A stretch of 50,598 bases of DNA, taken from Gammaproteobacteria bacterium. Lineage in GTDB: Bacteria; Pseudomonadota; Gammaproteobacteria; Eutrophobiales; Eutrophobiaceae. The notes beneath the pieces were generated by a model. That model made no database searches and was not told the DNA's origin. It saw only the letters and a list, made by a program, of their open reading frames with translations. Location: assembly GCA_016193395.1 (NCBI GenBank), contig JACPSH010000022.1:1-50598 (forward strand). The letters run 5' to 3'. Positions 1 to 50,598 of the stretch are shown in pieces. Both the position numbers and the translations under genes were made by a program. Within the stretch, counting starts at the first letter, position 1. The number at the start of each line of letters is the position of its first letter.

Positions 1-2
1 TG

Positions 3-134
3 CTGGCGGCTCACCCCGAGGCCGATGTGGCGCTCGTCAGGGAACAGGTTCGCGAATTCGCGACCGCAACGAGCATGTCCGACATGCTCGAGGAATTCGA
101 CAGACTGCTTGCACGAAGGCAAGCCAGGGCCTGA
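3..134 (+). CDS. C-terminal end of an unidentified protein (5' end outside window)
   Basis: Frame 3 is open from the window edge and stops with TGA at 132-134, giving the last 43 residues of a protein. The tail is charged and probably alpha-helical (contains MSDMLEEFDRLLARRQ), with no motif I can assign. It converges on the glycogen phosphorylase remnant across a 580-base gap. The open frame is short, so this is a modest-confidence call, and no function is proposed. Confidence 0.45.
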   Translation: MAAHPEADVALVREQVREFATATSMSDMLEEFDRLLARRQARA

Positions 135-714
135 AGCTGGAGTACTGAGGGATAGGAAAATGAATCCGTCTCGAAACCGGATTGTGGTCGTGTTTTGGGG
201 GATTGTCGATCTCGGTCCAGCGTTGCCGGCGGAAATTGCCGGCTGGGAAGCGTGTGATCAGGCCCGAATGGTCGTGATTGCGCTGCCAGAGCCGGAGGCC
301 GGATCCGCGGGCGCGTGATCCGGCGGGATGCAGACGCGTGGGTAGTGCGCCGGTCGCTCAGGCGCTGTCCGGGACGGGATGGTAAGTCAGCGGGATCGTA
401 CTGCCGGTCGACCACGACTGCAGGGATGCAGGAGGTACAAGTCCAGGGATGGACGAGGTAGGGCGAAGCAGGATGCCCGAGCCGAGAGCAACGCCGGGAG
501 CAGTTGCCGAGGGCGGATCGCGGGCAGGAAGGTCCGGCATTTCGGGGTTGGAATTCCACAGGCGGAGATGTTTGAGAATCTGCCGTACTTCCCATTCTGA
601 AACAGTTCGCAACTGCAAAATCGGAGTCTGTAAGATCCATTTCTCCTGACACTGCTGTACAAGTTCATTCGGCACCACTGTGCGCTTTGATTTGGAAAAC
701 ACAATGGCCACTTC
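135..714. other. Long intergenic stretch without a recognisable gene
   Basis: About 580 bases lie between the stop of the edge gene and the stop of the glycogen phosphorylase remnant. Several frames stay open on both strands, but their translations are low-complexity Arg/Pro/Ser-rich sequence typical of chance frames in GC-rich DNA. An 8-bp stem (298-305 with 317-324) could form downstream of the edge gene, but no T-run follows it. I see no RNA gene, repeat or promoter I would defend. Confidence 0.5.
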
Positions 715-3161
715 TCAATCCAACGTAATCCTCACCGGCTTCACCTTCCAAATTTCCTCGCAGTATTCGCGGATGGAGCGGTCGGAGGAGAATTTCCCGC
801 CGCGGGCGACATTCAGAATTGACATGCGCGTCCAGCGCTCGCTGTCGCTGTAGGCGCGGGCCACCTCGTCCTGGCGCTCGACGTAGGACGGGTAATCGGC
901 GAACAGCAGGTAGTCGTCGTGGCAGAGCAGCGCATCGACGAGCGGATGGAACAAGCCCCTGTCATCCAGCGAGAAGGTGCCGTTTGCGATTAGATCGATG
1001 ACCGCCTTGAGTTGCGGGTTGCGCTCGTAGAGTTCGCGTGGACGATAACCCGCGGCGCGGGTCGCGCGCACCTCATCCTCCGTCAGCCCGAACAGGAAGA
1101 AGTTCTCCGGTCCGACGGCTTCGCGGATCTCCCCGAGGCCTCCTTGCCGGCGAGCGAGATCTGCTCGGAGACATCCGCGGCCGGGTAGATCAACTGCGAC
1201 TGCTTGACGCTGAAATTCGGCAGGAAGGCAACGCGCATGCATTGATTCACTTCCGAGTCGCCGTTCACGACGCGTGCCACCGAGTTGATGAGCTTGATGA
1301 TGCGCTTTGCCATGAAGTAGCCGGGCGCGGCCTTGCCGCCGAACAGGAACACGCGCGGCACCGTCTTCAGTTTGGGGTCGCGCTTCAGGCGCAGGTAGTG
1401 GGTGACGATGTAGAGCACGTTCAGGTGCTGGCGCTTGTACTCGTGCATGCGCTTGAACTGCATGTCGAACAACCAGTCCGGATTCACCTCGACCCCGGTT
1501 TCGGCCTTGAGGTATTCCGCCAGTCTCGCCTTGTTCGCGCGCTTGACTTCGCGCCAGCTCTTGCGGAAGGCCGCGTCCTCCGCCAGCGGCTCCAGTCTGT
1601 TCAATTCCTCGGAATGCCGGATCCAGCCCGTGCCGATGTGCTTGCTGATCAGATCGCTCAAGCTCGGGTTAGCGAGCAGCAAAAAGCGCCGCGGCGTCAC
1701 GCCGTTGGTCACGTTGCGGAAGCGCTCCGGCCAAAGCGCATGGAGGTCACACAACAAGCTGCTCTTGAGCAGCTCGCTGTGCAGCCGCGCGACGCCGTTG
1801 ATCGAGTGCGAGCCGACGCAGGCGAGATTCGCCATGCGCACGCGCTTCTGGCCGTGTTCGTCTATGAGCGACACGCGCGACACCAAGCCGTCATCGTGCG
1901 GATGGCGCTTGTGCACCTCGTCCAGGAAGCGCTGGTTGATCTCGTAGATGATCTCGAGGTGCCGCGGCAGCAGCGATTTGAACAATGGCAACGGCCAGGT
2001 CTCGAGGGCTTCCGGCATGAGCGTGTGATTGGTGTAGCCGAAAGTACGCTGCGTGATCGCCCAGGCCTCGTCCCAACCCAGCAGGTGATCGTCCACCAGC
2101 AGGCGCATCAGCTCGGCGACGGCGATCGCCGGGTGCGTGTCGTTCAACTGCACGGCGTACTTTTCGTGGAAGGTGCGGACATCCGCGCCGGGGACCTGAC
2201 GGTGAATGCGGATCATGTCCTGCAAGGAGCAGGTGCAGAACAGGTATTGCTGCGCGAGCCGCAGCGTCTTGCCCGCCGCCGGCTCGTCATTGGGGTAGAG
2301 CACCTTGGTGATGGTCTCGGAGCGGATCTTTTCGTTGACCGCGCCCCAGTAATCGCCGACGTTGAAGGCGTGAAAATCGAATGACTCCACCGCCTCCGCC
2401 GTCCACAGCCGCAGCAGGTTGGCGGTCCCCACGCCGAAGCCCAGGATCGGCGTGTCGTAGGCCACGCCCCGCACTTCGCGGTCCGGGATCCAGCGCACCC
2501 GGTAGCGGCCCTGCTCGTCTGTGTAAGCCTCCGTGCGGCCGCCCAGCTTCACGTTGAAGGCAATCGTCGGCCGCGGGATCTCCCAGGGATTGCCGAAGCG
2601 CAGCCACTTATCCGAGCGCTCGACCTGCCAGCCGTCGCGGATCTCCTGCCTGAAGATGCCGAACTCGTAGCGGATCCCGTAGCCGATGGCCGGGATCTGG
2701 AGCGTCGCCAGCGACTCCATGTAGCACGCCGCGAGCCGGCCGAGGCCGCCGTTGCCGAGACCCGGCTCCTCTTCCTCCGCGATCAGGCGATCGACATCGA
2801 GATCGAGTTCCTGCATGGCCTGGCGCACCTGCGGGGCGATCCCGAGGTTGAGCAGGTTGGCTGCCAGGTGCGGCCCGAGCATGAATTCCGCGGAGAGGTA
2901 GCAGACCGTGCGCGCGGCCCGGTTCTTGAAGGTCTGCGCGCTCTTGATCCAGTTCTTGAGCAGCCGGTCGCGGACCGTGTAGGCCAGCGCGTGGTAGTTG
3001 TCGTTGACGCCCGCGACTTCGCGGAAACGGGCCTGGATGTAATACAGGTTGTCGATGAAATCGCGCTTGATGGCCTCAACGCTGTTGCCGGTCCGGACGG
3101 ACGCGCCGTCCTGCGGCTCGACCAGTTTTGCGATGCTGCTTATCGGGGCTTCCCGGTTCAT
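715..3161 (-). pseudogene. glgP: Glycogen/maltodextrin phosphorylase, disrupted by an internal out-of-frame deletion
   Basis: Two minus-strand frames together give a GT35 alpha-glucan phosphorylase, which releases glucose-1-phosphate using a PLP cofactor. The first frame starts at 3161 (MNREAPISS) and is collinear with the family through GLGNGGLGRLAACYMESLA and [14 protein letters not shown]. The second resumes at [15 protein letters not shown] and ends at 715. The two meet near 1130-1134. Family members carry about 22 residues between these blocks, including the GNMKF segment whose lysine holds PLP. That segment is absent and the frame changes, consistent with loss of about 67 bases. As written, translation leaves frame and ends at 1083, and even a repaired frame would lack the PLP lysine. 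Phosphoglucomutase and a HicB gene lie upstream on the same strand. Confidence 0.9.
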
Positions 3162-3289
3162 CGTCGGTTCTCAGGGCCCGTGGTGCGGCGCAGTCAGCGA
3201 CTACAGTCTGCTCACGGGGTGCCGCAATTGGACGGTCATACTGCGCCGTGACGGGCGTTTCCTGCAAGATCGCGGAGGTTTCGGGGCCT

Positions 3290-3616
3290 TTATTTCGACA
3301 ATTTGTGCGCCACCAGGCGATTGAGGCTCACGCCGGACTCCGCCGCCTCTGAAGCGAGGTGACGGTGCAACTGGGGCGGAACGCGGACGATGAACTTGCC
3401 ACTGAAAGTCCGGGTGGAAAGGGCTTCGGGCACCGGCTCGCCAGCCTTGCGCATGTCCTTGAAGCATCCAGCCACGAGCTTCCGGATCCCGGCAAGGGCT
3501 TTCTCCGGCGAGGCATCGAGCCAGCTCAGCGCCGGGAACTCGGCACAAGTCCCCACGTACTCCCGATCCTCCTCGGACCACGCCACGCGATAAGAATACT
3601 GGTCAACCGTCCTCAT
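3290..3616 (-). CDS. HicB-family antitoxin-like protein, no HicA partner visible
   Basis: This 108-residue protein has the HicB architecture. An N-terminal RNase H-like fold covers about residues 9-41 (YRVAWSEEDREYVG, then CAEFPALSWLDASPEKAL). A C-terminal Arc/MetJ-type ribbon-helix-helix region covers about 68-106 (FSGKFIVRVPPQLHRHLA, GVSLNRLVAHKL). HicB proteins normally neutralise a small HicA mRNA interferase and repress their own operon. No HicA-sized frame is present: the gap to pgm is 29 bases, and the 128 bases before glgP hold nothing similar. It is therefore an orphan, either a relic or a stand-alone regulator, sitting between two glycogen-metabolism genes on the same strand. Confidence 0.8.
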   Translation of the reverse strand: MRTVDQYSYRVAWSEEDREYVGTCAEFPALSWLDASPEKALAGIRKLVAGCFKDMRKAGEPVPEALSTRTFSGKFIVRVPPQLHRHLASEAAESGVSLNRLVAHKLSK

Positions 3617-3645
3617 TCGATGACTCCATTCGCTCGATTATAGTA

Positions 3646-5307
3646 TCAATAATGGTATGGTCCGGCGGCAAGGGTCCGGCGAATAATCTCCTGGGCCTCT
3701 TCCACGATGGCCTCAAGATGGGCCTGGCCAGTGAAGCTCTCGGCATAGAGCTTGTAGATGTTCTCCGTGCCGGAAGGCCTGGCCGCGAACCAGCCGTTCT
3801 TCGTCACCACTTTCAATCCGCCGATGGGCGCGTCGTTGCCTGGGGCGCGCGTGAGCCTGGCGATGATCGTCTCACCGGCCAATTGCGTGGCCGTGACCGC
3901 CTCGGGCGAAAGCTTCGCGAACTTCTTTTTCTGTTCCGTCGTGGCCGGCGCATCGATGCGGACGTAATGAGGCGTCCCATGCCGCGCGGCCAGTTCCTGG
4001 TAATACGCGAAGGGATCCTTCCCGGTGCAGGCGGTGATCTCCGCCGCCAGGAGGCCGAGCAGCAGGCCGTCCTTGTCCGTGGTCCAGACCGTTCCATCCC
4101 GGCGCAGGAAACTCGCCCCGGCGCTCTCCTCTCCGCCGAAGCACAGCGAACCCCCCAGCAGTCCCGCCGCGAACCACTTGAATCCAACCGGTGCTTCGAA
4201 AAGCGCGCGTCCGAGGCCGGCGACCACGCGATCGATCAGGCCGCTGCTCACGAGGGTCTTGCCCACGGCAGCGGTCGCCGGCCATTGCGGACGATGGGTG
4301 AGCAGGTAGTCGATCGCCACCGCCAGGTAATGGTTGGGATTCATCAGCCCCGCGCCCGGCGTGACGATGCCGTGGCGATCGGCGTCGGGATCGTTGCCGA
4401 AGGCGATGTCGAAGCGATCCCTGAGCCCCACCAGTCCGGCCATGGCGTAAGCGCTGGAACAGTCCATCCGGATCTGTCCGTCATGGTCGAGCGTCATGAA
4501 ACGGAAGGTCGGATCAAGCGTGGAATTCACCACGCTGAGATCCAGGCCGTACTGCTCCCGCACGACCTGCCAGTATCCGGCGGCGGAGCCGCCCAACGCG
4601 TCGATCCCTACCTTCAGCCCGGCCCGGCGGATGACCTCCATGTCGATCGCATTCGCCAGATCCGTCACATAGGGCAGGACATAATCCACGTGTCGGGTGG
4701 TGGCGGCCCGGCGTGCGGCATCGAAGGAAATGCGCCGGATTTCCCGGTTGCCGGAACGCAGGAGCGTGTTCGCGCGCTCCTGGATCCAGCCTGTCTCCTC
4801 GGTATCCGCCGGCCCGCCATGGGGCGGGTTGTATTTGAAGCCGCCGTCCTGTGGCGGATTGTGCGAAGGCGTGATCACGATCCCGTCCGCAACATGCGCG
4901 GCCCGATTGCGGTTGTGCGTCAGGATGGCGTGGGAGATCACCGGCGTCGGTGTCACGCCATCATCCCGCTGGATCGCTGTGTCGACCCCATGGGCGGCCA
5001 GGACTTCCAGCGCGGTGCGCTCGGCAGGCGCCGAAACCGCGTGCGAATCCTTACCCAGGTAAAGCGGGCCGTCTGTGCCTTTTATGGAACGGTACTCGCA
5101 GATCGCCTGGGTGATCGCGAGTACGTGCGCCTCGGTGAAACTTGCTTTGAGGGGTGAGCCCCGGTGACCGCTGGTGCCGAAACTGATGCGTTGCTCGGGA
5201 TCAGCCGGGTCCGGCCGGCCATCGTAGTAGGCGCGCTCGAGCCGGCTGGCATCGATCAGCAGGTCCTCGGGCGGCGGCCTGCCGGCGAGGGGGTGAACGG
5301 TCATCAC
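3646..5307 (-). CDS. pgm: Phosphoglucomutase, alpha-D-glucose specific
   Basis: This enzyme interconverts glucose-1-phosphate and glucose-6-phosphate. The 553-residue product has the full alpha-D-phosphohexomutase signature: [10 protein letters not shown] at 41-50, the phosphoserine loop [12 protein letters not shown] with Ser148, the metal-binding loop NDPDADRHG (DPDADRHG at 306-313) and the sugar-binding loop [10 protein letters not shown] at 391-400. Length is normal for the bacterial Pgm family. Two ATGs lie in tandem at 5307 and 5304; the GGAGGAG upstream is better spaced for the second, so translation may begin at 5304. It is divergent from the STAS gene (109 bases between) and precedes hicB and glgP on the minus strand. 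It would link glycogen breakdown to the G6P dehydrogenase encoded at 22.4 kb. Confidence 0.96.
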
Positions 5308-5416
5308 TCCTCCAGATTGGAAGCCATGGTCAGTATTTCAATGTGCGGATGTTCAGGGTAGCCGATCGCGGTTACACTTCCATCAGGCCGGAGGGGGAAT
5401 CGCGAGGGCTCCGCCG

Positions 5417-5749
5417 ATGCAATTCAAACTGCGGGCAGTGGGAAAATACACCGTCATCGACTGGACGGGCGACATGGATCTGTCCTGCACCTCGGATGCC
5501 CGCAAACAATTACTTCAATGTCAGGATGACGGGCAGCATGTGCTCGTCGACCTCACCGCCGTCTTCCACATAGACAGCTCGGGCGTCGCGGTCCTGGTCG
5601 AAGGCTACCAGATCGCGAAGGAATACGGACTCGACTTCGGCCTGGTCGGTGTCAGCCATTCGGTCATGTCGGTGCTGAAACTTGCGCATATCGATGAGAT
5701 CGTTCCCATCCATGCGTCCGCCGAGGCTCTTGTCAATTCTGAATGCTGA
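5417..5749 (+). CDS. STAS-domain protein, anti-sigma factor antagonist-like
   Basis: The 110-residue protein is a single STAS domain (SpoIIAA/RsbV-like). It begins MQFKLRAVGKYTVIDWTGD and carries the signature HIDSSGVAVLVEG, with D53-S54-S55-G56. One of those serines matches the residue phosphorylated by anti-sigma or HPK-type kinases in characterised members. These proteins act as phosphorylation-controlled binding switches. No cognate anti-sigma kinase or phosphatase lies nearby, so the partner is unknown. It leads the plus-strand group that continues with two methyltransferase-like genes and an ATP-grasp gene, with 47 bases to the next start. It may be a separate gene that merely precedes that group. 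Confidence 0.85.
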   Translation: MQFKLRAVGKYTVIDWTGDMDLSCTSDARKQLLQCQDDGQHVLVDLTAVFHIDSSGVAVLVEGYQIAKEYGLDFGLVGVSHSVMSVLKLAHIDEIVPIHASAEALVNSEC

Positions 5750-5796
5750 GAGGTTTGGTGCGCGAGGCGATTCTGTCCGGCCGTTGCGCCAGTCTA

Positions 5797-6609
5797 ATGA
5801 GCAAGAACTTCGATCCCCACGCCCGGATCTACGATGCCACCCGGACGTTCTCGCCAGGTTCCCAAAAGGTCATCGTTGACTCGATTGTGCGCTCCGTGTG
5901 CGCGACACGCGGGTCGCGCTTCCTGGAACTCGGCGTCGGCACCGGCCGGTTCGCGCTTCCCATCGTCCGCCGCGGTTACCGCCTTACAGGCATCGATATC
6001 TCCGAAAACATGTTGCGCAACTTCCGCGGCAAGTTGCGGCATTCCGGCCTGGCAGCCAGGCTGCTGAAAGCAGATGCCGGCAGCCTGCCGTTTGCGGACG
6101 GCGTGTTTGACGTCGTCATGGCCATGCTGGTGCTGCACTGGATGCCGGATTTCCGAAAGACACTGTCCGAGACCAGGCGGGTCCTGCGTGGAGACGGCTG
6201 CCTGGTCTTCTATAATGGGCGGCCGCGATCCGCCAACATCAACGAATTGAACGATGAAGACGGGCTCACGGAAGTGGACATTGCCTGGCAGCGCATCCTC
6301 AATGCCTACCGTGGAGATCGGCCGGCAGAGGTCGCCTCCGAGACTGACATTCTTGAAGCATTGCATCAAATGGGCGCGAAAATCGAGACAAAGGAAGTCG
6401 GAAAATGGGTCCGCAAGATCACGCCGCGCGAAACCATTGCCCGGCTCAAGACCAGGAGTTTCAGCGAAGATCGCGACCTGCCCCGCGATGATTTCATCCG
6501 GCTCGTGTCCCAGCTCGAAAAGTGGTGCCGGGAACGATTCGAGTCGATGGAGGTCGTTCTGCACCGAAGGCGCAAGTTCAGATATCACGTGATTCGATTC
6601 GCGCGATGA
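5797..6609 (+). CDS. Class I SAM-dependent methyltransferase
   Basis: This 270-residue protein has a Rossmann-fold methyltransferase core: motif I LELGVGTG at 43-50, the acidic end of strand 2 in GIDIS at 65-69, and the post-I/II segment DAGSLPFADGVFDVV at about 93-107, followed by VLHWMPDFRKTL. This is the Methyltransf_11/UbiE-like pattern; the substrate cannot be told from sequence. I chose the ATG at 5797 (MSKNFDPHARIYDA) because homology-like sequence begins there. An ATG at 5743 would overlap the STAS stop and add an unconvincing leader. The C-terminal 90 residues are basic and unusual for the core fold. Its stop overlaps the next start (ATGA at 6606-6609), implying translational coupling. 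Confidence 0.88.
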   Translation: MSKNFDPHARIYDATRTFSPGSQKVIVDSIVRSVCATRGSRFLELGVGTGRFALPIVRRGYRLTGIDISENMLRNFRGKLRHSGLAARLLKADAGSLPFADGVFDVVMAMLVLHWMPDFRKTLSETRRVLRGDGCLVFYNGRPRSANINELNDEDGLTEVDIAWQRILNAYRGDRPAEVASETDILEALHQMGAKIETKEVGKWVRKITPRETIARLKTRSFSEDRDLPRDDFIRLVSQLEKWCRERFESMEVVLHRRRKFRYHVIRFAR

Positions 6610-7508
6610 AGTGGTCCGGCTCTGAATCCGGGGACTTCGACGAGGCCGCGGTAGCCGGCATTCTTCGGACCTTCAGTTTCCTGACGCCGCCGATCCGCCC
6701 ATCCGGCGCCGTCATCGCCGAATTCCGGAGGCATTTCGAAGCGGCGGCGGGCAGACCGACCCTGATTTACGGGGCGACGCCTGAACTGGTGGACCTGGCG
6801 AACGATCTGGGCTGCCCGCAGGTCGTCTCCCTGGACTGGAACGCCGACACCTTCGAGGCGATGCGGCGGATCGCGCGGACCGACTGGAGCGGCGTCATCT
6901 TCCGGCACGGCAACTGGACCATTCCCGAGCCTGAGTTCAGAGGCAGGTTCGGCTGCGTGGCCTGCGACGGCGGGCCGCTGTTCCTGCGCTACCCGGACCA
7001 GTGGCGCACCGCCTCGGAAGCGGCATACGGATACCTGGACCCCGGAGGACGCTGGGTCAGCCGGGCCGTCGACTGGCCGGCTGAAGACCCGCCATTCGAT
7101 GCCTGCCTGCGCAGATACGTGGATGAATTCCTGGCGAAGCAAGCGCGCCTGGATGCAGAGGGCCGGCTCGCCGCCTTCAAATCGCTGACCGTGGAGATCC
7201 GGGTGCGCTCGTTCCAGCGCGTGGTCGGTGAAAACTTCTCGATCGATCAGCGGAAACTGGCGCGGCGCAACGATGAGGCCGCGCGCATCCTGTTCGCGGA
7301 ATTCCCCGAGCCCCGGCTGCGCGAGATCGCGGAAATGAACCTGCTGCGGCTCGCGCGGCCCGACCCGCAGCAATCCGAGCTGGTCAGCATAGTCCCTCCG
7401 GGGGCGGCTCGCCGGACGCTCGAGGACATCGGCTTCGTCACCGAAGTGACGGATCTCAAAGCGGCCGTTCCGGCATGCGACTACGTGCTTGCCGGCATCA
7501 GGAGCTGA
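6606..7508 (+). CDS. Divergent methyltransferase-like protein of unknown substrate
   Basis: The 300-residue product starts at the ATG overlapping the previous stop. It resembles a class I methyltransferase fold with weakened motifs: LIYGATPEL (53-61) at the motif I position, VSLDWN (74-79) at the strand-2 acidic position, and GCVACDGGPLF (from 116) where motif IV would sit. The glycine-rich loop has only part of the GxGxG pattern, so SAM binding is plausible but unproven. The remainder (about 130-300) matches no family I recognise. Coupling to the upstream methyltransferase suggests the two act together, perhaps as an unequal pair on one substrate. Confidence 0.7.
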   Translation: MKWSGSESGDFDEAAVAGILRTFSFLTPPIRPSGAVIAEFRRHFEAAAGRPTLIYGATPELVDLANDLGCPQVVSLDWNADTFEAMRRIARTDWSGVIFRHGNWTIPEPEFRGRFGCVACDGGPLFLRYPDQWRTASEAAYGYLDPGGRWVSRAVDWPAEDPPFDACLRRYVDEFLAKQARLDAEGRLAAFKSLTVEIRVRSFQRVVGENFSIDQRKLARRNDEAARILFAEFPEPRLREIAEMNLLRLARPDPQQSELVSIVPPGAARRTLEDIGFVTEVTDLKAAVPACDYVLAGIRS

Positions 7509-7515
7509 AACGGAT

Positions 7516-8424
7516 ATGCAGGAACCCCACATTCCGCAACCGACGCCGCGCGGCCGCAAGTCCGCGGTTCGTCGCCCGCCGCAGCGGCGCCGGCAGGCCG
7601 CCGCCAAGCCCGGAACAAAGAAGCGCATCGTCATCCTGGTGCACGAAAACTCCAAGCCCCAGCACCGCGGGCTGTATTTCATCGCTCAGTTGGCGATGCT
7701 CTGGGCAAGACGGAGCCTTGAGATCCGGGTCATGCGGGGGCCCGTCCGCCGCGTGCCCGGAGACGTCCTCTTCGTGCACGTCGATCTTTCCCGTGTCCCG
7801 GAGCCGTACCTGGCCGTCGCGGCCCACTACCCTGCCTCAGTCAACGGCCGCGTGAGGGATATCCGCAAATCGGTGATCAGCCGCCACCTGGTTGGACGCG
7901 ACAGCGACTGGGACGGCCCGGTGATCGTGAAGACGGACCTGAACTGCGCCGGTTTGCCGGAGAATCGGTACACGGGCACCCGCGGTCCCGGTCTTCCCTG
8001 GAAGTTGAGAACCTCGAACGACTATCCGATCTTTGCCCATCGCTCGGAAGTTCCGCTCAAACTACTGCGGAATCCCGGCCTGGTTGTGGAGAAGTTCCTG
8101 CCGGAAAGGGCGGGCGAAAGCTACTGCCTCCGAAGCTACAATTTCCTCGGCGACGTCGAGGATTGCTTCCTCGTGTACAGCGAGAAGCCGGTCGTGAACA
8201 TGGCCTCCATAACGCGGATGGAAAAAACAGACGTGCACCCGGAGATCCGCAGACTGCGCGAGGAACTCGGGTTCGACTACGGCAAGTTCGACTACGTCGT
8301 CCATGACGGCAAGGCGATCCTCCTCGATGCCAACAAGACCCCCGGACCGCTGCCGATCTCCGATAGAAGTCAGATGGAGATGCTGCGCCGGCGCGCGGAC
8401 GGCATTCGTTCGTTTCTGCGCTGA
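7516..8424 (+). CDS. ATP-grasp superfamily protein with a basic N-terminal extension
   Basis: The 302-residue protein has ATP-grasp features: the nucleotide-binding lysine region GPVIVKTDLNCAG (K139), the hinge GLVVEKFLPE (about 188-197), and the metal-binding C-terminal block FDYGKFDYVVHDGKAILLD with DANKTPG (271-277). ATP-grasp enzymes usually join a carboxylate to an amine or thiol through an acyl phosphate. Residues 1-35 are rich in Arg, Lys, Pro and Gln and are probably disordered or nucleic-acid/surface binding. The ATG at 7516 lies 7 bases after the upstream stop; an in-frame ATG at 7489 would overlap that gene by 20 bases. The gene ends the group and converges on gspF. Substrate unknown. 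Confidence 0.8.
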   Translation: MQEPHIPQPTPRGRKSAVRRPPQRRRQAAAKPGTKKRIVILVHENSKPQHRGLYFIAQLAMLWARRSLEIRVMRGPVRRVPGDVLFVHVDLSRVPEPYLAVAAHYPASVNGRVRDIRKSVISRHLVGRDSDWDGPVIVKTDLNCAGLPENRYTGTRGPGLPWKLRTSNDYPIFAHRSEVPLKLLRNPGLVVEKFLPERAGESYCLRSYNFLGDVEDCFLVYSEKPVVNMASITRMEKTDVHPEIRRLREELGFDYGKFDYVVHDGKAILLDANKTPGPLPISDRSQMEMLRRRADGIRSFLR

Positions 8425-8456
8425 TCCGGGAGCAGTTATCGATCCGATCGAGAAAT

Positions 8457-9674
8457 TCAGGCAACGAGGTTCTGCAGGCTCAAAATCGCCAGCAGGATCG
8501 AAATGATGATGGTCGCAATCAGCGCCCCAAGTCCCAGGATCAGGATGGGCTCAAGTAGCGTGAGGCAGCGCTTGATGCCGTTTGCGGCGTGCTGGTCGTA
8601 GATCTCCGCGACTTTCATCAGCATCGAATTCAACTGACCGCTTTCCTCTCCGACGGCGATGAGCTGAGTTGCCGTAGCAGGTATCAGGCCAGACTCCCGG
8701 ACCGGACCCGCGAACGACATGCCTCGCTCCAGGCTGGTTTCGACACGTGACAACACTTCCTCCAGCGCGAAATTTTGCACGACTCCCCGCGTTTGGCGCA
8801 CTGCGGCGAGCAAAGGCACGCCATTCTTGAGTAACGTGCCCAAGGTGCGCGAGATGCGCGCAATCTCCAGGTCCTGAATCACATTTCCCAGGATTGGTGC
8901 TTCCAGGACTTTCAAATCCCACCAGCGCCGCCAACCCGGGTTCGATAGTGCCGCCTTCGCCAGAAATACCGCTGCAACGGTCAGCAGCAACAACAGCCAC
9001 CAAAGCTCACCTACCACCGCTGCCACCCAGAACACGAACCTCGTGATCAGAGGCAGGGGCTGATTGGTATCTTCGAACAGCGGCACAAACTGCGGCACCA
9101 CAAAAAGCAGGAGCGCAAACAACGACATTACTGAAACGATCAGCAGTATCGCGGGATAAATCAGTGAAGTGACCACGGTTGATCGCAAGTCCGCCATCCG
9201 CTCGAGATAATCCGCGAACCGTTCCAGTACCGGCGCCAACTCGCCACTCGCCTCGCCAGCCCGAACGGTGTTCAAGTATAGAGAATCAAAGACATCACTA
9301 TGATTCTGAAGGGCTTCTCCGAGCGCTTGCCCACGTTGGACGCCTTCGCGCACATTGACGATTACCTCATGAAGTGCGGTGCCTTTTAACAAGCGCTCCA
9401 ACGTTACCAGAGCAGAGTCTAAAGGCATCCCGGCGGTGAGCAATGTGGCAAGCTCACGCGTGGCCGACGCCACATCCCTTCGTTTCACTGAACGCCTGCG
9501 GATTCGCAAACTCAGCGATGAGGCCTTACTCGAAACAGTCACCTCTTCTGCGGAAAGGGGATGGTGACCGGTGTCCTGAAGGTAGGCTATGGCAGTCCGC
9601 GCGCTGTCGGCCTCAACTTCTTTGCTGAATATCCTGCCGTTTGAGTCCGCGGCACGGACAAGGAATCGCGGCAT
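8457..9674 (-). CDS. gspF: Type II secretion inner-membrane platform protein GspF
   Basis: GspF is the polytopic core of the inner-membrane platform on which the pseudopilus is assembled. The 405-residue protein has the duplicated T2SSF cytoplasmic domain: first copy near 65-185 (ASATRELATLLTAGMPLDSA), second near 265-390 (ISRTLGTLLKNGVPLLAA, LIAVGEESGQLNSML). Each copy is followed by membrane segments (about 166-191 and 210-232, then the C-terminal ALIATIIISILLAILSL). Length matches the family. It is the last gene of the operon, 45 bases after gspE, and its 3' end faces the ATP-grasp gene only 32 bases away with no obvious terminator. Confidence 0.96.
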   Translation of the reverse strand: MPRFLVRAADSNGRIFSKEVEADSARTAIAYLQDTGHHPLSAEEVTVSSKASSLSLRIRRRSVKRRDVASATRELATLLTAGMPLDSALVTLERLLKGTALHEVIVNVREGVQRGQALGEALQNHSDVFDSLYLNTVRAGEASGELAPVLERFADYLERMADLRSTVVTSLIYPAILLIVSVMSLFALLLFVVPQFVPLFEDTNQPLPLITRFVFWVAAVVGELWWLLLLLTVAAVFLAKAALSNPGWRRWWDLKVLEAPILGNVIQDLEIARISRTLGTLLKNGVPLLAAVRQTRGVVQNFALEEVLSRVETSLERGMSFAGPVRESGLIPATATQLIAVGEESGQLNSMLMKVAEIYDQHAANGIKRCLTLLEPILILGLGALIATIIISILLAILSLQNLVA

Positions 9675-9719
9675 GTTTTATATATGAAGAATCACTGCGT
9701 TACGGTCATGGCAACGAAT

Positions 9720-11423
9720 TCAGCCCGATTCCTGGATGACCCGTGACACTTCCTCAATGGTCGTGAATCCCTGCAAAGCTTTCTGCAGACCGTGAGTCCG
9801 CATCGGGATCATTCCCTCACTCACCGCCGTTCGGAGAATTTCAGAGTGATCGGCGTGTGCGAGAACACTTTTGCGTATGTCTTCTGACATCGACATGATC
9901 TCGGCAATGACGGTTCGTCCCAGATATCCTGAATGCGCGCATGACTCACAACCAATCGCACGATAAAGAGTGATCGGTTTTGCATCAGCAATCCGATCCA
10001 GTTCAAGCTCACGGATCAAGACTTCGGGCGGTTCATACGGCTCCTTGCATTGCTCGCAGAGAATCCGCACAAGACGTTGAGCCAATACGCAATGGACCGT
10101 GGAGGCAATCAGATAATCTTCGAGTCCCATGTCCAGCAACCGGGTGATGGACCCGGAAGCATCATTGGTGTGCAGCGTAGAAAGTACGAGATGCCCGGTA
10201 AGGGCGGATTGCACCGCGATCCGTGCGGTCTCGAGATCGCGCATTTCCCCGATCATGATGATGTCCGGATCCTGGCGGACGATGGCCCGCAAGGCATTGG
10301 AAAAATCGAGGCCGATATTCGGCTTGACCTGAATTTGATTGACTCCCGCGAGTTGATACTCAACGGGATCCTCCACCGTCAGAATCTTTACACCAGGCTT
10401 ATTGAGAATCGTCAGCCCCGAATACAAAGTGGTGGTCTTCCCGCTACCAGTCGGGCCGGTTACAAGGATGATCCCATGCGTTGCCCGCAGGGAGTCATGC
10501 AGACGACTCAGGGCGGGTCTGCTGAAACCCAGGGCACCCAGTTCCAGGGGAACATACTGCCGATCGAGGAGACGCAGCACCACGCTCTCGCCATGCAAGG
10601 TCGGTACGGTGGACACACGGAGGTCAACCGTCCGGCCCTGAGTCTTCAGTTGAATTCGACCATCCTGTGGCCGGCGACGCTCGGCGATATCTATTTTCGC
10701 CATCAACTTGATACGGGAGATGACCGCGGCGGCGGATCGGACCGGAGGCGCCTCGGCAGGCTGCAACACGCCGTCAATCCGATAGCGCACCTTGAGATCC
10801 TTGTCGAACGGCTCGATGTGAATGTCGGATGCACGCAGTTCCAGAGCGCGATCGATCAGCAGATTGACCAGGCGGATGACCGGGGCCTCCGCCGCCAGAT
10901 CCCGCAGATGTTCGGTAGTATCCCCGGCGGGTCCTTCATCTGCAGACTCGATCTGCTGGACTATACCCTCCATGGCCGTCTGCCCCTCTCCGTAAATAAC
11001 ATTCAGCAGGTTCTCTACGTCGGCCAACGTAGCAATACGCACGTCGATTCTGCGCGACATTGCCAGGGAAAGGGCCTCCAGGGGATATTCATAAGAGGGG
11101 TCGACCGCGGCGACGATGACCGTGTCACCACCATCAGCAAGCGGGACAACGCCAAACTCCCTCAGAAATCGGCTCGAAAGTCCCTTGAATGCTTCTGGAA
11201 CCGCGGCTGAATGACCATCGGAAAGCGGAGGGAACCCGAGAATACGCTGAGTTGCCGCGAGCAAATCCTGCTCGGACAGCACGCCCATCCGTACCAGGGT
11301 CAACCCCAGCCCCTTGGGCGAGCTCTGGTTAAGCCGCCTTGCAGCCTCAAGGTCAGCGGCGGAAATTTTCCCTTGATCGGTAAGGTAGGCGCCTATTTCC
11401 TTAAAGCCAGCCTCTGACATCAA
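9720..11423 (-). CDS. gspE: Type II secretion ATPase GspE
   Basis: This is the cytoplasmic hexameric ATPase that powers pseudopilus assembly. The 567-residue protein has N1/N2 domains (MshEN-like, about 1-145), the core with SDIHIEP at 199-205, Walker A GPTGSGKTT at 323-331, the Asp box, Walker B PDIIMIGEMRD at about 386-396 and the His box LSTLHTNDA. A zinc-binding CxxC pair follows (CEQC at 456-459, then CESC about 29 residues later), a feature separating GspE/PilB-type ATPases from PilT. There are tandem Met codons at the start. It sits between gspD and gspF on the minus strand. Confidence 0.97.
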   Translation of the reverse strand: MMSEAGFKEIGAYLTDQGKISAADLEAARRLNQSSPKGLGLTLVRMGVLSEQDLLAATQRILGFPPLSDGHSAAVPEAFKGLSSRFLREFGVVPLADGGDTVIVAAVDPSYEYPLEALSLAMSRRIDVRIATLADVENLLNVIYGEGQTAMEGIVQQIESADEGPAGDTTEHLRDLAAEAPVIRLVNLLIDRALELRASDIHIEPFDKDLKVRYRIDGVLQPAEAPPVRSAAAVISRIKLMAKIDIAERRRPQDGRIQLKTQGRTVDLRVSTVPTLHGESVVLRLLDRQYVPLELGALGFSRPALSRLHDSLRATHGIILVTGPTGSGKTTTLYSGLTILNKPGVKILTVEDPVEYQLAGVNQIQVKPNIGLDFSNALRAIVRQDPDIIMIGEMRDLETARIAVQSALTGHLVLSTLHTNDASGSITRLLDMGLEDYLIASTVHCVLAQRLVRILCEQCKEPYEPPEVLIRELELDRIADAKPITLYRAIGCESCAHSGYLGRTVIAEIMSMSEDIRKSVLAHADHSEILRTAVSEGMIPMRTHGLQKALQGFTTIEEVSRVIQESG

Positions 11424-11486
11424 TCTGCCATATCGACGCTAACTAACTCTAGGTGTTCCGCCCTTATGACCTGGCTTTTTTCCTTC

Positions 11487-13673
11487 CTAACTCCGAGGTT
11501 CAGGAGCCAGCTCGTGCATTTTTCTCCTGAACTCATCCGTCACATCTTTCGCCTGATCCCGATTGCCGACCACCCTGGGCGTGATCAGGACCAGCAGCTC
11601 GGTCTTGCGATCTTCCAGTTTTGTCTGACCAAATAGTTTCCCGATAATGGGTATCTTGTGCAGTATCGGCACTCCACCTTCACTATTCGTGGTCGTATTC
11701 TGGATCAAGCCGCCTAATACGATTGTATCGCCCGAATTGACGGCGACCACGCTCTCAATCTGCCTCTGTTGAATCGTCGGCGCATCGATGTTCGAGGTTG
11801 TCGTCGCCACGGCATTACTGACTTCCTGGAGTATCTCCATCGTAACGAGTCCGCCGGCATTAACACGCGGCGTGACGCTCAATGTCACCCCTGTCTTTCT
11901 AAACTCAATCTCGTTGACCGTGGGCGAATTGGGATCAATGTTGCTGGTGGATTGGCGCGAGGGAACCGGGATTTCATCGCCGACATTGATGGTCGCTGTC
12001 TGGTTGTCCAATACCATCAACGAAGGAGAGGAAAGAACGTTGAGTTCAGATTCCTGTTCCAGGGCGTTCAATGCCAGGCGCACCTGATCGGCGTTATCTA
12101 CAATGGTATAGGAGAAGCCCGGCGCGATTGCAGCCAGGCCCGCCGCCCCCAGGTCCAGGACGCCGCGCCCTTCCTTACCGCGGCTCGGCTCGATGGAGTT
12201 CTTGAAAAACCATTCAACGCCATAGTTGAGATCATCCCTTAATGTGACCTCGATGATACTGGCTTCAATCAAAACCTGTAGTGGCACGATATCCAGGCGC
12301 GCAATTGCGGATTCCACCATGCGGTAGTCCTCGGGCGAGGCGAGGATGACCAAGGCATTGCGCACATCATCGGCGATAATCTGGATCGAGTCCTGGCTGG
12401 GAAGTGCGGACTCGGAATCCAAAGTGCTCGCTGGCGCCTGGACTGACGGCATTGGCGGTTTCCCCGGCTTTGGCGCTGCCCTGGGGCGCTGTTGGCCCGC
12501 GATGCGCTCATCTGGCTCGCCCGTGACTTCCGCCGGTGATAATCCGGGAGCCAGTTGGGGCTGTCGGGGCTCGCGTGCTTCCACGGCGGTTGCGGATCCG
12601 AAGATGTGACCCAGGATCTCCGCGAGTTCCACCGCTTTGGCGTTTTGCACGTCATAGACATAAAGCTTCCGGCGCGAACTGGCCCCCGGCCGATCCAGTC
12701 GCCGCATCCAGGTTTCCGCTTCGCGAAGGCCGGCAGTCGTTGAGCTGATTAGCAGTATCGAGTTCAGGCGTTCTATGGGGATGGTGCGGACGATGCCACC
12801 CAGGAGTTCCTGCGAAGCTTCCGCTTCCATGCCCCCAATGATGGAATCCAGCTCCGCCTTCAACGTCCGCGGGTCGACATTGTCCAGCGGAAAGAGCCCC
12901 ACGGACATGCCGCGCAGCCAATCCACATCGAAGATGTCCACTGTCTCCTGCACCAGGTCCACTTCCGGTTTCGCGCCGGAGAAGATGACGAGATTGCGCT
13001 TCTTGTCTATGCGGAGATTGCTGTCCTTGGGCAGAACTGGCTCCAGGATCTTCTGCATCTCCTGCGCTGCAATGAACTGAAGCGGAATGATGCGTACCGT
13101 GTATCCAGCTTCACGTTGCTGCGCGGTAGAGGGAGTGGAATAACCTCGCGCCGCATTTTTTCTGGGCACGATCTGAAAGGCTTTGCCGGATTTCACGATG
13201 GCCGCGTTGTTCAGGGACAGCACTTCTTCCAATAGGGACAGGAGATCTGATTTTTTTAGCGGCCTGGAAGTCTCGATAGTGACTTTGCCGCCGACGCTCG
13301 GATCTACAACGTAGTTCTCTTCGAGCATGTCCCCCAATATGACTTTGATGAATTCGCGTAGATCGGCTTCCTGAAAGTTGAGAGTGATGTCGCCGGTATC
13401 CTGATTGTCTTGCGACGCGGGCTCCGGGTTGGCATCGCCCAGGAATTCTCCGGAGCCGAGTTCAACGATCTCCTGCTGAACCGGATTGATGCCTGAAGCA
13501 GCGGATACTTCTGCGCTGTGAGATGGCTGGGGAGATGAAGAGGTCGAGGGCGGACTGGCGGACTCTTGAGATGCGGCATCGGACTCCGCAGTCCCGATAG
13601 ATTGGCAGGCAGACAACAACAGGGCTGTCAGGACCGGAATGAGGCCCCGCAAAATCGCCGTGCTTATCATCAT
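11487..13673 (-). CDS. gspD: Type II secretion secretin GspD, predicted lipoprotein
   Basis: GspD forms the outer-membrane secretion pore. The product contains N0 (ITLNFQEADLREFIKVIL), several N1-N3 KH-like repeats and the C-terminal secretin domain (VLSSPSLMVLDNQTATINVG, VTPRVNAGGLVTMEI, VVAVNSGDTIVLGGLIQ), ending near VLITPRVV. The signal peptide ends in the lipobox LLSAC, so the mature secretin would be lipidated, as described for XpsD of Xanthomonas; this could remove the need for a pilotin. The frame opens at a GTG at 13688. ATGs at 13673 and 13670 follow an AAGG and look better, the second being best spaced. A Pro/Gln/Arg-rich linker (about residues 370-430) is longer than in enterobacterial GspD. 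Confidence 0.95.
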   Translation of the reverse strand: MMISTAILRGLIPVLTALLLSACQSIGTAESDAASQESASPPSTSSSPQPSHSAEVSAASGINPVQQEIVELGSGEFLGDANPEPASQDNQDTGDITLNFQEADLREFIKVILGDMLEENYVVDPSVGGKVTIETSRPLKKSDLLSLLEEVLSLNNAAIVKSGKAFQIVPRKNAARGYSTPSTAQQREAGYTVRIIPLQFIAAQEMQKILEPVLPKDSNLRIDKKRNLVIFSGAKPEVDLVQETVDIFDVDWLRGMSVGLFPLDNVDPRTLKAELDSIIGGMEAEASQELLGGIVRTIPIERLNSILLISSTTAGLREAETWMRRLDRPGASSRRKLYVYDVQNAKAVELAEILGHIFGSATAVEAREPRQPQLAPGLSPAEVTGEPDERIAGQQRPRAAPKPGKPPMPSVQAPASTLDSESALPSQDSIQIIADDVRNALVILASPEDYRMVESAIARLDIVPLQVLIEASIIEVTLRDDLNYGVEWFFKNSIEPSRGKEGRGVLDLGAAGLAAIAPGFSYTIVDNADQVRLALNALEQESELNVLSSPSLMVLDNQTATINVGDEIPVPSRQSTSNIDPNSPTVNEIEFRKTGVTLSVTPRVNAGGLVTMEILQEVSNAVATTTSNIDAPTIQQRQIESVVAVNSGDTIVLGGLIQNTTTNSEGGVPILHKIPIIGKLFGQTKLEDRKTELLVLITPRVVGNRDQAKDVTDEFRRKMHELAPEPRS

Positions 13674-13796
13674 GAACCTTGCCCTCACAGCCCCAGGGAC
13701 GATACCCAGGTGCGCCTTTCTTCGTCTGAATAGAAATTATGTGGTCAAGGGATTGGGCGAGGGAAGGATTTTCACCGTTATATGCGGGAAATACCG

Positions 13797-14417
13797 CTAC
13801 TCGGAGGGTTCAGGGGTGTCAGCTTCCGTGTCTTCGGCCGGTTCCGCTGCATCCACCTCTTCGGTATTCGACTCCGCTTTATTCGGCTCGGCTTTGGGTG
13901 GTTGCGCGGGAGATCTGCGTACCATGAGTACTAACTCCTTGATTTCATTTCCTTTCTTCAGGGAGATCGCCTCCGGCTCGATCCTGACCACCGTCCAGCC
14001 TCCGACCTCGTCTCCGAGTGCGGCCCGGCTCAATCCCTTCACCCCGGGCATTTCGATGACCGCCACCTGCCGACCGCTCGAAAGCGCGATCCCAGCGAGC
14101 ACCATTGCGCCTGTCGCCGGCCTCCTTTGCGCCCCACCCGTTGCGGTGGATACCTCACTATGTGAACCCTCCGGGAACGGGCGCCGACTTGGGTTGAATA
14201 ACGGTCTTTCCATCAGGTCCCGGTTATTGGCGATGAGTTCCACGGAACCCATGGCCTTTGCCGGGGGTTCGGAACTGGGAGCGGCCACCACACTCCGCTC
14301 CGGAACGCGTGTTGTAGATGCCAGGAACGCATATGCCTCCCAGAACAGCGTCGTTGCCAGGACAAGGCATGCGACACCCAGGCCGATCTGAACTCGCCGT
14401 TCAAATCGGGCGTTCAT
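13797..14417 (-). CDS. Type II secretion GspC/XpsN-like coupling protein
   Basis: This 206-residue bitopic protein has one N-terminal membrane segment (about 10-32) and a periplasmic region around 70-170 resembling the GspC homology region (LIANNRDLMERPLFNPSRRP, MVLAGIALSSGRQVAVIEM, LGDEVGGWTVVRIEPEAI). It ends in a Glu/Ala/Pro-rich tail with no PDZ domain. GspC-type proteins link the inner-membrane platform to the secretin. Its place between gspM and gspD is that of xpsN in Xanthomonas, so XpsN-like is the closer label. The start overlaps the gspM stop by 4 bases. A 108-base gap separates it from gspD, leaving room for an internal promoter. Confidence 0.8.
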   Translation of the reverse strand: MNARFERRVQIGLGVACLVLATTLFWEAYAFLASTTRVPERSVVAAPSSEPPAKAMGSVELIANNRDLMERPLFNPSRRPFPEGSHSEVSTATGGAQRRPATGAMVLAGIALSSGRQVAVIEMPGVKGLSRAALGDEVGGWTVVRIEPEAISLKKGNEIKELVLMVRRSPAQPPKAEPNKAESNTEEVDAAEPAEDTEADTPEPSE

Positions 14418-15004
14418 CCCGATCCCTGTCTGGAATCCGCATAGAACCCTGACACCTCCATGTAAACATTCAGGTCCTGAGTCGATGGGCCGCCGGTGCG
14501 ATTTGCTCTCGGTCCAGGGGCCTGAATGGTGAGCTTGTACACAATCATCGCTGGTTTGCCGGTGCGGCTACGTATGAGAAATTGTTGAAGGGCTTCGAGA
14601 CCGATCTGCAATTGCGCGCTTGCGGCGACTGCAGGAAAAGGCGTCTCCCTGGGCTTGGAAACGGCGCGCGTGCTTTTCAGGACCGCGCCTACAGTGTCAC
14701 CCAGCGCTTTGAGTTGTTTCTGTAGATCAGCGACTGCCAATGCTGCCGTGCCCCCTGTAAGCAATCGTGAGAGATCCAATGGTTTCGCGTGAAGCTCCTG
14801 TGCCTGCGCTTCAAGCGACCCAAGTTCTGCCGCAACCTTGACGACCTGTTCAGATTCAAAGCGAATCTGTTCCAGACGAACCGTATTGCGCTGGCGCGCA
14901 TCGAGGGCAGGCAATACCAACAATGCGGTCACGGCACACACGAGGGACAGCAATAGACCGCCGGCCAGGGCGGCGTGCCGGCGTGGTGCGAGTGTGAAGT
15001 TCAT
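14414..15004 (-). CDS. gspM: Type II secretion GspM/PilO-like protein
   Basis: The 196-residue bitopic protein has a membrane segment near residues 13-35 (LLLSLVCAVTALLVLPAL), a coiled-coil stretch (about 40-75, ending near LEAQAQELHA) and a small periplasmic ferredoxin-like domain. GspM pairs with GspL in the inner-membrane platform. The sequence is poorly conserved, so the call rests on topology and position. Both ends overlap neighbours by 4 bases (ATGA junctions with gspL and the gspC-like gene), indicating tight translational coupling. Confidence 0.82.
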   Translation of the reverse strand: MNFTLAPRRHAALAGGLLLSLVCAVTALLVLPALDARQRNTVRLEQIRFESEQVVKVAAELGSLEAQAQELHAKPLDLSRLLTGGTAALAVADLQKQLKALGDTVGAVLKSTRAVSKPRETPFPAVAASAQLQIGLEALQQFLIRSRTGKPAMIVYKLTIQAPGPRANRTGGPSTQDLNVYMEVSGFYADSRQGSG

Positions 15005-16071
15005 GGCGCCGTGACCACTTTGGCTGTGATCTGGAAAACATCCCGCCGGGTTGCATCGCTTCGTGTAATGGGAGAGCGCAACTGTACCGCTTCAAATAAC
15101 GGAGACTGTTCCAGAATGGGGATGATGTCGGCCGCCGCGTCGGATTGCCCCTGCAGATTGACCTCGCCATCCTGATACACGAGACGATTCACCCAGGCAT
15201 TGTCCGGCATTCGATTTGATAACTCTGCAAGCACGCCAATTGCCGTGACCTCGCCGATTCCGGATGTATCCAGAGCCTGTTGTCGCTCTTGCAGCAGACG
15301 CAATTCGCCGCGCAATTTCACAACCTGCTCTGCCTGCGACTTCAGTTTCGCAAGGCGGTCTTCACTTCTGGCAATGGTTATGCCTTGCAATATCACGGGC
15401 AGGTACAACACGGCAATCAGCAAGCAGCCTGCAAGCGCAGCGAGAACTCCAGTTCGTTTTTGTCTGAACAGCGTGGGGCGTAAATGTGCCCTTCGAGGCA
15501 ACAGTGGATATTCCACGCCGCGCCCGCGCTCGGAGACAGAGGCCGGATCCAGACCCAGCCGATCCAGTTGCGCCAGCATTGGATCAACGTCCTCGCGACG
15601 GCAGACGACCAGCTCTCCCATGTACCGGTTGGCATCCTTACTACGACCCCGTATGTGGTAGAAGAAGTAAACTTGATCCTCGAAAAATGGAGTTTGTCTC
15701 TCGAGTTCCAACCGGGCCATTTCCCGGAGATCGCGAGGGCTCGCCGCAGGCAAACTGAGTGCTCGACGCAGTATCCGCCCTGCTGGAATGATCAGCGTCA
15801 CGGGCGCGCCATCTGCATTCAGCGTAACCAGCCAGGAGGTGATACGCTCCTTGTCTGAATCAATAATGGATGAGATAGAGACACCGTCACGATGCGCTCT
15901 CCCCTGTCCCTCCACAATTGAGATAACCCACCCATCCCGAGTCAGTTCCACCTCGATGCGAACCGACCCGGCGGCATAGGCGCCGCGCAGAAATTCAGGC
16001 ACCAGAAGCTTCAGCCCATCTCGCCACCAGGAAAAGAAGTTCTCCATGAGATGATTCAATCGAAGCAGCAT
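15001..16071 (-). CDS. gspL: Type II secretion GspL-like protein (PilM/PilN-type architecture)
   Basis: This 356-residue protein combines a cytoplasmic actin-like region (about 1-210, including LRRALSLPAASPRDLREM) with a membrane segment (about 220-242, VLAALAGCLLIAVLYLPVIL) and a periplasmic coiled coil plus PilN-like domain. GspL recruits GspE to the membrane and partners GspM. I chose the ATG at 16071, two bases after the gspK stop. The frame extends upstream to 16131, but that would overlap gspK by nearly 60 bases. PilN-like similarity in the second half (LAELSNRMPDNAWVNRLVYQ) is clear. Confidence 0.85.
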   Translation of the reverse strand: MLLRLNHLMENFFSWWRDGLKLLVPEFLRGAYAAGSVRIEVELTRDGWVISIVEGQGRAHRDGVSISSIIDSDKERITSWLVTLNADGAPVTLIIPAGRILRRALSLPAASPRDLREMARLELERQTPFFEDQVYFFYHIRGRSKDANRYMGELVVCRREDVDPMLAQLDRLGLDPASVSERGRGVEYPLLPRRAHLRPTLFRQKRTGVLAALAGCLLIAVLYLPVILQGITIARSEDRLAKLKSQAEQVVKLRGELRLLQERQQALDTSGIGEVTAIGVLAELSNRMPDNAWVNRLVYQDGEVNLQGQSDAAADIIPILEQSPLFEAVQLRSPITRSDATRRDVFQITAKVVTAP

Positions 16072-16073
16072 GA

Positions 16074-16997
16074 TCACCCGTGTTTCATTCGTGGTGCACT
16101 GCCTTGCGGGATTGGCGGATTCTCCCGCCATGATAATACCCTGAGGCCACTGCCGGATTCTTCGTCGATGGCCACCGTGACCAACAGTCGAACTTTGGAA
16201 CCCGCCACAGCGCCCACGCTGTCTATTTCGATAACCGGATCGCCGGGACTCGACACCATGTTGCTGTCAACGCCGGAAATCAAGCTGGTCAATGCTGCAC
16301 GCCATTGGACGGGATCCCAATCCGTCACTGCAAAGAAGGATTCGACCACGCCGGCGTCGATGCCCGGCAGCGCAAGCAGTGCGGTCCGTTGAGCAAATTC
16401 CGGGGCAATCCCGGGCAGCCGCGAATGAATCGTCAGAGCGGGTGCAATGGCCTGAAATAGCCCGATCGTCATGCCGGCTACCAGGCCTAATTCTTCCACT
16501 GACGTAAAGGGAGCATTCTTGGGGCCATAGTCAAGACCGCGGCGCTCATATTCCTCCCGTTCTGCGCCGCCAGCCCTTGTCAGATCATCGGCATCTTTCC
16601 AGTCCAATATGACGGCAAGCATGGCGTCCGCATCCTGATCCGGTAATCCAGCCGATTTGAGCAGTGACCACAAAAGCTCTTCCCTGGCCGTATTGAGATC
16701 GACCTTTCCAGCCTCGTGGGTAAGCACGATGGTCGCGATCCCTTGTTCAGTGGATGATTGATGGGGGATACCGTCCGGCTGCCACCTCTCAGCCTCGGTG
16801 TCGGCCCGAAATCTTGACACCGCTATCCACACACCCGCTTCCGCCACGGCCCGCGCCTGCGCTCTTCGAACATTCAAAGATGCGAGTTTGCTGTCGGATC
16901 GCGATTCAGCAGCGATGCTCGCTGCAAGAAGGGTCAGGATTGCCATTATCCACAGCACCATGACCAGCACGATTCCATCCTGGTTTTGAGCACGCAC
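16074..16997 (-). CDS. gspK: Type II secretion minor pseudopilin GspK
   Basis: GspK caps the pseudopilus tip together with GspI and GspJ. The product begins with a short leader before a class III signal-like segment (DGIVLVMVLWIMAILTLLAA) and has the family hallmark DLNTAREELLWSLL, followed by DWKDADDLTRAGGAEREEYE and NAPFTSVEELGLV, within the large alpha-helical insert typical of GspK. The frame stays open upstream to 17174, deep inside gspJ. I chose the GTG at 16997, just after the gspJ stop, with GGGGAGG about 11 bases before it. This gives 307 residues, the usual size. Confidence 0.88.
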   Translation of the reverse strand: MRAQNQDGIVLVMVLWIMAILTLLAASIAAESRSDSKLASLNVRRAQARAVAEAGVWIAVSRFRADTEAERWQPDGIPHQSSTEQGIATIVLTHEAGKVDLNTAREELLWSLLKSAGLPDQDADAMLAVILDWKDADDLTRAGGAEREEYERRGLDYGPKNAPFTSVEELGLVAGMTIGLFQAIAPALTIHSRLPGIAPEFAQRTALLALPGIDAGVVESFFAVTDWDPVQWRAALTSLISGVDSNMVSSPGDPVIEIDSVGAVAGSKVRLLVTVAIDEESGSGLRVLSWRENPPIPQGSAPRMKHG

Positions 16998-17001
16998 GGG
17001 A

Positions 17002-17664
17002 TTAGGCGCCTCCCCAATGGAATTGATCCGCTCCGACTGCCGCCGTACTGCGCACAGGCGCGACGATTTCGAGCAGGCGTTTGTTGCCGTCAGAAAATTT
17101 GATTCGGGCTCGTACCATCGACGGCATTGACGACGCCGACGGCCATCGCGCATGCCATCGCGGCTTGATTCCATCCTCCGCCGATCCGAAATATGAAAAT
17201 TCGACGCCGCTCACGTGTTCAAACAAGACCACGGATTTCTCCCGTTCGCCCCCGGAAGGAGCAACGAAGTCCGTGGCGGGGGTCAGTGGCTCATAGTGAA
17301 GGAAGAGCGCGCTGCGGGAATTGCCGTTCCTTCCTGATTCCAACGTCACTACATATTGACTGTTTATGTCCGTATGCACCGGGAGAGCCGAGATGAAACG
17401 CATCCTGGTTTTCGATCCTGAGAAAGCCACGCGCGCCCCATTTGGACTTTCGACAGTCAGTGGGATGGACTGTTCAAGTTGACGCCGAAATGCTTCCGTC
17501 GCGAGTCGTTGAACGTCATTGGCGGAAAAACGCTGTTCGCTCGCACTCAGATTGCGGCTGGTGGTATATAAGAGCCCGCCCAGCAGCACCAGTATCAGCG
17601 AGAACAGCGCCATGGCGACCAGAACTTCCAGTAGTGTGAATCCTATTTGCAAGCGCCGGTTCAT
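17002..17664 (-). CDS. gspJ: Type II secretion minor pseudopilin GspJ
   Basis: The 220-residue protein starts MNRRLQIG then FTLLEVLVAMALFSLILVLL, a type IV prepilin-like signal with cleavage after Gly8 and Glu at mature position 5. The C-terminal beta-rich domain (about 100-215) is typical of GspJ, which joins GspI and GspK at the pseudopilus tip. It begins 12 bases after gspI and its end lies 4 bases before the chosen gspK start. The prepilin peptidase needed to process it (GspO/PilD) is not in this window. Confidence 0.93.
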   Translation of the reverse strand: MNRRLQIGFTLLEVLVAMALFSLILVLLGGLLYTTSRNLSASEQRFSANDVQRLATEAFRRQLEQSIPLTVESPNGARVAFSGSKTRMRFISALPVHTDINSQYVVTLESGRNGNSRSALFLHYEPLTPATDFVAPSGGEREKSVVLFEHVSGVEFSYFGSAEDGIKPRWHARWPSASSMPSMVRARIKFSDGNKRLLEIVAPVRSTAAVGADQFHWGGA

Positions 17665-17676
17665 ATGATCATTGCC

Positions 17677-18081
17677 TCAACGCAACGAGGCCGGTTTCAA
17701 AGTCCACAAATCAAATAAGCGGCTCTCGTCATTGCGTTTCCACGCTACCTGGACGCGTACGGACTTGAGGGGGACAGTTGAAGAGAACTGGACGTTTTCG
17801 ACTGCCTGATAATCGTCGACTGTCACTTGCCATACAAGGCCACCCGGTGAGCGCCCGTGGGTCGTGCCGTTCTTGAGATCCGACACCACGCCGGCCTGAG
17901 CCAGTATCGACTCTCCCAGCGTAACTGCCTCCCCATACTCTCCGTTTATTGTTGCGGCTCGTACGCCGTTTGACTGAATCCGGAGCACTACGCCCATTGA
18001 AATCGCGAGTATCAGGAATGCGGCGAGAACTTCCAGTAATGTGAATCCCTGCGATGCTTGGTGTGGAATGTGCCTATTCAC
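17677..18081 (-). CDS. gspI: Type II secretion minor pseudopilin GspI
   Basis: The 134-residue protein has a leader ending QASQG, then FTLLEVLAAFLILAISMGVV, the standard prepilin cleavage and hydrophobic helix. The middle region (YGEAVTLGESILAQAG) and C-terminal beta domain (SVRVQVAWKRNDESRLFDLW) match GspI, which nucleates the GspIJK tip complex. Its start overlaps the gspH stop by 4 bases, so the two are translationally coupled. The length is normal for GspI. Confidence 0.92.
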   Translation of the reverse strand: MNRHIPHQASQGFTLLEVLAAFLILAISMGVVLRIQSNGVRAATINGEYGEAVTLGESILAQAGVVSDLKNGTTHGRSPGGLVWQVTVDDYQAVENVQFSSTVPLKSVRVQVAWKRNDESRLFDLWTLKPASLR

Positions 18082-18530
18082 TGTAGCAAACTGACCCTCC
18101 CGGTAATCCAGTTGACGTCAATCAGGTAATGGATGGCCCGATAACGAAGGTGTATCTGTCCGCCCGTGGAACTGCCGTCCGGGAAAAACCTGATCTTTCC
18201 TGACTGGTCTGATTGAATTTCAGTAGTGGCGGTTGTCAGCACGAGCGATGCGCCGTTCGGAACATTGAGCCGTTGCGACCTTGCATCCACGGAATAGGCG
18301 CGGCTTGACAAGTCAATCGCAAGGGTCGCCTCTCGCTGCGAAGTAATAGCCAGGCTTCTTGCTTCACGGGCGGCTCCGACGAGGGCACGGACTGCCGCTT
18401 CCATTCGGAATCTTTCCATTGCTTTTGAAAATGAGGGGGGAACGACTGCGATGACGAGTACGAGCAGGCCGAGGACGACCAGCAATTCCAACAGCGAAAA
18501 CCCTAGAATCTTTTGATGGGAGGGAAGCAA
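18078..18530 (-). CDS. gspH: Type II secretion minor pseudopilin GspH
   Basis: This pseudopilin has the cleavage context KILG then FSLLELLVVLGLLVLVIAVV, and a C-terminal beta domain in which RMEAAVRALVGAAREARSLA is the typical GspH/FimT helix. The open frame extends to a TTG at 18584 that overlaps gspG. I prefer the TTG at 18530, which follows an AGGGG and gives a 9-residue leader before the processed Gly, the usual leader length. Without an ATG the start is uncertain. GspH sits in the pseudopilus shaft near the tip. Confidence 0.85.
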   Translation of the reverse strand: MLPSHQKILGFSLLELLVVLGLLVLVIAVVPPSFSKAMERFRMEAAVRALVGAAREARSLAITSQREATLAIDLSSRAYSVDARSQRLNVPNGASLVLTTATTEIQSDQSGKIRFFPDGSSTGGQIHLRYRAIHYLIDVNWITGRVSLLQ

Positions 18531-18574
18531 TGGTTTGCACCCCTGAACCGCAATTGCTCTATTCGGGCGCCAGA

Positions 18575-19006
18575 TTAATCCCAACTGACGGCATCTTTGT
18601 CTTCACTTTCTCCACCCGGCGCCTGGTCAGCGCCAAGCGAATAGAGGTCGTAATAACCATGCTGGCCCGGCTCTACATAATAGTATGGCTTGCCCCACGG
18701 ATCGTCAGGAATCGTAGCCTTCTTCAGGTATGGACCGTTCCAATTCTGCAGTCCGGTTGGGGCGGCAACCAGGGCTTGCAGCCCCTCCGAACTTGTGGGG
18801 TATCTGCCGTTTTCCAGATTGAAAAGGTCCAATGCGGTCCCGAGTTCCTCGATCTGGAGTTCCGCCGTATCGGAGCGGGCCTTGCTGACGCGTTTCAACA
18901 CTTGTGGTGCGGCGATGCCGACAATCAGGCCAAGAATGAGCATCACGCCAAGCAGCTCAACCAACGAGAAACCGGAATTGCGACTACGACGGCGATTGAA
19001 ATTCAT
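18575..19006 (-). CDS. gspG: Type II secretion major pseudopilin GspG
   Basis: GspG is the main subunit of the pseudopilus. The 143-residue protein begins MNFNRRRSRNSG then FSLVELLGVMLILGLIVGIA, with family hallmarks LGTALDLFNLENGRYPTSSEGLQ reduced here to key blocks ALDLFNLENGRYPT and GLQAL, and DPWGKPYYYV. The C-terminal loop (YSLGADQAPGGESEDKD, then AVSWD) has the Asp-rich pattern that binds calcium in characterised GspG. It is the first gene of the operon as transcribed, 81 bases after eda, a gap large enough for its own promoter. Confidence 0.96.
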   Translation of the reverse strand: MNFNRRRSRNSGFSLVELLGVMLILGLIVGIAAPQVLKRVSKARSDTAELQIEELGTALDLFNLENGRYPTSSEGLQALVAAPTGLQNWNGPYLKKATIPDDPWGKPYYYVEPGQHGYYDLYSLGADQAPGGESEDKDAVSWD

Positions 19007-19087
19007 CAGGAAATTTTAGCAGCAGGCCGTGCGCGTGTCAGAAATCCCGGCCGACGGTCCGAAACTCGACCCCGGGTCGTGCTTGTT

Positions 19088-19771
19088 CTACGAGCGGTTC
19101 GCGCGGGTGCTGGAGCGGATCGCGGAATTGTAGGAGCGCGCCTGTTCCACCGCCCGCGTGGCGATGTCCCTGACATCGTCGAATCGCCCCGCCTTGATCA
19201 ACTTGTCCGGCACCATCCAGCTCCCGCCGACGGCGACCACGTTGGGCAATGCCAGATATTCCGCGAGGTTTTCCGGATTGACGCCGCCGGTGGGACAGAA
19301 GACCAGGTCGGCGAGCGGCGCCGCGAAGGCCTTGAGCGCCGCCGCGCCGCCCGAGGTTCCCGCTGGGAAGAACTTGAGGAAGCGGAAACCGGCGTTCCTG
19401 GCTGCCATCGCCTCCGTCACCGTGGCGACGCCGGGAATGAGCAGCACTTTCGCCGAGGCACCCGCCGCGAGCAACTCGGACGGCGCGCCCGGACTGACGA
19501 TGAAGCGGCCACCGGCGTCGATGATCGCATCGATATCGGCGGGCGTGAGGGCCGTGCCGCCGCCGACACACGTGTCCGGTGCGGCTTCCGTCATGATCCG
19601 GATGACTTCGAGAGCGCAGTCGGTGCGGAGCGTGACCTCGAGCAGGGTCATGCCGGCGCTCGCCAGTGCCTGCGCCAGCGGCGCGGCGTGCGCGGGATCG
19701 CGAACCGTCAGCACCGGGATGACCGGGCACCGCTCCAGGGCGGGTGCCAGTGATTTCCAGTCCGTGCTCAT
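19088..19771 (-). CDS. eda: KDPG aldolase (2-dehydro-3-deoxy-6-phosphogluconate aldolase)
   Basis: Eda cleaves KDPG to pyruvate and glyceraldehyde-3-phosphate, the last step of the Entner-Doudoroff pathway. In this 227-residue protein Glu45 ([11 protein letters not shown]) and the Schiff-base Lys133 ([14 protein letters not shown]) match the catalytic residues of the E. coli enzyme in order and spacing. [16 protein letters not shown] and [14 protein letters not shown] complete the barrel signature. I start it at 19771 (MSTDWKSL), where ATGA overlaps the edd stop; the frame continues upstream only as a shadow inside edd. It is coupled to edd and precedes gspG on the same strand. Confidence 0.96.
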
Positions 19772-21612
19772 CGCTGCATTCCGCCGGCGGGCGTCGAATC
19801 CGCCCACTTGATCACCGTCGCGCCCTGCTCCGCGGAACAGACGCTGTCCCGGAAATTCTGGAACAGTTCGCGTCCGGTGCCGAAATAGTTGGAAGCGAGA
19901 TCCGTCTCGGCGCATTCCCTCGTCGCGAATTCTCCGTCGGGTAACTTTGCCTCCAAAGTGCCTGCCCCGGCATCGAGGCGGATGACGTCGCCGTCGCGCA
20001 GCCGGGCAATCGGTCCCCGCATCGCGGCCTCGGGCGTCAGGTGGATCGCCGCCGGCACGCGACCGGACGCACCGGACATGCGGCCATCCGTCACCATCGC
20101 AACGCGGTGGCCACGGCCCTGCAATACGCTCAACGGCGTCGTCAGGCGGTGCAGTTCCGGCATGCCATTCGCTCTCGGCCCCTGGAAACGGATCACCGCC
20201 ACGAAGTCCCGATCCAGCTCCCCGCGTTTGAAAGCGGATTCGAGCTCGAGCTGGTCATGGAAGATCCGGCACGGCGCCTCGATGACGCGGAGCTCCCGCG
20301 CCACCGCGGAGACTTTGATGACGCTGCGCCCGAGATTACCCCTCAGCACCTTGAGCCCGCCCTCCTGATCGAAGGCCTGGTCGATGGCGCGCAGCACCTC
20401 CGTATTTTTCGACTCGCGGCCGACCGGACGCCAGGCCAGGTCTCCGTTTTCCAGGTACGGCTCGTTCTCGTAGGCCGCAAGACCGTTGCCCGCCACGGTT
20501 GCAATGTCTCCGTGCAACAGACCGGCATCGATCAATTCGCGGATCAGGAACGCCATGCCTCCGGCGGCCTGAAAGTGGTTCACGTCCAGATAACCGTTGG
20601 GATAGATGCGTGTCAAAAGCGGCACGGCCGTCGAAAGCCGGTCGAAGTCATCCCAGTTGATCTGTATGCCGGCGCCGCGGGCCATCGCGACCAGGTGCAG
20701 GGTGTGATTGGTGGATCCCCCCGTCGCCAGGAGCCCGACCATGGCGTTCACGATGGCCTTCTCGTCCACAATTTTTGCGAGTGGCGTGTAGTCGTTGCCG
20801 AGGGCGGTCATCTGCGCGACGCGGCGGGCCGCCGCGCGGGTCAACGCCGTACGCAAGGGCGTGTTGGGATTGACGAAGGCCGCGCCAGGCAGCATCAGTC
20901 CCATCACTTCCATCATCATCTGGTTGCTGTTCGCCGTGCCGTAGAAAGTACAGGTGCCGACGGAGTGATAGGACTTTGCCTCCGCCTCCAGCAGCTCGTC
21001 CTTTTCGGCCTCGCCGGCGGCGTAACGCTTGCGCACCTCGGCTTTTTCGGGGTTCGACAGGCCGCTCGGCATCGGACCGCCCGGCACGAAGATCACCGGC
21101 AGATGCCCGAAAGGCAGCGCGCCAATGAGCAGGCCTGGAACAATCTTGTCGCACACACCGAGGCAGAGAGCGGCGTCGAACATGTTGTGGCTGAGCGAAA
21201 CGGCGGTCGCCATGGCGATGACGTCGCGACTGAACAGCGACAGCTCCATGCCCGGCTGGCCCTGCGTAACCCCGTCGCACATCGCCGGCACGCCGCCCGC
21301 GACCTGCGCCGTCGCGCCGACTTCGCGCGCCGCGAGCTTGATCAGGACGGGATAGTTGCCGAGCGGTTGATGGGCCGAAAGCATGTCGTTGTACGCGGTC
21401 ACGATGCCGATGTTGGGCGCCGCGCCGCTCCTGAGCTGAACCTTGTCCTGCTGTTCCGCGGAGGCGAAACCGTGCGCCAGGTTGCCGCAGGATATGCGGC
21501 TGCGCGCGGCGACGGACTGCCGTGCAGCGTTCATGCGGTCCATGTAGGCCGCGCGGGTTTCCCGACTTCGCTGGATAATTTCCCGTGTTACTTGCTCGAC
21601 TATCGGTTTCAT
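19768..21612 (-). CDS. edd: 6-Phosphogluconate dehydratase
   Basis: Edd is an iron-sulfur dehydratase converting 6-phosphogluconate to KDPG. The 614-residue protein has the IlvD/Edd signatures: [19 protein letters not shown], the first cluster cysteine in [19 protein letters not shown], the second in [16 protein letters not shown] and the third in [20 protein letters not shown], plus GGSTNHTLH and [15 protein letters not shown] near the C-terminus. The length and the phosphogluconate-type N-terminus separate it from IlvD. It lies 21 bases after pgl and overlaps eda by 4 bases. Confidence 0.97.
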
Positions 21613-21633
21613 TTTGACCTGCCTCGGGAGTGA

Positions 21634-22344
21634 TTAAGGGGCCCAATTAACGGTGACGGGCACCCTGGACTGCCGCAATACCGCCCGCACCGGCATCTCC
21701 CGCTCGGAGGTTCCGCTGCGCGCCCGTTCAAAAGCCGCGCGTTTGTCCGCGCCCGTAATGAGGAGATGGATGTGCCGCGTGCGCATCATCGCCGGAAGCG
21801 TCAGCGTCATGCGCGGGTGCGGCCCCGCCACTTCAGCCGAGACGGGTCGCACGGCCTTGCAACAACGATCGTACGCCGGATTGAGCGCGTCCTTGAGCGC
21901 CTCGGCTTCGGGGAAGAGAGACGCAACGTGCCCGTCGCGGCCCATGCCGAGCAGGCACAATGATGAATCCCATGGCATCGCGGAGAGCTGCTCGTGGCAT
22001 GGCGCTTCCCCTGCCTCCGGCGTGTCGCGTTCCAGGTAGATCGGCAGGAAGTGTGCGGCGCCCGCCGGGCCCTGGAGCAGGTTTTCCCTCACCATCTTCT
22101 CGTTGCTGGCGTCGTGCTGCGGCGAAACCCAACGCTCATCACTGAGTGTCACCCAGATCCGGGCCCAGTCGAGATCGGCGTCGGCGATTCGCCGCAGCAG
22201 CGGCGGCGCGGTGGTGCCGCCGGCGGCAATCAGGCCGGCACGGGGCGCATCCGCGAGCAATCGCCCGAGCCCGGCGCACATCTCCGTGGCCAGCGCCCCG
22301 ATCAATTCCTCCCGGCCCTGGTATTCACGCCATTGATAGGACAT
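21634..22344 (-). CDS. pgl: 6-Phosphogluconolactonase
   Basis: Pgl hydrolyses 6-phosphoglucono-lactone to 6-phosphogluconate. The 236-residue protein belongs to the NagB-fold SOL/DevB-type lactonases: ALATEMCAGLGRLLADAP, LIAAGGTTAPPLLRRI, WARIWVTLSDERWVSPQHDASN, LLGMGRDGHVASLFPEAEAL and HIHLLITGADKRAAFERA. It starts 18 bases after the zwf stop and ends 21 bases before edd, completing an operon in pathway order. Confidence 0.95.
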   Translation of the reverse strand: MSYQWREYQGREELIGALATEMCAGLGRLLADAPRAGLIAAGGTTAPPLLRRIADADLDWARIWVTLSDERWVSPQHDASNEKMVRENLLQGPAGAAHFLPIYLERDTPEAGEAPCHEQLSAMPWDSSLCLLGMGRDGHVASLFPEAEALKDALNPAYDRCCKAVRPVSAEVAGPHPRMTLTLPAMMRTRHIHLLITGADKRAAFERARSGTSEREMPVRAVLRQSRVPVTVNWAP

Positions 22345-22362
22345 TGCCGGGCTCCGTTCAAA

Positions 22363-23868
22363 TCATGCTTCGTGCCAGGTATGCCCGAAGCGCTCCGTCA
22401 AGGCAAAGGCAGACGACGGTCCCCAGCTTCCCGCGCTGTAGGACTGCGGCGTCATGCCCGCGGCTTCCCATCCCGCGATGATGCGGTCGACCCAGGCCCA
22501 CGCCGCCTCCCCTTCGTCGCGCCGCACGAACAACGTCCGGTTGGCATGGAGTGCATCCAGGATCAGGCGTTCGTAGGCGATGCCGCGGCGGTAATTCTGA
22601 AAGGCGGTCGCGCGGCTCAGGTTGAGCGGCAGGGCCTGAAGGCGCGTTCCTTCCGATGTCAGTCCCGGCACCTTGTTCATGATCCAGAGGGTGATCTCCT
22701 CTTCCGGCTGCAAGCGGATGATCAGCTTGTTGGCGGCGAGCCCGGATCCGGGCGGCGTCGGAAATATCGAGTGGGGCACGTCGCGGAACTGGATGAAGAT
22801 CTCCGTGTAGCGCTTCGGCATGCGCTTGCCGGTGCGGAGATAGAAAGGCACTCCGCGCCACCGCCAATTGTCGATCTCGGCACGCAGGGCCACGAACGAT
22901 TCGCAATTGCTCGCTTTCCCTCCCGACTCTTCGCAGTAGCCCACCACCGGCTTGCCGTCGATCGCCCCGGCGGCATACTGGCCGCGGACGCTCTTCTGCC
23001 GGACCTCGGCGGCGTTGATGGGACGGAGCGCGCGCAGGACTTTCACCTTCTCGTCGCGGACCGCGTGCGACTCCAGCTCGATCGGCGGCTCCATGGCGAC
23101 GAGGCAAAGCAGTTGCAGCATGTGGTTCTGCACCATGTCCCGGAGCGCGCCGCTTTCGTCGTAGTAAGACCAGCGCCCCTCGACGCCGACGGTCTCGGCA
23201 ATCGTGATTTGCACATGGTCGATGCCGTTGCGATTCCAGAGCGGCTCCAGCAATGAATTGGCGAAGCGCAGGGCGAGCAGATTCTGGACGGTCTCTTTCC
23301 CGAGATAATGGTCCACGCGGAAGATGGCGTCCTCCTCGAGAGCGGTCGCCACCGAGCGGTTGATCTCCCGCGAGGTATGAATGTCGTAGCCGATCGGTTT
23401 CTCCAGGACTACGCGGCTGTGCGGGCCGATCAGCCCGGCGGTCTTCAAATGATGGCAGACGGCGCCGTAGAGTCTGGGCGAGATCGCCAGGTAATAAAGC
23501 GTGGCGTCATTGCCCCCTGCCCCGGAACGTTCCGCCAGGGCGGAGTAGTCGTCGATCCGTTCGAGCTCGATGTGAACGGTGGAGACGCGCGACGCAAACC
23601 GCTGCCACACGTCGCCGTCGATCCCCTTGACGTGGGGATTGGAACCAATGGTCTCGCGGAGCGATTCGCAGAACACCCCCGTCTCCGGTATGGCGCGCGC
23701 GGCCGCCACGATGCTCAGCCCCGCGGGCAGGTGCCGATCCCGGTCCAGCAGGTAAAGCGAGGGGAACAGCATCCGGATCGACAGATCGCCGCTGCCGCCG
23801 AACAGCACGATTCGGGACGAAACTCTGGCCTCGTCGCTCAATGGACACTCACGGGGCAAATGAAGCAT
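22363..23868 (-). CDS. zwf: Glucose-6-phosphate 1-dehydrogenase
   Basis: Zwf oxidises glucose-6-phosphate with NAD(P)+ and opens the Entner-Doudoroff branch. The 501-residue protein has the nucleotide-binding loop FGGSGDLS (about 23-30), EKPIGYDIHTSREIN and the active-site motif RVDHYLGKETVQNLLALRF (RVDHYLGKE at 184-192), with NHMLQLLCLVAMEPP and YLRTGKRMPKR further on. After GDL the sequence reads SIRMLFPSLY rather than the more common KRKLxPALY, a variant I recall from other Entner-Doudoroff bacteria. It heads the zwf-pgl-edd-eda operon and is divergent from serC. Confidence 0.96.
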   Translation of the reverse strand: MLHLPRECPLSDEARVSSRIVLFGGSGDLSIRMLFPSLYLLDRDRHLPAGLSIVAAARAIPETGVFCESLRETIGSNPHVKGIDGDVWQRFASRVSTVHIELERIDDYSALAERSGAGGNDATLYYLAISPRLYGAVCHHLKTAGLIGPHSRVVLEKPIGYDIHTSREINRSVATALEEDAIFRVDHYLGKETVQNLLALRFANSLLEPLWNRNGIDHVQITIAETVGVEGRWSYYDESGALRDMVQNHMLQLLCLVAMEPPIELESHAVRDEKVKVLRALRPINAAEVRQKSVRGQYAAGAIDGKPVVGYCEESGGKASNCESFVALRAEIDNWRWRGVPFYLRTGKRMPKRYTEIFIQFRDVPHSIFPTPPGSGLAANKLIIRLQPEEEITLWIMNKVPGLTSEGTRLQALPLNLSRATAFQNYRRGIAYERLILDALHANRTLFVRRDEGEAAWAWVDRIIAGWEAAGMTPQSYSAGSWGPSSAFALTERFGHTWHEA

Positions 23869-23954
23869 AGATTCTGCATCCTTTTCCCTAAGGTTCCAAT
23901 GGAGGCGAATAGCCTATACTCGTGTGCCTGGACCACAGGGGGAGGAAATCAGTC
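23869..23954. promoter_or_regulatory. Divergent zwf/serC promoter region
   Basis: These 86 bases separate the zwf ATG (minus) from the serC ATG (plus). A TATACT at 23915-23920 is a good -10 for serC, but no close match to TTGACA sits at the proper distance. A clear GGAGGA at 23941-23946 provides the serC ribosome-binding site, 8 bases before the ATG. No operator is evident. Confidence 0.45.
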
Positions 23955-25037
23955 ATGACCCGTGCATACAACTTCTGCGCGGGACCGGCGACCATGCCGG
24001 AACCGGTGTTGAGCCGAGCGCAGGATGAACTGCTCAACTGGGGCCGGAGCGGCGCTTCGGTCATGGAATTGAGCCATCGCAGTCCCGAGTTTCAGCAGAT
24101 CGCCCGCAACGCGGAGCAGGGGCTCCGCGACCTGATCCACATCCCGGGCAACTATTCAGTGCTGTTCCTGCAGGGTGGCGCCAGCACTCAGTTCGCCGCC
24201 ATCCCCATGAACCTGCTCCGGGGCAAGCGTACGGCGGACTACGTGCGCACCGGGATCTGGTCGGACAAAGCGGCCGAGCAGGCCGCGAGGTATTGCGAGG
24301 TGCGTATCGCCGCGGATACCCGGGCGACCGGCTACACCTCCGTTCCCGAATTCTCGACCTGGGATCTCGACCCGGAGGCCGCCTACGTTCACTACACGCC
24401 GAACGAGACCGTGAACGGCGTTGAATTCGACTGGATCCCGGAGACCGGCGATGTCCCGCTGATCGCGGACATGTCCTCCACCCTCCTCTCACGCCCCATC
24501 GACGTCTCGCGCTTCGGCCTGATCTACGCCGGCGCCCAGAAAAACATCGGACCGTCCGGCATCACCGTCGTCATTGTGCGCAAGGACCTGCTCGGCGGCG
24601 CGATCCCGGAGACGCCGATCCCGTTCGACTACCAGGTGCAGAACCGCGATGCCTCGCTCTACAACACGCCGCCGACGTTTGCCTGGTACCTGACCGGACT
24701 GGTCTTCGACTGGCTGAAGGGCCAGGGTGGCCCCGAAGCGATGGCGGTCGTCAACGAGCGCAAGGCGCGGAAGGTCTACGAGGTGATCGACGCGGGGGAT
24801 TTCTACAGCAACCGCGTGGAGCGGAACTGCCGCTCGTGGATGAACATCCCGTTCCAGATGTCCGACACATCGCTCGATTCCGTGTTCCTCTCCGAGGCCG
24901 AACAGAACGGCCTGCTGAACTTGAACGGCTTTCGCGCGGTCGGCGGCATGCGCGCCAGCCTCTACAACGCCGTGCCGGAATCCGGCGTGGACGCGCTGGT
25001 CGCATTCATGAAGGACTTCGAGAAACGTCACGGATAG
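23955..25037 (+). CDS. serC: Phosphoserine aminotransferase
   Basis: SerC transaminates 3-phosphohydroxypyruvate to phosphoserine and also serves pyridoxal phosphate synthesis. The 360-residue protein has the class V aminotransferase pattern: YNFCAGPATMPEPVL at the start, MELSHRSPEFQ, VLFLQGGASTQFAAIPMNLL, and the PLP lysine K196 in IYAGAQKNIGPSGITVV, ending GGMRASLYNAVPESGVDAL. The ATG at 23955 is fixed by the GGAGGA upstream; the frame opens earlier at 23922 without support. It stands alone, without pheA, aroA or serA neighbours, divergent from zwf. Confidence 0.97.
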   Translation: MTRAYNFCAGPATMPEPVLSRAQDELLNWGRSGASVMELSHRSPEFQQIARNAEQGLRDLIHIPGNYSVLFLQGGASTQFAAIPMNLLRGKRTADYVRTGIWSDKAAEQAARYCEVRIAADTRATGYTSVPEFSTWDLDPEAAYVHYTPNETVNGVEFDWIPETGDVPLIADMSSTLLSRPIDVSRFGLIYAGAQKNIGPSGITVVIVRKDLLGGAIPETPIPFDYQVQNRDASLYNTPPTFAWYLTGLVFDWLKGQGGPEAMAVVNERKARKVYEVIDAGDFYSNRVERNCRSWMNIPFQMSDTSLDSVFLSEAEQNGLLNLNGFRAVGGMRASLYNAVPESGVDALVAFMKDFEKRHG

Positions 25038-25093
25038 CCCTTGAGGAGCGAGGACGATCGGCCGCGGCGTCCGGGCGCGGCGTGTCGCGAAGC

Positions 25094-26119
25094 TCAGGGG
25101 CCGGACGCGCGCGTCAGCCTGCGGCCAGCGTGTAGACACCAGATGCCGAACAGGACGATCCCCAGCGACCCGAGCGCGCCCGCCGCCGCCAGGACATGGC
25201 CATATGCGCTCAGGATCAGCTCCATCCTGCCTTCCGGGGCGGCAAAGACGAATCCTGACCAGCCGCCCGTCCCCGCGGCGCCCCAGTAGGTGATCCCGTA
25301 GGGCTGGCCGTCGCGAAACTCGCGGCGGAAGGTGCCCGTCCGTTCCGGGGCATGGAAGAAGTCCGGAAGGCGGGGGGCGTCCGTGCCGGTTCCGGCGTTG
25401 AGGACGTCCATGGGAATGCCGCCCGATCCCTGTTCTACCTTGACCTCATCTTCGTTCCAGCGGTAATGCAGGATCGAAACGCCGCTCCGGAAGACGGTCA
25501 GCTCCGAGCCCCATGGTCCGAAATTTCGCGGGGCCCGGCTGGCCAGTTCCCCATACGTCACCAGGATGCCGGCGAAAAGCCGGCCCCGCTCCAGTCCCAG
25601 TAGTGCCTCGATCTCGCGTACATCGCGCGACGCGAAGCGCCGGAACACACGGTCGCCGATTTTCTCCAGGCTCGTCAGGCGCGTGTCCATCCCCAACGCG
25701 AAGATCGTCTCGGCGAGCGCCCGCAGCGGTGAATCCTGCCGGGGAAGGACCAGTGCAAGACTGCCGTCGGGCTCCCGGAGCGCGATGACCAGATTGTCCT
25801 TTGCGGTGCTGGATTGGAACTCGCCGATGATCTCCGCCGCTTCGCTTGCCCGACGGTTCTCCGCAGCCAGGTACCGCTTCAATTCCTCCCTGGCGGGGAG
25901 ATCGATGGTTTCGAGCACGTGGCGGTACCTGCCGATCGCCGGATTGACCGCCGCCTCGCCCATGACGTATTCAATCCACCGCGGGAGCGCGTACAGAAGG
26001 ATCCCGGAGAGCACCAGGATGCCGATCACCACACAGGCGACCAATGCGCTGAAGATCGTCGCCCCGGGACGGCCCAGCTTCAACCTGCCCTGCATGATCG
26101 GATCCCCGCTGATTGCCAC
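25094..26119 (-). CDS. Unknown protein with two membrane segments and a periplasmic domain
   Basis: I do not recognise this 341-residue protein. It has an N-terminal membrane segment (about 21-47, IFSALVACVVIGILVLSGIL), a predicted extracytoplasmic region of about 250 residues starting with a helical part (ETIDLPAREELKRYLAAENR) and a mixed alpha/beta part, and a second membrane segment near 308-330. The layout resembles sensor or signalling input modules, but no HAMP, kinase or GGDEF part follows. Start may be 26119 or the ATG at 26095. It lies 8 bases downstream of the acyl-CoA ligase remnant on the same strand, suggesting they were once co-transcribed. Confidence 0.65.
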   Translation of the reverse strand: MAISGDPIMQGRLKLGRPGATIFSALVACVVIGILVLSGILLYALPRWIEYVMGEAAVNPAIGRYRHVLETIDLPAREELKRYLAAENRRASEAAEIIGEFQSSTAKDNLVIALREPDGSLALVLPRQDSPLRALAETIFALGMDTRLTSLEKIGDRVFRRFASRDVREIEALLGLERGRLFAGILVTYGELASRAPRNFGPWGSELTVFRSGVSILHYRWNEDEVKVEQGSGGIPMDVLNAGTGTDAPRLPDFFHAPERTGTFRREFRDGQPYGITYWGAAGTGGWSGFVFAAPEGRMELILSAYGHVLAAAGALGSLGIVLFGIWCLHAGRRLTRASGP

Positions 26120-26127
26120 CGGTAGGA

Positions 26128-26421
26128 TTACCCGGGACGGGACGAAAGCTGCTTCAACCGATCGCGGGGAACCTTGCCGCCTGCGCTGAGCGGCAGGTTC
26201 GGCAGGAACACGAACCTGCCCGGTATCCTGTAATCGCTGATGCGAACGCGCAGGAATGCGGCCAGCGTCTCCTCGGTCAGGGTCCCGTTGCCCGGCTTAA
26301 TAAAGGCCCAAGGCACCTCGGAGCCATCCGGCGCCGCGCCCCCGATCACGCCGCACCCGGTGACGCCGGGACAGGCGAGGATGGCATCCTCGATCTCGGC
26401 GGGCGCTGAACACACAACTGC
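26128..26421 (-). pseudogene. C-terminal remnant of an AMP-forming acyl-CoA synthetase/ligase
   Basis: About 95 residues match the small C-terminal domain of ANL-superfamily adenylating enzymes: APAEIEDAILACPGVTGCGV, then SEVPWAFIKPGNGTLTEETL, DYRIPGRFVFLPNLPLSAGG and the near-terminal catalytic Lys region GGKVPRDRLKQL. The whole N-terminal adenylation domain (about 400 residues) is missing. The reading frame continues upstream only through the tRNA-Leu gene, so it cannot be a complete enzyme. The break lies within about 15 bases of the tRNA 3' end, a common site of integration or recombination. The unknown membrane protein follows 8 bases later. Confidence 0.75.
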
Positions 26422-26433
26422 CCGCCCAGGATC

Positions 26434-26518
26434 TGGTGCCGACGGTCGGACTCGAACCGACACGGGTTGCCCCACCACCCCCTCAAGATGGCGTGTCTAC
26501 CAATTCCACCACGTCGGC
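26434..26518 (-). tRNA. tRNA-Leu, anticodon GAG
   Basis: On the minus strand the gene begins GCCGACGTGGTGGAATTGG and ends GACCGTCGGCACCA, with acceptor arms GCCGACG/CGTCGGC pairing fully and CCA encoded. The anticodon stem-loop is CCATC-TTGAGGG-GGTGG, giving GAG. A variable arm (TGGGGCAACCC) and the T-loop GGTTCGAGTCC complete a class II leucine tRNA of 85 bases. It lies 60 bases downstream of secG, as leuU does in E. coli. Confidence 0.95.
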
Positions 26519-26578
26519 ATGATCTGGTCTAAGCTGCTGACTGCTTCTTTCGTCTTTTCACTTTCCACTTTTGACTTT

Positions 26579-27046
26579 TCACTTCTGTTCCGGCACCGCC
26601 GGAATGTCCGACTGCTCCTCCGCCGGAGCAGTCTCGCTGGCTGCGCCTGGTTCCGCAGTCGGCGCCACATCGCCAATCCTTGCCGCTTCATTCGCCACCG
26701 CGGTTTGTGTCGCGGCCGGCTGGGCCGATTCCGTCGCAGGCATTGCCACAGTCTCCGTCGCTGCCGCGGGCGCAACCGTGTCCATCAGGCTCGTCTGGCT
26801 GCGCACGCGTTCAGTCGCGATCCAGGCCAACACTAGACTGTTGGCCAGGAACACCAGCGCCAACGCGGCCGTCGCCCGGCTGAAGAAGTTGCCGGAACCG
26901 CGCGCCCCGAAGATCGTCGCGGAGGCCCCGCTGCCGAAGGCCGCGCCCGCGTCCGCGCCGCGTCCGTGCTGGATCAGGATAAAACCGATCAGAAATACCG
27001 CGACCAGCACCTGAGCAATCAGTAAAACCGTGTGTAACGTCTCCAT
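26579..27046 (-). CDS. secG: Protein-export membrane protein SecG
   Basis: SecG is the auxiliary subunit of the SecYEG translocon. The 155-residue protein has two membrane helices (about 5-25 and 57-78) around the hallmark loop ILIQHGRGADAGAAFGSGAS with ATIFGARGSGNFFSRAT. A cytoplasmic tail of about 70 residues rich in Ala, Glu, Thr and Pro makes it longer than E. coli SecG. It starts 4 bases after tpiA and precedes tRNA-Leu(GAG), a gene order seen in many gammaproteobacteria. Confidence 0.95.
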   Translation of the reverse strand: METLHTVLLIAQVLVAVFLIGFILIQHGRGADAGAAFGSGASATIFGARGSGNFFSRATAALALVFLANSLVLAWIATERVRSQTSLMDTVAPAAATETVAMPATESAQPAATQTAVANEAARIGDVAPTAEPGAASETAPAEEQSDIPAVPEQK

Positions 27047-27050
27047 TGGC

Positions 27051-27812
27051 TCAATTCCTCACCGCCTGGCAGATTTGCAGAAATTCACCCGCGTTCAGGG
27101 AGGCCCCGCCGATCAACCCGCCGTCCACGTCGGCCATCCCAAACAGGGCCGCGGCATTGTCGGCCTTCACGCTGCCGCCGTAAAGGATACGGACCGCCGC
27201 GCCCACGGCATCGTCATGGCGCGCGAGCTGCAGGCGGATGAAGGCATGGGCTTCCTGCGCCTGTTCGGGCGAAGCCGTGCGCCCGGCGCCGATGGCCCAG
27301 ACCGGCTCGTAGGCTATGACGGCCTTCGCAAACCGCGCCACGCCGGTATCCGCCATGACGTGATCGAGCTGCGTGGCGATCACCTCTTCCGTCTGCCCGG
27401 CCGCCCGCTCCGCCAACTGCTCGCCCACGCACAATATGGGCGTTAACTGCGCATCCACGGCGCGTATGAACTTCCGCGCGATCAACTTGTCCGTCTCGCC
27501 GTACAGGCTGCGCCGCTCCGAATGCCCGATGATCACATAGCGGCAACCAAAGTCCTTCAGCATCGCGATCGACACTTCGCCGGTATACGCGCCCGCCTTG
27601 TGCTCGGAAACGTTCTGCGCTCCCAGCGCGATTTCCGTTCCCTCGAGCAGGGTCGCCAGTTCCGCAAGGTACGGGTATGGGGCGCACAGCGCGACTTCCG
27701 CCCTGCCGCCCCGCCCTGCTGCTGCGCGGACTTCCCGCACCAGCGGCCGGATGCTGGCCAGCGTGCCGTTCATCTTCCAGTTTCCGGCGATTAGCGGCCG
27801 GCGTGTGGTCAT
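27051..27812 (-). CDS. tpiA: Triosephosphate isomerase
   Basis: TpiA interconverts dihydroxyacetone phosphate and glyceraldehyde-3-phosphate. The 253-residue TIM barrel carries all catalytic residues: K13 in AGNWKMNGT, H97 in VIIGHSERR and E169 in VIAYEPVWAIGAGRTAS, plus the phosphate-gripping ILYGGSVKADNA and GLIGGASL. The frame and length are intact. It precedes secG by 4 bases; 92 bases separate it from the endonuclease III-like gene upstream. Confidence 0.97.
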   Translation of the reverse strand: MTTRRPLIAGNWKMNGTLASIRPLVREVRAAAGRGGRAEVALCAPYPYLAELATLLEGTEIALGAQNVSEHKAGAYTGEVSIAMLKDFGCRYVIIGHSERRSLYGETDKLIARKFIRAVDAQLTPILCVGEQLAERAAGQTEEVIATQLDHVMADTGVARFAKAVIAYEPVWAIGAGRTASPEQAQEAHAFIRLQLARHDDAVGAAVRILYGGSVKADNAAALFGMADVDGGLIGGASLNAGEFLQICQAVRN

Positions 27813-27904
27813 GGACTAACAGCCCGTCATGCTGAAAGGGGCGTCACATTAGTGCGGAATGTACGGGGTGTAAAGGCGGAATAGTGGAATTCGGACTATA
27901 TTCT

Positions 27905-28546
27905 TCATTCTATATTCTGTTCAACCTGGCAATGCCGGCAGTCTCGCGTGCCACCGCACTTCTCCTTTTCATGCCTCACAATCAGGGCATGGTACTCATT
28001 AAATAATGAGTGGTCCGGAGCCAGCGCCGATTCGATGGCGATCCGCAACGTCTCGTAGGGTTCATCTCCCGCGATCAGCCCAAAGCGGCTGAGCAGCCGG
28101 CGGGTATAGATATCGATGACGAACACCGGCCGGCGAAACGCATAGAGCAGGATGGAATCGGCGGTTTCCGGGCCGACGCCGTTCACCCGCAGCAAATCCT
28201 CGCGCAGTTCATTCGTGGAGCGACGCCGTGCGCCTGACAGCCCGCCGGATGCGGCAAGCCACTTGCAGACGTTTTTCAGCCGCCGTGCCTTGACGTTGAA
28301 GTATCCCGCCGGCCGGATCAGACGCGCCAGTTCCCCGTGCGCCAGACCGTCCATCGCGCGCAGACTGAGCCGCCGCTCGCGGCGCAGGTTGCGGATCGCG
28401 TATTCGACATTGGTCCACGCGGTGTTCTGCGTGAGCACCGCGCCCACGATCACTTCAAAATCACTCCGGGCCGGCCACCATGACTGGGGTCCATAGGCCG
28501 TGTACAGGCGGTGGTAAAGTCCGAGGAGTATGCAGCGCTGGAACAT
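27905..28546 (-). CDS. Endonuclease III-like HhH-GPD DNA glycosylase
   Basis: The product belongs to the HhH-GPD base-excision repair superfamily. From the ATG at 28546 (MFQRCILLGLYHRLY) it has 213 residues with FEVIVGAVLTQNTAWTNVEYAIRN, here split as VIVGAVLTQNTAW, the helix-hairpin-helix LLRVNGVGPETADSILLYAF and the catalytic Asp in PVFVIDIYTRRLLSRFG. The usual catalytic Lys position after the hairpin reads ET instead of KT, as in monofunctional or MIG-type relatives. C-terminal cysteines (EKCGGTRDCRHCQV) resemble a partial iron-sulfur loop. The frame continues upstream through the palindrome at 28602-28653, which I treat as non-coding. Confidence 0.82.
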   Translation of the reverse strand: MFQRCILLGLYHRLYTAYGPQSWWPARSDFEVIVGAVLTQNTAWTNVEYAIRNLRRERRLSLRAMDGLAHGELARLIRPAGYFNVKARRLKNVCKWLAASGGLSGARRRSTNELREDLLRVNGVGPETADSILLYAFRRPVFVIDIYTRRLLSRFGLIAGDEPYETLRIAIESALAPDHSLFNEYHALIVRHEKEKCGGTRDCRHCQVEQNIE

Positions 28547-28601
28547 GCCTTCGACCGAGACGGGGGTCGGAGCGTCCGCTCCAACCCCTCTGTCCCCCTG
28601 C

Positions 28602-28653
28602 TTAACAGGCTGATGCAAAAGTCCACGGACGGACTTTTGCATCAGCCTGTTAA
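28602..28653. repeat. Perfect palindromic repeat (family 1), 23-bp stem
   Basis: Two perfect 23-base arms (28602-28624 and 28631-28653) flank a 6-base loop; the core reads TGATGCAAAAGTCC and its complement. The scpB stop codon lies inside the right arm. The same core with small changes recurs at 31528-31563 and 31645-31674, so this is a dispersed element as well as a likely terminator-like hairpin. Confidence 0.85.
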
Positions 28654-29285
28654 CCGGAAAACGGAATGACGTTGTCGCCAGTCGGCTCCAGGGCAGGCGT
28701 TTCTGACGGCGCGGCTTCCGCGGCAAGCGAGTCAAACAGATCGGGGTTGATCTTTTCGAAGTCCTTGATGGCCTGGAGCGTCGGCAGATCGGACAGGTTC
28801 TTGAGATTGAAGTAGTCGAGAAATTGCCGCGTCGTGGCCAGCAGTTCCGGGCGGCCGGGCACGTCGCGTTGACCCACCACGCGCACCCATTCCCGTTCCA
28901 GCAGCGTCTTCACGATCCCGGTGCTGACGGCGACGCCGCGGATTTCCTCGATCTCGCCGCGCGTGATGGGCTGCCGGTAGGCAATGATGGCGAGGGTTTC
29001 GAGCAGCGCGCGCGAATATCGCTGGGGTTTCTCATCGTAGAGTCGGTTCACCCAGGGCGCAAAATCGGCGCGCACCTGGAAGCGGTAGCCGCTCGCCACT
29101 TCGTGCAATTCGATACCGCCCCCGGCGTATTCCGCAACGAGTTGCGCGATCGCCGCGCGGATCGCCGCGCGGTCCGGCCGGTCTAGATCACCCTCGAACA
29201 AGGCTTCCAGCCGTGCGATGCCAAGCGGCTCCTGTGCCGCCATGAGCAGCGCTTCCAGGGTGTTCCTGAGCTGCTCCGGGCTCAT
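28650..29285 (-). CDS. scpB: Segregation and condensation protein B
   Basis: ScpB is the winged-helix kleisin-binding partner in the SMC-ScpAB condensin complex. The 211-residue protein has LEALLMAAQEPLGIARLEAL, YRFQVRADFAPWVNRLY, the core block RYSRALLETLAIIAYRQPIT and RGEIEEIRGV, then REWVRVVGQRDVPGRPELLA and a Pro/Glu-rich tail. Its start overlaps scpA by 4 bases. The rluB gene that often follows scpB in gammaproteobacteria is absent; a palindromic repeat and the glycosylase gene come next. Confidence 0.96.
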   Translation of the reverse strand: MSPEQLRNTLEALLMAAQEPLGIARLEALFEGDLDRPDRAAIRAAIAQLVAEYAGGGIELHEVASGYRFQVRADFAPWVNRLYDEKPQRYSRALLETLAIIAYRQPITRGEIEEIRGVAVSTGIVKTLLEREWVRVVGQRDVPGRPELLATTRQFLDYFNLKNLSDLPTLQAIKDFEKINPDLFDSLAAEAAPSETPALEPTGDNVIPFSG

Positions 29286-30097
29286 TTCGCGGCCCTGACG
29301 TAGATGGGCCCGTTGATTTCGTTCTGCACCATTTCGATGAGCGACTCCTTCAGCAGTTCGAGGATGGCGAGCAGCGCCACGACCACGCCGGAGCGCCCCT
29401 CCTCCACGTTGAACAGAGTGCGGAATTCGATGAATTCATCGGCCCGCACCCGCTCCAGCACCATGCTCATGCGCTCCCTCACGGACAGGGGCTCGCGCTG
29501 GACCTGGTGGTGCGAGAAAAAGTCCGCCCGTTCCAGCGCCTCGGCGAAGACGCGCAATACCGCATCCAGCGACACCTGCGGCGGCTTCTGCCGGACGCGC
29601 CGATCCGGGAATTCCACCAGCGCCGCGAACAGGTCGCGTTCCATGCGCGGCAGGGAGTCCATGTCCTCGGCCGCCTGCTTGTAGCGCTCGTATTCTTGCA
29701 GCCTGCGTACCAGTTCCGCGCGCGGATCCTGCTCCTCCTCGTCGGTTTCGGGCGTGGGAAGCAGCATGCGCGACTTGATCTCGGCGAGCACGGCCGCCAT
29801 GAGCAGGTATTCGCCCGCCAGTTCCAGGTGCAGATCTTCCATTAATTCGATGTAGCGCATGTACTGCGCCGTGACCTGGGCGATCGGGATGTCGAGGATG
29901 TCGAGGTTCTGGCGGCGGATCAGGTACAGCAGGAGATCCAGCGGCCCTTCGAAGGCCTCGAGGAATACTTCAAGGGCATCCGGAGGGATGTAAAGATCGC
30001 GCGGGACTTCGGTGAGCGGCGCCCCTTGGACGATCGCGAACGGCATTTCCGCCTGTTCGACTGCGGGCAGGTCGGGGGGCTCGGGCGTGTGGGTCAC
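29282..30097 (-). CDS. scpA: Segregation and condensation protein A
   Basis: ScpA is the kleisin bridging SMC heads in chromosome condensation. The 271-residue protein has the typical N-terminal block VFLEAFEGPLDLLLYLIRRQ followed by LDILDIPIAQVTAQYM, then LELAGEYLLMAAVLAEIKSR and MLLP. The C-terminal winged helix follows (VALLAILELLKESLIEMVQN). An extra N-terminal 40 residues before the conserved block is common in proteobacterial ScpA. It lies 24 bases after trpS and is coupled to scpB. Confidence 0.96.
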   Translation of the reverse strand: MTHTPEPPDLPAVEQAEMPFAIVQGAPLTEVPRDLYIPPDALEVFLEAFEGPLDLLLYLIRRQNLDILDIPIAQVTAQYMRYIELMEDLHLELAGEYLLMAAVLAEIKSRMLLPTPETDEEEQDPRAELVRRLQEYERYKQAAEDMDSLPRMERDLFAALVEFPDRRVRQKPPQVSLDAVLRVFAEALERADFFSHHQVQREPLSVRERMSMVLERVRADEFIEFRTLFNVEEGRSGVVVALLAILELLKESLIEMVQNEINGPIYVRAAK

Positions 30098-30121
30098 TGG
30101 CCGGTATTATGGGCCAAACGG

Positions 30122-31333
30122 CTATCGATACGACAGCCCCATCGCCTGACGCACCTCTTCCAGGGTATCGCGCGCGATGTCCCGGGCCGCCTCGCAGCCT
30201 TCGTTGATGATGCCGCGCACGGCTTCCATGTCCTTTTTCAGTTCCGTGGCGCGCTCGCGGATCGGGCCCTGTTCCCGCAGGATTGCTTCAATCACCGGTC
30301 TCTTGCAATCGAGGCAGCCGATCCCGGCGCTGCGGCAGCCCTCCTGCACCCATTTTTTCTGCTCGTCGGTGGAATAGACTTCGTGCAGTTTCCAGACCGG
30401 GCACTTGTCCGGATCGCCCGGGTCGGAACGGCGTACGCGCGCCGGGTCGGTCGGCATCCGGCTGACCTTCTCCGAAACGGCCGCGGGATTCTCGCGCAGG
30501 GAAATGGTGTTGTTGTAGGACTTGGACATCTTCTGGCCGTCCAGGCCGGGCATCTTGGGCGCGTGGGTCAGCAGGGCTTTGGGTTCGGGGAAGATGATCT
30601 TGCCGGCGCCCTCGATATACCCCATCAGGCGTTCGCGGTCGCCGATGCTGATCCGGCGCTGTGCCTTCACCAGGGCGGCCGCCTTCTCCAGCGCCGACAT
30701 GTCGCCCTGTTCCTGGTAGGCGCGGCGCAGTTCCTGGTAGCGCGCGCCGTTCTTCTTGCCGATCTTCTTGACCGCGGCTTCGGCCTTTTCCTCGAAGCCC
30801 GGCTCGCGGCCGTATAAAAAATTGAACCGCCGCGCGATCTCGCGCGCCACTTCCACGTGCGCAACCTGATCCTCGCCCACCGGCACCAGGCTGGCCTTGT
30901 AGATGATGATGTCCGCAGCCTGAAGGAGCGGATAGCCGAGGAAACCGTAGGTCGTCAGGTCCTTCTCTTTCAGTCGTTCCTGCTGGTCCTTGTAGGACGG
31001 CACCCGCTCAAGCCAGCTCAACGGCGTGAACATGGACAACAGCAGGTGCAGCTCGGCATGCTCAGGCACGCGCGACTGGATGAACAGCTTGGCCGCGCCG
31101 GGGTTGATCCCCACCGCCAGCCAGTCGATTACCATCTCCCAGACATTTTCCGAAATGGCGCGCGGATCCTCGTAGTCGGTGGTCATGGCGTGCCAGTCCA
31201 CCACGCCGAAGAAGCACTCGTATTCGTTTTGCAGCTTGATCCAGTTCCTGAGGACCCCGTGGTAGTGCCCGAGGTGCAATTGCCCGGTCGGGCGCATGCC
31301 GGACATGACGCGGGGATTGGCTGGAATGGGCAA
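30122..31333 (-). CDS. trpS: Tryptophanyl-tRNA synthetase
   Basis: This class I synthetase charges tRNA-Trp. In the 403-residue protein the HIGH motif is HLGH (20-23, in PTGQLHLGHYHGVL) and the KMSKS motif is at 268-272 (DGQKMSKSYNNT). LLQAADIIIYKASLVPVGED is the tryptophan/adenylate-binding block. It is longer than the 334-residue E. coli form, with an insert around 175-235 and a cysteine cluster near CRSAGIGCLDCK, as in the long TrpS subtype of some gammaproteobacteria. It precedes scpA and follows the repeat-filled gap after the YciO-like gene. Confidence 0.96.
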   Translation of the reverse strand: MPIPANPRVMSGMRPTGQLHLGHYHGVLRNWIKLQNEYECFFGVVDWHAMTTDYEDPRAISENVWEMVIDWLAVGINPGAAKLFIQSRVPEHAELHLLLSMFTPLSWLERVPSYKDQQERLKEKDLTTYGFLGYPLLQAADIIIYKASLVPVGEDQVAHVEVAREIARRFNFLYGREPGFEEKAEAAVKKIGKKNGARYQELRRAYQEQGDMSALEKAAALVKAQRRISIGDRERLMGYIEGAGKIIFPEPKALLTHAPKMPGLDGQKMSKSYNNTISLRENPAAVSEKVSRMPTDPARVRRSDPGDPDKCPVWKLHEVYSTDEQKKWVQEGCRSAGIGCLDCKRPVIEAILREQGPIRERATELKKDMEAVRGIINEGCEAARDIARDTLEEVRQAMGLSYR

Positions 31334-31681
31334 CTCGCGCTCCTCCTCTGGGGTGAATGATATGGAGTCGTTCCCAGAACTCCCTCAAACCGGGAAGCCG
31401 CGGCAACTCATCAGGCTTTCCTTTCATTATCAATAAGTTAAATAAAAACTGCCGGTGCCGGCGGCATGTTTTTTCGGGTAATTATACAGGGTGGGCGCGG
31501 CCGCAGCCGAACACCCTGCAGGCGCTGAGCAGGCTGTTGAAAAATCCTTTTCAACAGCCTGCTAAAGCGGCGCAGGATGCACCGCCATTTTTCAAGCCAT
31601 TGAAAAATGAAGAAAAGCAAAAATCACACTTTTTGCTTTTCGAGTTGAAAAAGTCCATGGACGGACTTTTTCAACATCCTG
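31334..31681. repeat. Intergenic cluster of palindromic repeats (family 1)
   Basis: This 348-base gap between the YciO-like gene and trpS holds no gene. It contains hairpins at 31528-31563 (16-bp arms, AGGCTGTTGAAAA type), 31612-31641 (12-bp arms, GAAAAGCAAAAA) and 31645-31674 (12-bp arms, TTGAAAAAGTCC), plus a short TTTTTCAA/TTGAAAAA pair around 31589-31608. The outer and last copies match the repeat after scpB. The AT-rich part near 31424-31455 could hold the trpS promoter, but no clean hexamers are visible. Confidence 0.8.
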
Positions 31682-32311
31682 TTAGGGGGAGGTAAACAGT
31701 CCGTCAGTGCGGCCGAGTCCCTGGCGCACGATGGCCGGCCCGCTTTGGGTCAGGTCGAGAACCGTCGTCTGCTCCGGGCCGCACGGCCCGCCATCAATGA
31801 CCAGATCCACGTCCCGGCCAAGGCGCTCAAAGACCCGCTCCGGCTCGGTTTCGGGGAGCTCCTCTCCGGGGAGGATCAGGCTCGTGCTCAGCATGGGTTC
31901 ACCGAGACTCTCGAGGACGGCGAGCGCGATGGCGTTGTCCGGCACGCGTAAACCAATCGTCCTGCGCTTCGGGTGCAGCAGCCGCCGCGGGGCTCCATGG
32001 GAGGCCTTCAACACGAACGTGAAGGGCCCGGGCGTGAGACGCTTGATCAGGCGGAACTGGCTGGTGTCAATCCGCGCATACACGCCGATGTCGGACAGGT
32101 TGCGGCAGATCAGCGTCATCTGGTGCCGCGGTTCCAGCTCGCGGATGCGCACGATGCGCTCCACCGCCGTCTTGTCGCGGGCGAGGCAGCCGAGCGCGTA
32201 GCAGGAATCGGTGGGATAGACGATGACGCCGCCGTGCCGCAGCAGCGCGGCCGCCTGACTGACCAGCCGGCCCTGCGGGTTGACGGGGTGGATGTGGAAG
32301 AGCTGCGCCAT
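31682..32311 (-). CDS. YrdC/Sua5-domain protein, YciO type (threonylcarbamoyl-AMP synthase family)
   Basis: The 209-residue protein is a YrdC-fold member: GGVIVYPTDSCYALGC is the ATP/threonine-binding lip, followed by KRLTPGPFTFVLKAS and RTIGLRVPDNAIALAVLESL, with LSTSLILPGEELPE. The family makes threonylcarbamoyl-AMP for t6A tRNA modification; the YciO branch has weaker or uncertain activity, so the exact role is open. It sits upstream of trpS-scpA-scpB, the conserved yciO neighbourhood, and is divergent from yciB. Confidence 0.9.
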   Translation of the reverse strand: MAQLFHIHPVNPQGRLVSQAAALLRHGGVIVYPTDSCYALGCLARDKTAVERIVRIRELEPRHQMTLICRNLSDIGVYARIDTSQFRLIKRLTPGPFTFVLKASHGAPRRLLHPKRRTIGLRVPDNAIALAVLESLGEPMLSTSLILPGEELPETEPERVFERLGRDVDLVIDGGPCGPEQTTVLDLTQSGPAIVRQGLGRTDGLFTSP

Positions 32312-32368
32312 GTAGTGGATAGGAGTCTTTTTCGTTAAGATGCCCCAGGTTCAGACCCCGTGGTTAGC

Positions 32369-32926
32369 ATGAAATTCCTCGTCGATTTTTTCCCGGTCCT
32401 CGCCTTCTTCATCGCCTTCTACGTCCCCGCGGACCGCGAACTGGCCATGTACTATGCTACCGCCGCCGCCATAGGCGCGTCCTTGATCCAGATCGCGGGA
32501 TTGTGGCTGGTCAAACGCAAGGTCGAGAACCTGTACCTGATCACCTTTCTGCTGCTGCTCATCCTCGGCGGCGCCACCCTGCTTTTGCAGGACAAGACCT
32601 TCATCAAGTGGAAGCCGACCGCGGTCAACTGGCTGTTCGCCGCGGCATTCCTCGGCAGCCAGTGGATTGGCGGCAAACCGCTCGTGCAGCGCATGATGGA
32701 GCACGCGGTTTCCGTTCCGGCCACTGTCTGGACCCCGCTCAACCTGAGCTGGGTCATCTTCTTCGTCAGCATGGGTGTCGCCAACCTCTTCGTCGCGTAC
32801 AATTTCTCCGACGAGATCTGGGTGAACTTCAAGCTGTTCGGCATCCTCGGCCTCACGCTGCTGTTTGCCATCGGACAGGCGTTCTATCTCGCCCGCTACA
32901 TGCAGGAGCCGGAACAGGGCAAGTGA
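32369..32926 (+). CDS. yciB: Intracellular septation protein A homologue, inner membrane
   Basis: YciB/IspA is a polytopic inner-membrane protein linked to cell-envelope synthesis and septation. The 185-residue product starts MKFLVDFFPVLAFFIAFY and has five predicted membrane helices, with family blocks MYYATAAAIGASLIQ, FIKWKPTAVNWLFAAAF, GKPLVQRMM and NLSWVIFFVSMGVANLFVAY. I use the ATG at 32369; a GTG nine bases earlier is in frame but unneeded. It begins the yciB-yciI-bolA-dam-dapE run. Confidence 0.95.
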   Translation: MKFLVDFFPVLAFFIAFYVPADRELAMYYATAAAIGASLIQIAGLWLVKRKVENLYLITFLLLLILGGATLLLQDKTFIKWKPTAVNWLFAAAFLGSQWIGGKPLVQRMMEHAVSVPATVWTPLNLSWVIFFVSMGVANLFVAYNFSDEIWVNFKLFGILGLTLLFAIGQAFYLARYMQEPEQGK

Positions 32927-32950
32927 GCCCGCCGCGGCCGCGATTCCGCG

Positions 32951-33253
32951 ATGTTCTACGCCATCCTCTGCGAGGACGCCGAAGGCAGCCTGGAGAAGCG
33001 GCGCTCCACCCGGCCCGCACACCTTGCAAGACTCGACCAATTGCAGAACGAAGGCCGGCTGATCATCGCCGGTCCGCATCCCGTGATCGACGCCGCGGAC
33101 CCCGGGCCGGCCGGCTTCAGCGGCAGCCTGATCGTGGCCGAATTCGACTCGCTCGAGGACGCGCGCAGGTGGGCGGACGCCGATCCGTATCTCGCCGCCG
33201 GCGTGTACGCGCGCGTCACGGTCAAGCCGTTCAACCGCGTTTTCCCGCGCTGA
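32951..33253 (+). CDS. yciI: YciI-like protein
   Basis: The 100-residue protein has the YCII-related dimeric ferredoxin-like fold: [28 protein letters not shown] with the conserved His, [28 protein letters not shown] and PYLAAGVY. The biochemical role of the family is not settled; a His-Asp pair suggests an enzyme. Placement between yciB and bolA is conserved in many gammaproteobacteria. Confidence 0.92.
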
Positions 33254-33256
33254 ATC

Positions 33257-33538
33257 ATGGACCGCGTGGCGCTCATCCGCACGCGCCTGGAGCGCGCGCT
33301 CAGTCCGCGGTACCTGGAGATCATCGATGAATCGCGACTGCACGCAGGGCATGCCGGCGCGGCGCAGGGCGGGCATTTCGCGGCCGTGATCGTCTCCGAG
33401 AAATTCCACGGCCTGTCCAGCCTCGCGCGCCACCGCCTGGTCTACGCCGCGCTGACCGACATCATGCCGGGCGAGGTCCACGCGCTCAGCATCCAGGCGT
33501 TGACACCGGACGAGCACCGATTTCCGGACAAGGCGTGA
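33257..33538 (+). CDS. BolA family protein
   Basis: The 93-residue protein shows the BolA fold: LIRTRLERALSPRYLEIID, SRLHAGHAGAAQGGHFAAVI, the helix-turn region EKFHGLSSLARHRLVYAALT and GEVHALSIQALTPDE. BolA-type proteins bind monothiol glutaredoxins with iron-sulfur clusters through conserved His/Cys residues. It follows yciI by 3 bases, and its TGA overlaps the GTG start of dam, so the two are coupled. Confidence 0.93.
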   Translation: MDRVALIRTRLERALSPRYLEIIDESRLHAGHAGAAQGGHFAAVIVSEKFHGLSSLARHRLVYAALTDIMPGEVHALSIQALTPDEHRFPDKA

Positions 33539-34341
33539 GGCCGTTTCTGAAGTGGCCCGGCGGCAAGTACCGCCTGGTCCGGCGCATTCGCGCGGCACTG
33601 CGCCCTGGCAAGCGGCTGATTGAGCCGTTCACAGGCTCGGCGGCCGTGTTCCTCAACACCGATTACGCGAACTACGTGCTCGCGGACAGCAACAACGACC
33701 TCATCGCGCTCTACCGGCAGCTCGTGGAGGAAGGCGAACCGTTCGTCGATTATTGCCGCACGCTCTTTGTCGCGCGCAACAACAGCCAGGATCGGTTCTA
33801 TGCGCTGCGCAACGAGTTCAACGCCACGAGAGAGCCGCGCCGCCGCGCCGCGCTGTTCCTGTACCTCAACCGGCACTGCTACAACGGCCTGTGCCGCTAC
33901 AACCGCGGCGGCAAATTCAATACGCCGTTCGGGCGGTACCTGCGCCCGTATTTCCCGGCCGCGGAAATGCGCGCCTTCATCCTGGCCGCTCGCCGCGCGC
34001 GGTTCGTGCACGCCGGTTTCCGCGAGACCATGCGGACGGCGCGGCGCGGCGATGTCGTATACTGCGACCCGCCCTATGTGCCGCTCAGCCGTACCGCCTA
34101 CTTCACCGATTATGACGCGCACAGCTTCGGCTGGCCGGAACAGGAGAAACTTGCGGAGATGGCGCGGCAGCTCGCGCGCCGCGGCGTGCAGGTCGTGATT
34201 TCGAATCATGACACGGAGGCCATCCGGCGCCTCTACCAGGCCGCCGATGCGCGCATTGAACAATTCCGCGTCCAGCGCAACATCAGCTGCAACGGGACGC
34301 GCCGCGACCGTGTCGGCGAACTGCTTGCCATCTTTGGCTGA
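33535..34341 (+). CDS. dam: Dam-like DNA adenine methylase (D12 class)
   Basis: The 268-residue protein methylates the N6 of adenine in a short site, most likely GATC. SAM-binding motif I is [12 protein letters not shown] at the N-terminus, followed by [37 protein letters not shown] and catalytic motif [11 protein letters not shown], and later [15 protein letters not shown]. It starts with GTG at 33535 overlapping the bolA stop; no later start would keep motif I. No restriction endonuclease is adjacent, so it looks solitary like E. coli Dam. A PpiC-like gene is more usual after bolA. Confidence 0.93.
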
Positions 34342-34361
34342 GACTGAGGCTAAGGCTGAGC

Positions 34362-35483
34362 ATGACGATCGAACTCGCCAAGGAGCTGATCCGCCGCCGT
34401 TCCGTGACGCCGGAAGACGCCGGCTGCCAGCACGTGATTGCCGCGCGGCTGCAGCGGATCGCGTTCAGCGCCGAGCACCTGCGCTATGGGGAGGTCGACA
34501 ACCTGTGGATCGCCCATGGGCGCGGCAGTCCCGTCGTGACCCTGCTGGGACATACCGACGTCGTGCCGACTGGGCCGGCGTCCGCCTGGACCAGCGATCC
34601 CTTTGTTCCCGAGATCCGCGACGGACATCTTTACGGGCGCGGGGCGGCGGACATGAAAGGCAGCGTCGCCGCCATGACCACCGCGCTGGAACGCTTCGTC
34701 GCGCGCCGTCCGAAACACACGGGCACGGCGGCGCTGCTGCTCACCAGCGACGAGGAAGGCGAGGCGCAGAACGGCACGCGCAAGGTCGTCGAGCATCTGA
34801 CCGGGAAGGGCACGCGCATCGATTACTGCCTGGTCGGCGAACCCTCCAGCCGCGACAAGCTGGGCGACAGCATCAAGAACGGGCGGCGCGGCTCGCTGAC
34901 CGGTCAGCTCACCGTGCACGGCGTGCAGGGACATGTCGCCTATCCCCATCTCGCCGACAACCCGATCCATAGCGCGGCGCCGGCGCTGGCCGAACTCTGC
35001 GCCACGGAATGGGACCGCGGCAATGCGTATTACCCGCCGACCAGTTTCCAGATCTCGAACGTGAACGGCGGCACCGGCGCCGACAACGTCATCCCCGGCG
35101 CGGTGGAGATCCTGTTCAATTTCCGTTTCTCGACTGCGCTGAATGAAGACGAGATCTCGAAACGCGTCACGCAGTTACTGGACCGGCATGGGCTCAAATA
35201 TCGACTCGACTGGCGCCCGGCCAGCCAGCCGTTCCTCACGCCCTCGGGCCGGCTGCTGGACGCGGTAAAACAGGTCGTGCAGGAATTCACGGGGCTGGCT
35301 CCCGAACTGTCCACCGGCGGTGGAACTTCGGACGGGAGGTTCGTCGCGCCGGCGGGGGCGGAGGTCGTGGAACTCGGTCCGCTCAACCGCACCATTCACA
35401 AGGTGGATGAATGCGTGAACGTCAACGATCTGGAAACCCTTTCCTCAATGTATGAAAAGATCCTGGAGAGGATGCTGACCTGA
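34362..35483 (+). CDS. dapE: Succinyl-diaminopimelate desuccinylase
   Basis: DapE removes succinate from N-succinyl-LL-diaminopimelate in lysine and peptidoglycan synthesis. The 373-residue M20 metallopeptidase has [12 protein letters not shown] (H64, catalytic D66), the bridging Asp97 in [14 protein letters not shown], the catalytic Glu pair 131-132 in [33 protein letters not shown] and a C-terminal metal His in [16 protein letters not shown]. All zinc ligands are present. It follows dam by 20 bases and faces the Nudix gene. Confidence 0.97.
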
Positions 35484-35490
35484 CCGCCGG

Positions 35491-36138
35491 CTAGGCGCCG
35501 ACGATCCGGCGCAGATTCTCGAATCGTATCAGGCCGCGGTTGGAGGGTTTGCCTTCCACCCAGAGCAGGAGCTCGAGCAGGATGTCCGCGGTCAGTCCCC
35601 AGACGTAGCCACCGTCCCAGCGGAACGCCTGCGTCGAGTACCTGACGTTGTTGTGCGTCACTTCGTGCAGGCAGTGGGTTTCCGGACGCAGCAGCGTCTC
35701 CACGTCCGCGATGATGACTTCTTCGACTTCGTCAGCATCCGGCGCGAGCCGCGGCCGCTCCTCGATCCATCCCACGAAGGGGATCACGTGATGCCGCGCG
35801 ATGCTGAACGCATCGTCCAGCCTGCCCATGATGCGCACCGAGGCCGGATCGATGCCCAGTTCCTCGCGTGCCTCGCGCAGGGCGGTCTCCTCGATCGAGG
35901 CATCCCCCGCATGCATGCGCCCGCCGGGGAATGAAACCTGTCCGGGGTGGCTTGGCATGTGTTCGGGGCGCTTCGTGAACACGGTCTGCACGCCCTCGCC
36001 GGCCGGCCAGAAAGCCATGAGCACCGCGGCCGGACGGTGTTCGCCCGGCAAGGCATCCGGCGCAAAGGTATGCGGCTGGCGCTGGCCGAGCGCCTCAAGC
36101 CGGTCGAAGAAAAATTCGCGGAAAGTCATGCGTCGCAC
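35491..36138 (-). CDS. Nudix hydrolase, CoA pyrophosphatase (NudL-like)
   Basis: The 215-residue protein has the CoA-specific UPF0035 signature before the Nudix box: VFTKRPEHMPSHPGQVSFPG, then GGRMHAGDASIEETALREA and REELGI, which together form the GX5EX7REUXEEXGU box. Such enzymes split CoA into phosphoadenosine and phosphopantetheine phosphates. Start may be 36138 or the Met three codons later (36129). It converges on dapE, with only 7 bases between the stops, and lies beside a repeat-rich gap. Confidence 0.92.
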   Translation of the reverse strand: MRRMTFREFFFDRLEALGQRQPHTFAPDALPGEHRPAAVLMAFWPAGEGVQTVFTKRPEHMPSHPGQVSFPGGRMHAGDASIEETALREAREELGIDPASVRIMGRLDDAFSIARHHVIPFVGWIEERPRLAPDADEVEEVIIADVETLLRPETHCLHEVTHNNVRYSTQAFRWDGGYVWGLTADILLELLLWVEGKPSNRGLIRFENLRRIVGA

Positions 36139-36220
36139 CTATTCAGGTTACGACATTTTGGCCCGCAAATATTAAAGAAGTGCGACGGCGGCGTCTTGAA
36201 AAGCGGGCGTCGATCCAGCG

Positions 36221-36330
36221 GCCCCTGGATTCCGGACCCGCTTGGCTTTCCGGAATGACGACGGTGAAGCGTCATTCCGGACCGACGCCGACGCCAGTCG
36301 GCGGCGCGTCCGGAATCCAGGCGCAGGGGG
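36221..36330. repeat. Inverted pair of ATTCCGGA-type intergenic repeats (family 2)
   Basis: Two small hairpins with ATTCCGGA/TCCGGAAT arms (36229-36256 and 36274-36316) face each other, and the whole block is itself an imperfect inverted repeat (CCCCTGGATTCCGGA on the left, TCCGGAATCCAGGCGCAGG on the right). Copies of the same unit occur at 36361, 44081 and 49338. It lies between the Nudix gene and aceA. Confidence 0.8.
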
Positions 36331-36360
36331 CAAAACCCGCGACATCGTGGTTCATGCGGC

Positions 36361-36411
36361 ACGAGGGCTGGATTCCGGCTCGCGGCTGCTTCGCAGCCTT
36401 GGCCGGAATGA
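36361..36411. repeat. Single ATTCCGG-type repeat (family 2) at the aceA 3' end
   Basis: The unit begins CACGAGGGCTGGATTCCGG (from 36359) and ends GGCCGGAATGAGG, with an inner GGCTGCTTCGCAGCC hairpin. The same 19-base left end occurs at 44085 and, inverted, at 49437-49455. It ends 13 bases before the aceA stop codon and could act as a transcription-terminating hairpin. Confidence 0.75.
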
Positions 36412-36423
36412 GGGGGAAAGACC

Positions 36424-37731
36424 CTACTTGCGCTTGCGCGCCGGCGCGGCGCTGTGGAACTGCTCTTCCTCGGTGGAACCGGAGAGCGCGGTGACCGAGG
36501 ACTTGCCGCCCTGCACCACCGTGGTCACGTCGTCGAAGTAGCCGGCGCCCACTTCCTGCTGGTGGCTGACGAAGGTATAGCCACGGGCGGCCGCCGCGAA
36601 TTCCGGCTCCTGAACACGGTCCACGTAAGCGGCCACGCCGCGCTGCACGTAGTCCTGCGCCAGATCGAACATGTTGAACCACATGTTGTGGATCCCGGCA
36701 AGCGTCACGAACTGGTACTTGTAGCCCATCGCGCCGAGTTCGCGCTGGAACCGGGCAATGGTCGCGTCGTCCAGGTTCTTCTTCCAGTTGAATGAGGGCG
36801 AGCAGTTGTAGGCCAGCAGCTTGCCGGGGAACTGTTCATGGATGGCGTCCGCGAAGCGGCGGGCCTCGTCGAGATCGGGCACGGCCGTTTCGCACCAGAG
36901 CAGGTCAGCGTACGGGGCGTAGGCCAGGCCACGGGCGATGGCTTGGTCCAAACCGGCGCGCGTCACGAAGAAACCGTCGGAGGTGCGCTCGCCCGTGACG
37001 AACCCGCGATCCCGTTCGTCACAATCCGAAGTCAGCAGGGCCGCGGCGTTGGCGTCCGTGCGTGCGAGCAACACAGTCGGCACGCCCATGGTGTCGGCAG
37101 CAAGCCGCGCGGCAACGAGTTTCTGCACCGCCTCCTTCGTGGGCACCAGCACCTTGCCACCCATGTGGCCGCATTTTTTCACCGAGGCGAGCTGGTCCTC
37201 GAAATGCACGCCGGCGGCTCCGGCCTCGATCATGCACTTCATCAACTCGAAGGCATTCAACACACCGCCGAAACCGGCCTCCGCATCGGCAATGATGGGT
37301 ACATAGAAATCCACGGCGTTGTTGCCGCGCGACCATTCGATTTCGTCGGCGCGTTTGAAGGCGTTGTTCATGCGCCGGACCATCGCCGGCACGGAATTGG
37401 CGGCGTACAGCGACTGGTCGGGGTACATGGTCTCGCTGGTATTGCCGTCCGCGGCGACCTGCCAGCCGGACAGGTAAATCGCCTTGAGGCCGGCCTTCAC
37501 CTGCTGCAGGGCCTGGCCCGCGGTAAGCGCGCCCAGCGACGGGACAAAATCCTCTTCATTGAGCAGCGTCCAGAGCTTCTCCGCGCCACGGCGGGCGAGC
37601 GTGTGCTCGATGTGCACGCTGCCGCGCAGGCGCACCACGTCGGCGGCGCCGTAATCCCGGCGGATCCCCTTCCAGCGCGGACTCGTCCGCCACTCCCGCT
37701 CCAGTTCCCGAACCTGTTGTTCGACCATCAT
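36424..37731 (-). CDS. aceA: Isocitrate lyase
   Basis: AceA cleaves isocitrate to succinate and glyoxylate, the first step of the glyoxylate shunt. The 435-residue protein has the catalytic hexapeptide in [16 protein letters not shown] (KKCGHMGG at 185-192, Cys187), [35 protein letters not shown] and [15 protein letters not shown] start at the ATG at 37731, preceded by CAGGAGAC; the frame extends upstream to 37875 but would lie in the promoter. It is divergent from a LysR-type regulator with 208 bases between. No malate synthase gene is in the window. Confidence 0.96.
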
Positions 37732-37876
37732 CAAATTGTCTCCTGAGTGAAATGTTACCGCGCGGCAGAATTGGAAGCGCCTCACCGACCTCTGCGCGCC
37801 ATCTGTCGCGGCCTTCGCCACCAGAGCTATGGAAAACTCGATCCGGCGCAGGCAAGTTTCCGTCGCGTTGCACAAT

Positions 37877-37897
37877 TTGACAAGCTCATTATGTCAA
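37877..37897. promoter_or_regulatory. TTGACA-N9-TGTCAA dyad in the aceA/LysR intergenic region
   Basis: A perfect 6-bp inverted repeat with a 9-base spacer lies between the divergent aceA and LysR genes. Each arm reads TTGACA on its own strand, the consensus -35 hexamer, so it could be a bidirectional promoter element, a LysR operator or both. The plus-strand TTTACTATT (37900-37908) is a fair -10 partner for the regulator; the aceA side lacks a clear -10. Confidence 0.5.
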
Positions 37898-37939
37898 TGT
37901 TTACTATTCGTTTTATTAATCATTCACTTTTGTGCCACC

Positions 37940-38959
37940 GTGCAACGCCATTACTACAAACAGAACCGGCTCAAGCAGTTACGGGCCTTCTGCCTTGCGG
38001 CCCAGGCCCGAAGCATGTCCAAGGCCGCGGAGCAGATGTTCCTCAGCCAGCCGTCGATTTCCCTCCTGGTCCAGTCGCTGGAGAAGGACCTGGATACGCG
38101 TCTCTTCGAACGGCAGGGCCCGAAGATCTGGCTGACCACCGAAGGACGCACCCTCCTGGATCTTGCCCTGCCACTGGTCGAAGGGCTGGAAACGCTCCCC
38201 GAATCGTTCCGCGAGCGCTGCGGCAACCAGGTCACGGGCAGCCTGAACATCGCCGCCGGCGAATCCACGACGCTCTACCTGCTGCCCTCGGTTGTGAACC
38301 GCTTCGCGGAACTCTACCCGCAGATCCCGGTAAACCTTCACAACGCCACCGGCACGGACAGCCTCGCGTTGTTGCGCTCCGGCACGGTGGATTTCGCCGT
38401 CGGCCCGGTCCTGCAGGTGCCGGAAGACATCCTGTTCAGGCCGCTATTCTCGTTTGAGACCATGCTGATTACGCCGCTGCGCCACCCGCTGGCCGACCGC
38501 AGAAAAGTGACGCTGCAGGACATCGAGCCCTACCCGCTCATCATGCCGCCGCGCACCATGTCGACGCGCGCGCTAATCGACATTGTTTTCCTGCAACACC
38601 GCGTGTCCTACAAGGTCCAGATGGAAGCCGGAGGCTGGGAGGTGATCAAGAAATACGTCGAGATGGGGCTGGGGATCTCCATCGTCACCAGCCTTTGCCT
38701 GACCGGAAACGAGAAGCTGGCGAAGATCCCGCTGCGGGACCATTTCCCGGAGCGCACGTTCGGGCTGATCCTGCGCCGCGCCAAGTCGATTTCGCCCGCC
38801 GCGCGGAAATTCATCGAATTGCTGGGTTCCGACGCGGCCGCGGGCGCCGGAGAACTCCGTCTTCCGGCTCCCTGGCCCTCGCCCGCAAAGGGGAAAGGGA
38901 GAGGGAAGGAAGGCGAAACCAGTCGCGCTTCGGGATTTACTTCGGATTCCATAAAGTAG
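37940..38959 (+). CDS. LysR-family transcriptional regulator, divergent from isocitrate lyase
   Basis: The 339-residue protein has an N-terminal winged helix-turn-helix ([54 protein letters not shown]) and a LysR effector-binding domain from about residue 95 ([37 protein letters not shown]), closest in feel to CysB/Cbl-type members. I chose the GTG at 37940, which starts just before the helix-turn-helix; the frame opens earlier at 37829 with a hydrophobic leader not expected in this family. The last 35 residues are low-complexity. Divergence from aceA suggests it controls the glyoxylate shunt; that is an inference. Confidence 0.9.
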
Positions 38960-38970
38960 TTATACTTTAT
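38951..38970. promoter_or_regulatory. Perfect dyad overlapping a likely clpS promoter
   Basis: ATAAAGTA and TACTTTAT form an 8-bp perfect inverted repeat around GTTA. The right half includes TATACT (38961-38966), a good -10 about 34 bases before the clpS ATG; the best -35 (TTTACT at 38936) is spaced 19. The LysR stop codon lies in the left half. It may be an operator or a weak terminator. Confidence 0.45.
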
Positions 38971-38999
38971 GCAAACGCACATTCCGCGCGAGCGACCTG

Positions 39000-39320
39000 A
39001 TGTCCGAGAAAGCCAGCAGCCGGCAAGACGAAGGCCTGGCCCTCCAGGAGGCCAAGCCCAAGCTCAAGCGTCCGCCGCTGTACAAGGTTATCCTGATCAA
39101 CGACGACTACACGCCTATGGACTTCGTAGTCCACATCCTCGAGATCTTTTTCTCCCTGGATCGGCAGACGGCAACGCGCGTCATGCTGGAGGTGCACACG
39201 CGCGGCAAAGGCGTGTGCGGCATCTACACGCACGAGATCGCGGAGACCAAGGTTTCGCAGGTGAACGCCTACGCCCGCGAGCACCAACATCCCTTACTGT
39301 GCACGATGGAGAAAGCCTGA
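39000..39320 (+). CDS. clpS: ATP-dependent Clp protease adaptor ClpS
   Basis: ClpS delivers N-degron substrates to ClpAP. The 106-residue protein has a disordered N-terminus and the core fold [40 protein letters not shown] with the conserved His, and [20 protein letters not shown]. The IND-D-TPM-FV pocket for the N-terminal residue is intact. It precedes clpA by 4 bases, the standard pairing. Confidence 0.97.
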
Positions 39321-39324
39321 CGCC

Positions 39325-41613
<2,289 letters not shown>

Positions 41614-41626
41614 CGACCCGGTCCTC

Positions 41627-41833
41627 ATGCAGGCGAAATGGCTACTCGCAATCGTGCCGGCGGCCATTCTCGCCGCCTGTTCGGACAGCGGCACGCCGGC
41701 GCCACCCCCCGCGAAGTCCGAGTCGGCATTCAAGGCACAGACTGACGCGCTCGAGCAGGCGAAGCAGGTCGAGAAGATCACGCTGGACGCCGCCCAGAAG
41801 CAACAGAAAGCCGTAGAGGAACAGACGGATTGA
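41627..41833 (+). CDS. Small predicted lipoprotein
   Basis: The 68-residue protein has a signal peptide ending in the lipobox ILAAC (Cys18), a Pro-rich linker (SGTPAPPPAKSES) and a short helical tail (QTDALEQAKQVEKITLDAAQ) that could form a coiled coil. Small lipoproteins of this design are common in gammaproteobacteria and of unknown role. It starts 13 bases after clpA and may be co-transcribed with it. Confidence 0.75.
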   Translation: MQAKWLLAIVPAAILAACSDSGTPAPPPAKSESAFKAQTDALEQAKQVEKITLDAAQKQQKAVEEQTD

Positions 41834-41915
41834 TCGGAACGCATGAGGCCGGGGGCATCGCGGATCTCATCGCGCTCAAGGATCGGAAAGCCATCACGCC
41901 GGGACCCGCCGGGCA

Positions 41916-43145
41916 GTGACCCCGCCGCAAGCCGGCAGGAAGGCGATCGTCGTAGTCCTTCTCACCGTCTTTATCGATACGACGGGCTTCGGGATCACGC
42001 TCCCGGTCATGCCGGAGCTGCTCCGGGATCTGACGGGAAAAGGACTGGCGCAGGCGGCCATCGTCAACGGCTGGCTGACCTTCGCGTTCGCGCTGACCTC
42101 GTTCTTCTGCGCGCCGCTGCTCGGCAACCTCAGCGATCGATTCGGCCGGCGCCCGGTGCTGCTTTTCTCACTGCTCGCCTTCGGGCTCGATTACCTGGTC
42201 ATGGGCTTTGCGCCCACGCTCGGCTGGCTGTTCGCCGGGCGCATCGTCGCAGGCGTAGCCGGAGCCTCCTATACGCCCGCCTATGCATACATCGCCGACA
42301 TCAGCCCGCCCGAGAAGCGGGCACAGAACTTCGGACTGGTGGGCGCGGCCTTTGGCCTGGGGTTTATCGCCGGGCCGGCGATCGGCGGGTTGCTGGGTGA
42401 GCTCGGCCCGCGGGCGCCCTTCATCATTGCCGGCGTGCTCGCCCTGTGCAATTTCCTGTTCGGGTATTTCGCGCTGCCGGAGACGCTCGCCGTGGAAGCG
42501 CGACGCCCCTTCGATTGGTCGCGCGCGAACCCGCTGGGAACGCTGCAGCAGATGCGCCACTTCCCGTTCGTCCTGCGGCTCCTGCTGATCACTTTCCTGT
42601 GGCAGTTGGCCATGGAAGTGCTGCCGACGACCTGGGCTTTCTACACGATGCTCAAATTCGACTGGTCGGAGGTTGCGGTCGGTTATTCGCTCGCCTTCGT
42701 CGGCGTCATCATGGCCATCACCCAGGGCGGGTTGACCCGCGTCCTCATCCCGAGGCTGGGCGGCGAGCGGAATTCCGCGTTGCTCGGTCTGTTTGTCGGC
42801 GTGCTGTCCTTCCTGGGGTACGCGTTTTCCTCCACGGGATGGATGATCTACGCGTGCATGTTGACGTATTTCATCGTCGGCCTGACGTATCCTTCACTCA
42901 ACGCACTCATGTCGCGGCGCATTCCCGCGAGCGCGCAGGGCGAACTGCAGGGCGGCGTGGCCAGCCTCTATAGCCTGAGCATCATTATCGGCCCGCCGCT
43001 CTTCTCCAGTACGCTGGGTTACTTTTCAGGCGGGCCGGCCCCGATCTATTTCCCGGGCGCGGCATTCGTGGTCGCCGCGCTGCTCGCCGCGTGCGGGGTC
43101 GCGCTGCTGGCGGCTGCCAGGGAGACGCCTGCGTCGGCAAGCTAG
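41916..43145 (+). CDS. MFS transporter, TCR/Tet (TetA-like) family
   Basis: This 409-residue, 12-helix major facilitator shows the TetA(A/B) pattern: VFIDTTGFGITLPVMPELLR in helix 1, motif A GNLSDRFGRRPVLL in loop 2-3, RIVAGVAGASYTPAYAYIAD in helix 4-5 with motif C-like GFIAGPAIGGLLGELG. Motif C marks antiporters, so drug or metabolite efflux with proton exchange is likely; the substrate is not predictable. It starts with GTG at 41916. Close relatives are often annotated as tetracycline exporters without evidence for resistance. Confidence 0.88.
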   Translation: MTPPQAGRKAIVVVLLTVFIDTTGFGITLPVMPELLRDLTGKGLAQAAIVNGWLTFAFALTSFFCAPLLGNLSDRFGRRPVLLFSLLAFGLDYLVMGFAPTLGWLFAGRIVAGVAGASYTPAYAYIADISPPEKRAQNFGLVGAAFGLGFIAGPAIGGLLGELGPRAPFIIAGVLALCNFLFGYFALPETLAVEARRPFDWSRANPLGTLQQMRHFPFVLRLLLITFLWQLAMEVLPTTWAFYTMLKFDWSEVAVGYSLAFVGVIMAITQGGLTRVLIPRLGGERNSALLGLFVGVLSFLGYAFSSTGWMIYACMLTYFIVGLTYPSLNALMSRRIPASAQGELQGGVASLYSLSIIIGPPLFSSTLGYFSGGPAPIYFPGAAFVVAALLAACGVALLAAARETPASAS

Positions 43146-43569
43146 CCCCGGCCCGATTCATGTTTGCGTTAATTGCCGGCCTGATTCATTCGGGCAGGGT
43201 GCCGGACGGGTCCTGTCACTGGTTGGAGACCGGCCGGATTCCCTTTGTAACGGGGCCGGCGGGTCCTGCCATCGGGTACCGTCTTCGTGCTCGCTTACGC
43301 TGCGCGCGAAGAGCGGTGACCCGATGTCACCCGCCTGATAAGCGCTGGCTCGTGAATCCGGCCGGATTCAGGCTCAGGAGATAATCGGACGGGTGGTGCC
43401 GGGCACTCCCCTGATCCGCGCGCAAGCGAGGGAACCGAGCGAGCACGGACAGGGGTGCCCGGTGACAGGACCCGTCCGCCGACCAACTCAAACATGAACC
43501 CGGCCGCAGCGCCGGCCACGCGTTGTACTGAAAGCGGAACGGGATCGGCGGGGCCGGCCGATTCCGGGT
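43146..43569. repeat. Gene-free region built of a large imperfect inverted repeat
   Basis: Arms include a perfect 17-base pair (43203-43219 with 43462-43478, CGGACGGGTCCTGTCAC and its complement) and outer arms TTCATGTTTG (43157-43166) with its complement at 43489-43498. Inside are two further hairpins, each with a CGTGCTCGCT...GCGCGCG-like sequence (around 43291-43317 and, inverted, 43415-43447), and a GGGCACTCCCCTG/CAGGGGTGCCC pair. No open frame looks real. It resembles two inverted copies of one element, or a MITE-like unit. Confidence 0.7.
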
Positions 43570-44055
43570 TTATTGCGGAATTTCCGGCTTGCCGATGAAT
43601 TCGGTTTTCACCGGGCCCATGCCGCTGATCTGCACCACGACTTCTTCGTCCTTTGCGCCGTCGTAATGGACCGCGCCGGCGGGATGCTTCATCAGGCTCC
43701 CGGCCGGGAGTCCCCGCGTGTTTCCCGGATCGAAATTTTCGCTGGTCCCGACGTACCACGTACCGGAGATCACGACGACGTACCGGTCCGCCGTGTGCGT
43801 GTGCGGCGGCGTCATGACGCCGGGCGCGAAGCGGGCGCGCATGACGTACGGACCCGGCTGCTCCGGATCGCCGATCAGCTTCGCCGCGCTCAGTCCCGGC
43901 ATGGCCGTGGAGCTCACCCACTTGATGTCCGCAGGTTTGAACGAGATGAAACCACCGGCGTGTAACGGTTCCTGCGCAAACACGCATGCCGTTCCGCCGG
44001 TCAGGGCTGAAAGCAACACAACAGTAATTGGCACCAGGAATTTCGTCGTTTGCAT
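43570..44055 (-). CDS. Exported cupin-domain protein
   Basis: The 161-residue product begins MQTTKFLVPITVVLLSALTG with a Sec signal peptide (cleavage likely after VFA) and one cupin domain. Metal-binding motif 1 is PGVMTPPHTHTADRYVVVIS and motif 2 is LPAGSLMKHPAGAVHYDG. ISGMGPVKTEFIGKP ends the protein. I use the ATG at 44055, which has GAGG upstream, rather than 44079. Periplasmic single-cupin proteins of this kind are mostly uncharacterised. It sits between two repeat blocks. Confidence 0.85.
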   Translation of the reverse strand: MQTTKFLVPITVVLLSALTGGTACVFAQEPLHAGGFISFKPADIKWVSSTAMPGLSAAKLIGDPEQPGPYVMRARFAPGVMTPPHTHTADRYVVVISGTWYVGTSENFDPGNTRGLPAGSLMKHPAGAVHYDGAKDEEVVVQISGMGPVKTEFIGKPEIPQ

Positions 44056-44080
44056 AAGTCCGGCCTCATTGTTACTCACA

Positions 44081-44141
44081 CGGCACGAGGGCTGGATTCC
44101 GGACTCTCACCCGGCAGCGCCGGGTTCGATCCGGAATGACG
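44081..44141. repeat. ATTCCGGA-type intergenic repeat (family 2)
   Basis: The unit CACGAGGGCTGGATTCCGG at 44084-44102 ends in ATCCGGAATGACGG, with an inner CCCGGCAGCGCCGGG hairpin. It shares its 19-base left end with the copies at 36361 and 49437. It lies between the cupin gene and the giant membrane protein locus. Confidence 0.8.
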
Positions 44142-44154
44142 GATTGTTACTCCT

Positions 44155-44393
44155 TCACGCTGCCGGTTCTTCGATCTTCGGCTTCGGTTTCCAGTAGCCG
44201 TCCCGACTCCAGCAGCTCCAACCCCATTTCAGCCACCTGAGCAGGGCGAAAGCAAGCCACAGCGCCCAGGCCAGCATCAACGCGCGGTACACCCATAACG
44301 GCACGGACAGAATCCAGGCCTGCGGCAGCAGCGGGCCGCTGCGATCCTGGTACCAGTTCAATTGATACGCGTACGAATCGTTACCGCTGATCT
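44155..44393 (-). pseudogene. Detached C-terminal part of the giant membrane protein (other frame)
   Basis: This frame reads ISGNDSYAYQLNWYQDRSGP and continues LLPQAWILSVPLWVYRALML, one membrane helix and a basic end. It could be called a 68-residue gene from a TTG at 44361 that overlaps the large gene's stop, but the natural-looking sequence begins before that TTG. In the large frame the same bases give SRSAVTIRTRIN then stop, which does not look native. I read it as the displaced C-terminus of the upstream protein, split by a small indel near 44391-44402. Confidence 0.65.
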
Positions 44394-47300
44394 GCTCTGC
44401 ATCGCCGGCAGGCCGAGTAGGCCCTGTTTGACGGCCCCGAACAGCACGCCCAGCGCGAGCAGGGTGAGCACGGCCAGCATGAACTGCATGAAATTGAAGC
44501 GGATGCGGCCAAGGTCGGACGGGAGCTGCGCGCGGGCGCCGAGCGCCAGCAGCCAGCCGACGATCACAACCGCCTCCCAGATCGAAGTCTGCGTCAGGCC
44601 GATGCCGAGCAAGACCCAGTGCCAGGTCCGAAGCGGCGTCAGTTCCGTGCGCCCGAGACCGACCGCGATCAGCACAACGACCAACAGCACGCCCCAGAAC
44701 AGCACCGCCGGCCCCAGCCGCGGACCGCCGAGCAGCAGGGTCCAGCGGTCTTCCGACAGCGCGACATGGATGCGCGTGTTCACACTGGGTGTGGCGATAT
44801 CGAGCGCTGGCGTGCGGAACAGCGTTGCGATCCCCTGGGGCGAACGGAAAGTCAGCACCGCGGACTGCGTCCCGGGGACCAGCGGCAAGGTCACGGATCG
44901 GCCCTCCTGGCGGATCGGCTGGGCGGCGCCGTTGAGGGTGACCGATTGCAGTTCGGCGTTTTCCGGCAGCGTCAGGGTGTGTTGTCCGCCGCGGCTGCTG
45001 CGCAGGGTGAGCGTCATTGTCGTATCGGTTGCGCGTTTTCCGGGCGCGGTGCGGATCTCAGTCTGGTCCACGGTGAGGGTCTGGCCCTCTACGCCGGCGG
45101 GCCGGGTGATCTCAAGGCCCACGCCCTCGCCCGGCCAGGGGCGCCATTCCGGCAGCCAGCGTCCCTCATTGTCCTGGTGATGGACGACGGCGATGCCCGA
45201 AACAGCCATGTGCCAGATCGGACTCGTGTCGGCGCGCCAGACCTCCGTCCAGTCCGTGGTGTCGGGGGCCGTCAGGTCGATCTTCCCGGACTTCTCGAGG
45301 GACGAGTCCCAGAACGACACGCCCACCATCGCGGGCATGTTCACGAGAACCTTTCCGTCTTTCACCTTCACGCCGTCCGTGGTCACCGATTCCCCCGGCA
45401 ACAGCGGCACTTCGATCACGACGGCGGTTCCGGGCGGCGAGGCGCGCAGGACGCGCGTGTGCACCGTCCAGTCGAGGCCGATTTGCAACGTGCGCTCGAC
45501 GCGCACGAACGGCGGCAACTCCTGCGGCAGCAAGTTGCCCGCCGATTCATCCTTCGCCCCCTGCGCCAGCCGGGTGAACTGCAACTGGCCGCCGACTGCG
45601 AGGTGGTCGACAACGCCTTCCACCGACCAGCCCTCCGCGTTGAATCCGATGTAACGGGGAACGAGCGGCAACGGCAACTGGAATGAACTCGCGCGCGACG
45701 GCGGCCCGCTCAACAGGACCTGGTGCGCGCCCCGCGGCAGATTCACCCACAAGGTGCCGTCCTCGGTCCGCATCAGGCCCTGCGCGGGGCTGCCGTCGAC
45801 GCTGACCTGCTGCGGGATCCACAAGCCGCTGCGCGCGGGCAGCGGCACTGCGACTGCTTCGAGGGCGTGGATCTCCATGCGCACGGCGAGCACGAACGGC
45901 GTCAATTCCAGCCGCAGGCGCGGACTCTGCGCGCACTCCGGCAGGCATTCGGGCGGAGCGAGCAGGCGCGTCTTCAGCTCATCGAGCAATTTCTGATCGG
46001 GAATATCGGCGCGCACGTCCGCCGGCATGCATAGCAATCCGGAAAGGACCACGACGGCTGCGAGCGATGCCGCGGCATGGCGGTGCAGTCCGCGGCGCGG
46101 CGTGTAGCGCAGGTCGAGGACAATGAGCGCCAGCGCCGCGATCAGCAGCACGCGCAACAGGTTACAGATGAGGTTCATGCCCGGCGACATCAGCCACAGG
46201 GCGATCTGCTGATCCTTCTGCACCGGACCGATCCAGTTGAGCGCGATCTGTTTCCACTGCCAGTTCGGGAGGCCGGGACCGGTTTGCACGTTCGCGTCCG
46301 GATCGACCTGTTCCAACGGCCGCCTCCGCTCCCCTGCCGCCTTGTCTGCGCGCATCGCCCTGGCAAGCGCGCGCTTGCCGGTCCTGACACCGCTCTCGAT
46401 GGACTCCCGGGCCTCGTCCTTCATCATCGCCAGCGCTTCCACTTCCGCCGGCATCTCGGCCTGGGGAAGTGGCGGCGGCGCTTCCGGCGCCTTCATCCCG
46501 ACCGTCGCCGTCTGGTCTGCTAGAAAGACGGGAGTGATGCCGTGTTCAAGTTGCGGATACAGGCCGGTGCGCACCTGGTCCACCATGAACGGCACGCTGA
46601 TCACGACCAGCGCGAGCAGCGACAGGTTGCGATAGAACTTCGCCAGCGTCTGGAACCGCCCCTCCGGCAGGACGCGCAGCAGCGCGATCGCGCCGAGCAC
46701 GTGCAGCCAGACGATGCGCGGCGCACCCGGCTCATGCCAGATGAGCACGAGTGCAACCAGCGCCAGCAGTCCGAATTTCCACTGCCACAGGCCGCGGACC
46801 GCGAGCGCGGCGATCAGCACCAGGAAAATGTCGAGCAGCGTCCAGCGTTTCACCCAGGTATCCGGCACGTTGTCGATGCCGGACGCGGAGATCAAATCCC
46901 AGCCGGGCGGCAGGTGCAGGGTTGCGCCCACGCTCTGGAAATCCTGGTCCCAGCCGACCGCGGGGATTTTGGATATGCCCTGTTCGTATCGGCTGTCCGC
47001 GGACAGCTGCAACTGCCCACGCCGCACTTCCACGCCCTGCTTGCCGGAACCGGCGAGCGTGGTGATGAACTGCGGCTCGCCATCGAGCGAGGCGCGGCCG
47101 AGCTGCATCGGTGGGTTCGCGTCCAGCCGCCAACCGCGCGTCATCGTGCCGCTGATGTTGTCCTGGAGGGTGTATCCGCCGCCTTCAAAATCCAGCCACA
47201 GGTTGCGCTGCAACGACAGATTGTCCGGTTCGGGCTCCGGGTCGCCGCGGCGGATGACCTTGAACGTCATGGCCGATCCCGGCTCCATCAGATAAGCAGG

Positions 47301-48293
47301 CAGGTTCTGCCACTGCCCGGGCAAGCTGGTTTGGCGCGGATCGACACTCGCCGGCCCTTCCACCTCGACCAGGCGCAGCTCATTGCGGGCATCGAACACC
47401 CACACCTCCTCCGCGGGCCATGGATCGGGCGACTTCTTCAATTCAAGGGAAGTGGTCTGGCCCGGGAAACGCGCGACGACTTCAATCGTCCAGCGCCCCG
47501 GCCGCACCTGTACGCGCAGCCGGCCGTCGGGCTCGAGCCGCGCCGGGATCCGCGAATCGAGCCGCAACGGAATGAACGCCTCCGCAAGCGCGCCGGTCAG
47601 GAGTTCCTCGCGTTGCGTACCGGACGCTTCCAGATCGATGCGCGTCACCAGTTGCAGCGGGATCTCGTCCACCACGCGCCGAAACACCTGGAGCTTAAGC
47701 CGGTCCCCCACTTCGGCCGGCTGCGCTTCGACCCCACCGCGCCGGGAGAGCCAGAGATTGCCGCCCTCGTCCACGTCGGGGATCTCGACGTCCTTGCCGG
47801 CGACATCGAGCTGAATGATCCCGGTGTCGCGAGGAATGGGCAGCGATTCCGGCAGCTTCGTCCAGGCAAAGGCGCCGCGCACCTGGTGCCGGCCCGGCCC
47901 CAGTCGGATCGCGGGCTGGCCTTCATGCAGGGACACGGAAGCGGGAGCGTCGTTGAGCGTGACATCCTGGGGCCACTGCCGATCATCGCCGGGCAGCGCG
48001 ATCCAGGATTCGACATGCACCTGCCACTGCTGCGCGAAGCGGCCGCCTTGTTCGGCGAGGCTCAGCTCGAGGCCCGTCGGCCAGGCGCAGCGGTGCGCTT
48101 CGAACTGGCTGTAGAGGAAGGGACAGGTCTTCTCCTCCTCCTGATACAACACCCATCCGGTCCAGTCTCGCAGCGCTTCGGGCAGCTCGTCGCGCGTGAC
48201 GCGGGCGGCCGAAACGGTCACCGGGAGAACGAGGAGCAACAGCGGGACGAGATGCGCTGCAAGTGATCCGACCATCGAGCCGTTTGTTTTCAT
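44358..48293 (-). CDS. Giant exported membrane protein of unknown function, probably frameshifted near its 3' end
   Basis: I know no named family for this 1311-residue protein. It has a signal peptide (MVGSLAAHLVPLLLLVLPVT), about 460 residues of exported beta-rich sequence (WVLYQEEEKTCPFLYSQFEA near its start), then a cluster of four membrane helices (around WTLLDIFLVLIAALAVRGLW), a charged cytoplasmic or loop region, two more helices, a second exported beta-rich region and three C-terminal helices ending near LAVLTLLALGVLFGAVKQGL. I start at the ATG at 48293; the frame continues upstream to 48917 only as antisense to other genes. The end is likely displaced by an indel (see the adjoining fragment). 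Confidence 0.8.
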   Translation of the reverse strand: MKTNGSMVGSLAAHLVPLLLLVLPVTVSAARVTRDELPEALRDWTGWVLYQEEEKTCPFLYSQFEAHRCAWPTGLELSLAEQGGRFAQQWQVHVESWIALPGDDRQWPQDVTLNDAPASVSLHEGQPAIRLGPGRHQVRGAFAWTKLPESLPIPRDTGIIQLDVAGKDVEIPDVDEGGNLWLSRRGGVEAQPAEVGDRLKLQVFRRVVDEIPLQLVTRIDLEASGTQREELLTGALAEAFIPLRLDSRIPARLEPDGRLRVQVRPGRWTIEVVARFPGQTTSLELKKSPDPWPAEEVWVFDARNELRLVEVEGPASVDPRQTSLPGQWQNLPAYLMEPGSAMTFKVIRRGDPEPEPDNLSLQRNLWLDFEGGGYTLQDNISGTMTRGWRLDANPPMQLGRASLDGEPQFITTLAGSGKQGVEVRRGQLQLSADSRYEQGISKIPAVGWDQDFQSVGATLHLPPGWDLISASGIDNVPDTWVKRWTLLDIFLVLIAALAVRGLWQWKFGLLALVALVLIWHEPGAPRIVWLHVLGAIALLRVLPEGRFQTLAKFYRNLSLLALVVISVPFMVDQVRTGLYPQLEHGITPVFLADQTATVGMKAPEAPPPLPQAEMPAEVEALAMMKDEARESIESGVRTGKRALARAMRADKAAGERRRPLEQVDPDANVQTGPGLPNWQWKQIALNWIGPVQKDQQIALWLMSPGMNLICNLLRVLLIAALALIVLDLRYTPRRGLHRHAAASLAAVVVLSGLLCMPADVRADIPDQKLLDELKTRLLAPPECLPECAQSPRLRLELTPFVLAVRMEIHALEAVAVPLPARSGLWIPQQVSVDGSPAQGLMRTEDGTLWVNLPRGAHQVLLSGPPSRASSFQLPLPLVPRYIGFNAEGWSVEGVVDHLAVGGQLQFTRLAQGAKDESAGNLLPQELPPFVRVERTLQIGLDWTVHTRVLRASPPGTAVVIEVPLLPGESVTTDGVKVKDGKVLVNMPAMVGVSFWDSSLEKSGKIDLTAPDTTDWTEVWRADTSPIWHMAVSGIAVVHHQDNEGRWLPEWRPWPGEGVGLEITRPAGVEGQTLTVDQTEIRTAPGKRATDTTMTLTLRSSRGGQHTLTLPENAELQSVTLNGAAQPIRQEGRSVTLPLVPGTQSAVLTFRSPQGIATLFRTPALDIATPSVNTRIHVALSEDRWTLLLGGPRLGPAVLFWGVLLVVVLIAVGLGRTELTPLRTWHWVLLGIGLTQTSIWEAVVIVGWLLALGARAQLPSDLGRIRFNFMQFMLAVLTLLALGVLFGAVKQGLLGLPAMQSRSAVTIRTRIN

Positions 48294-48377
48294 CGTTATG
48301 CGACTCCTGCCGATGGCGGCTAGTATAGCCCCGAACCCCTTTGCGTTGACCTCGGCCGGTCGCGGGCGCAGACTCGG

Positions 48378-48656
48378 ATGCATTCGGGAGGCGAATCCCG
48401 CCCGTATTCCGCACAAGGAAATCTCGCCCTGGACAGCTACCTGCTCTGGCTCCTGCTCGGCTTCGGACTGCTGATCGTGGAATTGCTGTCCGGCACTTTT
48501 TACCTGCTGATGTTCGGCATCGCCGCGTTTGCAGCCGCGGCGGTCGCTTTTTTCGGCCAGGCATTCCCCGTCCAAATCGTCACCGCCGCCGTGGCGGCCG
48601 GCATCGGCTCCTACCTCGTCCACCTCTACCACGCGCGCAATGCGCAGGATCAGATG
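48378..48656 (+). pseudogene. N-terminal part of an NfeD-like membrane protein, truncated
   Basis: The frame encodes LALDSYLLWLLLGFGLLIVE, LLSGTFYLLMFGIAAFAAAA and a third helix ending SYLVHLYHARNAQ: the membrane half of a short NfeD protein. The C-terminal OB-fold that should follow is absent; after about 48656 the frame turns into Arg-rich nonsense. The start may be the ATG at 48378 or a CTG/other codon nearer LALDS. NfeD genes typically precede a stomatin-like gene, whose tail is found immediately downstream in another frame. Confidence 0.8.
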
Positions 48657-48936
48657 CCGTCCGCAGGCGGCGATCAACAGGGCCCAGGGCGAATCCACCG
48701 CGATCAAGCTGATCGCCGAGGCCACCGCGGCCGGTGTCCGGGCCGTGGCCGAGGCCATCGGCGACAAGGGCGGCCTGGAAGCGGCGAACCTGAAAGTGGC
48801 GCAGCAATACATCGAAGCCTTCGCGCAACTGGCGAAGACCAGCAACACGCTCATCATCCCAGCCAATGCCGGCGATGTCGCGGGACTCATCGCGACCGCC
48901 GTGAGCGTGATCGGCAAGACGCGGCCGCAAGAATGA
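48657..48936 (+). pseudogene. C-terminal part of a stomatin/SPFH (QmcA-like) protein, truncated
   Basis: In the +1 frame the DNA gives QAAINRAQGESTAIKLIAEA, then LKVAQQYIEAFAQLAKTSNT, LIIPANAGDVAGLIATAVSV and a stop at 48936: the conserved C-terminal third of QmcA/slipin-type SPFH proteins. The N-terminal membrane anchor and SPFH domain are missing, as is the end of the preceding nfeD. The simplest reading is one deletion of roughly 0.9-1 kb joining nfeD to its usual partner gene, out of frame. Confidence 0.8.
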
Positions 48937-48982
48937 CAGGTTCACTTTCCTGCCTCGTGGAAATCAAGGGAGTTCATCACCT

Positions 48983-49300
48983 ATGAAATGCATTACCGTG
49001 CTCTACCCCGCCAAGGACAACGACGCGTTCAGCTTCGACTTCTACCTGAAACGCCACGTGCCGCTGATCCAGGACATCCTCGGCAAGAGTCTGCATAAAA
49101 TTGAAGTGCGCAAGGGCGACCACTCCATGGACGGCAGCGCGCCGACCTACATCGCGGTCATCAGCATCTGGATCGCGGACTGGGAGGCCTACGAGAAGGC
49201 GATGGCGGTGCGGGCGAAGGAGCTGATCGACGAGGTGCCGCTGTTCACCAAGGTGATGCCGATTATCCAGATCGATGAAGTGACGTATCCCGGGACGTAA
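48983..49300 (+). CDS. EthD-family protein
   Basis: The 105-residue protein is an EthD-type dimeric alpha-beta barrel: MKCITVLYPAKDNDAFSFDF, YLKRHVPLIQDILG with the conserved His, ADWEAYEKAMAVRAKEL and a C-terminal QIDEV strand. The family is named for a gene in ether degradation, but most members are small proteins of unsettled role. A GGGAG lies about 10 bases before the ATG. The gene follows the stomatin remnant and precedes a repeat block and the GMC oxidoreductase. Confidence 0.85.
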   Translation: MKCITVLYPAKDNDAFSFDFYLKRHVPLIQDILGKSLHKIEVRKGDHSMDGSAPTYIAVISIWIADWEAYEKAMAVRAKELIDEVPLFTKVMPIIQIDEVTYPGT

Positions 49301-49337
49301 ATCAGGATCGCGAGAACCCAGCTTGTTTCCGAGATCG

Positions 49338-49460
49338 TGGATTCCGGACAGCCGCTTCGCGGCTTCCGGAATGACGGCAACTTGGACAACGCGACATACG
49401 AGAGAGGTTGTCATTCCGGAAGCGCCGCAGGCGCTATCCGGAATCCAGCCCTCGTGCTGC
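49338..49460. repeat. Two inverted ATTCCGGA-type repeats (family 2)
   Basis: Hairpins at 49341-49372 and 49413-49444 have ATTCCGGA/TCCGGAAT arms in opposed orientation, with AATGACGGCAACTTGG and GTTGTCATTCCGG facing each other. The right edge GGAATCCAGCCCTCGTGCTG is the reverse complement of the left edge of the copies at 36361 and 44081. This fills most of the gap before the GMC oxidoreductase gene. Confidence 0.8.
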
Positions 49461-49516
49461 ATGAGAAACAATAATGACTCCAATGAGGACCGTGGCGTGT
49501 ATCCCGGACTGTATGA

Positions 49517-50598
49517 ATGGCCTCAAGAGATACCTTTGATTACATCATCGTCGGTGCGGGATCGGCGGGCTGCGTGCTCGCGAACCGGCTCACCGAAGAC
49601 GAAAACGCCTTGGTGCTCGTGCTGGAGGCGGGCGGTCCCGCGACCGGTTTCTTCAAGGACATGCCGATCGCCTTCCCCCGCTACGTCCTGCGCCGCGATC
49701 TCAACTGGAATTTCCAGAGCGAGCCGGAGCCATACGCGAACGGCCGCATCATCGAGATCCCGCGCGGCAGGACACTCGGCGGTTCCTCAACCATCAACGG
49801 CATGGTCTACGCGCGCGGCCACCGGCTCGATTACGACGACTGGGCGAAACAGGGATTGAAGGGCTGGAGTTACCGTGAGGTCCTCCCTTACTTCAAGCGC
49901 TCGGAGAAGAGCTGGCTGGGCGAGGGACGCTATCACGGCGGCGCCGGTCCGATGGATGTGGTCGTGCCGCGCACCAACATGACGTATGACGAGCTGCGCG
50001 CGGCGACGGTCGCCGCGGGTTATCCGGCCACCGACGACTACCACGGCGAACGCACCGAAGGCGCACAGCGGAACGAAATGACCATCAGCGCCGGGCGCCG
50101 CGGCAGTGCCGCGCGCATTTTCCTCAACCCTGTCATGGGCCGACGCAACCTGAAGGTGGAGTCGGGCAGCCATACCACGCGAGTTCTATTTGCCGGCAGG
50201 CGCGCCATCGGCGTGGAGTACGTCCGCAATGGACAGACCTTCGCCGCCCGCGCGGAGCGCGAGGTCATCCTGGCCGGCGGGACCTATGGCTCGCCGCAAT
50301 TACTGATGCTCTCCGGCATTGGCCCCGCCACCGAACTGAAGGAGCACGGGATCGCGCTCCTCGTCGACCTCCCAGGCGTCGGCCAGAACCTGGTCGAGCA
50401 TCCCTTCCTGTTCGTCGGCTGGCGCTCGCGTCCCGGCACCTTTGTCAGCGAACTGCGCGTCGATCGCGCGGCGCTCTCGGTGCTGCGCTGGGCGCTGTTC
50501 GGCAGCGGATTCTTTTCCACGAATGGCGCCGCGGGAAACGTGTTCATCCGCACGGCCCCCGGACTGGACCGCCCGGACATGCAATACACGTGCATGTC
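49517..50598 (+). CDS. GMC-family FAD-dependent oxidoreductase, 3' end outside window
   Basis: The frame is open from the ATG at 49517 to the window edge (360 codons so far). It begins MASRDTFDYIIVGAGSAGCV, with the FAD dinucleotide loop GAGSAG at 13-18, then LEAGGPATG, the GMC signature block RTLGGSSTINGMVYARG (GGSSTINGM at 88-96), REVILAGGTYGSPQLLMLSG and GIGPATEL. Family members include choline dehydrogenase and alcohol dehydrogenases. The substrate-determining C-terminal half with the catalytic His pair is not visible, so the substrate is open. It follows the EthD-like gene across a repeat block. Confidence 0.93.
   Translation, partial: MASRDTFDYIIVGAGSAGCVLANRLTEDENALVLVLEAGGPATGFFKDMPIAFPRYVLRRDLNWNFQSEPEPYANGRIIEIPRGRTLGGSSTINGMVYARGHRLDYDDWAKQGLKGWSYREVLPYFKRSEKSWLGEGRYHGGAGPMDVVVPRTNMTYDELRAATVAAGYPATDDYHGERTEGAQRNEMTISAGRRGSAARIFLNPVMGRRNLKVESGSHTTRVLFAGRRAIGVEYVRNGQTFAARAEREVILAGGTYGSPQLLMLSGIGPATELKEHGIALLVDLPGVGQNLVEHPFLFVGWRSRPGTFVSELRVDRAALSVLRWALFGSGFFSTNGAAGNVFIRTAPGLDRPDMQYTCM

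Follow-up and report, generated by a model that had tools for sequence, protein, structure and literature searches.

Amide ligation through an acyl phosphate is the chemistry of RimK, LysX/ArgX and glutathione synthetase, and RimK adds amino acids to ribosomal protein S6. Ligases of the ATP-grasp fold usually carry the metal motif E-x-N, and inositol phosphate kinases of the same fold carry D-x-N. Enzymes of this fold have also been described together with methyltransferases. In the assembly of cystargolide and belactosin, the carboxyl methyltransferase CysG/BelI acts with the ATP-grasp enzyme CysD/BelU (PMC11427300), and graspetides with aspartimide combine an ATP-grasp enzyme with a PIMT-type methyltransferase (PMC13001092, PMC8939145). 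A sequence-only reading of the locus reported here had named no described system known to contain its set of genes. This was too strong, as these precedents follow a similar logic. None of the precedents found in the literature has the two families considered here, however, and as far as searches of Pfam, NCBIfam and the literature show, it is this combination of families that appears to be undescribed.

The window, which is the whole stretch of 50,598 nucleotides that was analysed, contains four genes on the same strand. The first encodes a STAS-domain protein of 110 residues (5417..5749, +; Pfam STAS, E 1.8e-14) and lies 47 bases upstream of P0002, a canonical class I SAM methyltransferase of 270 residues (5797..6609, +; Methyltransf_11, E 5.3e-25); both identities were proposed before and are firm by Pfam. 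The TGA of P0002 overlaps the ATG of the gene encoding P0003, a divergent class I methyltransferase of 300 residues, at 6606 (ATGA; 6606..7508, +), and 7 bases separate P0003 from the gene encoding a 302-residue ATP-grasp protein (7516..8424, +). The sequence-only reading had given this layout and its coordinates exactly.

The conserved unit at this locus is the last two genes, not the set of four. Counting the window, 16 loci have relatives of the ATP-grasp and methyltransferase-like proteins as a pair, in six phyla and in every orientation. The genes are adjacent at 13 of these (besides the window, L003, L033, L039, L041, L043 and L115-L121), have two genes between them at two (L009 and L012), and are fused into a single 603-residue protein at one (L013). 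Genes at the relatives' loci were called with a composition-weighted caller, longest-ORF calling having picked antisense ORFs at G+C-rich loci. In genomes G075, G084, G089 and G092, the ATP-grasp locus by which the genome was sampled has no adjoining methyltransferase-like gene, and the sole strong methyltransferase-like match in each genome adjoins a second ATP-grasp copy. Pairing recurs on separate branches of the ATP-grasp tree, with 5-6 changes, and when the closest paired locus, L003, was compared with the window, only the pair matched. Chance does not account for the pairing of the last two genes, and the objection that their order might be confined to this genome fails. Since the genes occur together across six phyla and, in one case, as a fusion, the ATP-grasp enzyme and the P0003-type methyltransferase probably serve one small undescribed pathway.

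Such a methyltransferase is lacking alongside 37 of the 45 ATP-grasp loci, some of which are on short contigs; as most ATP-grasp relatives are unaccompanied, the ligase can therefore act alone. Samples that were not selected for ATP-grasp genes gave nine methyltransferase-like places, three of them paired with an ATP-grasp gene and all three in one genus; at the remaining places the methyltransferase-like gene is alone or next to other enzymes. Two phylum samples contained no additional member of the methyltransferase-like family. Co-divergence of the two proteins was weak after near copies had been thinned (Mantel r 0.20, p 0.065).

The ATP-grasp protein has no Pfam match and its family is covered by neither a Pfam nor an NCBIfam model, but the predicted structure (pLDDT 90.2) settles the identity that had been suggested. 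According to this model, which gave 194 PDB matches at E <= 0.001, the protein is a member of the ATP-grasp superfamily with a RimK/LysX/ArgX-like fold (RimK, Z 16.0, rmsd 3.4 with 233 aligned; LysX, Z 15.8; ArgX, Z 15.7). The likeness to RimK, LysX, ArgX and glutathione synthetase covers 227-237 residues of the predicted fold (Z 15-16) and includes two invariant lysines and the metal ligands; K118, K139, D259, D271 and N273, the ATP-binding lysines and metal ligands of the family, are invariant in 45/45 sequences. However, identity to these enzymes is only 10-13%, and none of the 45 members matches the RimK models of Pfam or NCBIfam. The metal motif is D-x-N in every member, with E-x-N absent, and the family has its own loop, K-[TS]-[DN]-x-N-x-x-G-x-P-E, and the signatures GPVIVK-[TS]-[DN]-x-N-x-x-G-x-P-E, FDYGKFDY and LLDANKTPG. 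The basic tail reported earlier is present, but it is an N-terminal extension of ~33 residues (7516..7614, +) that is probably disordered in the model (pLDDT 51-59), is not conserved and is missing from the nearest relative, L003. The family was absent from 57 related genomes, and no relative was found in the PLSDB plasmid collection.

Enzymes that form amides are found as neighbours of both families. At five loci (L030, L032, L038, L041 and L145) the ATP-grasp family is adjoined by a relative of LdmS, the L-aspartate-L-methionine ligase (NF047900), which is likewise an ATP-grasp enzyme, an amino-acid ligase with D-x-N. LdmS is, however, longer by ~100 residues, NF047900 matches no member of the ATP-grasp family, and the LdmS-like neighbours themselves score below the cut-off of this model. 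A cyanophycin-synthetase-like Mur ligase (L041) and a glutamine-synthetase-like enzyme (L005) are encoded near the ATP-grasp gene, and a GNAT-BKACE fusion gene is found beside it in L022/L023 and also in the methyltransferase-like cluster L142. In L112 and L142 a cyanophycin-synthetase-like ATP-grasp enzyme is encoded close to the methyltransferase-like gene, and in L143 this gene is adjoined by an NRPS condensation domain.

Ligation plus methylation, as originally suggested, stays the best reading of this recurrent and once-fused pair. In the form that we prefer, and to which we would give an even chance, P0003 and the ATP-grasp enzyme would constitute a two-enzyme module with a shared small-molecule substrate. 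The ATP-grasp enzyme would activate a carboxyl as an acyl phosphate and then couple an amine, linking an amino acid with either a peptide or a small acid. The resulting amide would be dipeptide-like or a conjugate of an amino acid, formed independently of the ribosome. The methyltransferase would act on the same molecule, either to finish it (N- or O-methyl) or to mask a carboxyl by turning it into a methyl ester. In the source genome, a second, canonical methyltransferase would have been recruited into the operon, and the upstream STAS protein may link the operon to the phospho-switch of the cell. We infer ligation rather than phosphorylation, the shared substrate, the order of the steps and any role of the STAS protein. 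Cystargolide and belactosin assembly is alike in that an ATP-grasp ligase and a small methyltransferase of class I act on one peptide-like molecule, and both CysG and BelI come up when the P0003 family is compared by fold and by profile, with a weak sequence match only. Unlike these pathways, the conserved pair includes neither a hydrolase nor a lactone-forming adenylating enzyme; in the window, no CysF-type adenylating enzyme or hydrolase was found among the ORFs flanking the island.

This reading singles out two linked families of enzymes, of which one has no model in Pfam or NCBIfam, as components of a single small pathway. Its product might be a natural metabolite or cell component that is new, and its ligase might serve as a catalyst for amide formation; with two genes, fused once, the module is tiny and portable, so that direct expression and assay are feasible. 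It is possible, although we think it doubtful, that a methylated amino-acid conjugate or dipeptide is made, in bacteria of at least six phyla, by a mobile two-gene module whose families are undescribed as a system; this would be a new class of small peptide metabolite independent of the ribosome.

An alternative is protein modification, in which the ATP-grasp enzyme would attach amino acids to a protein, at its C-terminus or on a side chain, and the methyltransferase would cap or methylate the same protein. RimK is the top fold match, and the pair is often alone among housekeeping genes, for example by groES/groEL in L118-L120, which suits a ubiquitous substrate. However, the pair loci have no constant neighbour as a candidate protein substrate, the recurrent neighbours are small-molecule enzymes, and the tandem ATP-grasp copies in L016, L024, L029 and L035 look more like metabolite assembly, making this alternative unlikely. 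We also regard as quite unlikely that the ATP-grasp enzyme is an ITPK/PPIP5K-like polyol or sugar kinase whose phosphorylated product is methylated. The invariant D-x-N is consistent with such a kinase, and both ITPK1 and PPIP5K stand high among the fold matches, with maize ITPK1 ranked first by Foldseek. Nevertheless, although such kinases come shortly after RimK in the fold ranking, their scores (Z 13-15) are below those of RimK, LysX and ArgX, the neighbours are amide-forming, and the LdmS-like ligases among them also have D-x-N, in a family that NCBIfam names a dipeptide ligase (members below cut-off).

The methyltransferase of the preferred two-enzyme module had been called a degenerate relative of P0002, which is misleading. 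P0003 gave only a sub-threshold Pfam methyltransferase match (E 0.05); its predicted structure (pLDDT 77.7) is matched by class I methyltransferases at Z 17-19. The family to which it belongs has a conserved signature of its own, PLRPS...GVTPEL (PPIRPS...GATPEL in P0003), and 16 of the 18 members match Methyltransf_11. In a leave-out profile test performed in both directions, a family profile built without P0003 and L003 gave P0003 48 bits, more than all but one of the 45 background methyltransferase ORFs (best generic score 44), and the single ORF that outscored it, L088, itself belongs to the family. The reverse profile matched 10 family members and 0/45 background ORFs. P0003 thus truly belongs, although divergent, to a distinct family of class I methyltransferases and is not a decayed copy. 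Motif I, GxGxG in textbook class I methyltransferases, is altered to GxTPE throughout the family, and this could suggest that P0003 is a non-catalytic subunit or a SAM sensor regulating the ATP-grasp enzyme. We find this decidedly unlikely. An acidic residue ending strand 2 is expected to bind the SAM ribose, and this residue is kept (D77 in P0003, >=90% conserved), as is an invariant Asp at the strand-4 position; the Methyltransf_11 matches and a fold close to active methyltransferases also argue for catalysis.

That all four genes form one regulated operon and one system is very unlikely, despite their common strand and the short distance to the STAS gene. Searches of the other paired loci, L003 included, turned up neither the STAS protein nor P0002; of the three tightly packed genes, conserved co-occurrence holds for P0003 and the ATP-grasp gene and not for P0002. 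The STAS protein is of the anti-sigma-factor-antagonist type (SpoIIAA/RsbV; TIGR00377, 59.5 bits vs a cut-off of 53.45) and carries a DSSG phosphorylation motif. Its paralogue elsewhere in the genome (54% identity) sits in an unrelated Mla-type operon, GAF-SpoIIE / HATPase / STAS / MlaE / ABC / MlaD; cognate kinase/phosphatase genes are present beside this paralogue (at C4), and none is beside the STAS gene of the window, which is probably a local addition. P0002 has an intact motif I (LELGVGTGRFA), had no match at E 1e-15 in 55 related genomes, and looks like a local addition accessory to the conserved pair.

A graspetide-type RiPP, with the ATP-grasp enzyme cross-linking a ribosomal precursor peptide alongside the methyltransferase, would be like aspartimide graspetides in an already described combination (PMC13001092), and the only ATP-grasp enzyme in a PDB profile search was AMdnB, yet this match to a graspetide ligase was not significant (E 0.76), the methyltransferase is not of PIMT type by Pfam, and no precursor-like small gene was found, as neither of two tiny ORFs lying mainly outside genes is shared with L003, making this reading extremely improbable.

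A promoter-like site at 6189-6216 was rejected, being inside P0002 and at about chance expectation. The nearest solved relative of P0002 is TTHA0223 (function unknown; PDB 2yqz, E 1.1e-26, full length). An in-frame ATG at 5743 provides an alternative start for P0002; the start at 5797 is favoured because residue 10 of full-length TTHA0223 then aligns with residue 10 of P0002.

The window is contig C53 of a 2.7 Mb genome assembled in 60 contigs. The island comprises four plus-strand genes, encoding a STAS protein (5417-5749), the first methyltransferase (5797-6609), a methyltransferase-like protein (6606-7508) and an ATP-grasp protein (7516-8424), and is flanked by the minus-strand genes pgm (3646-5307) and gspF (8457-9674), the latter part of a type II secretion gene set. 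The spacing described in the sequence-only reading was exact (47 bases, an ATGA overlap, then 7 bases). The first two genes were supported by Pfam and the last two were not, and NCBIfam models contributed nothing for the latter. The sequence-only reading had proposed all four genes as a candidate pathway. Its observation was correct, and conservation was wider than it could have known, but only the last two island genes, not all four, form the conserved unit.

Querying 84,980 genomes with the ATP-grasp protein in one scan identified 45 loci in many phyla, and no relatives were present in 57 related genomes. At the nearest locus, L003 (Gallionellaceae), methyltransferase-like (55%) and ATP-grasp (57%) genes were adjacent and in the same order as in the window, with no other island gene. 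Neighbour clustering placed methyltransferase-like relatives next to, or two genes away from, the ATP-grasp gene in five loci (L009, L012, L033, L039 and L041), and in L013 (Spirochaetales) one 603-residue protein carried both, the ATP-grasp domain first, followed by a domain of the PLRPS...GVTPEL methyltransferase family.

A profile of this family separated strong members (>100 bits) from generic methyltransferases (<50 bits). Among 42 genomes with the ATP-grasp gene it found 14 strong places. At 12 of them a family ATP-grasp gene was the immediate neighbour, lay two genes away or was fused to the member; four of these 12 (L115, L116, L117 and L121) were sited apart from the locus by which the genome had been selected. 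Another 397 genomes of the same phylum, sampled without selection, contained five strong places and one partial (L088, L144), three adjacent to ATP-grasp genes (L118-L120, one genus) and three not. The ATP-grasp profile matched five other genomes in this sample, three being those with the L118-L120 pairing. At three more unselected places, found in other phyla (L141-L143), no family ATP-grasp gene lay alongside. By chance, a random gene would be expected within 5 kb of one of the few ATP-grasp copies in about 1 in 100 genomes. The orientation of the pair varied (same strand in both orders, divergent, convergent or fused). Pairing required 5-6 changes on the ATP-grasp tree and therefore recurs across distinct branches: Acidobacteriota/Verrucomicrobiota, Spirochaetota/Planctomycetota, a proteobacterial group, the window with L003, and Balneolota. 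Co-divergence of the two protein trees was weak (Mantel r 0.36, p 0.009; r 0.20, p 0.065 after thinning).

The window METHYLTRANSFERASE-like protein, here the methyltransferase-like protein, shared one long tree branch with its L003 relative. Both scored 48 bits against a family profile built without them, just over the 44 bits of the highest-scoring generic methyltransferase. A profile made in reverse, from these two alone, picked up ten members of the family (E 4e-8 to 7e-4) but not one of the 45 methyltransferase ORFs used as background. The common signature, PPIRPS and GATPEL in the window protein versus PLRPS and GVTPEL in the family, lies partly beyond the generic fold core. The window protein is therefore a divergent but true family member. 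Its predicted structure (pLDDT 77.7) matched class I methyltransferases (Z 17-19), and 16 of 18 family members matched Methyltransf_11. Motif I reads GxTPE in place of GxGxG, but the family keeps the acidic residue of strand 2 (D77) as well as an invariant Asp (D121) and Arg (R153).

No member of the ATP-grasp family matched Pfam or NCBIfam ATP-grasp models. The predicted structure (pLDDT 90.2) best matched the solved folds of RimK (Z 16.0), LysX (15.8), ArgX (15.7) and glutathione synthetase (15.2), followed by inositol phosphate kinases (Z 13-15), and K118, K139, D259, D271 and N273 were unchanged in 45/45 sequences. Given its D-x-N metal motif, the enzyme may be a kinase. However, LdmS-like amino-acid ligases, which adjoin the family in L030, L032, L038, L041 and L145, also carry D-x-N, and this objection to a ligase is thereby weakened.

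We prefer amino-acid ligation mainly because the neighbours of both families are amide-forming and peptide-tailoring enzymes. Besides LdmS-like ligases, ATP-grasp genes adjoin a cyanophycin-synthetase-like Mur ligase (L041), a glutamine-synthetase-like enzyme (L005), another methyltransferase (L008) and GNAT genes (L022, L023 and L002, a window-genome paralogue), and occur in tandem in L016, L024, L029 and L035. Close to methyltransferase-like genes are cyanophycin-synthetase-like ATP-grasp proteins (L112, L142), an NRPS condensation domain (L143), a dimeric O-methyltransferase (L009, L112, L143 and, by clustering, L012) and ThuA-like proteins (L009 by Pfam; L012 and L112 by clustering or reading). 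Loci of either family also contain a fusion of GNAT with a beta-keto acid cleavage enzyme (GNAT-BKACE): L022/L023 for ATP-grasp and L142 for methyltransferase-like genes.

Fold, residues and neighbours thus suggest ligation and methylation of one molecule as the best reading: the ATP-grasp enzyme would activate a carboxylate with ATP and form an amide, and its partner would methylate the same molecule. Logic of this type is known from cystargolide and belactosin, in which a methyltransferase provides carboxyl masking and amino acids are joined by amide-forming enzymes, among them an ATP-grasp ligase (PMC11427300), and from graspetides with aspartimide (PMC13001092). A search for a precursor peptide gene found none. 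The richest cluster, and best candidate locus for finding the product, is L041.

This Akkermansiaceae locus (5138-10327) has two family ATP-grasp genes and a methyltransferase-like gene, along with an LdmS-like ligase and a cyanophycin-synthetase-like Mur ligase that stands alone. L035, from a Pseudomonadota MAG, has four or five family ATP-grasp genes in tandem (4290-8704). The window genome has a second family ATP-grasp gene (L002/L124; G000:C10:32077-32880; 40% identity), which lies immediately downstream of a GNAT gene, amid enolase-superfamily and SMP-30-like genes, and lacks a methyltransferase-like partner.

The other two island genes appear to be local associates of an acquired cassette. 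The first methyltransferase, related to TTHA0223, had no close match among 55 related genomes. A STAS paralogue (54%) on contig C4 (L125; G000:C4:76000-86000) lies in an operon of GAF-SpoIIE phosphatase, HATPase kinase, STAS, MlaE, ABC ATPase and MlaD genes, a phospho-switch set alongside an Mla-type lipid transporter; the window STAS gene has no such partners alongside.

The adjoining type II secretion set (8457-17174, minus strand) comprises gspF, gspE, gspD and more gsp-like ORFs, named from ORF reading only. Glycogen phosphorylase, also on the minus strand (715-3161), is broken across two frames by a frameshift or assembly error, with 1083-3161 covering model positions 1-562 and 715-1242 covering 583-713.
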